Origin: Dentipellis sp. KUC8613
Taxonomy: Eukaryota > Basidiomycota > Agaricomycetes > Russulales > Hericiaceae
Assembly (NCBI GenBank): GCA_002286715.1
Contig: NSJX01000058.1
Location: 1 to 62,644, forward strand
Direction of reading: 5' to 3'
DNA length: 62,644 nt
A program made the position numbers and the translations under genes. The notes below the pieces were generated by a model. That model saw nothing but the letters and a program-made list of their open reading frames with translations. It made no database searches and had not been told where the DNA came from. Shown in pieces: positions 1 to 62,644 of this stretch (positions within the stretch are counted from its first letter, which is position 1; every line of letters starts with the position of its first letter).

Positions 1-240
1 GAGAGATGAGCAGAGGCACTGGCAGTCAGATAGAACCACAAGGGACTATGGATTGCAAAGTGGTCAAGCTGAGGAACAGCGGTCCTCAGCAGGAGACTTA
101 TAAGTACATGGAGTCGAGGCTGTACAGTAGAGTCAGAGTGACGATGCTGTACAGTAGGAGTCAGAGCGGCTGCGCTGCGCAGCAAGGCAGTGTTGCGCAG
201 CAAGGGCCACAGTAACTAAAGTCCACGGTAACCATATGAT
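1..240. repeat. Repeat-rich DNA with short internal duplications
   Basis: No credible gene is visible. A unit beginning CTGTACAGTAG and ending GAGTCAGAG occurs at 120-138 and again at 147-166, and TGCGCAGCAAG(G) occurs twice between about 175 and 208. The stretch resembles transposon debris, but I cannot assign it to a family. Confidence 0.45.
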
Positions 241-384
241 CAGGATAAATATAGACGAGGCTGTCCATGCAAAGCATGTGAATGTGGAGTGGGAAAGGAA
301 AAAGATAACCCCTTATCGGTTTGTAACAGTAGCTGCGCGACAGACGTTCCCGTTGCGCGCCCCCTGCGCTGTCACGCTGCTCCG

Positions 385-464
385 CATGCCTTCGCGTCTC
401 CCCGCATGCTTTCGCGCCGCCTCACATGCTTTTGCGTCGCCCTGCACGCCTTCATGCCGCCCCG
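385..464. repeat. Four tandem 20-bp units
   Basis: Four consecutive imperfect 20-base units begin at 385, 405, 425 and 445. The units start CATGCCTTCGCG, CATGCTTTCGCG, CATGCTTTTGCG and CACGCCTTCATG. They keep a reading frame open on both strands around 236-1054, but that frame is cysteine/arginine/serine-rich low complexity and not a convincing protein. The rest of 240-1800 holds no recognisable gene. Confidence 0.7.
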
Positions 465-885
465 CTCGCCCTCTCACCACTTCGCACACCTCAGCAACTG
501 CGCGACAGGTGATCGTGCGCACCTCCACCCTGCGCCTCAACGAGGAGGCCCACACCCTCTGGCGCCCCATCGACTCCGCTTCGTACCTTCGTGTCGCGCC
601 TCGCCGTCTTTGTGCCGCTCTTCGCCGTCTTCATGCAGCGCTCCGCTGTCTGTGCTGTCTCGCGTCTTGTCACCCAGTCTTGCGCCGCACTACGCCGCCG
701 CATGCCTCATTGTATCCTCTCTCGTGCTCTGGCCGCTGTCTGGCGCTGCTGCCGCCCTCTCTAGCGCTGCCGCCGATCTCTCTCGCCCCCACACTGGCGG
801 CATCGTGGGCCTCGTGTCTCAATGTTGGGGTAGCTTGTGACATGATATCGTGTCACCGGGACGTCTTGCGTCACGATGCCATGAC

Positions 886-915
886 GTCGGGACACAAGTG
901 TTCCGACGTCCCGAC
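886..915. repeat. Short inverted repeat (hairpin)
   Basis: GTCGGGAC at 886-893 is the perfect reverse complement of GTCCCGAC at 908-915, with a 14-base spacer. Further GACGTC palindromes lie close by. It could be a transposon end or a chance hairpin in repetitive DNA. Confidence 0.4.
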
Positions 916-1802
916 ATCGCGTGTCGTATCAAATATAATCCAAGATGGGATCCAGCATCTTACTGAAGCGATACTTCAACTAAGATTGCCATGCGGTCAA
1001 TTATATATTCTGCATGTATATTTAGAAATCCGGCATGGAATTTACCGGCAATGACATGCAGATTCAATTTCAGATGAAATTGCGGATTTACTCCTGGACC
1101 ACACGATGGATTTATTCTGGAATATGTTTTAAATGAGACCACAAAACTAGCCACGGTTATACTTTTGAGTATATTGGGATCTAATACAGGGAACAATCGG
1201 CGTACGGCTCATGAGTGTATTGAAATCCTATATGAAAACTCCTCTTGAATATGCCCCAGTGTTTTACTTGATATGCATCTCAAATGAGCTCCAAAAAATG
1301 ACTGAAGGAGCTTCTTCTTGTGCAATCCCGGTGTGGAAGCCGGTTCTATAGTGAACTTATCGTCGCTCGACGTAGGAATGAGATCTTCATTATCGCAGGG
1401 TGTTTGCTAAGGTAATAATGTGGACAACATATTAACTAAAGCCATTATTTTGTATGCAGGTGTTTGTGGATTTATTTAGCTAGAAAATCTACGTTCAATT
1501 GCCATGCAATCATCGATCTAATCGCCTTTTGCCCACAGTGTCTGAAATTAATAAAACAATAAATAATGACCAGTATAAGGCCCTATATATCGAGGCATCT
1601 ACGGGAGCTACGGTAGGCAACAGGCAGCTATGGGCTACTACGGGCTCACTTCTCAGGATCTATGGGCATCTATGGTAGCTTACAAACTAGGTACCATGAT
1701 GATTACCTCTACCGCATCTTTGGGCTCTTTTAGGACTATAATAGACTAAAATTTTCTACGGTATCTATATATAGTATGATCAGTGTTTCCTGATGTGCTA
1801 AA

Positions 1803-2021
1803 GGTGCAATTACCGATTTTTACAAGGCTCATCCCAAGGCTGCACGCCCACCCAACCTACGTGGTCTCTTTGACCTTGATGCTGTCCACGCTGACCACGC
1901 GCTCCAGGTGCAAGCGCGCCATAAAGAGGGGGTGATGTTACGGGTTGTTCCATTTTTGCTGGACTTAGTCCAAGCCATCAGGGCCCGGAGTCCTTCGGCA
2001 GTGCAAGAGCCCGGCCCCTAG
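1803..2021 (+). pseudogene. Ty3/Gypsy chromovirus pol, C-terminal relic
   Basis: An open stretch without a start encodes the extreme C-terminus of a chromovirus polyprotein: GAITDFYK, then RPPNLRGLF and HALQVQAR, ending at TAG 2019-2021. The same region of the element at 56.9-61 kb reads GAITDFYK, RPPNLRGLL and HALQEKAR, so the two belong to related families. Everything upstream (integrase, reverse transcriptase, gag) is missing, and homology starts abruptly at about 1803. As in the 56 kb element, the last codons of pol lie inside the LTR. The piece is dead. Confidence 0.85.
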
Positions 2022-2328
2022 TGTACAGCATCCCTGTTCATGTGATTCTTGCTCTCATTCCCACCAGATCGCATCATCATTGCACCATTGCACTGTTTTC
2101 CTGTTTCGGACTACTTTACTCTCATGACCCACTAGTTTCCCCTGTCACATATAGTCCATGCCCCAGTAGCTAGTTCCCTAGACTGTCCTCTTCGTCTGTA
2201 CCCCATAGGTAGCTGGAATACACCTGCCTCTGTGCTGCACTCGTCTGTCACTCTCCTTCCTTGCTCTCTTAGTTGTTGTTGTGGTGACTTGGGTGGCAAC
2301 TCTTGTTCCCATTCCAGCGCCCTTGACA
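1936..2328 (+). mobile_element. 3' LTR of the truncated chromovirus
   Basis: The LTR starts TGTTACGG directly after a purine tract (AAAGAGGGGGTGA) and ends CCTTGACA. The 56 kb element has AGAGAGGGGGTGA before TGTCAAGG and ends CTTGACA. Near the 3' end both share GGTGACTTGGGTGG. At about 393 bp it is less than half the length of the 822-bp LTR at 56 kb, and it is strongly diverged. Confidence 0.75.
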
Positions 2329-2443
2329 TGTATAAATATCTGTGACTGAATGAAACTGTCTGTTTTTCAGCCCAATCTGACATGCAAAAGTTTTCAAGAT
2401 GTATTGCCAAATAAGTATATAAATGTATAAGTAGATAATCAGA

Positions 2444-5154
2444 CTAGAATTCATCTTCATCACTGCTTTGTCTCTTATTCTTATGATGTTGCCAATATTT
2501 TTCACCATAGTCTAATAGAAGCTCTTCATCTTTTTCAATCCTATGCTTTGCAAAAAGAGCAATTCTTTGATCTCCATTGACAGCAATCACTGAAAACCAA
2601 TTAACAAGTTTCAGCTTGTAATAAAAGAAAAGGTTCAACTCATTGCTTCAACATTGGTTTTCTGTTTGAGGCTTGGATGATTGAGATATCTTGTTTCATT
2701 GCCTAATTTCATTCCATCTATATAAGTCTTGAGATCATGATCAAAGCCATAGTTCAGGTCAAGATATTTCTCAATCACACTAAGATGCAATTGAGTTGAG
2801 AATAAATCAAAATATCAAATTTAATGTACTCAGAGTGTTGCTCATTGGGTATAATTTCACCTGTATACTCTACTAGGCATGTTAACCTTGTGAATAGAAG
2901 ATCAAGCAATAGTTTACCTCCAATGAAAGCACTTTTTCTAATTTTCTTAGATGCAAATGCACCTGACCCATATTTGGCTCTCTTGATGATAAGCCTCTAT
3001 AGCAACTTCAGTATCTTGTTATATAAATGACAGCTCATTACCTGTGGCAGATCAACTTGCATGATCATATTTGTACAAGATTTCATAGCTATTAAATTGT
3101 ATTAGCTTGATATTTTGTCCTAAAAAACTTCAAGATCACATCTGCATATACAATATGAATATGTAATCAAAATAAAATCACTGCTGCACTTACTTTGCTC
3201 CACAATTGCATAACTCAGGATCACATTCCTTCTGAATCCTTTGACAAGGACAATTTTCACTACTCTTGCAAGCAGCACCTTTGTTCATACTTTTGCCCTT
3301 GCTGTGACTTTTACAATTGCAACCTGTCCATCTCAATTGGCCTACACAGTGATGGACATCAACTTAATTCTAATATACATAAAAAACATTCATACACTTA
3401 GCACTGCACTGGCACATTCTTGAACAGTGTAGCTTGTTTACATAGCAAGGACATTCAGGACCACAAGGTCCAAAATGATTGCAAGGACCTATTCTGAAAT
3501 GTAATAATCAATCATCAGTTGTACCACTGAACAAAAATAATCAAGATTACTGTGCATATGTCATATGCCTTTCAGGTCCAATAGAATCCACTAGATATTA
3601 ACTATTAGCATACATAATGTCTTGAAGATCATGTTACTAACCAAATTCAATATTCATGTCTCTGTTCCTCACATGTCTGTCTGTAGATGTCTCTAATATA
3701 TTTTCATCTGGGAAAATTTGACACCGGTAATGGTATACCTTTGACAAAAAGTGAATACATTAAAGGATCATACAGAGATAAACTTACTTCAAAGCATGGT
3801 TTCTGACATATGATTGCTAGATTACATGGAGATTCATCTGGAATGATCTCCAACACTGTCTGAAAATCAGCAATCTCAGAATCATCCCATTCTGTCACCA
3901 TGACCTCAATACCCTAGAAAACAAAAGGATAAGAAAATACAATGTGATGTCTAGATACATGCAGCACTTGCATCCTGACTCTTCTCGATGTGCCGAAAAC
4001 AAGAGGTACAGCATGGATGCCAGCCATCCCGTGTTTGAAGATCCAAACTCTTGCTTTGGGCCTTTCGCGCACTTGGTTTTGCATGGGGGCCCACTTCACC
4101 AGAAGGTACATCAGGCAGGTGCTACACCACAGCATCTATGAAACTCACCATGCACAGGGCAATAAGCATGTATACAGCTCAAGTTTCCGCAGAATAGTGG
4201 CAGAAGCGAGTGAATTCTTCCCTTCAGATCACCTGCTCTGGGTACAAATGAAATATTAGGATGAGGATCAGGCGAGAGATCCGACAATGCAGCTCCGGGC
4301 CAGACAATCAGATCGCTAAGCCACATCAGTGTTGGTCGTGACACAGATGTGAACATGTGTTACCGCTGCATAGTGTCCCATAAGATCCCAGCTTCATTCC
4401 CCCTTCGCGCATTTGGAAGCAGGCAGAGCCGGTCAATCATGCTGATAGACAGTCCCTGACCGTGATACAATCGGCGGAGTGCCTCAAGCCGGATGAGCTC
4501 AACTACAGACAGGCAGGTAGACAGTAAGCGTGCATATCCATCATGAAGCCTAAAAGGATACTCACCGTCAGGATCCTTCTGCTCATGCTGCCATGCAAAG
4601 CCAATGTACCAATCTTTTGGCATCTTGGAGATGTAATCAAACATAGAGTCATCTGCATATGGGATAAATTGCAGCCTGTCAGAGGCTGCAGGGTCTTGCG
4701 GGTGTCTGGAAATACAGGTATCGGCAGGGGTGCAGCTTTCATAGGGTGTATGAGGCTGCACGGAGGTCCGAGTTATTGTATCGCAGACAGGAATATATGA
4801 CATCATCCTAGTACGCATGGTTATCACTGTAAGGCAGTCAGAGTCATCAGAGCGCGACAAGTAGTCGTCGTCAGAACCCAGTAGATCGTCCAGGTAGAGT
4901 GAATATCCAGAATGCAAGTCGTTGGAGCGCAGGGAAGCATACGGCCGGGCAAGCGAGTCAAGAGCTTGCAGAGCGTCTCGGCACCCCCAGGTATAGAATT
5001 CGGTCCACACTCTTTGATAGATTGAGATGGCCCCCGCCAGCAGTTGGTCGTCTTTGGGTATACCTGGCGTCGCGCTTGGATCAGCAAGCGTTTCCTCATC
5101 GTCAAAGGGTGTGGTGCTTGGTGCAGAGCTGTCCGTGAAGTTGTGTGAGTCCAT
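2444..5154 (-). CDS. EZH2-like SET-domain (histone H3K27 methyltransferase family) protein
   Basis: This is a many-exon gene read from 5154 down to the TAG at 2444-2446. Recognisable parts, in order, are: an N-terminal exon (5154 to about 4372); a Cys/His exon with CIHAYCPVHG (about 4165); a WHPCCTSCF segment (about 4030); WDDSEIADFQ and SPCNLAIICQKPCFEV (about 3885-3790); two pre-SET CXC clusters, CNHFGPCGPECPCY (about 3490) and CPCQRIQKECDPELCNCG (about 3240-3190); and a SET domain (about 2995-2450) with GEYTGEII, GNETRYLNH, VNGDQRIALFA and EELLLDY. This order matches E(z)/EZH2, the catalytic subunit of PRC2. Most introns are about 50 bp with GT-AG ends. The junction near 3120-3160 was not resolved cleanly and may hide an in-frame stop. 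The usual NHS...PNC of SET is NHP and lacks the cysteine, so activity is uncertain. The last 1.5 kb is much more AT-rich than the first 1.2 kb. Confidence 0.8.
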
Positions 5155-5646
5155 GGGAATCGGCTACAGATAGACAGTCGATGGTGGCGTAGAATTGACG
5201 GGGGACAGAGCTCGCGCCGCCAACGTGGTATCGGATCGTAGTGTCGCCAGACGAGACCTACTGAAAAGGTCGACGACGGCCTCCAAGCAGTGTTGTAGAG
5301 ATATTTCGAAACATAGAAGAAGTTCCAACTCACCTACAATAAGATTAGGAAAGGTCTCGGTAGGACTTTACGATGAAGGACCCCGATGAGCATACCCTTT
5401 TAACAGATTGAAGGTTCGAGGACTCACGGCGCGAAGATTCCTCCCTTTACTTCGATTCGAGTCAGTCAGGTCAAATGACAGGGCTGTCGATCGACGATCT
5501 TCAGGTCTATTTCCTCAGTCTTCGGGTGTATGTGGGCAAGGTTAGCGATGTAGATCATCCAAGTGTTTGTGCTCTGTTTGCATCGGCGCGGGAGCCATGC
5601 ACGCGCGCCTGTCTGTCTTTGCCTGCTCGCTGCCGCCGCCTTCACC
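5155..5646. promoter_or_regulatory. Shared divergent promoter region
   Basis: These 492 bases separate the start of the EZH2-like gene (-) from the Atg18 start (+) and must hold both promoters. No clear TATA box or repeated motif was seen. Confidence 0.4.
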
Positions 5647-7274
5647 ATGCAGCGCACCAACTCCAACATGCTCTTTGCAAACTTCAACCAGGATTTTACG
5701 TATGTCTCTAACCTGTCTTTCGTTCATTCTGCCTGCAGCTGCTGACACAACGCAGGTGCATATCGGTCGGGACTCGGAAGGGATACAGCATCACGAACTG
5801 CGACCCATTCGGCCGGGTCTATACCATGAGTATGTACACTATCCTCCCTGAAAACGGTCGCATCTGATTCATCTGTAGACGATGGAGCGCGCGGTATTGT
5901 GGAAATGCTGTTCTGCACGTCACTTATTGCTTTGGTCGGCGCTGCAGATCAACCGTCGTCCAGTCCACGGAAGTTGCAGATTGTGAACACAAAGGTGTGT
6001 GCCACGCATATTCCTTCCCAGATATAGTCTCACATTACTTTCAGCGTCAATCCATGATCTGTGAACTCTTATTTCCGTCGTCCATCCTGGCCGTGAAGCT
6101 CAACCGCAAGACGTTAGTGATCGTGCTCGAGAACGAGATCTACATCTACGACATCTCCAATATGCGGTTGCAGCACGTCATAGAGACCACTCCAAATCCC
6201 GAAGGTGCGTCTCTTTCGTTTGCTGTGTGCTTCGCGACTCACGCCGACATTCAGCTATCGTCGCGCTCTCTCCCTCTGCCGACAACTCCTACCTCGCATA
6301 CCCGTCACCACTTCCCACACCCACGCCACTCTCCTCACAACCACCTTCTCAGCCTGCGCCTGCCGCCCAGAGCACTCCCACTGGCGACGTGCTCCTCTTT
6401 TCAACGAAAACGCTCTCCGTGACACAGCTCATCCGCGCGCACAAGGCGCCCCTCTCCGCACTCGCGCTGAACAGTACCGGCACACTACTCGCTACATCAT
6501 CCGAGAAAGGCACCGTCATTCGCGTATGGAGCGTCCCCGGTGCAGAGAAGCTATACCAGTTCCGCCGCGGTACACGCGAGGCACGGATATATTCTATGAA
6601 CTTCAACATCGTGAGTACGCTGCTGGCCGTGAGCAGCGCGCATGACACGGTACACATCTTCAAGCTTGGCACGCAGCGTGGAGGTCCTGCAAGTGCGAGT
6701 TCTAGCGGGACGGGGAGGGTGGAAGATGCGAGCCCATCAGGAAGCGTGGACAGTCGAGAAGGTGCGGGCGCGATGGAGGGTGGGTACGACGCGTTCATTG
6801 ATGGGAAGAAGAAGAACGGCGTCTCGTGAGTAATCTCCTCCGTGTTTTGGAATGCGTTCTGAAGCTTCAGGCAGGTCGAGCCTGCGCCGCAAGTCGCTGC
6901 ACCTCACAAAGAACCTGACATCATCCGTGGGCGGATATCTCCCGAACACGCTCACTGAGATGTGGGAGCCTTCACGTGATTTCGCGTATCTCAAGCTTCC
7001 GACAAGCGGCGCCCGGTGTATCGTCGCGCTCAGCGGGTAGGTCTTTCCATAGTTTGGTTATGCGAAAAGCTAACCTCTGTGTGCAGGACGATGCCGCAGG
7101 TCATGGTGGTCTCATCAGAGGGCTACTTCTACTCGTACAATATTGATCTGGAGAACGGCGGCGAATGCCAACTTATGAAACAATATTCGTAAGTCTTCGT
7201 CTCATTGTCCCAACCTCACTCGCTTACTGTATTCTAGCCTACTCGACTCGGGCGACGAAACCACAAACGAATAA
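5647..7274 (+). CDS. ATG18: Autophagy protein Atg18 (PROPPIN, WD40 type)
   Basis: The PROPPIN beta-propeller binds PI3P and PI(3,5)P2 and acts in autophagosome formation and vacuole homeostasis. Exons read as 5647-5699, 5756-5829, 5879-5994, 6045-6204, 6255-6825, 6875-7036, 7087-7188 and 7238-7274, all in frame. The protein starts [20 protein letters not shown], continues [19 protein letters not shown], carries [20 protein letters not shown] and ends [12 protein letters not shown]. The diagnostic lipid-binding motif FRRG is present as [20 protein letters not shown] proline/serine-rich loop (residues about 155-180) and a serine/glycine-rich insert (about 290-320) interrupt the blades, as is common in fungi. 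About 440 residues is normal for the family. The acceptor at 6874 was chosen because the AG at 6870 breaks the frame. Confidence 0.95.
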
Positions 7275-7747
7275 ACTCATGAATGGCTGGCCCTTTTCGT
7301 TCCCTTCCTTAGTCTCTTCCATCTATCTAGCAGGACCCTCTTTTATTCCCGTTTCTCTTCGGTGTGTATACGTACTCGTATCGTTCATAGTCAGGTCAAT
7401 CCCTATCCTACCTCTTCTCGCGAAGTATAATGAGTGAGTTGTCCGTGGAAACGTAGTGTGTATTATTAAGTAGCAAGAACCCGTAATGACAACCCGGAGT
7501 GGACTATGTTGATGACGTAGCGCAGCGTGTTTATTCGACTTGGAGGAGCCACGATTTGACTGTGCTTTGACACAGACCTTACCGAATCGTTTGACGTACA
7601 CGAACCAAGGCAGACGTTCGGAAAGAGAGCTCCATAGATTCAAACCGACATTGTCGAAATGGATTTTGAGGAGTCAAGGAGTACATCTCAGCCCGTAGTC
7701 GTGTATACATCGTAATTTTCAAATCTTGGGAACCCCAAGCGATACTC
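7275..7747. other. Convergent intergenic region, Atg18/MFS transporter
   Basis: The 3' ends of two converging genes face each other here. No further gene or repeat was seen. Confidence 0.5.
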
Positions 7748-9633
7748 CTAGAGATAATATCTGAAATGTGGGTGTCTGCGAAGGTATGTCAGCCTGCCAT
7801 CCAGGCGGATTCTGACGGACACTCACCTGTCGCCGAGATCACCCAGCTCCTCCCCAAGCATGTTGCCCTCTTTCGCTCCTGCCTCATCCCCGACCTCTGC
7901 GGCCCTTGCATCCCTCAGCGCGTTGTCCCGCTTATACGACCACCACAATGCCGTGCCAGATACCAGCGCGATCACATAGCATGCGAGGTTGACGCCATGC
8001 CCTTGTACATAACGAGGGCCCCATTCGGCACGGTAGATCTGGCCGGAGACGGTTCCACCAATGCTGCCCATGGAGAAGATGAATCCCGTTGCGGCAGCGC
8101 GCTTATTCGAGCCAGCGACGTTGGACGAGAGCCACGCCCAGATGATCGAAATCGGGAGGAACCTACGGTGGTGGACGCCCACGTTAGGACTCTGGGAACA
8201 TGAGGAGAGAAAGCGAAGTACCCACATGAACATGATGAAGAAGAACATGACATAGCGCACGACGAGGTTCTCAACCGCCATGAGGACGATCAGTGCCACC
8301 ATCGTTATGCACACACCAACGATATAATGCCAGTACCACCGCTTATACCGGTCCGCAGTCCACCCGCCCACAAGCACGATCACAAACCCAAAGCCATACG
8401 GCGGGCACGCCATCAGGGTCGCCGACGTACCCTTGTATCCCAGGCCGGTGACCACGCTTGGGAGACTCAGGATGACGCTGTACACGGGGATGTAGGTCGA
8501 GATGTAGATGAGGCCCCAGAGGTAGGTGCGCCAGTCGGTAAAGGCGGAGATGATCTGCGAGCGCGAGAAACCCTCGGAGGCCTTGAGCGCGCGGTCGGCT
8601 TCGTTGGTGAGGATGATGATCTGGCGTTCTCTATCTGAAAGGAAGCCCGCCGTGTCGGGGTAGGAGACCATGAAGATCATCGTGAGGAGTCCGAGGCCTG
8701 CGGTGGTGCAGCCTTCGACGATGTAGATCCACCTTGCACAAGGCGATCAGCTCGCCGTATTTCCAAGAGGAAGTCGTCTTACCTCCAACCTTCGATGCCG
8801 TGAGCTCCATCAAGGGTGTGAATAGCTGTGGCGAGCAAACCGCCAAATGCGCCAGTCAGCTGTCCTTTCGAGTCAGCGCACTAGTCGGAAGGAAACAATA
8901 ATAATGTCCTCACAGATACAGAGCTGTACAGAACAGCGAATCGTCGGCCTTGTAGCTGTCGCGGATACCAACAACCAACTAGAGGCTCCTTAGTATCAAT
9001 TCTGAAGACAGAGCGCAGGATGTAATTACCCCAATAGACGATGCCAGGCAGGAATCCTGCCTCCGCAAATCCGAGCCAGAATCGTATCGCAATGAGCGCT
9101 GAAGGACTGTGAACCAGGGCAAACAGCGCGCATATAATACCCCATACAATCTTCACATAATCGAACGTTAGATAAGTAGACTTCATGGAGGATCTGGAGA
9201 CTCACCGTAAGTGCGGGTATGTAGAATCTCGGGCTGGTCCGTCTTAGAATGATATTCGATGGCGTCTCGAAAATGACATATCCAACGAAGAAGACGGAAA
9301 GCGCGGCGTTATACTGCGTGCTCGTCAGACCAAGCGCCTTGTACATGCCCAGTACTTTTGCATTGCCGATATTTGCACTGTTGTGGGAAGATGCGGTAAG
9401 TAGATCGAAGCACATGAAGTGAATATGACGCACCGGTCAATGTATGACGCGAGGTAGAGGATGACAGCGATTGGCATGATATGCCAGTCGACCTTCCTCC
9501 ATGCGCGTGCGATCTCCTCCTTCGAGAAATCAGCAAGTGTAGTCGCCGTGGGGCTCACATGCTCGTCCACCTTCGAATCCGAAGTCGTGGAGACTACTGC
9601 GGAACGAAGCGATCCCTTCTCGTCATAAGCCAT
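7748..9633 (-). CDS. MFS transporter, anion:cation symporter (Dal5-like) family
   Basis: This is a multi-exon plasma-membrane transporter of about 12 helices. The N-terminal cytosolic tail runs into WRKVDWHIMPI and YLASYIDR, a phase-2 intron, then ANIGNAK; this DRxNIGNA motif after helix 1 marks the Dal5/allantoate permease group. Later parts are FVGYVIFETPSNIILRR, WGIICALFAL, GFAEAGFLPGIVYW, FLSDRER and GGWTADRYKRWYW. The final short exon gives RHPHFRYYL with TAG at 7748-7750, the usual C-terminus of these proteins. Members carry allantoate, ureidosuccinate, nicotinate, pantothenate or small peptides; the substrate here cannot be read from sequence. All domains look intact. Confidence 0.9.
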
Positions 9634-10571
9634 GATATCTTGACGCCTATGTCCGCAAGAAGCGACGCAGTCCTGTGAATAAGATCAGTGCGTCCGGATG
9701 ATCGCCGGTGCTGCACATTGCACCGTGAGCGCTTCGAGCGCTTTTGTAGACAGTCGACGCCACGGACGAGCAAGACGAGGATGTCGAATTCGCATGCGGG
9801 AGCACGCAAGATGTTGCGACATAAATGCTTTATGGTAGGTTGGAGGTGCTAGACCACTGCAGCAGGCACGATGCGATGGTTTTTTGACAGGTTTTGTATA
9901 TGTATGGTTCGTCGGCTAATGGAGAACCCGCATTGAAAGCCTCGAGGCACCGAAGAGGACGTTGCCTGTTCTGGAGCGGCTTCGTCCTCTTGTTTCACCA
10001 ACGTTGACGAGGGCTTGGCATGAGATGACAGGCATAACCCGGCGACTGGAACCTGAGCTGCACAAGGCGGATGTGCTAGACCAAAAGGATGTATATACCC
10101 TCATAACAGTACGATACATAGGACGCCTCTAGAAGTTTCATCTTTGTCAATTCTTCAGCACCAAAGACTTACGAGAAGTACTCACCATGAAGTCTAACCC
10201 TATGGCGGATTGTTGCAAGATGGTCACTGGCGCTTGGGCGCTCGAACTACTGCGGCTTCCAAATGTGGCATATTTACCTAACATGGCATGACCGACCGGT
10301 GTTCCCCATGTTTCCGCCTGAAATCACGCTCGTCTTCGACCCTCATCTTCTCGTTCAACTCGAACGTGGCAGTCTTCCTTCACGACCACCGACGACGTTC
10401 ACGACTTTCCTGACCTAGTTCTTCGAGTGTGTTCCACGCAGGCAGGAAAGAGGAAAGGCTCAGAGGTCAAAGCGATCAAAGCGCAGTGCAGCAATCATCT
10501 GCATCCTCCCGTAAAGGTGCGGCACTCCTCCCATCCAGAGTATCAGAAAAAACTCACTATCCGACAGCAGT
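9634..10571. other. Intergenic region with two divergent promoters
   Basis: The region lies between the starts of the MFS transporter (-) and the next gene (+). No credible ORF, repeat or RNA gene was seen. Confidence 0.4.
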
Positions 10572-11909
10572 ATGGCGTCAGACCTAGACGAGGCTGTCTC
10601 TTTCTCTTGGTCTGACTCTTTACGCGCCCTCGTCGCGCCCTGTCTCTCCTGCCTCGGCACCTCCAGACCGGCGCATACCCTCCCCACCCACGACTCCAGC
10701 ACTCCGCACCTTGAAACGCTCCTCGCCGACGCCCGCAGCGCTCACTCTAGCTCGTCCCTTGCCGATGGCGAGACCCTGTCCCTCCATTCTAGCATCGGAG
10801 ATGCTGCACGCCGGCAGCGGCGCCGACGCGGCTTTGGCCTCGGGGCTGCCAAGCACATCAGTCTGTGGGGTTGGGACCTCTTCGGAAAGCCGCGCGGCGC
10901 CATTCGCCTCCCGGAGGACGGTGACGAGGACAGCAGTCAGCAGAGAATTCGTCGCGCCCCGACGCATTCCTCCTCCACTCTCTCGAGCGATGCTATCGCT
11001 GATGCCGCCCCGCTCGACCCTGGTGCCATCGCATCGCATGTCAACACGCTGACAGCTGCAGAAGAGGAGGCCCGTGCAAAGGCGGAGCGCAAGGCGCGCC
11101 GGCGCGAACGCAAGGCGGCCAAGGCGGCGGCGCTCGCTCTCGTCCAGGGTGACAGGGACGCGGGCGCATTCGAGGGGTTTCAGGGAAGCGGCAGCGACAG
11201 CGGCACTCCCCAGACTCCGTTCGACCCAATGCTGTCCCCGCCCCTTACGTCCACAGGCAACCCGCTGGCAGAATTGCAGATGCAAAGCGAACGCGAGAGG
11301 GAGCGGGAGGACGAAGAGATGGGCGACTTTGGCGCAGCTGCGTACGTTCGGCCGCGCCCCCGCCCCAGCGCCGGCTCTGGGTCAGGCTCGCACTCGCAAT
11401 CCCACTCCTCAGGGTCGCGCTCGCGTCCTCGCGGGCACTCTCACTCCATTTCTCAATCCCAGCTGTCATCGCAAGATGGCGTGCAGTATAGTCATCACTA
11501 CGTCTCGCAGCAACCCCAGGCCGGCGCGCTTCACCCCACCGCGCCTCCCAAGGTGAAATCGAAAAAGCGCCGCGACAGCAAGTCCGCATCCTCGCACTCT
11601 TCCCATTCGCATTCCTCGTCCAGATCGTATACCTTCTCGCAGCCGACGCAGGATTCGGCCAGTCTCGCGTCGCCTCCGGCTCCTCCGTCGCTGGCAATCC
11701 ATATTGAAGAGCAGGCGTCGCCATTTGAAGGATTCCCGGATGACCTGCATCTTGGGTTCCCCGCTCGCGGATTCGCGCCTGTCGAAAGTACCAAGGCGGA
11801 CTTCCCGAGTCCGGGTCTGGGAGGCGGCAGTGGGTTCCCGAGCACTGGATTTGGAGGTGTCAAGAGGGATGCAGGAGCGTTCTTAGCGAGGAGGGGAGAC
11901 GATCTTTAG
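10572..11909 (+). CDS. Unknown serine-rich basic protein (445 aa)
   Basis: Single long exon, not recognised. The N-terminus has a cysteine pair in LVAPCLSCLG, followed by a serine-rich segment and a probably conserved motif HISLWGWDLFGKPRGAIRLP at residues about 98-117. Residues about 180-215 form an alanine/arginine/lysine/glutamate helix (EEEARAKAERKARRRERKAA) likely to be a coiled coil or a nucleic-acid or membrane contact. The C-terminal half is low-complexity serine/histidine with KSKKRRDSKS, a possible nuclear signal. No transmembrane segment is evident. The start ATG is the first in frame. The order of an ordered N-terminal motif, a basic helix and a disordered tail suggests a scaffold or regulator, but no function can be claimed. 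Confidence 0.75.
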   Translation: MASDLDEAVSFSWSDSLRALVAPCLSCLGTSRPAHTLPTHDSSTPHLETLLADARSAHSSSSLADGETLSLHSSIGDAARRQRRRRGFGLGAAKHISLWGWDLFGKPRGAIRLPEDGDEDSSQQRIRRAPTHSSSTLSSDAIADAAPLDPGAIASHVNTLTAAEEEARAKAERKARRRERKAAKAAALALVQGDRDAGAFEGFQGSGSDSGTPQTPFDPMLSPPLTSTGNPLAELQMQSEREREREDEEMGDFGAAAYVRPRPRPSAGSGSGSHSQSHSSGSRSRPRGHSHSISQSQLSSQDGVQYSHHYVSQQPQAGALHPTAPPKVKSKKRRDSKSASSHSSHSHSSSRSYTFSQPTQDSASLASPPAPPSLAIHIEEQASPFEGFPDDLHLGFPARGFAPVESTKADFPSPGLGGGSGFPSTGFGGVKRDAGAFLARRGDDL

Positions 11910-12427
11910 GAGTGCGTAGGGCGGAGGAGTATGGATGGATGGATGAGTGAGTGAGTAGAGACTGGATGCGCAGTCTGTAATGTATCCTTATGGACTTTTG
12001 TCTAATACCCGTATCCGTGTCCTATATACCTCGCATTGCGCGCTACACTCTTTATGCATCATTTCATGGCGTCTTCATGTTCTAGCAGAGGACCTTACTC
12101 ACGGCGCTTTGAAGACTCTGGGGTATGAGATAAGATTAGATCTACACGTACGTCATCGCAAACCTGATCGCGTTCTGACGCTTCTGACTCGGCCTTCGCC
12201 ACAATTTGCGAGTCACTCGTTCACGTTCAGGTTTGTTTCTGGTCAACATAAGCTCTCATCGATACCCATAGAACGAAGTCAAAGTTGTGCTTTCGTGCGC
12301 ACAGGCGTAGACTTTACGTGACACACAGCCGATTACAAAACCCTGCACACGATCGCACGAGCGTCAGGGACCAGGATACTTGCCTACTAAAACTCACACT
12401 CTAGCATCTCTTTGTACAACACCCAAT
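11910..12427. other. Intergenic region
   Basis: The region lies between two + strand genes. ATGG/GAGT short repeats at about 11930-11960 are the only feature noticed. Confidence 0.4.
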
Positions 12428-15046
12428 ATGCCTACCTTCAATCACATCGACTCGCAGCTCATTGCAGACCTGCGCGCGCTGCACAAGGCATCTCCGAAAC
12501 TCGTGCGCTCATCGAAACATGCCGCACCGGCAGCGCCAGAGATGCAGATCGAGAGCTGGAAGATGAACGAGTTCAAGTACTATCAAGTACCTTCGCCATT
12601 TCCTACTCTTGCGCGCGGGCTCTTCTCGATAGAGCTACCTTCATCGAATGACGCTGCTGCGCAGAAATACCGTATTGTCGCGCGAGGTTACGATAAGTTC
12701 TTCAACATCGGTGAGGTTCCATGGACGACGGTGCGTAGACCTCCATGTTCCAAGCGCTCGTATCTAATGCGTGTACAGTGGGCGGCACTCGAAGCGCACA
12801 CGAAACCGCCTTACGATCTCACGCTGAAGTCAAACGGGTGCATCATTCTCATCGCCGCGCTCACCCCGACCCAACTACTGGTCACATCCAAACATTCCCT
12901 GGGGCCAGTCGCAGCGCAACCCGAGAGCCATGCGCAGGTCGGCGAGCGCTGGCTGCGGAAACATCTCACGGCTGCGGGAAAGACTGCCGAGGATCTCGCG
13001 CACACGCTATGGGAGAAGAACTGGACCGCAGTCGCTGAGGTGCGTCTCCGAACCTTTCATTATCACAGTGCGACTTACACCTCCAGCGTTAGCTCTGCGA
13101 CGACGAATTCGAGGAGCACGTTCTGCCATATCCTGCCGAGAAAAGCGGGCTCCACCTCCATGGCTTGAACAACAGCTCCGCCAACTTCGCCACGCAGCCG
13201 CCCGACGCGGTCGCCGCCTTTGCGCGCGAATGGGGTCTTATCGAGACGCTGTCCACCACGCTCCCCACTGTTGCCGCAGTGCGCGAGTTCACTGACGATA
13301 TTGCACGCACGGGCACCTGGCGTGGCGAGGCCGTCGAAGGGTTCGTCGTGCGCACGACGGTCGCCGAGCCTCCTGATACGGCGGAGGCGGGCAAGCCTGG
13401 GCGCTCGCCGTACGCGCCGGGAACCGCGTTCTTCTTCAAGGTCAAGTTCGACGAGCCGTATATGATGTACCGCGATTGGCGCGAGATTACGAAGGCGATT
13501 CTGTCTGCGAAGCCTGGCGAGGAACCGCGTATCCCGCGCTCGAAGATGAAGCGGCCTGAGACGCGGATGTATATGCGGTGGGTGGAGGGCGAGATTAAAC
13601 GAGATAGGAGCCAGTTCGACTCGTATGCGAAGGGGAAGGGGATCATTAAGACGAGGGAGACGTTTTTGGAGTGGATGAAGACGGAGGAGGGTAAGAAGGC
13701 ACAGGAGCGGGCGAAAGTGGAAGGCGACAAGGAAGAGAAGAGTGAGTTTGGGAAGACGGTGATCATGCCGATCGCTATCCCTGGCTGCGGTACGTTCTGT
13801 TGTCTGTGTGGTTTTGATATTTATTGACATATAGCACCCACAGGCAAGACTGCCGTATCGGTTGCGCTGGCACATTTATTCGGATTCGCACATACCCAGA
13901 GCGACGATGTGCACGCAAAAAAGGCAGGCCCTGCGTTCATACGCAATGTTACCACTCTTCTCAAGAGCCACGATGTCGTCATCGCGGACAAGTACGTCAA
14001 CCGTGCCAGCCTTGTCTTATGCAATATTGACTGGGCTTGACAGAAATAATCACCTCGTTCAACATCGACACGCGCTCCGCGAGGCAACCCAATCGATGAC
14101 GCCCCGAGTACGGCTGCTCGCACTCAATTGGGCCCTCGACCGCCCGGCAGCGATGATTCACAGGATCTGTGCAGACCGTATCCTCGCGCGTGGCGAAAAT
14201 CACCAGACATTACGCGCCGAAGGACCTGCAGGTGCACACGAGGAGGTGCTCTGGCAATTCATCCGTGGCGCCGAGCCGCTCTCTGCAGACGAGGCAGATG
14301 CCGTCATCGAGATGGACATCGAAGAAAACCTGGAAGACGCCGTGGCCCGCGCGGCGGGCGAAATCGAGCGCGTTCTGGGCCTGCCCAAGCCGAGCGGGGA
14401 GAAGATGGGCGAGGCACTCGCACTCGCGAGAGCCTACAAGCCCGAAGCGCGGAAGGGGGACAACAAGAAAGGGGAGGCGAAGAAAGAGACGATTCCCAGT
14501 GCGCCACGGTATTTTGGGATTCTTGCGGAGGTGGACCTTGAGCGCGCTCTGGCGCCCACACTGGAGGGCGAGGGGAAGGCGGTGCCTAAAAAGGCGAAGG
14601 AGCTGTGGGAGCAGCTGAAGAAGGGAGGCCGACTCGCGCGCCGCCCTCACATCACGCTCGTGCACTCCAAATCGCTCCCAGACGAATTGCCGCTATGGGA
14701 GCGTTGTAGTACACTGAATGTTCTAGACGCGCCGCCGCTATTCAAGTTTCGTCTTGGCCATCTCGTGGCGAATGGACGGATTATGGCTGCCGCGGTGGAG
14801 GATATAGATGTGGATCTACAAGACGATGAGGACAGTCAGGTCGGGCGGGAGTTCGTGGCACAGTTGGGACAGGAGGTGCGGGATAGGCTGCATATAACGG
14901 TCGGGACGCGCAGCAGTGATGTCAATCCGGTCGAGGCAAAGGCACTCGTTGAGGAGTGGAGAAAGGGAAGGGCCGGAGACGGCGTAGCGGAGGTAGCGAT
15001 TGAGAACTTGTGGGTGAAGGGAAGGGTCAGGGGCCTAAACAGTTAA
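12428..15046 (+). CDS. TRL1: tRNA ligase Trl1 (ligase-kinase-cyclic phosphodiesterase)
   Basis: Trl1 joins tRNA exon halves after intron removal and, in fungi, splices HAC1 mRNA in the unfolded-protein response. The N-terminal adenylyltransferase domain carries the nucleotidyl-lysine motif TLKSNGC and, after an intron, LCDDEFEEHVLPYP and GLHLHGLN. A P-loop GCGKTAVSVALAHLFG is split by an intron ending at about 13843, and IADK precedes another intron ending at about 14041. The C-terminal 2H phosphoesterase domain has both His-x-Thr motifs: HITLVHSKS (about 14650) and HITVGT (about 14890). At least four introns of about 50 bp were placed. The ATG at 12428 (MPTFNHIDSQL) was preferred to one 48 bases upstream because conserved sequence begins after it. 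A second copy of the last domain lies at 34.8-35.4 kb. Confidence 0.93.
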
Positions 15047-15479
15047 TTTTCGCTTCGCTTTGGTCTCTGTTGTAGGTATTAGCTGCAGGGGAGTGACGCC
15101 TGCCTGGGGACTCGTGTAGGCTCGTGGAGTCCACATCGGGCGCGCGATTCTGTCAAGAAATGTCAGACAAAAAATCAAAACATTCGCCCCTTCTCAAGCT
15201 GGTCGAATAAATGTAATTATCCATCAACAGTATGCAAGAGACGAAACTTGCCTCAAAGTTCGAATCACACAAGCTTGAAGGAACGATACTTGCCTCGGAT
15301 GAAGCCGAACGCCGTCAGGTGACTACGCGGCGAAGCTGGAGCTCGTAGCCTGCTTAGGTTCAACTTGAAGTTCTTTCTTAGCATCATGATCTGTATTCCG
15401 CCGCCACGCCACCAATCCCACTTCCTTCCCTGACAGATAAATGCATCCGCCTTCTAGGTGCCAGGGAACGTAAACTCTA

Positions 15480-16597
15480 CAAGTCTGTTCGTTCGGCGGA
15501 GCAGCACCCGATTCAACGTCAAACCAGGATCGACATCGTCTCCGCCCGCTTAGTTGGATACCTCATCCTCTATCCAACTAGCCGTCCTAATAACCATTTC
15601 ATCGACGAGGTTGCAGCTTGAAACGAGAGGAAAGGAGGTTTCATCAGCAACGTCTACGCATTGGGCCGGCTGTGCACAGAACACACACTGATTTTTGTAT
15701 GCGACAGTCCTGCGGAATCGACAGCGTTTAAAAGTGCCATCCGAGCAGCTTTCTAAACCAGGCTTTGAGCGTGTTCATCGGGAGATCCAGATGCATGTGC
15801 GACGGAGTCTACGAAACCACGTCGATGCTAGAACCCAGGTGAGCCTCAATTTAGTCGAGATCGTCATCCCCTTCCTTCCCCCCACCACACCTACCCATTT
15901 CCCGATCGACGATCACACGCGTGGTCCTGGGTAGTTTAGGTTCCTGCACTGGCCCCTATTACACAGTTCGACCATATCTGACCCTTTTGCAAGCCCTGCT
16001 TAGGGATGATTATCGCTGCATGGTCAGTGGCAAGTTTGACATCGAGAGTGCCATGACAGGTCTGGTTTCCATTCCGCAAGGAGAGCATACTATTACCACC
16101 GAGTGCTGCTATATATTCCCCGAGTCGCTGGGTTTAACTGATTCTGAGAAAGGTATTTTCAACCATGATGATGTGCTACCGCGACTCATTTCTTGCAAGA
16201 AAACGATGTAGCGCCCGTGTGGACTGTGATTAGCCTGTTCGGTTATGGGAGTATTCAGGAGGGTCTACACCTCGTCGTGCTTCGAGAATATGCTACCAAC
16301 TGCCGACTTCCTTGCGATCCTAGACGCATTGCTACTACGTGAGGGTCGCAAAGCCCCTCGTCCCAGCACCACCGTTCCCTGATAAAATAGAATTTGTCGC
16401 TCAACACGAGCTCCCTCTTCCCAACCCCGAATATCTCGCCACCCATGCCCCGTGCTGCCACCTCGCGCATATGTCTGAAGCCGTGGAGTATGCAAACCAA
16501 AAAATATGAAGAGAAATCTCTTGAGGTCCTCGAAACAGATGGGAGGTCTGCCCCCATCCTCGACTTTCTGTTGCAGCATCTGGTCGCGCCCGAATGA
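15480..16597 (+). pseudogene. HNH endonuclease-domain protein (fungal HNH_2 type), probably decayed
   Basis: Blocks of a basidiomycete HNH-domain family occur in order on the + strand: SARLVGYLILYP (15541 onward), LLRDDYRCMVSGKFD (about 15996-16040), TTECCYIFPESLG (about 16098), VWTVISLFGYG (about 16219), then LPLPNPEYLATHAPCC and HLAHMSEAVEY (about 16405-16490), and EVLETDGRSAPILDFLLQHL ending at TGA about 16595. The RD-YRC-V-G-D block is the usual start of the HNH fold. The next block normally reads AHI.P.SL but here has CYI, so the catalytic histidine is replaced. The segments lie in different frames and the joins between 16200 and 16400 could not be made into a clean gene. A clear start was not found. 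Either a poorly expressed gene or a pseudogene. Confidence 0.5.
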
Positions 16598-17439
16598 TAT
16601 GCTGCGGATTGCCCGGATCGTTTGAAGGGCGGATCTCAGACGTTTGTTTATATACAGGAAGCCGTTTACGTATACTGACCTAGTAATTTGTAGCTGCCCA
16701 TATAATGCGTGTAATCCAGATTGAACACCGATGTACCGCTGGGCAATACGCAAATTGTCATTGGATTTATCAAGCATTGGAGAGGCATTTACTAACGTAC
16801 CGCCCCAGCCCCGCTCCTATCGATCTTGTCGGGCGACTAGGACCTCCTCATCCCCCTTTCACCTCGTCTCCACGCAAGTCTCAGCCCCCACGTCGAGCAG
16901 CTCTCGCAACCGCTCGACCTGGCCGAACCTCATTTGAGACAGAGACTTCGTGTGCGCCGGCGCGGTACCTACTCCAGTCGCGCTGGCGCTGGCGGGCAAC
17001 TCCCGATATCCGACGCACCGTCTGGAGTATGAGCTCCTCGCACCCATGAATCAATCTCCTCCTAGATCCTCGTGCGCGGCTTGCTTCCGCTGCCGCGTGT
17101 GCGCGGGCAGACCCATCAAGACGTGAGTGTCCGTGTCCGTCTCGCGGTATGTCGTGGGTAGACCTCGCTCATCATTCACACATACAGCGCAACCGTGAGC
17201 TCCGATTTTGAAGTGTCGTCCGCCCGCCCGAGAGAAATCGTGTTCCTAGCGCCCGCCATCCCGACGCCTGATAAATTGGAAGCAAATACGCGTCAACAGT
17301 ACTTGTGCTGGGCCTCGATCGGACAACGGTCTTTCCCTTTTGAGGTTCTGATCATGCTTCATTTCAAACACGTATTTCCATCCTACGCATCCCAAGTATC
17401 GTACAATTGGAAGCCCGATAATAATATTTCCTTCCTGAA
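16598..17439. other. Region without a recognised gene
   Basis: Several short proline/serine/arginine frames overlap here on both strands. None resembles a family I know or shows a convincing exon structure. It lies downstream of the HNH relic and of the convergent alcohol dehydrogenase. Confidence 0.35.
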
Positions 17440-18990
17440 TCACTGCAGGGGAATAACGGTCCGGCCAACGATCTTGCCCTCCCGCATGTCGTTGAAAACT
17501 CTGCCGCGCATGGTCAGTAAAGTTGTATGCTACATATGATTGCCGTACTCATTTATATCCGCCAGCTTCTTTACGTTCACATGCGGCACCACTTTACTTC
17601 TAGCGGCGAGGTCGAGAGCTTCGACTGTGTCTTGGTAATTGCTAGCAAACGCAAGAAAGTAAACGAATTATCAAAATGCGGGATTAGGGACCTACCCTAA
17701 CGCATGCCCTACGATGCGAATACCCTGTGGCGAGTTAGGACATGCAAAATCGACAATCAGGATCATACCTTGCGCATTATAATTCCAGGCGGGATACCCC
17801 ATGTGAAATCATCTGGCACGCCAATAACGATAACTGTCCCCCGCGTACGCAAGTAATGGATGCTGTCTTGATATGCCTTTCCCTGTGATCGATGTTATCA
17901 AAGATGAATGAATATTGCTAAAGATCTACGCGCACTGAAGCTGTGGTGATCAGCGCCGCATGCGGTCCCTTGCCATCACAGGCGGCCACTATGTCTTTGA
18001 TAGGATCCTTGCTCTCCTTGAAGTCAATCCATTTCTCGGCACCTAACTGCAGGCAGACTTCTTTCTTGTCATTACCGGTGTCTACACGTAGGTGAATACC
18101 TGGTTTCAGAAAGCGGCGCGCAATTGACGAACCTATCGCAAGAACTCGAAGACCAAGTGCCGTAGCATACTGGATAGCTGAAAGGCAAGGTTTTTAAGTC
18201 TCTTTTCAGCATATGTAGCCATGAACGTCGTTACCCAGGTGACCTAGCCCTCCTCCCGCTCCGGGAATAACAACCCAATCGCTTGGGGAGGTGTTGCTTC
18301 GCTTCAGCGCTGCGTACACCGTCAATCCCTTCAACTTTATGTGAGTATCGGGACACCTACAAAGGTGGTGCACAGAACGTACCGCGCAAAGAATCGGGGC
18401 TGCATTCTCGTCGGAAAGTCCTTCCGGGATCGGGACGACGTGGTTGATCCATGCCACCTGAAGGTCCACGTTAGTCAGTAGAAGCAAGATACGAGAAGAG
18501 CAAACTATTGATACCATATACTGACAGAATGTTCCGTCGTTCGTATATCCCGACCGCTTCCTCGACTCGCAAACTGTATTGTGCTCTTCTTAAAACTTGG
18601 AATTCCTAGATGGAGAGGGCACTGACCTGATTCGTCGCCTTTCCTGCAGAGCTCGCACCTACCGCACGCATACAGGATCCATTTGACGCCCACTCTCGTC
18701 CCTACCCTTACGTCGCCTTCGCCTTCCTTCGCTGTCCCCGGTCCCATTGCCACGACTGTTCCAACTCCCTCGTGTCCGCCGATGAACGGCACCGGTCCGT
18801 TCTGCCACTCCCCAGCGGCAATGTGCAAGTCCGAGTGGCATACACCCGTGCAGTGCATCCGCACGAGGCATTGGCCGGGCTCGAGGGTCTCTGGCTGAGG
18901 GACAGGATGCGTGGTGCGCACTTCCAGAGGCTGGCCTGGTGTGACTATGAGTGCTGCTGTCTGCGTGCGTGGGATAGTCATCTTGAGCAA
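17440..18990 (-). CDS. Zinc-dependent alcohol dehydrogenase (MDR superfamily)
   Basis: NAD(P)-dependent oxidation of alcohols or the reverse reduction, cytosolic. The N-terminal catalytic domain has CTGVCHSDLH (catalytic zinc cysteine and histidine) and GGHEGVG (GHE motif). The structural-zinc cysteines are in CGRCELCRKG, with a further cysteine in the next exon (HNTVCE). After introns come SGYTNDGTFCQYM, AWINHVVPIPEGLSDENAAP and the Rossmann loop IPGAGGGLGHL. A C-terminal exon beginning at about 17491 gives EVFNDMREGKIVGRTVIPLQ and TGA at 17440-17442. A TAG at 17530 is inside the last intron and is not the end. At least six introns were placed. Start at 18990 or the next Met at 18981. Family members resemble yeast Adh1; the substrate is not predictable. 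Confidence 0.9.
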
Positions 18991-19614
18991 TAGCGACTGA
19001 TTATCTCGGCTTGAAACGGAGAGTTGTGTGTAGGTTGTGGGGGATGCAGTTTACACAGTGCTGCTACTTATACTACGACTGCACGGCAATTGACGCCGTG
19101 AAGCTGCACGATGCCCCGACCTGTCACGGACATTCTGCGCGCCAAGATGAGTTGCAGACAGTTCAGGTTGGTCAGTGGCGGTATGTTGGTGAGTCCATCA
19201 AGCACCTGACGATTTCATCCCACAAAGTGGGGATCTGATCGGAGACGTTACCAGCTTCTGTGGCTCTGGTGTACCTTCACGGGGCTTGCTGTGAGCATGT
19301 GTCGTGTACGTCCTGACCTTCCTACACTAAAGCGTGCGATATACAGTACAGTACAACATCTGTCCACGTAACGACTTCTTACGCCAACATCTTCGCATGC
19401 CGGGTGACCATTCAGCGAACTGCTCGGGGACGAAGATGAGAAGTGTTGCCGACTAAGAACGCCCATTTGCACCCGACGGCGGCGACGCAAATTCCCCGAC
19501 GCAGGTTTTCATAATGAAAAGCCAGGGCTGAGTATAACGTCAACGCCTGTTGAAAGACGTTTCAGAATCTGAAATAATAGAGTATAGCAACATTACAGTA
19601 TAGAACCTACACGG
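18991..19614. other. Intergenic region
   Basis: The region contains the alcohol dehydrogenase promoter and the 3' flank of the F-box gene. No gene was seen. Confidence 0.4.
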
Positions 19615-21253
19615 TCAAACAATATTTGACCATTCCCATTCGTCAGGTACGTTCGCGATACGCCACTTCGTGTCTTCCCAGCGCTCATCTCGGTCTAATA
19701 CGATAGCCTTGTTCTTCTCCAGATCCCAATGCTCGACTATACGCAAACAAGGGCACAGCTGGGCCAATTGGCACGCGCGGTCGTCGTTATCTGCGACACG
19801 ACTCCATCCAGGATCGAGGAAAAACGCATTACCGCGGAACATCTGCAGCTTTGGCAAAAGCTGCACCAACTCGCCCCATGACGCCTGTATCTCCGATCAA
19901 CGTCGGCGTATAATTTCGTGAAAAGGGACGGAAGAGACGTACGGTGTGGATTGGACCGAGAGTCACCCCATGCCAGTCGTAGGTGTAGTCGCGGTGAGGC
20001 ACACGCAGCCGCTCCAGCTTCGGAAACATGCGTGCCACGTCCTTGAGCATCTCCAGCGACTCAAAGTATACGATGTCGAGGGCGCGCAGTGCATTTCCAT
20101 CCAGTTGCCGCAGGACCTGCAGGCCCTGTATATCGATGCGTACCCAGCCAAGGGTGTGTATTGTCCGCCGGGAGCGAAGTGTGGGGTCGGCAAGTAGTGC
20201 GGGTGTAGCGGGGCTGCGCTGAGACCACTCGACGGAGAGATGAGTCAAGGCGGGAAGACTGCCAAAGGGCAACGGATCAGGAAATATGCCGCGCAGGCGC
20301 AGGCGCTCAATGCTGGGTGTGCGGAAGAGGAAGCGCGTGAGCGTGGTGCCGTTTGCGACGTCATGGCGGTTGATCTCGAGGCAGAGCGATTGGAGGTGGG
20401 GGAGAGAGCAGCCAGCAAACAGTTCCGGATAGCGAAAGAATCGATGCCGCACGGAGATTTCTAGGTGCTGTCTCGCCTCGTCAGCATGGGTCCGGAGAAC
20501 ATTGCTACGTTGCTCGCGCGCGCACCTCTAAAGCAGGCGAATTTTGGAGTACCGGAGCTAGCAATTTCGACGCGTTTTTGGGCAGCAGGTGGTGGTCGTT
20601 GGCAAACGTCAAGGATGTCAGGCACCTCAGGGACCATAACTGTGGGCTCCGTGAGCGGTGTCAGTTTCAAGATACCCACCAACACTTACTGGAAATTGCG
20701 CAGTCACAGGCGGAGACATGCTGCGGCAACGCGGATACAGACGCTTGACGTGTCGCAAACACGAGCGCTGGCACAGGACATCCCATATTGGCGCCTCCAA
20801 GGCAGGATCGCTCGCCTTTGTCGTCGTCATCGCGAACTCCTGCAAGAGGTCCATACACTGCAGCGCTTTGGATAGCTGCAAGCAGACCTCCGCTGTTACC
20901 TCCGGTCCCAGGACGGTGTCCAAGGGCATTGCCGCGCCGGGCACACGACGCGGCCCAGTCAACGGTGCCTTTACCTCGTCATCAACCACTTCGACGGACC
21001 GTACTCCTCGAGCGAGGTCCGGCCGCGCTGCGAGGTGGCTCCAGACGTCATAACACCGGAGATTGCAGCGCACGACGCGGTAGTCGATGTGCCGGGGGAT
21101 GGCAATGTCGTTGAACGTGCGACACGTGAGCGCAAATGACAGCAAGTCGTGAGGCGAATCTATGAAAAATGCGATGGTGCAGAGCAGTTCGGTGGGTAGT
21201 AAAAAGGCTACTGCAGGAGCGCAGGAGCTGCAGGATGCAGAGCTCGCGTCCAT
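19615..21253 (-). CDS. F-box protein with leucine-rich C-terminal region
   Basis: Predicted substrate adaptor of an SCF ubiquitin ligase. Residues about 15-55 form the F-box: FLLPTELLCTIAFFIDSPHD followed by LLSFALTCRTFNDIAIPRHI, the LP.E....I....... DL......C pattern. The first exon ends near 20690. A second exon gives LWSLRCLTSLTFANDHHLLP, a third starts at about 20465 (HLEISVRHRFFRYP) and carries leucine-rich segments such as SLPALTHLSVEW and MFPKLERLRVPH. The last exon begins SWGELVQLLPKLQ at about 19880 and ends EWEWSNIV, TGA 19615-19617. All joins are GT-AG and in frame. Agaricomycetes carry hundreds of such F-box/LRR-like genes; the target is unknown. Confidence 0.88.
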
Positions 21254-21989
21254 GATGCAACAACGTGTGGAATGACCGCCGGTAATTTGACGTGGTCAAA
21301 ACACCTGTTGAGACAACGGGTTCCTCACCTGTCGTTCGAGATGGGAGAAAGCAAGACGCGAGCAGAGGGGCACGGGCGAGCAACGAAACCACCTGTTATA
21401 TCAAGTTATGCACCACGGCTAATACTGACTTACGGACGAGACGAGGTGCCTGGGAAGCAAATGCATCGATGGAGATCCTAAGTTTGATCACAGCAAGCTG
21501 ATGTCAAGCCCTGTCACGTCTGCATATGCAGATTTCTTCCTACGAGGATCGGACGGAAGTCAGGGCACATGATAAGAGTCTATTCAAAAGCAAGCAGGAG
21601 GCTCACACCGTAGAAGGTTCACGCTCCTGCGCTGGGAGACTTGGACTTTGGTAGGACAGGAAGGAGAGACAATCGAGGTTACGGCCTCTCAGGCGCGAGT
21701 CCTCACACGCGCCTATTGACTCGTAAGCACCATGACGACGTTCGCGGAGGTGGGACCGAAAACAATTCCAATGCCGTGATATTCCAGATCTCAAATGCTC
21801 GCAGTAAAGGCCTGTGTTGAGTGCCGCATGTCATATTCATGTGTGAGGCATAAAAATGCAGAGAAAGATAACAAATGCATGACGGCAGTAACCACGCCGA
21901 GTAGTCATTTTGCTCCAACCACCCTCGCCCCTACCACCCGCTCGCCCCGCACCCAAGTCCTACAGCAAGAAGACAAAGAGAAAGCCTGC
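21254..21989. other. Intergenic region
   Basis: No gene was recognised between the F-box start and the RPL14 stop. Short frames here show no family resemblance. Confidence 0.4.
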
Positions 21990-22759
21990 TCATGCCTTGC
22001 CCGCAGCCTTCACCGCCTTGCGGACACGGTCCCGCCTCTGCTTCTTGAGGAGCATGACCTCGAAGCGCTGGAAGTCGTTGAGCGACCGCCTCTTCTCGAT
22101 GGAGGCGCGACGCTTCGCCCACGATGAGCTCTCCCACTTCTGGAGCGTGCCCTCCTTCTCGAGGTACTTCTTGACGATGCCAGAACGCGCACCGCGGGGC
22201 AGCGCCTTGACGGTCAAGGGGGTGAGGGTGAGGTGACGGAAGGGGAAGCTCTGGCGGGGAACACCGGTGACGGGACCGTCAATGATGCCCTAAAATCGAG
22301 AGACATGTAAGCGATTTCGGAATGTACACGCCGAGATGGCCGTATACGCACGCGGTTGTGGTCGATGATTTCAGTGATCACGGCAATGTGGCCAGCTTGG
22401 GGGCCAGCCTTGAGGAGGACAACTGCGCCATGGTCGAAGCGTCAGGAATATTTTCTCGGAGGAAAGGCGGAACCGCAACGCACCACGTCCGACCTCAACG
22501 AAACGGTTGAAATTTGAGGGCTGGTTCTGCTGAAGGGCGAAGGCACATTAGTCTCGTTCAGAGGGACATATTCTCGCCGTGTAGGAGCCCGCGTGCCATC
22601 CTTAGCCTCCCGTCCCTGTATCCCGCCTCCGAGCGACATCCGAACTCCCGTGCTCCATCCACCATGATCCTGTCCACCAAATTCCTCCGTTCCAAAGCCA
22701 TCCGAGGCAACACGAGCTCCCATGGCGTCGAAGAACAAAGATTCGGTACTCACTGCCAT
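21990..22759 (-). CDS. RPL14: 60S ribosomal protein L14 (eL14)
   Basis: Large-subunit ribosomal protein. Exons, in - strand order, are 22759-22754 (ATG GCA only), 22526-22484, 22422-22352 and 22289-21990. The reading frame gives NQPSNFNRFVEVGRVVLLKA, GPQAGHIAVITEIIDHNR, IIDGPVTGVPRQSFPFRHL, LPRGARSGIVKKYLEKEGT, WESSSWAKRRASIEKRR and LNDFQRFEVMLLKKQRRDRV. The KOW-like N-terminus (VGRVVL...AG..A.I..I.D) and the WAK..A..E.R..L.DF.RF..M basic C-terminus are diagnostic of eL14. A two-codon first exon followed by a long 5' intron of about 227 bp is usual for fungal ribosomal-protein genes and often carries regulatory function. Complete and intact. Confidence 0.93.
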
Positions 22760-23400
22760 TGCTGAGTCTTGAGGATGTCCGTTGGCGTCGTCGGCGGCGT
22801 TGGCGGTACTTTTGCGTAGATTGAGTTAGGCGGAGTTCTAAGCAGGCTTGGGTGAGGCGGAACTTGCCGAGCCGCCGCGTGTGAATTGGCGCTCAAAGCA
22901 AGCGCCCACAGAGTCTTCGCGCGTCCGAGTCGTCCACTCCAGTACTACCTATCGCGTTGGACACTTGCCTACACTCATGCCTACACCGATGCCATGTCTA
23001 TCGCCATCCATTTGTCTCTTCAAAGAGGGATTGTCTGAGAAGATTGTATAGACCCGAAAGACGAACGCTCCGCTCAGGACCTTTGGTTTGAGTATTTCGA
23101 TGAGCCACGGCCGCCGGTGTCTGCAGCCTACGATCCTCTATCTTGCTTTCGATGCTGCAAGAAATAAACCCGTTGTGGATCTAGTTGACTATACACTGCC
23201 TCATACCTTCAGAAGAGTGGTTATAACAAAGTCCGGTGCGTCGACGTTCTTTCTTCTCCTTTCAAAGACAATCTTTCTGTTTCTCTTAGGTGTGCACAAA
23301 GACGCTCTTTCACCGGCCTCCTAGGATGTATAAAAGACGTCCTATCTCATCCTTCCTGCCACAGCAACCTCTCCTCTGACCACTCTATCCTCAATCAATA
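22760..23400. promoter_or_regulatory. Divergent promoter region, RPL14 and the next gene
   Basis: The region lies between two divergent start codons (22759 on -, 23401 on +). ATGTATAAAAGAC at about 23327-23339 is a good TATA box about 70 bases upstream of the + strand gene. No gene was seen. Confidence 0.45.
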
Positions 23401-24599
23401 ATGTCTCCCATCCCCACGAGCCCGTCGTCCTCATCCTCGTATATATCGTCCTCTCCTCCGCCTTCCCCCACCTTTGACACATGCAGTCTGAGATCTGCCT
23501 GCAAAAATAATATTTACCCGTCCTCGCCAAGCGGGTCATTCGGTTCTCTTTCCGAACACGATGAGTGGATGAAGCCGAATACAGGGAAGGACAGTCTCTC
23601 GTCCTCGACGAGCAGCCTTTCCTCGCCCACCTCCACCTGGAACTCTTCCACTCCCAGCGCCTCCTCCCGCACCTCCCCTTCCATACACAAAGCCGCCCCG
23701 TTACCACTCGTTGCAGAGCCCCCAGCGTGCCCTACCCTCGCACGCCTGCCCCTCGACCCCGCCCTCCAAGCCTACTATTTCCGCATGCGCCAAGCCTCCA
23801 TACGCACCATCCACCCCGCGCGCATCACGACAGAGGCGCAGCGGCTCGCCGAGCGGGTGGCAAAAGGTACGACTACGATCAACGCGGCCGCCCAGCTGCT
23901 CTTCTACGCCGGCATCTCGCGCATCGAGACGTGCCGCAGCGCGTCGGTGCTCGTGCAGGACACGGCGACGCAGCTACTCTGGCGCACGAACTGGGCGACC
24001 CGCACCGCACTCGTGCGCGAGCTCGAGAACGTCGTGTACGCGGCGTTCGTCATGGCCTGGACTGACAACGTACGTCCATCCGCCCTCTCTGCTTCACCCA
24101 GCCGAGCGCGCTTCTGACCCGCCTTCACATCGTGCAGTCGGAGCTTTCAGCTATCAACGCAGGAAACGGTGTCACGCCCCTGCGCCCCCTGCTCGAAGCA
24201 GCCCGCGCGCAGTTCCTCAACATCGCCGCCTTCCTCGGTGCACTTGGCGGCTGCGAAATCGTCAGCAGCCCGCTGCTCAACCTCGCCGTGGCCGCGCTGG
24301 CGCGATACCCACGCTCGATTGCGCACTGCCGCGCGCTGCATCTGCTGCTGCTCTACGCGGGGCCGAGTGTCGATACGGGTGTGCTCACTGCGTGCGCTGA
24401 CTTGTTGACGCGGCACGCCGTCGAGGACAAGCTTTTCGTGCGCGACCCGATGGCGCGCCGGTGGGTGTTGGAGATCTGTGCGCTCGTGGGGGAGATCCGC
24501 GCGAAGGAGGCGGGGGCGGGGGGTGATGGTGTGTGGGTCGCGAAGTTGAGGTGGGATCCGTATTTGAAGTGCAGGTCGCTGGTGGGCCTGATGGGTTGA
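23401..24599 (+). CDS. Unknown protein with serine/proline-rich N-terminus
   Basis: Two exons joined by a GT-AG intron from about 24070 to 24138 (TDN then SELSAINAG). Not recognised. Residues 1-120 are disordered serine/proline/threonine. From LPLDPALQAYYFRMRQASIR onward the protein is mostly helical and alanine/leucine-rich: AERVAKGTTTINAAAQLLFY, TATQLLWRTNWATRTALVRE, then LLEAARAQFLNIAAFLGALG and CADLLTRHAVEDKLFVRDPM. It ends LKCRSLVGLMG with TGA at 24597-24599. The helical half (about 250 residues) looks like a conserved folded domain. No signal peptide or clear transmembrane helix was seen. Confidence 0.75.
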
Positions 24600-24868
24600 T
24601 GAGTTGTGGTTGTGGGATGGGTGCTGCTGACGGACTGACTGACCTCACTAACTCCGAAACTGATTTCGTCGATGCGGGCATCCGGCGTATGCTATAACTT
24701 ACTATAACTCTCTAATGTGATCATACCCAAGACGATGTGTCTAACAGGAGATCTATCATAACCGAATCTGACGAAGTTTTATACCGTCCTTGAGGGGCGA
24801 TCGCGGGCGTCGAAAGCGTGCAGTGATATTAAATTAATATAAAGCAGATCTACATAGCGTAGACATGA
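24600..24868. other. Short convergent intergenic region
   Basis: AT-rich 3' flank shared by two converging genes. No gene was seen. Confidence 0.4.
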
Positions 24869-25970
24869 TCATCTGCTGCTGGCCATATTCTCGCCAGCCG
24901 GCGCCCTCGCATCCACCCACACGCCCCTCTTCCTTCGCTCAATGTCGGCCTCCATTTCCATCTCCACTGCTGCAGCCTCCATCCATCCTGCTATCCCTCC
25001 TGCCTCGTATGCCTTCGACAGCCGCGCCTGTGCTGCTGACCATGACCATGGTTCTGACCTGGTCTCCTGGCATCCTAGGTGACGCGATGATGACATTTCG
25101 GGCGAAGTAGCAGACGAGGCAGATGGGGCTTCCGAAGTGTCTGGGGAAGAGAAGGGAGAGGTGGGAGGGAGAGGCTCTGAAGAAGGCGGCCGATGTATGC
25201 GGGATGCGAGGAAGGGCATGCTCGTTAAGAGTGTATATCGCATGCGCGCCGCAAACTCCTTTGTCTGTACATTGAGAGGTAGTGAGCGAGCTAAACTCAC
25301 AAGATGAAGAACGAATGAAAGGCTAAGTTGCAGAATACACCACCCGGATGCGAGGAGAGGTGCCAGATTGGGGAAAAGAAAGAAAGGACGTACATCGCGC
25401 ACGCCGAGATATGTCTTCACCTCCCAGACTGTCGCTACTCCTCCAACAACTACCAGACCAGTAGCAATACTAAAGGCTTTAAGAGTGTACAGGGGCGCGT
25501 TGAACAAGTCGTCCGGTTCGGCTGCTTTAGACCGGCTTGAGCTCGCTGCGCTGGGCTTCGGGGGCGACGTCGGAAGAGTCTTCGGTGCCCGAGACACAAA
25601 GGCCGGAATAGCGGCTGCTGAAGACCTACTGACACGACGCGGCGGAGGTGCAGAGGAAAGCGTATGCGATGAGGGTCCGGACGAGGAGGCACCTGGAACG
25701 CGCACGGTCGCACGACGAGGCGGCGGAGCAGATGCACCGTCAAGAATCCGTCCCAGAGCTCCAGAAGTCGAGGCTCCTTTCTGGTGTCGGCGCAGCATGA
25801 CTAGGGGAACCGCGAGGGCCGCTGTGGTTATGACGAGCTGGTATACAGATGTTATACGCGTCGCAAGGGGTAAATCGTGAGCTTACGAGCGATACTGGAA
25901 CCCATGGAGAGACGTATGGTTTCTTCGTGCGTGGTTCGTCATCTGGAGAGGGTGCAAAGGGCGATGCCAT
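24869..25970 (-). CDS. Predicted two-helix membrane protein
   Basis: Three exons. The first starts MASPFAPSPDDEPRTKKPYV at 25970 and ends in VPVSL. After an intron ending at about 25833, LVITTAALAVPLVMLRR forms helix 1 followed by basic residues. A proline/serine-rich spacer leads to APLYTLKAFSIATGLVVVGG and VATVWEVKTYLGVRD (helix 2). A second intron skips to TKEFAARMRYTLLTSMPFLA and a tail ending AGENMASSR. The spacing of two helices around a disordered spacer, with an Aim11-like core (LYTLKAFSIATGLV), would fit a mitochondrial membrane protein, but this is inference. An upstream in-frame Met at 26114 is possible but less likely. Confidence 0.7.
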
Positions 25971-26462
25971 GGAGGACTTGCTGAAGAACGCGCCGCTTAC
26001 CGCGACAGAGCAAGTTTCCAAGCGGCCCGCCTCCGGCCCGCAGCGGCCATGCTCACGACAGAGCCGCAGCGACTCCTTGTGGCGTTCAGTCCGTCTTACC
26101 ACCTCCATCTTCATTTTTATCCAACTTGTTTGACCTCCATCTATTACATCGAAAACGGATCAAGCAGCAGGGATGTAGAAAGGTTTTCGTCGAAACAAGA
26201 GCTTACACGTCATGCAATCTTTCACTCAGCCCTCCAATTGCCCCACCTCGTCCGACGTTCGTTTCTCAAAGTGCTGTCGACTGGTCTGACAACTTCCACG
26301 GGCAACTGTCATGGGCATCAGCAATGTCCATACTCTTAGATGAAGTCTTCTCAATCTGTTACAAGATTCCGCTTGGATTCCGCATCGTGCGGTGCGGGGT
26401 CGAGATCACATAGCCTGCGAGCGCAGTCATCCTTTCTCTCGCACTGTTGAGCTCCTCTTAAT

Positions 26463-26760
26463 TCAGACGCAGCGACTGAGCAATATTTCCGATGAATTTT
26501 GACGTTGCTTGATCCGAATAAAATTGTCCATGAACAATACGAGTTCCGCGACATGCGGGGTGTTCTCTTGAAACTCTCTTATGAAACCCCTCTCCGGAAC
26601 GAACATATTTCGGACTTCAGCCTCTGTCTTCTCCCGCAGTTGATCGTACGTATTCTGGCGCTCATGTGAAAGCTTCGCCACTGATGTGCTAAACCTGTCA
26701 GATATTCCTTGCAGATCGTGGATTCGACTATGTATACATTGTGCGATCTACCATTTCCGC
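26463..26760 (-). CDS. Possible small coiled-coil protein or gene fragment
   Basis: One open frame reads DRFSTSVAKLSHERQNTYDQ, EKTEAEVRNMFVPERGFIRE and VAELVLFMDNFIRIKQRQNS before a stop at 26463. The composition is that of a real helical protein, but no start with a good context was found. The upstream part (about 26780-26890) reads GIKMFQDLPAMHDSKEVNGP in another frame. Either a small intron-containing gene or a decayed one, of unknown function. Confidence 0.3.
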
Positions 26761-26931
26761 TATACCATTGGTCTGTTTTTATACAGCATCGACATCGACA
26801 TCATGGAGCCGGGGCCATTGACCTCCTTGCTGTCATGCATCGCAGGCAGATCCTGGAACATCTTGATGCCCGCGGGTCATTGAACATAACGTGATACCAA
26901 TCTTGCCTACTTCCGAACCTCCATCCGCTAT

Positions 26932-26937
26932 TATAAG
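26932..26937 (+). promoter_or_regulatory. TATA box of array gene A
   Basis: ATTATAAG sits 56 bases upstream of the gene A start codon. Related ATTATAAG or CATATAAG boxes precede genes C, E and F. Confidence 0.6.
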
Positions 26938-26987
26938 TGAAGTTGCGGCGCCTTCTACACTCGTGTCGTCAACGCCTATCCAACCAA

Positions 26988-28310
26988 ATGTCGCCCACTC
27001 TCGACAGGGTGGTTTTAGGCTCCTTTGTCGCTGAATCCACCTTGTACGGTATGTCGCATCTCGGTCTCTTAGTAAGAGAGTGGAAATGACATGATATTCT
27101 GCCAGGTATTTCGATGACGATGGGTGCCGTCACTGCGCTCGTCTTGATCAGAGCTCGCTCTGAAGGTGGACGAGCACATAAGACCCTTCTCTTTACCTTG
27201 TTTCTTATGCTTATCTTGGCGACGTCGGTACGTACGCCAGTTCCAGCTCACTGCATATCGGTCCATAAACAAAATTTTCAGCATGTCGCTTTATCGTTTG
27301 CTCAGGCATTCCTCGGCTTCATCAATATGCATGACGTCCCTGGCGGCCCATTGGCCTACTTTTCGCGACTGTCTGGTCCAGTTTTTGTCGCCAAGATGGC
27401 GCTCTTTCCCCTACAGTCTCTGATGGGAGACACTGTCTGGGTAAGGTCCATGCTGAATTCGATGAATATCCTTCGTGTTAAATTGCAATATCAAGATTTG
27501 GCGCTGTTATGTGATATGGGGCAGGAGCAAAAAGGTCATTATTGTACCAATGATGACTCTGATTACGAGTTCCGGTACGAGTTCAACTATGCGGAATATG
27601 AATTGCTCTCATACCCGCGCATTTTTAGTTTGTGCGTGCATTGTTGAAGTTGTCCTTGTGCGTTCTTCAGTGGATCTCTTTCGGGCACCCAACCATTGGG
27701 TGATATCAGGCTTCGTCCTTCTGCTTGTTACAGCTATCTATTGTAACGGTATGTACTGCTATATGATTTTGGCGAAACCATCATTTGATGTCAGATTTAG
27801 TTGCAATTATCTGCAGAATCTTGAGGACAGATGCAAGGAACCGGTCTCATATACTTATCGTCATTGTTGAGGCCGGACTTCTATACACCTCGAGCCTCTT
27901 CACATTCCTCGTGTTATATTCGATCCAGTCGACTGGGGAGACTCTTGCACTGGACCTCATCATACCTTTCGTGGTATGTCCATCCACATTTCGTCGCCAT
28001 CTGTCTATCATTGAACGCAATGCAGCCAATCGTCTTTTGTCTTGTCATCTTACAAATTAAGTATCACAATACGGACGAGGCCTCTGGACCCCTCGTTCAA
28101 CTTGATAATTTGAAGAGGCCTCGGACGGGAGTGCCTCAGGCATTCCGGCGTCCAGAACGGTTTCGACTCCACCCCTCTGTGGGGTCGATGAAGTTCGAAC
28201 CTCAACCAGTCATGGTCAACATCTTGGAAAGTATGGAGGATCACCGTGAGGACGAGGCCGCGGGCGTGGGGAAGAACAGCTTTCTTGGCGGGACCGCCAG
28301 CGAAGTTTGA
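26988..28310 (+). CDS. Seven-helix membrane protein, array copy A
   Basis: Member of an Agaricomycete-expanded integral membrane family with no established function. Exon 1 is 64 bases (MSPTLDRVVLGSFVAESTLY, phase-1 intron after TAC G). Later exons give SMTMGAVTALVLIRARSEGG, HVALSFAQAFLGFIN, DVPGGPLAYF, IWRCYVIWGRSKKVIIVPMM, NHWVISGFVLLLVTAIYCNG, IVIVEAGLLYTSSLFTFLVL and QPIVFCLVILQIKY. About seven hydrophobic segments are separated by short loops. The IWRCYVIWG motif sits at the start of helix 4. The charged tail ends FLGGTASEV, stop 28308-28310. No break was seen. Such proteins have a 7TM receptor-like layout but none of the known fungal GPCR motifs that I can identify. Confidence 0.85.
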
Positions 28311-29231
28311 CTGAAGTGAGTCAGTTCATGTCTGCTATACTCTCGATGTATAAGTATATCTACTGGATAGAAGAGTGATTCGTCATTCTGTGGGGCATCT
28401 AGAGACGGCAGCAAGAAGGTTCCAAGTGTCGATCACGTACAATGACGACTGTCGCAGCTTTGCATGCTGGACGGCACGGCACGCGACATGCACCCAACCC
28501 CGTTCATTCTCAGCCTGGTCGCGTTGACTTCAGCTTCCTGCCACCACCATCTTGATTTTTATTGAACTCATTTGACCCCTGTCCGTCGTCAATTGTCAGC
28601 GACAAGAAACAAGGAGTCTGTCCAATCGCACCCCGCCGCAATACAGCTCAATTATATTCAGCTTTACTTATCGTCTTGCAAATCAGGTCATTGCTCCCAG
28701 GCAAGCGCTGGTGTCGACTGCGTTAGAAGTACTCGAACCGATGCAAGAGTTTGTATATTACGGTGCTCGGTCGGGTTCACAATGCCCGTCGTATAGTTCT
28801 TCCTCTCAGGCTGTGTTAGCGCACTTCTTTGGGAAAGCTGTCGCTGCGATAGGTCTGATTGATACTTGCATGGATTTGCCAGGCCTCAAGTCGGACGCCG
28901 CGATCGAGGCTCGAGCGTGCTATCTGATGAACTTTGATGAACTTTGAGGGTATGTGATCCATTTGTTCGGAGCGATTGACAGATACTGATCAAGTAGCCG
29001 AGCATAGAATCGCTTGCTTCTACGGATCGAAAACATCTGTGGTGGCAGAGTGCAGTCCAGAATCAAGATATCAACTTTTCTATCCTTGGCCACACGGATC
29101 TTGGTATGGAGATGGTGAAAATGATTCATAGATTCCCATGATACTAAAGCCTCAGGGTCAGTAAATCCCTTTCCTCGATCACCAGTCTCGGGGAACGTGT
29201 ACCACGACTTTTATTTACGCCTCTACAACAG
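28311..29231. other. Intergenic region between array copies A and B
   Basis: The first about 200 bases resemble the 3' flank of copy B (for example CTCGATGTATAAGTATATC in both), evidence of tandem duplication. A short open frame at 28711-28947 (YYGARSGSQCPSYSSSS) has no recognised relatives. Confidence 0.5.
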
Positions 29232-30569
29232 ATGCGGCTGAGCTTTGATCGAGTGGTTCTGGGCTCCATCTTTGCCGAATGCATTTTGTACGGTACGTCG
29301 CATCTCACCTCAAAAATGCGACGATAGCATTGAGTTTGGGCTAGGTGTCTGCTTGACAGTGTGTCCGATCACTGCGTACTTGCTGCTCAAGGCAAGGATT
29401 GAAGGAGGGCGGGCGCACAAGATCCTTTGCCTGACGCTGCTCCTCATGTTGATTTTGACGACAACGGTAAGTACGTCAGTCAGTTCCAGTCCGTACCATT
29501 CCAGTCATCCAGCGGTACCCAGCACGTCGCTCTATCAATTGCTTGGATCTTCAACGGATTTATCCTTGCGCGCAATGTTCCTGGTGGTCCATCGGAATAC
29601 TTCGCACAATTAGCTGGCCCTGCCCTTGTCGTTAAAATTGCACTATTCTCTTTTCAGACTCTGCTGGGAGATGCGATTCATGTGAGACTTATATTTCTCG
29701 CTGATAGACGTATTTGGCGCTAATGGACAATATCAAGATATGGCGCTGCTATGTGATATGGAGTTGCAGTAAAAAAATCATCATCGTACCTGTGATGACT
29801 CTGCTTGCGGGTCTCGGTGCGTTTGCGTTACCCGAAATACGTCTTCTTTTCTCATTGTGATATATTTTAGTTTGCGCGTGCGCCATTCAATCCGGCCTTG
29901 TGGGTTCCCTCGAGGACGTTTGTAGAGAATCCAACTCGTGGGTGATTTCAGGTTTTGCACTCATGTTTGCAACGGCGGTCTACTGCAATGGTAAGCCCTC
30001 GAATATTGTATCATCAATACCGCTTGTCTGACGTCAACGTCAGCTGCTGTTATCTGGAGAATCTGGAGAACAGATACCCTTATCGGCCAATCTCATATAC
30101 TCATTGCCATCTTCGAGGGCGGACTTCTGTATACCTCAAGCCTCGTTGTATTCCTCGTACTGTTTGCGATGAGGACAAATATGCAGGAGATTGCCCTGGA
30201 CTTAATTGTCCACTTCGTGGTAAGCCCCACATTTCGTCAGCGTCCACATTCTGTTAACGAAGCACAACACAGCCGATCGTTTTTTGTCTTGTCGTCTTGC
30301 AAATCAAGTACCTGAACACCGACAAAGCTCCTGAAACCCTCGTACACCTCGATGCTTCGACTCGAAGGAGCCCTAAGGCGGGAGTGCTTCGGGTATTTCG
30401 TTGCCCGAAAAGGCGACAATTACATGCTCCTGTGGGCACCGTGTCGACGGGTTTCGAAGCTCAGTCAGTCGTGATTGATGTTTCTATAAGTATGGAGGAT
30501 TGCCGCGAAGGTGAGGCTGTTGGCATGGAGAAGAACAGCTCCCTTGGGGACACTGGTAGCGAAGTTTGA
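29232..30569 (+). CDS. Seven-helix membrane protein, array copy B
   Basis: Closest relative of copy A in the window. Exon 1 encodes MRLSFDRVVLGSIFAECILY and ends at the same phase-1 intron. Further exons read CLTVCPITAYLLLKARIEGG, HVALSIAWIFNGFILARN, VPGGPSEYFAQLAGPALVVK, IWRCYVIWSCSKKIIIVPVM, NSWVISGFALMFATAVYCNG and QPIVFCLVVLQIKYLNTDKA, ending LGDTGSEV with TGA at 30567-30569. The fourth motif is IWRCYVIWS rather than WG. All introns are intact, so this is likely an expressed gene. Confidence 0.85.
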
Positions 30570-31077
30570 GTCTTTGACTGAAGTGAGTCGCTTCATGTTT
30601 GCTATGTTCTCGATGTATAAGTATATCAACTGGACAGAAGAGTGATTGGTTGTTCTGCAAGGTGGCAGCAAGAAGTTTTTAAGTATCGACATAGTGGCAA
30701 TTTTTGCTCGTGACCCGGCCCGGTACGCGATATGCACCTAAAATTCCATTTGTTCTCCGCTTGTTTTTCGAGATATCTTTCGACCCGTCTGATTTCTATC
30801 CATAGTCCGGTGCTAGAAACATCAGAGATGTACCCAAATGACGGAGACGCTCACACTAACGCGGCAGTTCGCGTCTTGTGTTGTTAAAACTCTCGAGTCG
30901 CTCTGTTCAGGCCGAGTCGGAAGCCCCCAAGAACTGTAGCTCCGTCAGACGGTGAATAGGCTCAATTGAACTACAGATCAAGTATCACCGCACCAATGAG
31001 GTCTCTGTATAACTCGATACAGGGGCGCGTCAAATGTCAAGACTTGAAGGATGCATCGCTGTAACCACTATGCTGTC

Positions 31078-32327
31078 TAGGGTTCCGTGAATAAGTCGAT
31101 TGTTACTAACATCGGTTTATTAACATTGTTAATAACATGTTAATAACATGTAAGAAATTATGGCTGAAAATTCGTCTGTAAGAAAATGTTAGAAATTCAC
31201 CATGCGCCAGAGCGACTTCGAGGTGGTCGTGGCACGCGCGGAGGGCTTCAAACGATCTAGTAACACAGTACTCGACTTGTCCGTCACTGCTTACTAGAGA
31301 CTCGGTCACCAGTCTAGCGCGAGTCACTGTGACCCTTGATGGCACGCTTGACCCAGAAACCCTCAACTCCTGTTTGCTCCGTGGCCGCAAACGGCTGTTC
31401 CTTCTACAAACAAGGTATTCATGATGGATTCCCGGTGAAGAATTACTTTTCCTACCGAACCATTGAGTTTTCTTGACCACTTCGGCCTAGACTACAAAGC
31501 CGACATTCAATTGACACTCTCCGTTGGTCTGGGTAAGCGTTCTAAACAGATCTCGTCACCCTGAAGCAGTGGGTTAGACTCGCTATGCCCATTACTTTGT
31601 CACGGGTACTAAACAGATATCGCGATTCACACCCTCTGACAGTCCTCTTGTCCAATACCCTGACGTGCCCATCAGCACCGAGCTGTGACTCCGATCCGAA
31701 CAGATCTCGCACTCTCCAGCCTGAGCACACACCCGCACACCCGCACACCCGCACACCCGCACACCCATTCACTTCACCTTCACCGTCGAGCGCGTTGTGT
31801 AAGATTCGGACGACCTCCAGAGTTTAGTGCCTGGGGTCTAACCGCGACCTGCTAGGCGGCACGAGTAGTTCCTTGTCGCCACGGCAGTGCTCTAGATGAA
31901 GAGTTGCTGCTGCTGCTGCTGCTTCTCCGCCCCGGGCCTGGGGCCCCACAGGATGTCGAGCGTACAACGAGCGTACAAATGACATGCTCGCCTCCCACAC
32001 GCCGACGATGGGGCCAGCATGCTGCCAGAAGACCTTAGAGCACTCGCTGGAGGTGGACGGGTTCAAATTACTTTTTCTAGGTCATCTCAGTCACGTCGTA
32101 GAAGGTAGATTGCCAACTACTGCTATCCCGCTGGTTCCTAGCCTTGATAGCAAATATTTACGTCGAAATCATTTCTTACAATGTGAGAAACGAATTTTTC
32201 ACATGTAAGAAAGGTATTCTTACCATTTTGTTAGTAACATGTAAATAAAGCGTGTTAGAAAGTCGAAAATGGCAAAATGTTAGTAACAAATGTGAGAAAT
32301 TCCTATGGAATTATTCACGGAACCCTA
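31078..32327. mobile_element. Non-autonomous hAT-like DNA transposon (1,250 bp)
   Basis: Perfect 17-bp terminal inverted repeats: TAGGGTTCCGTGAATAA at 31078-31094 and its reverse complement at 32311-32327. Perfect 8-bp target duplication ATGCTGTC at 31070-31077 and 32328-32335. The TAGGG start fits the YARNG consensus of hAT ends and 8 bp is the hAT duplication length. Subterminal TTGTTACTAACAT occurs inside both ends in inverted orientation. The interior has no transposase-like frame, so the element would need a transposase supplied elsewhere. KDZ elements can also give 8-bp duplications, but these termini favour hAT. Confidence 0.85.
31726..31767. repeat. 8-bp minisatellite inside the hAT-like element
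   Basis: Unit CACACCCG is repeated about five times without interruption. A CTG run at about 31907-31923 also lies inside the element. Confidence 0.8.
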
Positions 32328-32395
32328 ATGCTGTCTACTTTCGAAGCTGGACCAGTTGACACCAACATGACGAGCGAGAGGAATTGAATCGACGG

Positions 32396-33238
32396 TAAGG
32401 CAAAAAATGTGCAAAATAACGGCCTTCTCGATCTTCATGGCGGTAGCAAATGATGGAAGACGATAGTATTCTTGTATATATGAACAACGCCTTTATGTGA
32501 AGAGTTTTTGCAATGGGGGTCCATGTAAATTCGGAGAGCGCTCGAAAGAGCCGGCCCGGATGCGGTCCGGCAACCGAAATCGACTCCAAACACGCCAAGT
32601 CTAGATCTCCGATCCCAAACCATTCTGCTCAAAGCTGCTACTGATCGTGGTATCTGACGAACATGTGGATTCTCGGTGCGTGATTCAAAATCGCAGGGGT
32701 TCGACCAACATCGATCACTGACGACTCGGACACAGGTATGGTACATCTGTGACCGGTATGCTCAGGCCTGTTACAGCAGGGCGCCAGAAGTGGTGCTCAC
32801 CCTCTCACAAGATCCTGAGTACTTCGCTTCAGAATACAGATTTAGATTGTTCTCCCCGGCCATCTTCTATGCATATCTCGGGGCGACATGGATGAGGAGA
32901 ACCCCACCGCTCCGATGGAAGATTCATCAGAAGGTGCGGAGAGGTGATCTATCGTTTTGTTGGCGCCTTGAATTTTCACCACCTTACGCTGTCAATCTCC
33001 TGTATACAGTCTAAAGCAATGCCGCATCTAGATTCTATACCTTTCAACAGCACCTCCACCGAGAATCACCACGTGTAGGCCCAAGGTCGTCCGACGCTCG
33101 CAGATAATCACGCACAACACTGCACTTCTGGGAGTTTCTCGGATTCTAATCCAGGAGAGCACCGCATCGACCTCCGTTCATCATTATAAGAGCGGTTTGG
33201 CCATCCTTTACTTACTCGTCATACACTTTCCCGACAAC
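32396..33238. other. Intergenic region
   Basis: No gene was recognised. A TATAAG box at 33185-33190 (CATTATAAGAG) lies 54 bases before the copy C start. A tRNA-like GGGGTTCGACC at about 32697 did not build into a tRNA. Confidence 0.4.
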
Positions 33239-34596
33239 ATGCCGTTGGCTCTCGACCGAGCGATTCTTGCGGCTATTTTCACCGAATGTGTCATGTATGG
33301 TGCGCTACTTTCTATTACCTCGAGTCAATGACTCTCAAATTGGTTTGTATAGGCATCTGCTTGACGTTGACGGCAGTCACCGTACTTGTGCTTCATAGAA
33401 CAAAATTCGAAGGCATATCGGCACATAAAGCCCTCCTCGTCACACTGCTATTCATGTTCATCTTGGCGACGGTGGTAAGAGTTCTGATTCTAAACGTGCC
33501 CCTTTAAATGGCTGAGAAATACATTAGCATGTCATCTTGTCATTCGTCGGGGTCTTCTGCAACTTCATCTTGCATAGCAACCCCCGGGCCACCAACAAGT
33601 CGTCGGCACACTTTGATGAAATATCTAGTCCAGTCTCGATTGCTAAGGGCGCTATATACCTCGTGCAGACACTCCTGGGCAATGGTTTCTACGTGAGATT
33701 CCTAGCTTCCACCGTGAAGCGTACGTTATTCTAATGTTGCACCCTCAGATTTGGCGCTGTTACATGGTATGGGGCAAACACAAAAAGATCATCATTTCCC
33801 CCGTAGTCATCATGCTCGCGGGAATTGGTACGTGGTTGACTGCTTGTAAAGGACCTTACTTTATTCTCATATATTGTGTTTTTGATAGCCTGCGCATGCA
33901 TGATCGAAGACACTTCTCCTCACGCTGTAGGCAACATCTCCGGATCCGAGACGCACGACCGCTGGGTGAAAGCATATTTCTTTCTCATGCTTGTCATGAC
34001 TTTATATTGTAACGGTACGCTCTGCATTCCGCACTGGATAACGGCCTACCTTAACCGCAGACAGTTGCCATCACCTGGAAAGTTAGGGCGACGGAGAGGG
34101 CCAAACGATCCCCTACACTCTTCCTTATTCTCGAGGCTGGCGTCCTCTACACCTCAATTCTCGTCATTCTCCTTGTGGTACTCATGGTCGAGTCCAACGG
34201 GCAGTACATCGTGCTAGATTCAATCACCCCGCTCATGGTATGTCTCGTCTGTATCCATGTATCGCGCCCTCAGGCTACTGAATCTCGATTTAGCCGATTC
34301 TATTCTGCCTCATCGTTCTCCAAATCAAATATTATAACGCCAACGGGTCTGACGGATATATCGACGATCTGACTATGAGTCACACCGCGATGCATAAAGC
34401 TTTTCACACCCCGAAGAAGCGCCAGTGCCAAGCTGCTGTGGCTGCTGCACTTTCCAATCTCGAAGCTCAACCAGTCGAAGTCAATATTTCATCGAGTACA
34501 GAGCATTACACGGGAGATAACCGCGCGGCGGAACTGAAGGCTCGGAAGGAATTCCCTGAACTACATGATGGCAGCGACTCCAATAGCGACGTATGA
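33239..34596 (+). CDS. Seven-helix membrane protein, array copy C
   Basis: Same architecture as A and B: exon 1 MPLALDRAILAAIFTECVMY, then CLTLTAVTVLVLHRTKFEGI, HVILSFVGVFCNFILHSN, VSIAKGAIYLVQTLLGNGFY, IWRCYMVWGKHKKIIISPVV, CACMIEDTSPHAVGNISGSE and HDRWVKAYFFLMLVMTLYCN. The C-terminal tail is hydrophilic and ends DSNSDV, stop 34594-34596. It is clearly more diverged from A and B than they are from each other. The usual PGGP after helix 3 is missing in this copy (NPRATNKSSAHFDE instead). Intact. Confidence 0.82.
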
Positions 34597-34760
34597 ATCT
34601 GGAAGTTGGCCGTATCAAATGTAATTTCTTCTTGATATCTCGCCTATTTATGCAAATCTGCCCATGACCAAGAACGGGAGGTGTATAATCGAAGTGTCAT
34701 CTATAACCATACATTCTGATGAGTACAGAGTATTACAGAGTGTGATTTGTGTTCGTATTC

Positions 34761-35396
34761 TTAGCTGTACGATCCCCTGACCCGTCCACGTACCCAGAGT
34801 TTTTCAATCGCAACTTCCACAATCCCTTCCTTCTTCCCTTTCCGCCACTCCTGCACCAGCGCTTTCGCCTCAACAGCGCTGATGCTGCTCTCCTGTGTTC
34901 CCACAGTAATATGCAGTCGGTCTCTTATCTCTACCGGCAGCACCTCCAGAAAATTCCGTCCTGCCTCTCCGTCCTCATGTTCTGTGTATACTTCGATCTC
35001 GTCCACCGTAGCTGCCATGACCCGCCCATTTGCCACGATGTGCCCTAGGCGGAACTTGAACACAGGTGGAATGTCAAGGGCATCGAGCGCGCTGCAGCGG
35101 TCCCAGAGATCGTGCTCGCCTGTGAGCGACTTCGAGTGTACGAGCGTGACATGCGGCTGTCGTGCGATGCGGTTCTTCTTCTTCAGCTGCTGCCACGTCT
35201 CGCGCACCATCTCTGACACCGCCATCCCACCGTGGTCTTCCTTCAATACGGAGGACAGAGTGTGCGCGAGGTTAATTTCTGCGGAAATACCGAAATACCG
35301 TGGCGGCTTGTTTCTCTTCTTCCTCTTTTCTGGCTGCTTCTCTTTCCTTTTTTCCATGCGCGACGAGGCCGCATTTCCCGTTCCCGGCCTTGCCAT
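34761..35396 (-). CDS. Stand-alone tRNA-ligase cyclic phosphodiesterase domain (Trl1 C-terminal paralogue)
   Basis: The protein from Met at 35396 (MARPGTGNAASSRMEKRKEK) consists of a basic linker and one complete 2H phosphoesterase domain. It aligns end to end with the last about 180 residues of Trl1 at 12.4-15.0 kb: PPRYFGISAEI, RQPHVTLVHSKSL, FKFRLGHIVANGRVMAA, RDRLHITVGT, VEAKALVQEWRKG and KLWVRGRVRG, against APRYFGILAEV, RRPHITLVHSKSL, FKFRLGHLVANGRIMAA, RDRLHITVGT, VEAKALVEEWRKG and NLWVKGRVRG. Both His-x-Thr active-site motifs survive and there is no stop or intron. In Trl1 this domain opens the 2',3'-cyclic phosphate on the tRNA exon. Ligase and kinase domains are absent. An in-frame start at 35573 exists but the extra 59 codons look non-homologous. 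Function is likely retained but unproven. Confidence 0.8.
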   Translation of the reverse strand: MARPGTGNAASSRMEKRKEKQPEKRKKRNKPPRYFGISAEINLAHTLSSVLKEDHGGMAVSEMVRETWQQLKKKNRIARQPHVTLVHSKSLTGEHDLWDRCSALDALDIPPVFKFRLGHIVANGRVMAATVDEIEVYTEHEDGEAGRNFLEVLPVEIRDRLHITVGTQESSISAVEAKALVQEWRKGKKEGIVEVAIEKLWVRGRVRGSYS

Positions 35397-35400
35397 CGTA

Positions 35401-35466
35401 GAAGCTAACGCCGCAATTGAGATAGAGGTCGAAGAGAGTCTGCGTAACTTTGGTAGCCGCGCGGGG
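35401..35466 (+). pseudogene. Inverted fragment of the Trl1 kinase tail
   Basis: On the strand opposite to the phosphodiesterase copy, 22 codons read EANAAIEIEVEESLRNFGSR and align without gaps to EADAVIEMDIEENLEDAVAR of Trl1 (about 14288-14350). By my count 42 of 66 bases match, with many differences at third positions. In Trl1 this segment lies about 160-200 bases before the phosphodiesterase domain on the same strand. Here it is at about the right distance but inverted. Confidence 0.6.
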
Positions 35467-35573
35467 GTATCAGCGCAAGAACCGGGAATTTTGCCGTCAA
35501 GGAAAGAGAATATGTGTGATCTGCTTTCGATAAAGCGGGCAAGTGTGCGCCCGGCAGGGATGATGGATACCAA

Positions 35574-36844
35574 GTTTATCGTGATGAGTGGGACACGGCA
35601 GCGCTAGCACGGGTAGTCCTTTCTGTTGGTTCTGGTACCAAAAAAAGGAGGGAAAAACGTACGTACTCTGAGCATCACCGCTCTGCGTGTACGGAGCCGA
35701 GCAGATATTGCGGCGTGACACAACAGTGGTCCCTGCTAATCGAATACTTCAGCACTCGGCAGGGTTGAATAGCACATAAAGTATACCGCGTCTGTATACT
35801 GCGTCCAGCTCTATGACTGCAGGCCTGAGCGTCCAAGTCCTCTTCAGATTCAATGGCAGTGCGAACAAATGGGTCTCTGTAATAGAAATAAGGACTGACG
35901 ATCTGATACGCCTCATTACAATACATTATTAATACATGGGGTGTGAGATATGTATACGCACCGGCTGCACGTCGCGTTGGTATCCGGGGAGCTAGGAAAC
36001 AGTGGCTAGCCTTCGAGTACTTGTTCAAAACAAAGTTGACTCCGTGAACACAGCCACCGGGAAATAGGCGCCGCGGCTGCTTGGCGGCTGCCTCCGCCGC
36101 GCTCTCCTCGACACGTTTCTTGTTCACTTCATACTTGCGGTAGCCCGTCCCTCATCTCCCTTTGCATATGATGTTTGGAAGGCTCAGGGCTTGTATATGG
36201 CCCTTGAACGTTTTATTTGATCCACAATTGTGCTCGATCCCGTCCTGATGCGAGCGCCGTAACGCGCTGCATCGACGACGCCCAGGTCATCACCGCGTAG
36301 ACGTGAAGATTGGCGCACGGAGACATGAGTGTCTGCGAGAGCTTTGCAAGCATTGGATGGGCATGATGTGCTGATGTTGCCGGTTGTGAAGTCATCCATC
36401 AGGTGCGTTGCAATGCCTATGGGGAATCTGTCATCCTACCAATATACCCTCTTGCCAGCGCGTCCGCTGCACTAATGATCCGATTTGAAGTTTTCGATGT
36501 CTCGTCTGAGAAACGACCCTCAAAGTCTTCTGTATCAGTCTATACGGAACTAGACGGAGGACATGTCTAGAGGTCGTGACTCGTCTGGTCAACTATCTAT
36601 TGATGGAGTCAATTGAGCATTCAAACTGATGTGGTTTGAAGGATCGGCGTTGGTCTAGTCCAGTCGGATCCTGATCTTTCTCTTGCTCTGAGACCCGTAC
36701 GCAGCGTAACGCCTAGGTTTCTCGTGACAGGCTATCTGCGCTGGCCGGACACGATCGATCAACCGAACAACACTATTTCCGCCCAGCATAAGATCCAGCA
36801 GCCCCAGGTCCCATTGCAAAGCCTTCTGCGAAATTTCTGGCCAA
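35574..36844. other. Region without a recognised gene
   Basis: A short lysine/alanine-rich frame on the - strand (about 36145-36060, RKYEVNKKRVEESAAEAAAK then QPRRLFPGG) has protein-like composition and could be an exon or a gene fragment. Nothing else could be supported. Confidence 0.3.
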
Positions 36845-38047
36845 ATGCCACTTTCTCTTCAGCGAGCAACATTGGGAGCTATCTTCGCAGAATGCATCAT
36901 GTACGGTGTGTTGCAATCGCTGCGAAAGTAATCTGCTCTCATATATCCGGTACAGGCGTCAGCTTGACGATGAGTGCGCTTACTGCTATCGTCTTTATCA
37001 AGGCCGAGTCGAAAGGTGGACTGGCACATAAGCCTCTTCTGTTTTCGCTCCTCGCTATGATGATCCTAGCGACAGTCGTAAGTCAAGTCGCCCTCTGTAT
37101 CTGACTGATTTACTAATTCGCCTCAGCATGTCATCCTGTCGTTTATCAGGGTTCTCAATGGATTTACTTCTCATCACGAGTCTGCCGGTTCTCCTTATTA
37201 CGCGTATCTCATGAATATCTCGAACCCGATGTCAGTCGCCAAGGATGCAATACTCGTGGTGCAAATGGTACTAGGCGATAGTATCTATGTGAGTCACGCG
37301 TATTACAGGCTTACATTCTGTTCTCAAACGCAGCTCGAAGATTTGGCGGTGCTATGTGATATGGGGCAGAAGCAGAGGTATCATCGTTGTGCCTGTGGCC
37401 ACTATGATTTCGGCTTTCGGTGAGTAGTTCAGCGATGGCCCTTCTATCATGTTCTTATGCCAAGCCTAGTCGGATCGTGCATGGTTGAGTACATCCGCAC
37501 GCATTCGACCGATGTCGACGTCTTCGATGCACCTAGACACTGGATCGCAGCCTCGTACGCGCTCATTATTGCGACTATCGTCTATTGCAACGGTACGTCC
37601 GAGTATCTACACCGATGCGCATCCTATCTGAACTCAGAGCTAGTCGCTATCACCTGGAGAATCTGGGCGCATACTCGTAGACGCTTCCCCGTCGTGTTCG
37701 TAATTATCGAGGCAGGTATGCTCTACACCTCAAATCTCCTTGTTTTCCTGGGGTCATATCTGGCGCGGTCCTACGTGGAGTACGTAGCGCTGGACATGCT
37801 TGCGCCGCATGTGGTGCGTGAATTTCCGTTACTCAAGCTTTCAAATTCTTACTGACAGTGTACACCATGTATCACGTAGCCGATTGTCTTTTGTCTCATC
37901 ATCTTGCAAATCAGGTGCCATCGTTCTGAGCCGTATCGTGGCTGTGACCCAGACGAATGGCCTAGATCCATGCTCGACACCCCAGTCAGCATGGAATTTT
38001 CAACCGACCGAACACCGGAACGGCGTTCTGGGAGTGAGGATGCATGA
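36845..38047 (+). CDS. Seven-helix membrane protein, array copy D
   Basis: Exon 1 is MPLSLQRATLGAIFAECIMY with the conserved phase-1 intron. Later exons: VSLTMSALTAIVFIKAESKG, HVILSFIRVLNGFTSHHE, MSVAKDAILVVQMVLGDSIY, IWRCYVIWGRSRGIIVVPVA, RHWIAASYALIIATIVYCNG, FVIIEAGMLYTSNLLVFLGS and PIVFCLIILQIR. The tail is short (about 40 residues, ending RTPERRSGSEDA, TGA 38045-38047). All joins are in frame. No TATA box like that of A, C, E and F was seen upstream. Confidence 0.83.
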
Positions 38048-38891
38048 ATTATCTGGTACGACATCTTAATCGGCGTCCCGACCAGCACATTCACGAGAGC
38101 TACGCTGTTCAGCTTTAGATCTAGAGCTGAAATTCCAGTAATGCGAACGCCCCTCAATTTTGGACCGTACAGCACACTTCGTAGCATGCTGGCAGGTCAA
38201 CTACATCCTATGATACCAATATAGTCATATAGTCCAATTAACGATTGTCGAGATTCGTAATTCAGGAGTCGTTTCATTGCATCAACATTTCTGCGAGCAT
38301 AGCTGTCTCAATTTCCAGCACAGGCAGCGACATCGAGCACCTGCCACCAATACACTCCGAATGCAACACGTCACCACTGTGATGTCCAGCAGAGCGTGTC
38401 GCGACGCAGCTGCAGGGGCTCGCTGCGAAGGGGCAAACGTGCACATTGCGGTATCGCATTGCGGTGCGTGATTCCGCGCACAGTTATGTACTGATCCAGC
38501 GCACTGATGTCTTTTTGCAAATTTCGCGACAGGTCCTGCATTACCCAGCAATCCACTCTCGCAGACAATGCGCCCCGATACCAGGTATAGCATTCACACA
38601 ATGCTGTCGGATCTGCCGAGGCCGTCCACGAGCTCGCAAAGCCGTCTTCGCATCCACACTCGCACAGATCCTTGAGCCGGCGTGTCGTCCGTCCCGGCGC
38701 GGCTGGGCGCCCACTCGCACCCCAGCGCCAACAGATACGCATTCGGCCTTATTTGCCGTGATGTCGCGAAGCCAGAGACCCCACTGCCGCGCACGTACAT
38801 ATAAGAGCGAGCCGTTCCCAGCGTCTCCCGCGAACGCTGATCGCGAATCGACGCTGAAAGCTGACACCCCCTGCGCAAATCTTGACGAGCG
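38048..38891. other. Intergenic region between copies D and E
   Basis: No gene was recognised. A CATATAAGAG box at 38800-38805 lies 92 bases before the copy E start. Base composition becomes more GC-rich from about 38600 onward. Confidence 0.4.
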
Positions 38892-40559
38892 ATGGCGCTC
38901 GATCCCGACAGAGCGATCATGGGGGCGATCTTTGGAGAGTGCATCGTGTATGGTGCGTGTTGTTGATTCATCTTTCTGAAGTGGATCGGTTCTGATGTTC
39001 GCGCGCGCACAGGGATTGCGCTGACGATGGGCATCGTGACGGTCGTCGTGTGCGTCAAGGAGTGGTCCGCGCGCGGGATAGTCGTCGTGCAAAAGCCGCT
39101 CCTGCTCGTCATGCTGGTCATGTTCAGCCTCGCGACGGCGGTACGTCGGCTTTCGCTCACCTACAGTGTACTGTCGAAAATGGGGAGCTGACGTGCTGGT
39201 TTGATCGAACGCTTGCTTGTCGCAGCACGTCGCGCTGTCGCTCGTGAGACTGCTGCACCGGTTCGCTGAGAACCAAAATCTCCCCCGGGACCCGGCCTCG
39301 TCCTCGCTGCAGATCTCGACGTCGATCTTCGTGGCGAGGGATGTGATACTGCTGCTCCAGACATGGCTGGGAGACAGCGTCTATGTGAGCAATCTTTTCG
39401 ATGTATCTCAGAACGCTCGTCCTCAACAGGATCTACCAGGTCTGGCGCTGTTATGTTTTATGGTACAGGCGCAAGAGGGTCGTCATCGCTCCCACCATCA
39501 CCATAATCGTGGGCCTCGGTACGCGTCTCGCGCTATGTCGCTCACCAGGGCCTTACTGTGTGTGCACGCAGTCTGCAGCTGCATGGCTTCGTACAACATA
39601 GCACGCTCAAGCACCATCTTCGGGGCGCCGAGCGGGTGGATCCTCGCGAGCTCCGTGCTCGCGCTCGCCACGAACATCTACTGCAACGGTGCGCCCTCTC
39701 CCTCCACTCCCCTTCCCTTACAGCCCTTTCGTGAACGTCCCCTTCTGACTCGCGAAACGGGCAACAGTGGTGATCATCTGGCGCATCTGGCAAGCCGACC
39801 GCTTCACGCGCAAACACGTGCCGGTGCTGGCTGTCGTCATCGAGGCGGGCGTGCTGTACACCTCCAACCTGATCGCGCTGCTCGTCGCGTACTGCGTGAA
39901 CTCGTACGGGGGCGACATCGCGCTCGACCTGGTGGTCCAGTTCGTGGTGCGTCCGCCGTCTCTTCTCCGGGCGCACTCGAAATCGCATGCTGACGGCCGT
40001 GGTTCTGTGTGTGCGCCAGCCGGTGGTGTTCTGCCTGATCATTCTGCAGATCAACTACTACCGCGCGGAGGGCACGGAGGTGTACCAGGGCCAGAGCAGC
40101 GTGAAAGGGCCGAGTCAGGTGCTCCCCTGGGTCGTCGCGTCGCCCACCCTGCAGTCCCCATATCCCAAATCGGCGTCCGCGGCGTATCCTATGGTGCGGG
40201 ATCGGGATCGGGACAGCGGGAGCGACGAGCCGTCGACGCGCGGGGCGTTTGGGTTCCCGCCGTCGGTGTCTGCGTCGACGCGTGGTGGGCGCGAGGAGGA
40301 GGGGTCGGTTGAGAGTGCCGATGTGCTCAGGGGCGAGCCGCCGTATTTTCGCGATCGGCGGAAGGCGGGCGGGGAGGGGGAGGGGATGTATGGGTATGGG
40401 TATGGAGCGGGCCCTGGGAGGCCTGGTTCGGGGGAGATTGTGGACATTCGGAGGGATGGGTCGGGGAGTTTGGAGGAGGTGTGGAGACATTCGAAGTGGA
40501 ATGAGTGTTGGAGGGGTGGCGCATTAGGTTGGATTTGGGACGCATGCATTGGAATATAA
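38892..40559 (+). CDS. Seven-helix membrane protein, array copy E, with long disordered tail
   Basis: Exon 1 MALDPDRAIMGAIFGECIVY, then IALTMGIVTVVVCVKEWSAR, HVALSLVRLLHRFAENQ, VWRCYVLWYRRKRVVIAPTI, SGWILASSVLALATNIYCNG, VVIIWRIWQADRFTRKHVPV, VIEAGVLYTSNLIALLVAYC and PVVFCLIILQINYYRAEGTE. Unlike its neighbours it has a tail of about 150 residues rich in Ser/Gly/Arg/Tyr (GEGMYGYGYGAGPGRPG), ending WIWDACIGI at stop 40557-40559. Codons are much more GC-rich than in copies A-D. The fourth motif is VWRCYVLWY. The tail could be a regulatory or interaction region. Confidence 0.83.
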
Positions 40560-43381
40560 ATATTGTATTTTTTGTAATTCGCAATAGTTTATCTCGCTTG
40601 TTGTCTTGTTTCTGGGAAGGATAGTCGTTATAGTATAGATATGAACCGCCAGTCCGCCGAGGGAGCGGGCTTAGACTCAACCCAACCCAACCCGAATCAT
40701 TGTCAGACACCTTGTTATCATTTATGCGTACCATGTATCACCTCGTACTATATGCATACACTCACAGCTGATAGATATGCAATAAGGAGAAATGGTAAGC
40801 ACGCTCGTATAATGCACCCTTGACTTCACTGACGACTCACCCACCCCACCGGCGGCCGCATGCCCAAAGTCGTATCCCCATCTTCGTCCACCACGGTCTA
40901 CATTCGCATGCACCATGTCTTCGCTAAAGTCCCCATAGAGCACGCCCTCAGTGAACCATGCCGAGCGAGGATACCCATTAGTCTTTACCAATACTAAAAG
41001 GCACCTACCGTACAGACTCGGAATTCGCATACCACTCCCTCACTTCCAAGCAGCTCGAACCGCGCTCGCGCGTGTCCGCCGCGCACTGCTTTTCAAACGC
41101 ACACGATTCCCTTGACATGCGGAATCGTGCGTGTTTCTGGGCTGCGCAACCGCCGACGAGATCAGGCGGCGCGAGTTTTTACTCTCGGCGCGACTCGGAT
41201 GGATCGATTCCAATGCCAGTACTAGTGCGCGCTGCGTGACGGTGCTAGCGCTGCAGGACACATCCATACGCGCTCCGGCCGCGAATCCGCTGCCACATTC
41301 AGCCGCAACAACAGCCTGACTGCCTCAGGACATGATTTAGAGGATACATACTAGTGCTCAGCCTATGCCAGTCAATCGGAAATCGGATGAAGAGGGGGAC
41401 GACGATGCGGGTGAAATCATTGGAAGTCCTGGCACTCAGCTCAGGCTGGAGCGAAAGGCGCAGGTCATCTCGCCGTCTGCCGAGAGGCGCCCAGAAAGCC
41501 CTACCCGACGATACCGAGCCTCCGGCGGGCGGGGGGCGTTGGCGGGAGAGTGCGTGCGTGGCACTTAGAGGTGAGCGGTGGCGCCGCGTGCTGACGCGTT
41601 GAGAGCTTCGCGGGCGGCGGGCGGCGGGCGGCGGGCGGAGAACGAATTGAAGGCGCGAGATCCTGTGATGTTGGGAATATCGGACGACAGTGGCGAGGCG
41701 GACGAGAAAGTGGCCGAGGCGTGTGGTGGAAGTGCATGAGTAGAGGCGGCGGCGGTTTGGGCGATGACGGGACCGATGAAGGAAGTGAGAGGCGGAGTGT
41801 ATGCACCGTTCTTCGGGATGTTACGCGTACACTTGGAGTTGCGAGTCTGAGTTCGAGCAGCACGGAGGCGCAGGCCACCCCGCTGTCTGCTGGAGAGCGC
41901 TCTGAAGATCCTACTTGACGACACCGAGGCGGGCGAAGGACGTTGAAGGGAGAGAGCATACATGGTACTTGGAGATATATCAAGCGCCCTGCATGCAGTG
42001 AACAGACGGGACGGTCGCCAGTGGAGTGCGGACGCGACCTTTGTAATTGTGTTTCGCGAGCGGCGAACGGAATTCGAGGCAAGAGCAGCATGGGAAGGGC
42101 TCGCCTCGAGCAGACAGGACCCAGCGTAATATACATACAGGCCGAGGCTAAGCACGACGGCTAGAATTACTGATGCCCGCTGCGAGTCGCGTTTGCGGAG
42201 GCATGGACAAGACGGTCAGACTGAAAGCGCACAAGTGACCTGGGGAATTGATGACTAGGAGATCGGCGAGCGGGCTTGAGCATCACGGGAAAGCGCAGGG
42301 AGAGAGCATACGCGTACGATACTTGAGGAGACGTCAAGCAGTCTCTGGGCGATGACGATACGGATGGAAGCGTGTATAATACGTACGAGCGGGCTACTGG
42401 ACGAGCCACGAGTGTCGCGCAGCATCGGCCGAGCAGATCGCTGGCCTCTAATCAACTAGGAGCTCGTACAGCTTCCAGCCAGACCGTCTCGAGCGCAATG
42501 CACAGGCCAAGGCCAACCACGGTACCGAGCTCGACGGTGGCCAAGCGGCCGAGTGTCTCAAAGCGACCGTCGATCGGCCGGTGCGTCCGCCGCGTCCCAG
42601 GACGAGGGCCAACGCGAGCCCAGCGCCCCAAAAGAGCGCAACACAAGACAATCGTGGCACGCTGGAGGAGCTGGGGGAATACATCGCGTCAACAGCAATA
42701 CATCGCAGTGTCATAAAGGGCAATCGTCCTGCTCGATGAGCGACGCCCGGTCCGGGGTCCGACCTCGCTGCAAATGCTTCCGGTCAGCGCGCGCTTCGAT
42801 GACTTTGCTCACCTGAGGCCGTGGTCGCGACCACGTCGGTGGATGTGCAGATCAGATCCACGTGGTGACATCGAGACGACGAAAACTTCACCCTACAAAT
42901 TCACATTGCCATAGCAGGGGACATAAGCGCCGAGCAGAACAATGGAGACACCCCAGCGTATTGTGTTGCGCCTTTTGGAAATCAGAGAGATGCGAGCGGC
43001 GACATGGGATGCAGTCGCAGGCGGGCGGCCAAGGGATGAGGCAAAGTCGCAACGACGACCAGAGAGAGAACAAAGTCGGTCACAGTGACGCCCACAGCGT
43101 GACCGCGCGCCTACAGCGACCAACGCCCTCTGCACAGAACCCGACAGTCTTTACCGGCCGTTGTTGACAACGCCCGCTCCTGGCGAGCCCTCGTCGGTCT
43201 TTTCCATCTCTGCCAGATACTAGTTCTCTCTACCCAGGAACGCGCAGGTGAGCACGCCGTGGCATGTTATGTCTTGTTGTGGCGCGGCTGATAGCAGCAG
43301 TGTCCGCGTGCCTCTGCCCTGCCCTCCCCACGACGCCTGCTGCCCCTCCGCGCTCGTTCTCCCCCTTCCCCCCGCGCCAGG
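40560..43381. other. Long intergenic region with diverged repeats
   Basis: No gene was recognised in 2.8 kb. One acidic frame at about 41365-41568 (NRKSDEEGDDDAGEIIGSPG) has protein-like composition but no partner exons. The repeats are listed separately. The last about 180 bases form the Chs7 5' region. Confidence 0.45.
41434..41975. repeat. Diverged direct repeat, about 407-bp period
   Basis: The segment 41434-41568 is similar to 41841-41975. Shared landmarks are GGCGCAGG, CCGTCTGC/GCTGTCTGC, GAGAGGCGC/GAGAGCGC, CCTAC then GACGA then ACCGAG, and GGGAGAG before a CAT/CGTGCG stretch. A third weaker copy (GCGCAGGGAGAGAGCATACG) is near 42294. They look like old tandem duplicates in non-coding DNA. 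Confidence 0.55.
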
Positions 43382-45059
43382 ATGACCCGCTTCGGCGACT
43401 TTGAGCCCCTCTGCAAGCACGTCCCCTCCTACCCCTGGTGCAACCTCTTCTACCGCCAGGTCCGTCCCTCTCCCGTCCATCCATCCATCCAGCCATCTCG
43501 CTCACACGCGCTATCTAGTTGCAAAAGCACGCCCCCGCGACCCTCGCGGCCGCCGGCGCGTCCGCGGACACGCGCACCGCCCCCGTCGGCGTCGACCCGC
43601 ACTGCGGCATCCCCAACGTCGCGAGCCCCGGCGGGCTCGGCAACATCGCCAACGTGATCGTCTGCGCGCTCAGCATCCTCGTCGTCGCCGCGCTCGTCTT
43701 TCTCGCGAATCGGCGCAAGGCCGCCGTCGGTGCGTCCCTCCCCTCCGTGCACTCCCAGCTGCAACTGATCTCGGACGGCAGGCCGCGTCGAGATCCGCGC
43801 GTTCTTCGTGCTCTACCTCCTCACGCTCCCGCTCCAGCTCCTCACCACCGGCTCCTACCTCACACAGGGCTCCACCGCCCTCGTCGCCCTCACCGCCATC
43901 CACGCCGGCGCAGTCGCAGCCCTCTTCTGGGTCCTCCTCGCCAACGCCATCGTCGCCACCCAGGTCGTCGAGGACGGCACGATCTCCTCGCTCATCGTGC
44001 GTCCCTCTCTCTCTCCCTCTCTCTCCTCCTCCTGCTCCTCCGCTCCTCCGTAAGCTGACGAGATGACGCCTGTGCGCGCAGCCGGTGTACTTCTTCACCG
44101 CCGCGTTCTTCGCCGCGACGACCTACATCGCGTTCGACGTCGCGCTCACCGTCACCTCCGCCTTTGGCCCGTCGGCCCCGCCCGAGGCGCTGCACAGCAT
44201 CCCGCTCTTCGTGCTCACGTCCATATGGCCTGCTGCGTGCGTCCCCTCTCTCCCTCTCCTCCTCTTCCTGCCTCTCCCCTTCGCTGACTCGACCGCATTT
44301 TGACTCTGTACATCATGTACGCCCGTCCCGACGCTCGTCCACACGCGCAGCGCGGCACTGCTCTACCTCGCGCTCATGGCGTACATCGTGCTCGGCATGC
44401 TCCGCGAGCTGCGCCCCATGCTCTTCTACGTCCTCGCCGCGATCCTGTTCGTCCTCGCGCAGCTCGCGTGGTTTTTGCTGGGGAGGGTTATTTGTGATGT
44501 GCGTGTGCTTTTTTTCGTTGCCGCTTTCCTCTCCCTTTCCTCTCCCTTTCCTTTTCCTGTCCTTTTTTTTTTACTTCGCCGCGTGACTCTACACTCTGGC
44601 GCCCGTCCTCTTTCCTCTTGGCTTCCGTCCTCCGTATCTGGTCTCCCGTTCTCCCTTTCTCCTGCGCTTTGGTCCCGCCATCCATTTCCCCCTTCGTCGA
44701 ATCGAGCTGACGCTGACTGACGTTTGCGCGCGTTGCATACCGCATACACAGGGCTCGAACCACAAAGTGGACGGCTCGTTCGTCGCGACGGTGCTGGAAA
44801 CCGCCGCCGTGGGCGTGCTGTACCTCGCGTGGAGGAATATTACGGAGGGTGCGTTTTTGCTCTTTTTTTTTTCTGCCGCCCCTGTTCTGTATTTCTTGTC
44901 CACGCCGCCCTCTCGCTGCGTTTATTCCCCCCTCTGTCCGCTTTCCGCTTTCTTCCCCTCGAATTCCCTTGTTACACGTCTCGCTCTCCGCCGCGCATAT
45001 ACTCACCACCTCTGATCTCTGCAGAATCATGGGACGAAGATATCTATTACCGCCGCTGA
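43382..45059 (+). CDS. CHS7: Chitin-synthase export chaperone Chs7
   Basis: ER membrane protein that lets chitin synthase leave the ER. Exon 1: MTRFGDFEPLCKHVPSYPWC, matching the FGDF..LC start of the family. After an intron: PVGVDPHCGIPNVASPGGLG, IANVIVCALSILVVAALVFL, then IRAFFVLYLLTLPLQLLTTG, FWVLLANAIVATQVVEDGTI, YFFTAAFFAATTYIAFDVAL, LLYLALMAYIVLGMLRELRP, AAILFVLAQLAWFLLGRVIC and GSNHKVDGSFVATVLETAAV. The last exon gives SWDEDIYYRR, TGA 45057-45059. Hallmarks are GVDPHC near the first helix, EDGT in the middle loop, and NHKVDG before the last helix, with seven helices. At least six short introns, several with C/T-rich tracts. Codons are strongly GC-biased. Confidence 0.87.
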
Positions 45060-45267
45060 GCGGCGTCTACCCCCCACCTGCTTACTGCCATCTGCTGGCT
45101 GCTGGCTACTGGCTACTCACCGGTCACTGACCGACCGACTGATCGAGATACTGACGACGATGAAGAAGACGAAGAAGACGAAGACGAAGAAGAGACGAAA
45201 TTGCATACCCCCCTGCCCCCTTCCTGGTTTGGTACTGACAACAACATCCACCCTCATCCACCCGCAC

Positions 45268-45316
45268 ATACTCATCCGCTCACCGATACTCATCCGCTCA
45301 CCCATACTCATCCGCT
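45268..45316. repeat. 18-bp minisatellite, almost three units
   Basis: ATACTCATCCGCTCACC(G/C) starts at 45268 and 45286, and a partial unit starts at 45304. Confidence 0.8.
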
Positions 45317-46637
45317 GATGCTCACCCCACCCATATCCATCGACATCCATACATATGCTCATATCCAGATTCACACTTCACACTTCACACCGGCCAGATG
45401 TAGATGTGGCCGAGACCGCGCGATATCCCGTTCATGACTGTTACCCGCTTCCGTTACCCGCTTCTGTTACCCGTTACTTGTGGCCTGTTACCCGTGCCCA
45501 CTGATTCCCTTTATATCCGAGTCCCGTTGTTCGATTCTGTAACATGCATACGTTACTGTTACTGTTACCCGGTGCTTGATTTTCATCGGTGCTTGTTACG
45601 AGCGGCCCGCGACTTGTCTTGCGTCGTCGGTTGCCCAGGGGCCAGGGCCCGCTTGTTTGCTCGCTCGCTGTCCATATGCGTTACGTATCTGGCACTTGTT
45701 ACCCTCCCTGTTACCGGTGGGCACACTCGTTCTGCGCTGTTATGTTTACATCTACTACCACGAGTTGAAGCAGCCCCGCGTGGTGATTTTTTTGTGCAGA
45801 GGATGCGATGAGCAGCTATGCGTGCATTGATTGATACGAGCGGGCGGGCGGGCAGGGGTTGTATATATGTAGGACAGCACAGTGTTAACGTTTCGATAAC
45901 CACGCGTAAGTTCGTAACCGCGCATGCGCCCGTGTACAGCACTAGCGTGCGCATGAATTCAATTATCCTCGATTCCCGATTTCGCCACCGATATGCACTG
46001 TTATATACTGTATATCTATGTTTTTTTTTTCTTCTCTTTTCTTCTCTTCTTCTGGTGTATGTGGTGTTCGTTGGGGTTGGGTGCGCTCGTTCTCCTTCTC
46101 GTTCTCGTTCTCACATTGTGTGCTTTGGTTTGTGGTTTGTGGTATCTTGTAATTGGTTCTCGGCTTACGTTGATTGTTAAGTGTTAGCGTTCATGTTATT
46201 TATCGTTGGCGTTGGAAGGCCTATAGGAAGCGTGTTTGACTCTTTCTTTCTTGTTGTGGATATCGATAGCGGTACCGGTTATTATTTAAGGTTCGGGTTT
46301 AACGATTAGGTTTTGCTTCCGTAGTACGCGTACGTCCACACGAGCCGTGGTTTGTTGTGTTGTGCACGTGCGGTTCGCGACGAGCTCGAGATGAGCCATA
46401 TGCATACACTGTAACAGCTTGCAATCGGACATCGCGCGCGTTTCCTCGACTCGGACGAACCAGCGGACGGATTCAATATTCACTAGCTATAGTACTAGTC
46501 CTACCGGCCTGGCGCACAGCGTGACGCGCTCGAGCCTGCAATTGATAAGTCTGAATCTGCAGCGATGCGATGCGACACGGGGAAGATATATGTATCGTCT
46601 AATATTCACATTCACATTCACATTCACAAACAGACAG

Positions 46638-46640
<3 letters not shown>

Positions 46641-46673
<33 letters not shown>
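46641..46673. repeat. GA dinucleotide microsatellite
   Basis: An uninterrupted (GA)n run of about 16 units, preceded by a CACATT hexamer tract. Confidence 0.85.
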
Positions 46674-46674
<1 letters not shown>

Positions 46675-46917
46675 AAAAAGCATTATTGAACGCGAAGATG
46701 CATTGCATATGCACAGGAGCTGCCAGTGTAAGTAGCTATAGCTTGTAATCAAATCAAGGCGACTCATATGGGACACACAAACACGGACAGACCGTCAGAC
46801 GTTGAACCTGGACAGCAGGACCCGACCACCTCCCACCTCCCACCTCCCACCTCCCAACCAATCCCACCAGCTCGCCCCGCCCGCCCACGCCGCCCCGCCC
46901 CATCCCACCCCCGCGCC

Positions 46918-48361
46918 TCAAATCAGCGAATCCAGCTTGCTCAGCACCTCCAGCACGCCCGCCACGAGCTCCGCGCCCGTATCCTCGTCCCCACCCACGA
47001 GCTCCTTCCTTGCCTCCTGCACAAGCCCCAGCACCGCCTCGCGCCCACTCACGCTCGCGCCCGCACCCGCACCAATCCGGCTCCCCTCTCTCCTCCTCGG
47101 CGTCCCTCCCCCTGCCCCTCCTGCCGCCCCACCGCCCTCCACGCTGCCCGCGCTCCCAAACGGCCACACCGCAAACTCGGCGAGGATCTCATCGCACCTC
47201 ACAAACGCCGCCTCGCGCTCCTCATAGCCCAGCCTCCCAAACGCATTGTCGAGCACGCTCGCCGCATACGCGGCACAGACGAGACACACCGCGCGCGCGA
47301 CGCGCATCTGCACGCCGGGGTCGCCGAGGGCCGCGGGGGGCACGGCCGCGGTGCGCGCGGTGAGGAGCGCGACGCAGCGCGCGACGATGGCGGCCTTCGT
47401 GGGCGCGTCGGCGACCGGGTGCGTGGCCATGTCGAAGAGGAGGAAGTTGCGCTTCTCGGTGCGCAGGACGCCCTTGTCGACGAGCCCCTTGGCGAGCCGC
47501 TCGCGCACCTGTTTGAGCTGGTACCCGATTTTGAGCACGTTCCATGTTTCGCCTGCGGGCGTGCGTGCGTGCGTGCGTGCGTGCGTGTTAGTGGGAATTG
47601 AGGAGAGGAAGAGGAGACGGGCGCACCGCTAAGCAAGTCGATCCAGCTATTCACGCTCATGCGCTCCGCCTCCTGCGCCTTCATCATGCGCAGCGTCTCG
47701 TCGAGGATAGTCTCGCCCGTCTGGCGGTCGTCGCGCACCTCGACGAGGCGCTCGGACAGCGGCACGCGGCGCCGCGCGGGGTCGCGCACGAGCGCGATGC
47801 GCCGCCGCAGCGCGAGCTCGATCAGGATGCACCCGCGCAGCGCGTACGAGATGTTGTCGTTCCAGAAGGAGAGGTAGCCCTGCGCGCGACGTGCGCCGTG
47901 TGAGTACCGCGATGGGAGAGGGAGATGGGATATGGAGGAGAGAGGCGGAGGGGCATCGTGACGTGCGCAGCGCGATCGGCAGAAGCGAGCGGCCGCGCGA
48001 AGCGAAGAGCCTGAGGCGGGCATCTCAGGCCCCGCTCATCGCACACACGCAGATGCAGACGCGGGCGAATAAAAGAAAACGTGACGGCAAGACGCACCTG
48101 GCGGTCCTTGAGGCCGAGCAGGAGGACCTCCTCCATGAGCGTCAGCCGCGGCATCTTGCCGCCGGCCTTCTGCTCCTCGTCGCTGCGCTCGAGGTCGCGC
48201 GGGTCGTACGCGACGCCGCCGCCGCCCGCGAACGCGGAGCCGGCGTAGTGCGCGCCCGGCTCGCGCTCGCGCTCGTCGGTGGACGGCGCGGGGGTGGTGC
48301 TGCTGCTGCTGGAGGTGGACGGGTTCACGCGCCGCCGCGAGAGGCCTGAGGGGGTGCTCAT
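46918..48361 (-). CDS. VPS74: GOLPH3/Vps74 family Golgi PI4P-binding protein
   Basis: Peripheral Golgi protein that binds PI4P and packs glycosyltransferases into COPI vesicles. Exons in - order: 48361-48098, 47879-47627 and 47552-46918. The disordered N-terminus ([16 protein letters not shown]) includes the arginine stretch that binds COPI in homologues. The GPP34 domain begins [18 protein letters not shown] and continues [93 protein letters not shown] and the membrane-inserted hairpin MATHP. The C-terminal half contains a glycine/alanine/arginine-rich insertion (about residues 305-345) not present in yeast Vps74. It ends [11 protein letters not shown] 46918-46920. Intron 2 contains a GTGC microsatellite at 47561-47588. 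Confidence 0.95.
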
Positions 48362-49872
48362 TGCATAGAGCGGGTGATGTAGGGAGAGGGGAGCAGGGGA
48401 AAGGGGGGAGGAGGAGGAGGCGGTGGTGGTGCAGTGGTCGTGGACTGGTGGACTGTGCAGCGGCTATGGCGGCGGGCGCTTGTGGTGGCGGCGGTGCATC
48501 TCTTTCGAGACCCGCCCTCGGTCTGCGCGTCCCTCTCCCGCCCTTTTCCTCCTCATCGTCGGGCTCGCCGCGTGTATACAGAAGTGCTGTTTAGGCTCGT
48601 CTGGATTGTCACAATGTCTAGTTTCTGTCCTACCGAGTGTGCTGGACGGGTGCCGACGTCCTTGGCAGCGCACCCACACTGGCCCTCCTCCCCGCGGATC
48701 TGTCTGCGCGAACTGCAAACTGCGCTGATGCGCCTGTCCTGTCGGTGAAATATGGTAGGCCGGTACACTGATCTTCTCCATCCAGCTCAACCGTGCAAGC
48801 TCTCGTACCGCAGGCCTATGGTTATCTCGCTGCCATCGATTCTACTCTCACCGTCACCGCACTCTCAGGCTCATATGCAACCACGCATGACGTCTGCTCG
48901 CAATCGCCCTTCACATCCCAACACACACCTCGTCCTCCTTCGCGCACGCACGCACCTTCGACAAAACGTGCTCCGAACTCCCGAACTCCTGAATCCAGCC
49001 ACACGAACAAAGCAAGCGCACCGTGCGAACGGCAGCAGGGTCGGCGGACCACTCGGCCACGCCCCAGCTGCGCGACGCGCTCTTCCCCCGCGCTGCCCCG
49101 TCCAAAATGAAAGATGGCCTCGCAGATCCCCGCGCCGTGCCTGCCTGACCCTGCGCTTTGACTTCTAGCCTCTGGCCGTGCTCGCTCCCCGGTCTGCAAC
49201 TGCTCTCTTGTCCTGGGTGCTTGAGTAGTGACGATGCATGAGTATGTGCGCGTGCCCTATCTCCGCGGGTGCGAGCGTGTCTGCGCACGCGCAGGAGCCA
49301 TGGCACGGCGTGCGCCCATGACTCGACGCGTCTTCCATGTCACAATTAAACTCTACTACCTCATATGAACCCGAACCTGCGACCTGACCTGACGTACGCG
49401 CAACCCCATCTCTGCATCATCTACAAATGCCTCACGCGCCGGACGCGAGCGACGCGCCCCGTATCCCAGCTCGCGGAACGCCCCGTGCGCCACCAGCCAC
49501 CAGCCACCTCGTACTGGCCCTCCCCCCATCCCATATCGTCCCTTCCCACGCACGACGCCAGCCCCCCTCCATGAGGCCCCCCGCGAAGCCGCGATATCAC
49601 ATCCCACGCGGCCTGCATAAATACCGCGTCTGTGTCCTCTGCGCGTGCGTGCGTCTGCTTTAAAGACGCGCGCGCGAGCCGCTGCGTCAGAGGCTGCCTC
49701 TGCCTTGCCTTTCTTTGTCTTTGTACTCCCTCCTTCGTCTTCGCCTTCGCTGTACCTTCCTTTGTTCTTCTTGTCCTTGTGCCTGTTCTTGTACGCCTTT
49801 GTCTTCGCTGTAGCCCTGCCAGCACCCCGATACCGATACCGATACCCGTGTACGTGATACCCGCCAGCCGCT
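48362..49872. promoter_or_regulatory. Divergent intergenic region, Vps74 and unknown gene
   Basis: The region is 1.5 kb between two divergent starts. No convincing gene was found among short arginine/alanine-rich frames. CGTGCGTGCG, GATACC repeats (about 49832-49850) and polypyrimidine stretches occur near the + strand start. Confidence 0.4.
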
Positions 49873-51748
49873 ATGGCGCCCCGACGCGCGCCCTTCCTCA
49901 CCCTCGCCCCGCTCGCCATGCCGCCCTTCAAATCGCATCGCGGCCCTAACCCCTCCTCCGCCCCCCACCCACACCCAGCCTCCCCAACAACCCACTCACC
50001 CACCACACCAAAACCGCCCCTCCGCATCGCCATCCACCCGCCGTCCCTCTCCTCCCCTTCTCCCTCTTCCTCTCCCTCACCGACCCCGACGCCTAGCACC
50101 CCGCCCAACGCAGACGCAGGCGCAGACGCACACCGCTGGTCCGACCTCGTCCCGCCGCAGACCGCGCTCACGTTCGCCGCGCTGTACGACCCCGCCGAGG
50201 GCCTCATCACCTTCTCCGGGCCCGAGCTGCTCCCCGCCTCCTCGTCGCTCCCGGCCCAGCAGCCGCAGCCTCATACACCATCGATCCTGACAGCCGACAC
50301 CGCGTCGATGTCCTGCGCGCAGATCCTCACCGTCGACGGCGGCGGCGGCGTGCACTCGGGGCAGACCACCGCGCTCGCGGACCTCCGCAGCCTCTACTTC
50401 CGCGCGGGCCCGGGCACGCCGGGTCTGCAGGCGATGGCGAGGGCGTCGTCTGCGCTCGATCCGTGCATGTTCTGCGATGCTGGATCTGACGACTTATACG
50501 CCTGTCCCGACGGCGACGAGCTATACGCCCGCCCCGACGACGACCTATACGCCCGCCCCGCCGAGCCTGACATTGAGACGTACGTGTACGCCGAAGGCGA
50601 CGGCACGGCGCTGTGCCACGCGCCGTGCACCTATCCGTACCCGTACCTCCTCGCGGAGGGCAAGACCCGCGAACGCGAGCGCGAGCGCGACGGCAAGAGC
50701 AGCCTCTTCGCGTGGTCGTGGCTCGACCGCCTCGGCGAGCGGCTCGTGCTGCGCCCGTGCCCGTGCCCCGCGCCTGCGCCTGCGGTCGACGATGCGAGCC
50801 AGTGCCAGTATCAGTGTCGGTATCAAGAGCATGAGGAGCAGGAACAAGAGCAGGAGCAGGAGCAGGACAGCGCGCAGTTCCTCGATAGCGGGTACGCGGA
50901 GATGGACGAGGAGGGCGCGGTGTGGCTGCGCGCGGTGACAAACTCGGAGGCGGGGCACGAGCATGAGCTCGAGAAGGCGCCGCCGGTTTCGTTGCCGTCG
51001 CCGTCGCCGGAGCTAGAGACGGACGACTGCAGATATGGGTACGCCAGCCCGGAGCGCGGGGCGCTGCTGAGCCCGAGCCCGCTCCCGCACCTCGTACGTC
51101 CCCGCTCGCTCCCTCTCTCCCTATCTCCCCTCCCCACTTCTGCACTCCCGAGTCGCTGACCACGCCCACGCACCCACGCAGCGCTCCGCATTCAGCGTGA
51201 CGACGACCTCAACATCCAACTACATCGAAGTGCAGCTCCCGCCCCCATCCTCTGCGTCGTCTTCGTCCATCGCGTCCTGGTCGACCCTCGAGGCGCCCGA
51301 CCATGTCTCCTTTTCCCCGCTCAGCGCCCCGCCGCAGGCGCTCGGCAGCCCGCCGCCGCCGCGCCGGCGGCTCGTCAAGCCGCGCTCGTGCGCGACGCTC
51401 CCGTCGCGCTTCTCCCCTACCAGCCCAGGCGCAGGCGCGGGCGCGGGTGCGGATAGGACGAGGAGCATGCGCCCGGCGAAGCCCGCGGACGTGCTTGCGC
51501 GGAAGGAGTACAACCATATGCGTGCGCCGGCGCCGGCGAGCTGTGGGCATGGATTTCGGTGTGGTAGTGGGAGTGGGAGTGGGAGTGGAGGTGGAGGGAT
51601 AGGCCGCACGGTGCTTGCGAGGCTGAGCGGGTTCCGCGAGCGCCGTGCGGAGGCGGGGCGCGGGCGCGAGCGGGAGAGGGAGAGGTGGATGTGTGTGGAG
51701 GTCGAGCATCGGGTGACGTTGCGCGAGCTGCGGGACGGCGAGGATTAG
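49873..51748 (+). CDS. Unknown low-complexity protein
   Basis: Two exons joined by an intron from about 51091 to 51180. Not recognised. The N-terminus is proline/serine-rich. A more ordered stretch reads WSDLVPPQTALTFAALYDPA, EGLITFSGPELL and TTALADLRSLYFRAGPGTPG. Residues about 200-235 hold a short internal repeat, LYACPDGDE, LYARPDDD and LYARPAEP. A polar (EQ)n tract follows (EQEQEQEQEQD, about residues 315-325). The second exon includes NYIEVQLPPPSS, STLEAPDHVSF and a glycine/serine repeat, and ends LRELRDGED. No membrane helix or catalytic motif was seen. The ATG at 49918 is an alternative start. Confidence 0.65.
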
Positions 51749-52428
51749 GATTGGGATTGGGGCTCAGCGGTAGGGTGCCTGCCGCGGTACACGGTGCACG
51801 GCGCGGGCGGGGAAGGCTGCGCCTTTCGCGCGTGTCGCATGTCGTGTGGTGGTCCTGTGAAGTCGCGGTGCGATGGCCCAGGACGCTTGTGAATCGGATT
51901 GGACTGCTCGGTCGGTCGGTCGGCTGCAGTGCTGGCGGCTGCTTTGCTACTTCGCGGGTTCTAGTGCACACGCACGGGCGTATACAAATTGGCTGTAACG
52001 AATTGATATGAACACACACGCATACATGTACTCTTCTTTGTGGGTCTTGCTGCGGTTTGGGGTAATTTGACGGATGCAGACGGGCGTCAGGCTCGGGCGG
52101 CGAGTTGAATGTTACGTGACGGTGCTCTATTCTTCGTTTGAGGGTTGTTCTGCGTCTTGTGTAAACCTAGGCGGGTCAGTGGCAAATGCAAACGAGCCGG
52201 TACCGATGTGAACACGGGCACGACGACTTACGGCGCCTGCACCACGGAACACACTCCTCGGACCAGAAGCACGCAGGTCCGAGATGCATGGCTCCACTTC
52301 GATGATACGGGTACAGACATGGGGAGTGGCATGCTGATTAGCGACGATCGTACAGGATGGTAGGCGGCGGATGCGGGTGCGGGTATAGGACAACAGTAAA
52401 CAGTACAGACACGGAGATGTGCAGCGGT
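51749..52428. other. Convergent intergenic region
   Basis: The region lies between the 3' ends of the unknown gene and the roadblock gene. No gene was seen. Confidence 0.4.
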
Positions 52429-52957
52429 CTACGTCGTGGGGTCGTGCAGCACAGCGAGCAGGTATCGCCTGTCTGCGGGGCGGAGGGTGTAGGTTCAGCA
52501 AGGTATAGAGGTCCAGAAGCGGATGGTCAAACGCACCTGGCGAGATCATGATTTCGTGGCGTTTCGTACGAATGCGCATGAAGCGGATGTCGTCCTGGTT
52601 TCCGCATCGCAAGTAAGCATGGCGACATGCGAAGAACAACAGGGGCACGTACCCCCTCGTTCGGCTCCCCGCTGACCTCCTCCAGCGCGCCCTGCACACT
52701 CTCGACCATCCGCGCGATCGCCGTGGCGTACTTGCGTCCCTGCTCGCCCTCGAACACGACGCCCGAGTGCCGTATGATGCTCACGGGCTGCCCTCGTGAG
52801 ACGAGGAGGTACCCGAGCACGGAGCGGTGCCCTGAGAGCAGCGCGAGTGTCGCCTCGAGCTCGGGCGGCGTGGGGATCGTGGAGGTTGCAGTGGAGGTTG
52901 AGACGGCGTCTTGGAGGGAGAATGTATTTGGAGGGACACTCGGTGCGGTGCTGAGAG
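52429..52957 (-). CDS. Roadblock/LC7-type dynein light chain
   Basis: Light chain of cytoplasmic dynein that dimerises on the intermediate chain. The main exon reads PPELEATLALLSGHRSVLGY, LLVSRGQPVSIIRHSGVVFE, GEQGRKYATAIARMVESVQG and LEEVSGEPNEG. An intron follows, then DDIRFMRIRTKRHEIMISP, a second intron, and RRYLLAVLHDPTT with TAG 52429-52431. The order matches DYNLRB: GV...G.PI......Y......V.........LR.RTKKHEI...P......L.V.. The 5' end is uncertain; frame is open up to about 52957 (ALSTAPSVPPNTFSLQDAVS) but a start exon could not be joined confidently. A serine/threonine-rich N-terminal extension before the domain is typical of basidiomycete copies. Confidence 0.87.
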
Positions 52958-53716
52958 CCTACGGGGAGGTTAGAGAGACTCGGAGGGTTGTAGAGGACGA
53001 CTGGCCATGGTGGACGGGTTGAACGATGCTGAACCCTTCGTCCTGCGTGCAAGGCAAGTACATTGGGGCACATGAAGGGCACGTGGTAGTCGAGGCGAAC
53101 TCCCGGCGGCCGGCCCGGCCTGCATGCTGAGCTCCCCGCCACCGCCTGGCATGCAGAGCCTGCGGTGCGATGATGATCATGACTTCGAGGTGAGTGCCCG
53201 TAGAATTATTGTAGACTGTCGTACTTCGACAAATGCTGGTTGTTGGGAACAGTATCATGATACAGATGTTGTATCACAACTAGTACGTATCTATCCAGTA
53301 GAGTTCTGTCACGGTCTTATTGTTGACTCGGAAGTGTAGTGCGAATCCAGGAGGTTCCAAGCCCAACGTAATCTTTCTTGGTACTAGCATCATCTCATGA
53401 TGGGTACCTGTCCGAGACGTCAAGAAATACAATAGCCACAAGTAATGTTCGTCGGGCGTCACCTCATGGATGGGAACCATTTGCTTTCCGCTAAAAAAGT
53501 AGGTGGGTGTCCGCACTGAGCAAGTATCACCAACGTCGACGCTTTTGCTTCTTCTAAGATCCGCGTTCAGAGCGGTTCCTCAAGCTGCACCGCGATATGT
53601 CAAAGCCTGAAGATGCCCATTCATTCGTATACATTATAAGGGCTACCGTCTTGCCGTTCTTTCCAAGCTACCAGCCCAGCGACCCTCATCAACTCCTTCA
53701 CGATATTGCGACCGCA
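52958..53716. other. Intergenic region with one doubtful small ORF
   Basis: A 78-codon frame on the - strand at 53280-53516 (QMVPIHEVTPDEHYLWLLYF) looks protein-like but lacks ATG and relatives. A CATTATAAG box at 53635-53640 lies 82 bases before copy F. Confidence 0.35.
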
Positions 53717-55085
53717 ATGTCTCTCGCTGTTGATCATGCTCTTCTAGGGGCTCTTCTCACTGAATCTATCATGTATGGTACGTTGTCATCCTACGTCGAT
53801 GGCGAAACGGTCCTTACGATCGTTCATGCAGGTATCTGCGTGGCCATGAGCGCCGTCACTTGTCTCGTGACTCTATCTGCCAGGTCGGAACATGCTGTGT
53901 TGCCTCACAAATTTCTCCTTGTCACCTTGCTGCTTATGCTGATCCTGGCAACATCGGTATGTCGGGTTTCCTTATTCTGAGTTTCTGTCTTTGCTCAAGC
54001 AATGGCCATCGCGATGACCAGCACCTCAGCTTGTCTTTCGCCTGGGTTTTCGAGGGACTCATCCGGAAGGCTGGTATTCCTGGAGGGCCGTCTGCATACT
54101 TTGTAGACATGCGTACTCCTGTCCCCGTTGCGAAGAATGCCGTGCTACTCATCCAGGCATTGTTGGGAGACAACATCTACGTGAGCAAAGCGCCCGCTGA
54201 TGTACAGGAAGCCTGTACGCTGATATGCAGCACCAAGATCTGGCGCTGCTACATCGTATGGGGCCGGCGCAAGCGGATGATCATCGCGCCTGTGATCACT
54301 ATGATAGTAGCCTTAGGTACGTATCCTTTTATGCAGACTCTGCGATATTTTGACGTTAGGCCCGTAGTTTTCACCTGCATGTCCGACTACACTTTAGCGC
54401 GTACGAAAGACACTGTCTTCGATGACCCTGCCCGTTGGATCAAGGTGTTTTGTGCATTCATGCTTGGAACAATCGTGTATTGCAACGGTACGTCTTCTCG
54501 CCGTCACGGCATTGATACTCGGATCTGACTTGGATCAGTCGCGATTATCTGGAAGATCTGGAAGACCAGCCGAAGCACGAATTCGGCCACCATCGTCGTC
54601 ATCATTGAAACCGGTGCTCTCTACACTGCGAACCTAATCGTATTTCAGGTATTATATGCGATCAAGTCGACGGCACAGTATATCATTCTGGACTTGACTG
54701 GTTCACTCGTAGTACGTCTAGTCTCATTATGATCTGTTTACTTTGCTCATGAAATCCTGCGAACCAGCCCATCATCTTCTGCCTGATCATCCTACAAATC
54801 AAGTATCATCGCGCCAGTGAGACCTCCACGGCTGCGACAGCCTCCTCCAGTGGTTTGGGTAGTATCAGGCCTGCAACGTTCGCTACAATGGAGCACTTCA
54901 TGCCTCAGGGCCAAAAGAAACAGTGTGGCGACACCGGCACCATGATGACGGCCGCTACTATGTCGAGCCCCGGTTCTATGCACCAGCCTGCGGAAATCCG
55001 TGTCGAAATGCCGCAAAATGTGCAGTATGTTACACTCCCCCACGGATATCACAAAACTTTCACTGAAGTCCCACAAAAGTCCTAG
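53717..55085 (+). CDS. Seven-helix membrane protein, outlying copy F, C-terminus altered by a transposon
   Basis: Same family as copies A-E but 13 kb away. Exon 1 MSLAVDHALLGALLTESIMY and the same phase-1 intron. Then ICVAMSAVTCLVTLSARSEH, HLSLSFAWVFEGLIRKAG, IPGGPSAYFVDM, VAKNAVLLIQALLGDNIY, IWRCYIVWGRRKRMIIAPVI, ARWIKVFCAFMLGTIVYCNG, VVIIETGALYTANLIVFQVL and PIIFCLIILQIKYHRASETS. The tail (PQGQKKQCGDTGTM, EIRVEMPQNVQ) then enters AT-rich transposon DNA at about 55026, so the last about 19 codons up to the TAG at 55083-55085 come from inserted sequence. The membrane domain is intact, so function may be kept. Confidence 0.8.
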
Positions 55086-55742
55086 TTCTCCTGCAAAACT
55101 TCCACAAAACTTCCACAAAAGTTTATCAAAACTACCATTTAGTTTTACTAAACTTTCACTTTCATACAAATTACATGCAAGTAGTGTTTGGAAACTATGG
55201 ATGAAGTTTTGTGATAGCTCAGTGATACTCTGGATAAACTTTAGGAGTACTGTTGTGGGAGTGTAAGAGAACTTTAAGAGAAGCTTGTGCATATCAGATG
55301 ATGATTGACTTTAAAAAACAAACACTCAAAAATACACTTACACAGTAGTACTTTTGTAGTAGTTCTCCAGTACTTTTTCCATACTTTTGCAGTAGTTTTA
55401 TAATATTTTGTCAGTACTATTGTCATAGTTTGGCAGTAGTGTTGTAGTACTTTGTCAGTACTTTGTCATACTTTGTCAGTAGTCTGGTAGAAGTTTGTTG
55501 GTACTTTTATTGCACTTCAGCAGTAGTATTGTAGTAGTATTGTGGTAGTGTTTTCATACTTCTAACAAACTTTTGTAGTAGTTTTGTAAAACTATCTGGG
55601 TTCTTAGTCTCATATTCACTTACATGTGCTCACAGAGGCTGTCATATTTCTAGCTATTTCTGATGTATATCTACACCACATCATCAAAATACTCACATTT
55701 TCATCTTATCAGATGCTAACTTTACAGTACTTTCACTCCTAT
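55029..55742. repeat. AT-rich block with degenerate 11-bp units in inverted orientation
   Basis: Units of the type ACAAAACTTCC run on the + strand at about 55052-55160. Related units (AGTAGTTTTGT, AGTACTTTTGT) run in the opposite orientation at about 55330-55600. Composition changes sharply at about 55029. Position next to a KDZ transposase 3' end suggests this is the subterminal region of that element. Confidence 0.55.
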
Positions 55743-56155
55743 CTACTCCTCTTCTCCCTCATCATCCTCATCCTCATCATCCTCATCATCACTACTATTA
55801 TCATCCTCTGACTCATCTTCATCCATATCTTGATCTCTTGTGCTTGCCTTTGATTGTTTAGTCATGATTTTTTTGCTATGGAGAAAAAGCATAACATGGA
55901 TGAACCAGTCAAAGTTGGCTGCTGTCATGCGGCTGACAATTCTTTCAAATCCTCCTAGCCAAGCATTAAGTTGCTCACATGCCTGGAAAAAATAGATATT
56001 AATACATACATTTATGATATAGCAGAATCAAATACTTACTTGAGTATTGAAGGCTCTCTTGTAATAAGGTCTTCCATCTTGATCATGGTCTTGCACCACC
56101 AGATTGGGAGCTGAACCATTGAGTGGTGCAGGATTACACCATTTACGGCACAGAT
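55743..56155 (-). pseudogene. KDZ-type transposase, C-terminal end
   Basis: Two exons remain. The first (56155 to about 56040) reads NLCRKWCNPAPLNGSAPNLV and VVQDHDQDGRPYYKRAFNTQ. An intron of about 57 bp with GTAAGT and TTCCAG follows. The second reads ACEQLNAWLGGFERIVSRMT and AANFDWFIHVMLFLHSKK, then an acidic Asp/Glu tail with stop at 55743. The CEQLNAWLGGF..I..RMT..NF.WF.H.MLF block is the usual C-terminus of basidiomycete KDZ (CxC-type) transposases. The N-terminal part would lie at higher coordinates but is separated at exactly 56156 by the LTR of the Gypsy element. Codons are AT-rich compared with host genes. Confidence 0.75.
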
Positions 56156-56977
56156 TGTCAAGACTGGCCTAGAACCAATGAAACAACCACCCAAGTCACC
56201 ACCGGTGACAAGGCGAGCAAGATGAGAGTTAGAGAATTGAGCGAGAGTGCCGGCAATGTGCAGAGTGCAGTGCAGCTGGTATTCCAGGTACAGTATGATA
56301 CAGACGAGATTGACAGTCTAAGGGACTATGGACGAGGGCATGAGGGTAGATACACTGTACGGGAAACACCGGAGGGGATCAGGTTATCGTAGATAATCAG
56401 TAACAGGACGGAGGGGCTTCGGGGAGTGGTACAACGAGGTCTAGGGACTTGGGGAAACATGTGATAAATAGTAACAGATCAGATCAGATAAAGGGAAGAG
56501 TGACCAACGACTTCCGAGATGATGTGCGAACACTAAGTCAATACCGAGCGACCGAGGATGTCTCTCCTCGGTCCCAGAAGCTAGGATCTCGGTCCGAGAG
56601 CTCGGTCCTCGGTCCGAGATCTCGGTCTACACCGCTTAGTCATCGGACCGAGATGTCGGTCCGAAACCTCGAAAACATCGGTGCTCGGTAGCACTGAAAA
56701 GGCGTCGTCGGTGTTCTCCTCGGTCCGAGGAGCTCCAAGGAGCCAAGGGATTCGACCGAGACATCGGTCCTCAGTCTAGGGTCCTCGGTCCGAGGTGCTT
56801 AGTTAGCAGACCGAGACATCGGTCCGAAATCTCAGAAATGTCGGTGAAGAGAATGGGAAACGTTGGTGTCGGTGTTGGTGCTCGGTCACGGGTTTGGTGC
56901 TCGGTCTCGGTGCTCGGTGCTCGGTGGTCGTTGAAAGGAGTCGAGGAAAGTGATGAGATAAGGAGTGATCCTTGACA
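56156..56977 (-). mobile_element. 3' LTR of Ty3/Gypsy chromovirus (822 bp)
   Basis: Ends TGTCAAG...CTTGACA form a 7-bp inverted repeat and the canonical TG...CA. The first 419 bases on the + strand match the partial LTR at 62226-62644 with 8 differences. The interior is full of CGGTCCGAG-type motifs. A block of about 50 bases at 56629-56683 recurs at about 56798-56845. The last 92 bases also encode the end of pol. Confidence 0.93.
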
Positions 56978-56990
56978 TCACCCCCTCTCT
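56978..56990 (-). other. Polypurine tract of the chromovirus
   Basis: On the - strand AGAGAGGGGGTGA directly precedes the 3' LTR, the position of the plus-strand primer. The relic at 1.9 kb has nearly the same tract. Confidence 0.75.
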
Positions 56991-59900
56991 AAGGCGCGCT
57001 TTCTCCTGGAGCGCATGGTGGGCATGGACAGTGTCGAGGTACAGCAGTCCTCGCAGGTTCGGTGGTCTCGGGGCTCTGGGGTGACGCTTGTAGAAGTCGG
57101 TGATGGCACCACCGGCATTCGAGAGCATGGTTCGGGGACGCCACTGGTTCTCGGAGTCGGGGTATCCAGTCCACTTGACAAGATATTCAATGCCACGTTT
57201 GTTGCGTGTCAGCCGGGCATCCAGGACCTTTTCGACTTCATATTCTTCTTCGCCCTCAACTAGCGCTGGGGCCGGGGTAGAAAAATTCGGGCCGTGAGCG
57301 TCGATTTCTTTGTAGGGGGACAGGAGCGAAGCATGGAATACTGGGTGAATGCGCCAAGTCGGAGGAAGCTTCAGTCGGTAGGTGACAGGACCGATGACAT
57401 CCGAGATCTCAAAGGGACCGAGGTACTTTGCTGCCAGCTTGGCCTTCGGCCGAGTGGTCTTGACGTTTTTGCCATCAAGCCAGACCTTGTCACCCTTCTT
57501 GTAGCGGACCGAGGTCTGAGTAGAGTCACCTCGGGTACGCTTCATGATATCGGCCGCGACCTTGAGACTCGCCTGGAGGTCCTCTCTGATTTGATCCAGA
57601 TGTTTGAACCGTTCCTCGACCGAGGGCACTGGGGAATTGACTTTGACGCTAGGAATTGCAACCGGGACGTAACCGAGGAGCATTTCGAACGGGGAGCGAC
57701 CTGTGGCACTATGGGACTTGTAGTTATGCGAGAACTCGGCAAAGAGGATCCACTTGACCCAGTCATCCTGGCGGTAGTTACAAAAGGCGCGGAGGTACTG
57801 CTCGAATTCTTGGTTGAACTGTTCTGACTCACCATCGGTCTGAGGGTGGTAGGCCGTGCTCAGGGCCGACGTGATGTGTAACTTGTCAAAAACTCCGCGC
57901 ATGACCTTGCCAGCGTACTGAGGTCCTTGGTCCGAGATGAGACGATCCCAAAGTCCGTAGTGTTGGTAGATCTTGTCGATGAGGATGTCCACAGTCTCGT
58001 CACTGGTTATCGTCTTGGTGCAAGGGGTGATGGTGACGTGCTTTGTGAACCGGTCCACGACGACACATACTGAGTCGAAACCCTCACAGGGTGGGAGGTC
58101 CACGATGAAGTCCGAGGTAATATCTTGGAACGGTCGGGCCGGGATCGCGTTCGGGATGGTTTCAACGTGGGGCCGATGAGTTCGGTTCTTGGTGGCTTGA
58201 CAAGTAGCACAACCATCGACATAGTCGCGAATAAAGACCGACATACCGGGCCACCAGTAATTCCGAGTTACCAGTTCATAGGTCTTGTGGCGACCGGGGT
58301 GTCCTGCCTGCGGCGTGTCATGGTGCATCTTGACAATGTCTCGTCGGAGCTCCTGGTCGGCAGGGACATAGACCTTGCCTCGAAAGAGCACTAATCCATC
58401 TTCGAGGTTCCACTCCTGTAAGCTCTTTACAAGCGACCGAGGACCATTGTTCAGGATAGCATCCAGGGCATTGACAACCTCGGTGTCCTTGGTTTTGGCA
58501 TCTCGGATGCGTTGCCGGAGAGTAGTGTCACCGACCAAGGTGACGGCCGCAGGGCGGACTGCTCGGACTTGGAAAAACTTGGGGTCGAGGAGTACATGCT
58601 CAGTGTTGTCATCCTCCACCCCCTCTCTATGATCCGGTTGCCTCGACATCAGATCTGGTCAGTGATGAACGCCAGGCTTGTGCACCAAGGTAAAGTCAAA
58701 CCGAGTCAGGAAAAGTGCCCACCGGGCTTGCCGACGACTGAGTTTCTGGGCAGTCTTGAAATACTCAAGGTTTTTGTGGTCGGTCCAGATCTCTACAACA
58801 TGTGGGCTACCTTCCAGGTAGTGGTGCCAGGCTTCCAGGGCACGGATGATAGCGAGGAGTTCCTTGTCATAGATGTCATAGTTACGCTTGGGCTCGGAGA
58901 GTGCTTTGGACAGGTACGCGACAGGATGCCAGAGGTCATCCTCGGCACGTTGAGACAGAATCCCGCTGATGGCAAAGTCGGAGGCATCAACTTCTACCAG
59001 GTAAGGCTTTGTTGGATCCGGCATCAGCAATACCGGTGACGAGGTAAAGGCGTGCTTCAAACTGTCAAAGGCGGTCTGGCAGTCCGATGTCCAGTCCCAG
59101 ACATGGTCTTTCTTGGTCAAGTCAAAGAGGGGCCGAGCTACCTTGGAGAAGTCCTGAATGAAACGTCAGTAGAAGTTGCCGAAGCCGAGGAAGGCCTGGA
59201 CATCTTTGACTGTGCGGGGAACAGGCCACTCGGCAATGCCAGCGACTTTGACGGGGTCCATGGCAAGCTTGTCGTGCGAGACAATGAGACCAAGGTACTC
59301 GACCGAGGATTGCTCGAAACTGCATTTCTCGGGTTTCAAGAACAAGTCATTCTCTCGGAGGCGTCGGAGCACCTTCTGAACAAGAAGTCAGTGCTCGGCG
59401 AGGGTGTCGGTGAAGATTAGGATGTCGTCCATGTAGATAATGACTTTACCGGAGTCGATGAGATCCTTGAAAAGCTCGTTCATCATGGCTTGGAACATGG
59501 CCGGTGAGTTCATGAGACCAAAAAACATGACGAGTGGTTCAAAGAGTCCTCGGTTTGTCTTGAACGCAGCTTTCCACTCGTCACCCTCCTTGATTCGGAC
59601 ATTGTTATAGCCCCAGCGGACATCCATCTTGGTAAAGATCCGAGCACCCTTCAGTTTGTCGACGATCTCGGAGATGAGGGGAAGAGGGTACTCATTCTTC
59701 ACCGTGCCTTTGTTCAGTTGCCAGTAATCCTGGACTGGGCGTAGCTTCCCATCCTTCTTTTTGACAAAGAAGAAAGGGCTTGCCATCGGAGATTTGGACG
59801 GTCGGATGTAGCCTTTCTGAAGGTGGTCGTCAAGGAATGTATCGAGCTCGGTCTGCTCGGCAGGTGACAGGGGATAAACTTTACAAGACTTGGGTTCGAA

Positions 59901-60982
59901 ATCAGGTTTCAAGTCAATGGCATGGTCCCATGGTCGTCGGTCCGGGAGGCATTCCGAGGTAGCCTTGTCAAAAACATCTCGGAACTCTCGGTAAGGCAGT
60001 GGCACAAGTTGCTCGAACAACTTGTCTACGGCGGGGCCAGCTGCGCGTTCAGCGAGCTTCTGGGCATTGGTAAAGCCTGCACAGATGGACGTCGGTCCGG
60101 GAACTGCTCGGTCACTGTCCTCGGTCCTGTCTCCTTGGTGACCGAGGAGTCCTGCGAGACGAAGGCCCTCAGTCTGCCACTCCGGGGGAACTTCGGGGTG
60201 TTTGTCCTCATCCTCAGTGAACAGTGGTACATTGTAGGGGACCAAGAGTGGTCGGGCCGAGTGAAGTCGTGCACCTTGGACTCGTCGGGCCGAAACCACA
60301 AACTTGGGGACCGAGGACAACATCGGATGTCTCGGTCCGATGGCACAACGCACCTCGGGCTCGGACCGAGGAGAGGGGACTTGGTGACGCTCGACACGAG
60401 CCTCCAGGTTAGTGACCGGCGGTCGATGCAGCTTACACGAGGGTGGACAGCGTGTCATGTCTACTTGTCGGGCCGACCAGTTCACCTCGGGGTTGTGTTG
60501 TTCCAACCAGTCGGTCCCGAGAATAAGGTCGAAGTCACCAATGTCGGCCACAAAGAATTCTACACGTTCCTGGTGGTACGAGTCCGAGTCCCGGGAGTAG
60601 ATTCGGAGGTTTTGCACTGTTGTGTAACGGACGAGACCCATGATATTCTCGGAGTTGTCAACATTACGAATCGGGAACGGGTGTTTCAGGGGATTCAGTG
60701 TCAGGTTGTGTTCGGTAGCGAACCGAGGGTGAATTACGAGCCCTTCGGCTCCACTGTCCAGCAGTGCTTCAGCATCGATTTGTTTTTCTGTGATTTGTCC
60801 GATGAGCTTGGTTCGTAGTGTTATCGAAGGCGTCTGACGGGTACGGGTAACCGGGGACATGCGCAAGGACAAAGGATAGGATTTCTCACTGGGTTGCGCC
60901 AGTGATGACAGTACAGCAAACCTATTGGGTGAAGCCACAGAAAAACGGGTGCCTCCCACAGACGACGCGGCTGGGGGGCAAT

Positions 60983-60991
60983 CTAAAAATT
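60983..60991 (-). promoter_or_regulatory. Candidate -1 frameshift site between gag and pol
   Basis: On the - strand AATTTTTAG: the gag frame reads AAT TTT TAG. A one-base backward slip on the five-T run reads TTT then TTA GAT TGC (F-L-D-C), exactly the pol frame. No stem-loop was checked. Confidence 0.5.
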
Positions 60992-62104
60992 CTCGCGTGC
61001 CACGAGATCCTTCAACGCTGCTCTCGCCTCCTCTCTCTCCTCGGACCCTAGGGTGCAAAGCATGGAGGCCAAGGTGGCAACGGCCGAGACACCGAGAGTC
61101 ATGGTCGAGGGGTTCGCCGGTGGGACTGAGGACAAAGGTGTCGGTGTCGCGATGTTAGACTCCAACGCACCAACCCGGGGACTCTGGTTCAGTGGGCAGT
61201 TGAATGACATATGTCCCTTCTGCCGGCAGCGGAAGCAGGCACCCTCCTCGGAGAGACGCTGGCGTTCCTGCTCGGACAGCTTGGCCAGATTCGGGGAACG
61301 CTGCTCGGTCCGGACGGGGACCGGGGACATGTTGAAAGACATCAGTGCTCGAGACTGCCCGGTCGACCGAGGGGCCCGTGCTTTCTGCTCCCGCTGGACT
61401 TCGAGCCATTGGGCGTTGCAGTCACGCGCTCGTTCCTTCCATTCCTCCAGGGCCTTCGGCATCGGGTAGGTCATCATACACTTCTCCAGGAGTGCGCCGT
61501 TGAGACCCTTCTTGAAGAAATGGACTAGCGCGATCTCGTTGTAGCCGGTCCTCGGTACGAGTGCCTCGAACTCGGTGATGTAGTCCACGACCGGTCGTAC
61601 ACCCATGCGAAGACTCTCAATATCGGCACGGGCTTCGGCCGAGTCATCGAGAGGTTTGAAGTCTACTCGGAAGCGGGTGAGGAGCTTGGCAAAGGTGTCG
61701 AACCTCGGAGTGATCAATGTTTTCTTGCTCGCCAGGAGCACCTCATTGGTGTCGTCGTCGGACAGGATTTCGTCACCTCTTTGGGTTGCCCAGATGCCCG
61801 CAATTGGGCCCCGGCACAGGTCTAGAAACAGGGAGATCTTCGCCTCATCAGAGGCATATTTGACCTTGTTGACTTTGAGGAAGAGACGGATCCTCGTCAT
61901 GAACTCGGCTGACCAAGCTCGGTCACCGAGGAAAGGCTCCGGTTTTACACCGATTTCATTGGTCGTGGGCGGGGTTAGGGTCACAAGGGATGACATAATG
62001 TCAACTGGAGGGATCGGAGGATCGAGGTCTATGATCGGGGTGGTCAATGGTCGGGGGCGTGGATCCCGGCAGCAATGGGCTTCCCAGCCCCGGCAATGCT
62101 GCAC
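60983..62104 (-). CDS. Chromovirus Gag
   Basis: Capsid and nucleocapsid polyprotein, frame open throughout. The likely start is Met at 61996 (MSSLVTLTPPTTNEIGVKPE); the upstream Met at 62104 adds 36 residues of unusual composition. The capsid-like region includes FLGDRAWSAEFMTRIRLFLK, RFRVDFKPLDDSAEARADIE and VDYITEFEALVPRTGYNE. One CCHC zinc knuckle, CFRCRQKGHMSFNC, lies near residue 290. The C-terminus is ALKDLVAREN followed by TTT TAG at 60983-60988. The pol frame is -1 relative to gag and overlaps it by about 75 bases. Confidence 0.9.
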   Translation of the reverse strand: MQHCRGWEAHCCRDPRPRPLTTPIIDLDPPIPPVDIMSSLVTLTPPTTNEIGVKPEPFLGDRAWSAEFMTRIRLFLKVNKVKYASDEAKISLFLDLCRGPIAGIWATQRGDEILSDDDTNEVLLASKKTLITPRFDTFAKLLTRFRVDFKPLDDSAEARADIESLRMGVRPVVDYITEFEALVPRTGYNEIALVHFFKKGLNGALLEKCMMTYPMPKALEEWKERARDCNAQWLEVQREQKARAPRSTGQSRALMSFNMSPVPVRTEQRSPNLAKLSEQERQRLSEEGACFRCRQKGHMSFNCPLNQSPRVGALESNIATPTPLSSVPPANPSTMTLGVSAVATLASMLCTLGSEEREEARAALKDLVARENF

Positions 62105-62213
62105 GATAGAGGTCTGTGATGATCAGGGTTTGCAGGGTTAAAGAGGTGTTCGTGTAGAGAGGTTGTGGTGGAAATATTGCGTCGCGCGAGTGGAGGTGAG
62201 GTGGGTGTAGGAG

Positions 62214-62225
62214 AGACTGTCAAGG
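62214..62225 (-). promoter_or_regulatory. Candidate self-complementary primer-binding site
   Basis: The bases right after the 5' LTR read CCTTGACAGTCT on the - strand. They do not start with TGG, as a tRNA 3'-end site would. TTGACAGTCT is the exact complement of AGACTGTCAA in the LTR (- strand, 56319-56310 and 62389-62380), fitting Tf1-type self-priming. Confidence 0.55.
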
Positions 62226-62644
62226 TGTCAAGACTGGCCTAGAACCAATGAAACAACCACCCAAGTCACCACCGGTGACAAGGCGAGCGAGATGAGAGTT
62301 AGAGAATTGAGCGAGAGTGCCGGCGATGTGCAGAGCGCAGTGCAGCTGGTATTCCAGGTACAGTACGATACAGACGAGATTGACAGTCTAAGGGACTATG
62401 GACAAGGGCATGAGGGTAGATACACTGTACAGGAAACACCGGAGGGGATCAGGTTATCGTAGATAATCAGTAACGGGACGGAGGGGCTTTGGGGAGTGGT
62501 ACAACGAGGTCTAGGGACTTGGGGAAACATGTGATAAATAGTAACAGATCAGATCAGATAAAGGGAAGAGTGACCAACGACTTCCGAGATGATGTGCGAA
62601 CACTAAGTCAATACCGAGCGACCGAGGATGTCTCTCCTCGGTCC
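62226..62644 (-). mobile_element. 5' LTR of the chromovirus (cut by window end)
   Basis: 419 of the expected 822 bases are present. It starts TGTCAAGACTGG and aligns without gaps to 56156-56574. Because the far end is missing, the target duplication cannot be checked. Confidence 0.93.

Follow-up and report, generated by a model that had tools for sequence, protein, structure and literature searches.

CpG-biased C-to-T decay of transposons has been described in Basidiomycota (Microbotryum, Ganoderma and Rhizoctonia) and has been explained in two ways, as a RIP-like process or as the deamination of 5-methylcytosine (5mC). PMC4457147 terms the CpG-biased C>T changes in Ganoderma sinense repeats RIP, gives TGA stops as their result and reports greater CpG methylation in transposons, PMC4014442 calls those in Rhizoctonia solani repeats RIP-like, and PMC4352252 links CpG targeting to a Masc2-like Dnmt1 and 5mC deamination. 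Decay of this kind in basidiomycete transposons has been published before; added here is a comparison, by place, of copies of the same family.

The LTR family studied here resembles these systems in that its target is CpG, and differs in that the decay of a single family tracks the place of insertion. The TpCpG bias cited for Pucciniomycotina-type decay is absent in the 20 rows compared (private losses per site: CCG 22/54, TCG 17/66, GCG 4/17, ACG 5/20). With Neurospora-type RIP the family shares C-to-T transitions in repeated DNA on both strands, but it shows no CpA preference and several of its copies are largely spared. Where copies of one LTR family lie in both CpG-null and CpG-normal DNA, RIP and 5mC deamination can be separated from sequence alone, since RIP is expected to hit copies for being repeats and regional methylation to hit them according to position; the decay of the family in the window follows position.

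The element, its LTR pair and its flank

The window, that is the whole stretch of DNA analysed (62,644 nucleotides of contig NSJX01000058.1 from Dentipellis sp. KUC8613), carries on its minus strand a Ty3/gypsy retrotransposon of the chromodomain type whose LTRs are 822 bp long, as established from Pfam domain order and the LTR ends. The left LTR, which is the 3' LTR of the element, is complete (56156..56977, minus strand); it reads TGTCAAG...CTTGACA on the plus strand, and the homology of the copies stops at both borders. The 5' LTR is partial (62226..62644, minus strand), with the first 419 of 822 bp in plus-strand reading, and is truncated by a gap, the 2356 bases following 62644 being all N; therefore, 403 bases of the LTR pair are not comparable. 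The internal region (56978..62225, minus strand) has a CpG observed/expected ratio (o/e) of 0.90. Two pol open stretches were recognised on the minus strand, one with the retroviral protease (RVP_2) and the start of the reverse transcriptase (RVT_1) at 59388..61058, the other with the integrase (Integrase_H2C2, rve), SH3_Tf2-1 and a C-terminal chromodomain at 56886..58649. The resulting order on that strand (RVP_2, RVT_1, Integrase_H2C2, rve, SH3_Tf2-1, Chromo) is the protease, reverse transcriptase, integrase, chromodomain order of Ty3/gypsy chromoviruses, with which the family also shares TG...CA LTRs and 5-bp target-site duplications. The latter were read in other copies of the family, the right flank of the window copy being the gap, and were identical in 8 of the 10 copies readable on both sides, the remaining 2 having a one-base mismatch each that is a CpG transition. 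Unlike chromoviruses, the family LTR holds 18 copies of CTCGGT/ACCGAG; otherwise nothing unusual was seen.

The left LTR starts at the right border of a CpG-null flank (55044..56155) in which 1.1 kb contains two CpG (55930 and 56146), compared with 20 CpG in the adjoining 54708-55043. A second CpG-null segment of the window (2201..3980) contains 3 CpG in 1780 bp and has a G+C content of 0.36.

The original prediction held that the two LTRs differ at eight positions, with no gaps and always as CG against TG or CA, and this was found to be exact: 8 of 419 columns differ between 56156-56574 and 62226-62644, all of them among the 48 CpG-context sites, as compared with 0 of the 371 others (Fisher p=1.7e-8). 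At all 8 sites CpG is the majority state, present in 15-19 of the 18-19 lettered other LTR rows, so that each of the 8 differences reads as a loss of CpG; the left LTR carries 5 of these losses and the right LTR 3. The reading of pol proposed at the same time was equally accurate. All 3 in-frame stops of the 1256-codon segment examined are TGA, aligned relatives from the same genome mostly show arginine at these positions (2/3, 3/3 and 3/4), and the site of the DYRQLN to DYWQLN change is arginine in 3 of 3 aligned relatives.

Mutation spectrum across the LTR family

The family search gave 43 matches to one part of the LTR and 44 to the rest, from which 20 regions were taken and 23 rows were cut. 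Private variants were tabulated for 20 of these rows (without C109b, C76b and C153y) and for a closer set of 16 (additionally without C77, C114, C153x and C170). CpG changes make up 48 of the 133 private variants in the 20 rows and 59 of 117 in the closer rows. For the family, the claim that nearly all change after insertion is of the CpG kind thus fails, and because of the 48/133 share, many non-CpG changes in other copies, which the original prediction had itself named as counter-evidence, are in part present.

Private transitions per site in the 20 rows are nevertheless in excess at CpG (48/157), against 9/73 at CpA, 10/118 at CpC and 8/113 at CpT, so that CpA is not preferred, in agreement with the earlier statement that the pattern is not that of ascomycete RIP. 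No CpA depletion was seen in CpG-poor 500-bp intervals either, and CpA-type RIP was rejected on both grounds. These intervals were drawn from DNA chosen for transposon or methylase matches and are not a random genome sample; TpG/CpA o/e in them is 1.42 for 47 CpG-poor intervals and 1.16 for 351 CpG-normal ones.

CpG loss also recurs at the same sites. On a tree made from non-CpG columns, none of the 59 informative CpG sites fits one step (mean 3.2 steps) compared with 11 of 30 non-CpG sites, and the total is 202 steps over 158 CpG sites vs 152 over 664 others, counts that are biased in favour of the non-CpG sites as the tree was made from these same columns. Both directional change from CpG to TpG/CpA and repeated loss at the same sites, as expected of 5mC deamination, were therefore found. 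Of the deamination originally proposed, the directional loss of CpG (8 of 8 polarised differences) and the lack of a CpA preference stand, and host genes with a cytosine-5 methylase domain agree with it; the mark itself would be 5mC.

CpG loss and the surrounding DNA

CpG loss was tabulated for 21 rows (without C76b and C153y), 20 of these with flank. Across the 20 LTR copies, CpG loss is strongly related to the CpG o/e of the 1-kb flank (Spearman -0.83; the correlation was repeated on 17 copies, without C109b, C77 and C153x), a poorer flank going with more loss, while non-CpG divergence has no significant relation to it (-0.20, p=0.39). Within the family the loss ranges from 0/41 to 29/60, tracking the flank. 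When copies were assigned by hand to 10 low-flank and 9 high-flank ones, median CpG loss was 0.22 and 0.08 respectively (p=0.0017), vs no significant difference in non-CpG divergence (p=0.24); among the low-flank copies, CpG loss does not track non-CpG divergence (rho 0.24, p=0.51). Copies in CpG-normal flanks have lost few CpGs (C109a 3/74, C161 0/41, C135 5/74, C127 6/74). The suggestion that the host methylates young LTR elements is thus not borne out in that form: belonging to this repeat family does not set the decay, since members in CpG-normal surroundings retain the majority of their CpGs.

Kinship among the copies is an unlikely source of the flank match, since contrasts on the weakly supported tree from non-CpG columns (19 copies, without winB, C109b, C76b and C153y; supports mostly low, 32 to 87) retain the relation at r=-0.84, a value as strong in 0 of 3000 permutations. 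In that tree C109a and C161 are the copies that cluster with the window LTR, at split supports of 55 and 76; flank o/e is 0.09 for the window LTR, 1.09 for C109a and 0.98 for C161, and CpG loss is 0.27, 0.05 and 0.02 respectively.

Outside the LTR family, results on the flank relation are mixed. Of 53 pairs of other repeats, 47 carry a sign; greater decay goes with the poorer flank in 32 pairs when flanks of 300 bp are taken, in 28 with 500-bp flanks and in just 18 at 1000 bp. In the long pair L012/L025, 45 of 57 differences are CpG and the flank relation is reversed. A candidate second LTR family, L045, which belongs to the further LTR retrotransposons located, has two identical 221-bp LTRs and two more near-full copies, and was set aside as a second test family for offering too little material (3 of 15 differences CpG in its C150 copy, flank o/e 1.08 and 1.00).

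Proposed regional methylation and its alternatives

The rate of CpG loss probably depends chiefly on the chromatin at the insertion site, through regional 5mC deamination under putative methylation. A chromodomain Ty3/gypsy element would insert next to DNA already emptied of CpG, where its own CpGs would become methylated and the 5-methylcytosines would deaminate to TpG/CpA faster than other sites change, at a rate governed mainly by the chromatin of each copy's site, so that LTR copies in CpG-normal surroundings would keep most of their CpGs. The mark would presumably be 5mC, a host DNMT1- or DNMT5-type enzyme may set it, and the place would have preceded the element. Weighing against this account are the fading of the flank relation at 3 kb, the low supports of the tree, the mixed outcome in other repeats with the reversed pair L012/L025, the mainly CpG differences of a duplicated segment of normal CpG content (L010/L017), and low-flank copies in which CpG loss does not track non-CpG divergence.

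As CpG loss tracks the neighbourhood and other divergence does not, 5mC deamination in methylated regions is favoured over a RIP-like process that recognises repeats and turns C to T at CpG. The latter has been put forward in other basidiomycetes and is unlikely here, yet it is the strongest of the alternatives. It has the Ganoderma sinense and Rhizoctonia solani reports cited above as precedent and is kept alive by the duplicated segment L010/L017, in which 12 of 17 differences are CpG transitions despite a normal CpG content. RIP should, on the other hand, hit repeats regardless of position, and family CpG loss varies with the flank; it was set aside as the leading account because several copies with CpG-normal flanks are largely spared. 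The lack of both CpA and TpCpG preference argues against it as well, as does the presence within CpG-null stretches of methylase-like genes, although these may themselves be repeated.

That the element draws methylation which spreads outward, making the poor flank a consequence of insertion, would agree with an LTR-flank relation that is strongest at 0.5-1 kb and fades at 3 kb (Spearman -0.28, not significant). It is improbable, as the flank is far poorer than the LTR supposed to be the source (o/e 0.09 vs 1.01 in the window; with 500-bp flanks, 0.17 vs 0.90 for C170 and 0.17 vs 1.03 for C111) and insertions of similar non-CpG divergence sit in CpG-normal flanks. Uniform CpG hypermutability, with the flank match a by-product of which subfamily landed where, would account for the CpG excess in the CpG-normal L010/L017 duplicate and for the similar CpG share of private variants beside poor (30/87) and rich (17/45) flanks, a similarity that counts against regional 5mC deamination, and the weak tree supports leave it some room. 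It is nonetheless very improbable, since the relation persists in the contrasts on the non-CpG tree and closely grouped copies differ according to place.

If decay follows place throughout the genome, insertion ages estimated from LTR divergence in fungi of this kind should rely on non-CpG sites, because the rate at CpG sites would be set by the neighbourhood. A further, tentative possibility is that lasting, sharply bounded CpG-eroding compartments predate the transposons and drive genes and transposons alike to a CpG-null state, and that an integrase with a chromodomain might direct the element there; one LTR family would then be a reporter of compartment-specific mutation.

Regarding the content of CpG-null zones, a Pfam search of eight open stretches gave DUF6570 and Helicase_C_2 above cut-offs and a Helitron-like N-terminus marginally below, and the two open stretches in the window's own CpG-null flank had no match above cut-off. 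The cytosine-5 methylase domain PF00145 is above cut-off at 5 places in the genome; these predicted host methyltransferases are in line with 5mC deamination. Two host methylase-like genes lie inside CpG-null stretches, with open exons in which arginine is encoded by AGA/AGG.

The window element, its LTR pair and its relatives

In the assembly of 34.1 Mb and 171 contigs, the window is contig C126:1-62644, and its minus-strand element, encoding protease, reverse transcriptase, integrase and chromodomain, is a Ty3/gypsy chromovirus as judged by domain order and ends. One ORF of the window matches a Dentipellis fragilis protein along its whole length at 89% identity, and the host is probably a Dentipellis. 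The left LTR of this element is 822 bp long by copy borders (56156-56977) and the right LTR, on the same minus-strand element, is represented by its first 419 bases, followed by a gap after 62644. Over these 419 positions the two LTRs differ, as first noted, by CpG transitions without gaps: 8 positions, all CG versus TG or CA, which fall at 8 of the 48 sites in CpG in either copy and at 0 of the 371 sites elsewhere (Fisher p=1.7e-8, 419 sites). At 8/8 differing sites CpG was the commoner state among the genome's remaining LTR rows, with 5 losses in the left LTR and 3 in the right; the loss was unique to the window at 3/8 sites and common to 1-3 other rows at 5/8. The pol frame segment is interrupted by 3 stops, all TGA, at positions where same-genome relatives mostly carry arginine (2/3, 3/3 and 3/4 of those aligning there), in line with the claim of TGA replacing an expected arginine. 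Given the CpG-only LTR differences and the TGA codons at arginine sites, both parts of the first observation are real.

The broader claim that mutation since insertion is almost entirely of the CpG kind was not borne out for the family as a whole, as CpG transitions made up only 48/133 private variants (changes seen in a single row) over 20 LTR rows, a low count partly explained by the fact that recurrent losses are not private. The CpG share of private variants was similar beside poor flanks (30/87) and rich flanks (17/45), the LTR row winB set apart, and these like shares weaken the place contrast.

A 4.2 kb internal-region query returned, besides itself, one 95% match of 244 bp and nine others 68-76% identical. 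In 10 of the 21 other LTR rows a 5-bp target-site duplication could be read at both ends, and these rows are solo LTRs; the duplications were identical in 8/10 and off by one base in 2/10, each time by a CpG transition. Four rows end at a contig end and the remainder are truncated or interrupted, except C161, which runs on into internal sequence at one side. Within the LTR, section 56543-56925 carries 13 CTCGGT and 5 ACCGAG motifs (mean 0.4 in LTR shuffles, 0.3 per 822 bp in the rest of the window), which together with overlapping CGGTC/GACCG take in 21/57 LTR CpGs. Three LTR copies (L013 7168, L027 6730, L028 6680) are broken off where the sequence (C/A)AATTCTGATTC starts, position 220 of the LTR being the break point in two of the three. 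Diverged LTR parts were also observed in both orientations, about 0.5-2.3 kb apart and with best pieces 86-87% identical, arranged as in a foldback-like element (C100:314862-317179, C163:44790-46124, C16:25134-25723, C108:235514-236096, C43:19786-20251).

CpG loss in LTR copies and their surroundings

If CpG loss followed from repeat status, copies of one family should lose alike; instead, scored at 74 CpG columns present in at least half of the LTR rows, loss per copy was unequal, from 0/41 up to 29/60, and was related to flank CpG observed/expected ratio (o/e) with a Spearman coefficient of -0.86. With pooled flanks (n=20) the coefficient was -0.68 (200 bp), -0.66 (300 bp), -0.79 (500 bp), -0.83 (1 kb) and -0.61 (2 kb), and for 3-kb flanks it was not significant (-0.28). 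Non-CpG divergence showed no significant relation to flank CpG o/e for flanks of 200 bp-3 kb (p 0.10 to 0.44). In a tree of LTR copies from 664 non-CpG columns, the window LTR, with a CpG loss of 0.27, grouped with copies C109a and C161, both in CpG-normal flanks and with losses of 0.05 and 0.02. This tree is weak, its supports being 55 and 76 for the window LTR groupings and 32 to 87 overall; contrasts on it (n=18) gave r=-0.84 (1 kb), -0.80 (500 bp), -0.68 (300 bp) and -0.58 (2 kb). A single step fitted 0/59 informative CpG sites versus 11/30 non-CpG sites, a comparison in which a tree from non-CpG columns favours the latter, and CpG losses recur at the same sites. Exceptions to the flank relation are the copies C134 (flank 0.86, loss 0.23) and C77 (flank 0.39, loss 0.19).

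Among 53 non-independent pairs of other repeats, the relation to place was found with 300-bp flanks (rho -0.41, p=0.002) and 500-bp flanks (-0.30, p=0.027) and was unsupported with 1000-bp flanks (+0.21, p=0.14). The pair at loci L012/L025 opposes it, since the copy keeping more CpG has flanks of o/e 0.0 and 0.9. A segment of normal CpG content shared at 97-98% identity by L010 6778-9298 and L017 189-2146, at the ends of contigs C109 and C5, has CpG transitions at 12/17 differences, a pattern that would be compatible with duplication-induced methylation. Both contig ends carry an LTR copy followed by one and the same downstream flank, and the DNA around it matches too; they may represent either a segmental duplication or two haplotypes remaining in the assembly.

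Deamination of 5-methylcytosine in chromatin that we infer to be regionally methylated is the best-supported account and a probable one, held with slightly less confidence because of the weak tree supports. The direction, context and recurrence of the decay, and its association with place, are shown by these data. This account is consistent with published findings in related fungi: 98.7% of methylated cytosines at CpG, with transposons more methylated, in Ganoderma sinense (PMC4457147); in Marasmius oreades, repeats with roughly 0.75 of reads methylated per CpG (PMC9674265); and the proposal that deamination of methyl-cytosine, involving Masc2-like enzymes, underlies CpG signatures in basidiomycetes (PMC4352252). 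CpG changes are commoner close to repeats in Rhizoctonia solani (PMC4014442), CG methylation is reported in Pleurotus (PMC5974365), and Dnmt1 and Rad8 classes are described as present, and RID/Masc1 as absent, in basidiomycetes (PMC5073141). CpG-biased decay in basidiomycete transposons is already known; a fungal comparison of one LTR family's copies by flank CpG state was not found in the open-licence papers searched, and same-family copies arranged by place provide a useful internal control.

CpG-poor zones and methylase-like genes

The landscape sample, which is not random, comprised the window, the loci around LTR copies and a third set of loci around other matches. In the window and LTR-copy loci most 500-bp windows had a CpG o/e of about 1 and a smaller group 0-0.2; the third set had its main group near 0.6-0.8, plus a low group. 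CpG-poor windows (n=47) had G+C 0.40 and o/e of 1.42 for TpG/CpA, 1.42 for CpA and 0.79 for TpA, against 0.57, 1.16, 1.15 and 0.69 in CpG-normal windows (n=351), and bear the mark of CpG loss, CpA not being lost. The edges of CpG-poor zones are sometimes sharp: the CpG-null left flank of the element (55044-56155) holds two CpGs versus 20 in 54708-55043. As the adjoining LTR has an o/e of 1.01, this flank would have been emptied before insertion, or far faster. The bolder case, that lasting, sharply bounded CpG-eroding compartments predate transposon arrival and drive DNA to the CpG-null state, is considered rather unlikely. Poor zones may also be partly poor by descent, since some repeats are CpG-free in both of two copies.

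Such repeats, with o/e 0.00 in both copies and 76-82% identity, are L025 6311-6706/L033 219-616 and L027 3329-3690/7972-8334, and CpG-nullness as a family trait could stem from parallel decay or from the amplification of an already decayed copy. One CpG-null zone (L026 4473-4811) includes an open Helicase_C_2 stretch (E=2e-20), and another (L018 3882-4758) contains DUF6570 together with a below-cut-off match to a Helitron-like N-terminus.

The cytosine-5 methylase domain was found above cut-off at 5 places in the genome. By a weakly backed resemblance, the place in L040 may be of the DNMT5/Rad8 class, and we take those in L041 and L043 to resemble DNMT1 with a BAH domain; a BAH match in L041 was below cut-off (E=0.019) and none was obtained in the L043 stretches. 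Both of these methylase-like genes are situated in CpG-null DNA, L041 1-3180 (contig C22, ~530 kb; 8 CpG/3180 bp) and L043 661-3160 (contig C128, ~631 kb; 4 CpG/2500 bp). Six open stretches within this DNA use 5 CGN and 32 AGR arginine codons, and the L043 C-terminal stretch, immediately outside the CpG-null zone, uses 14 CGN and 3 AGR.
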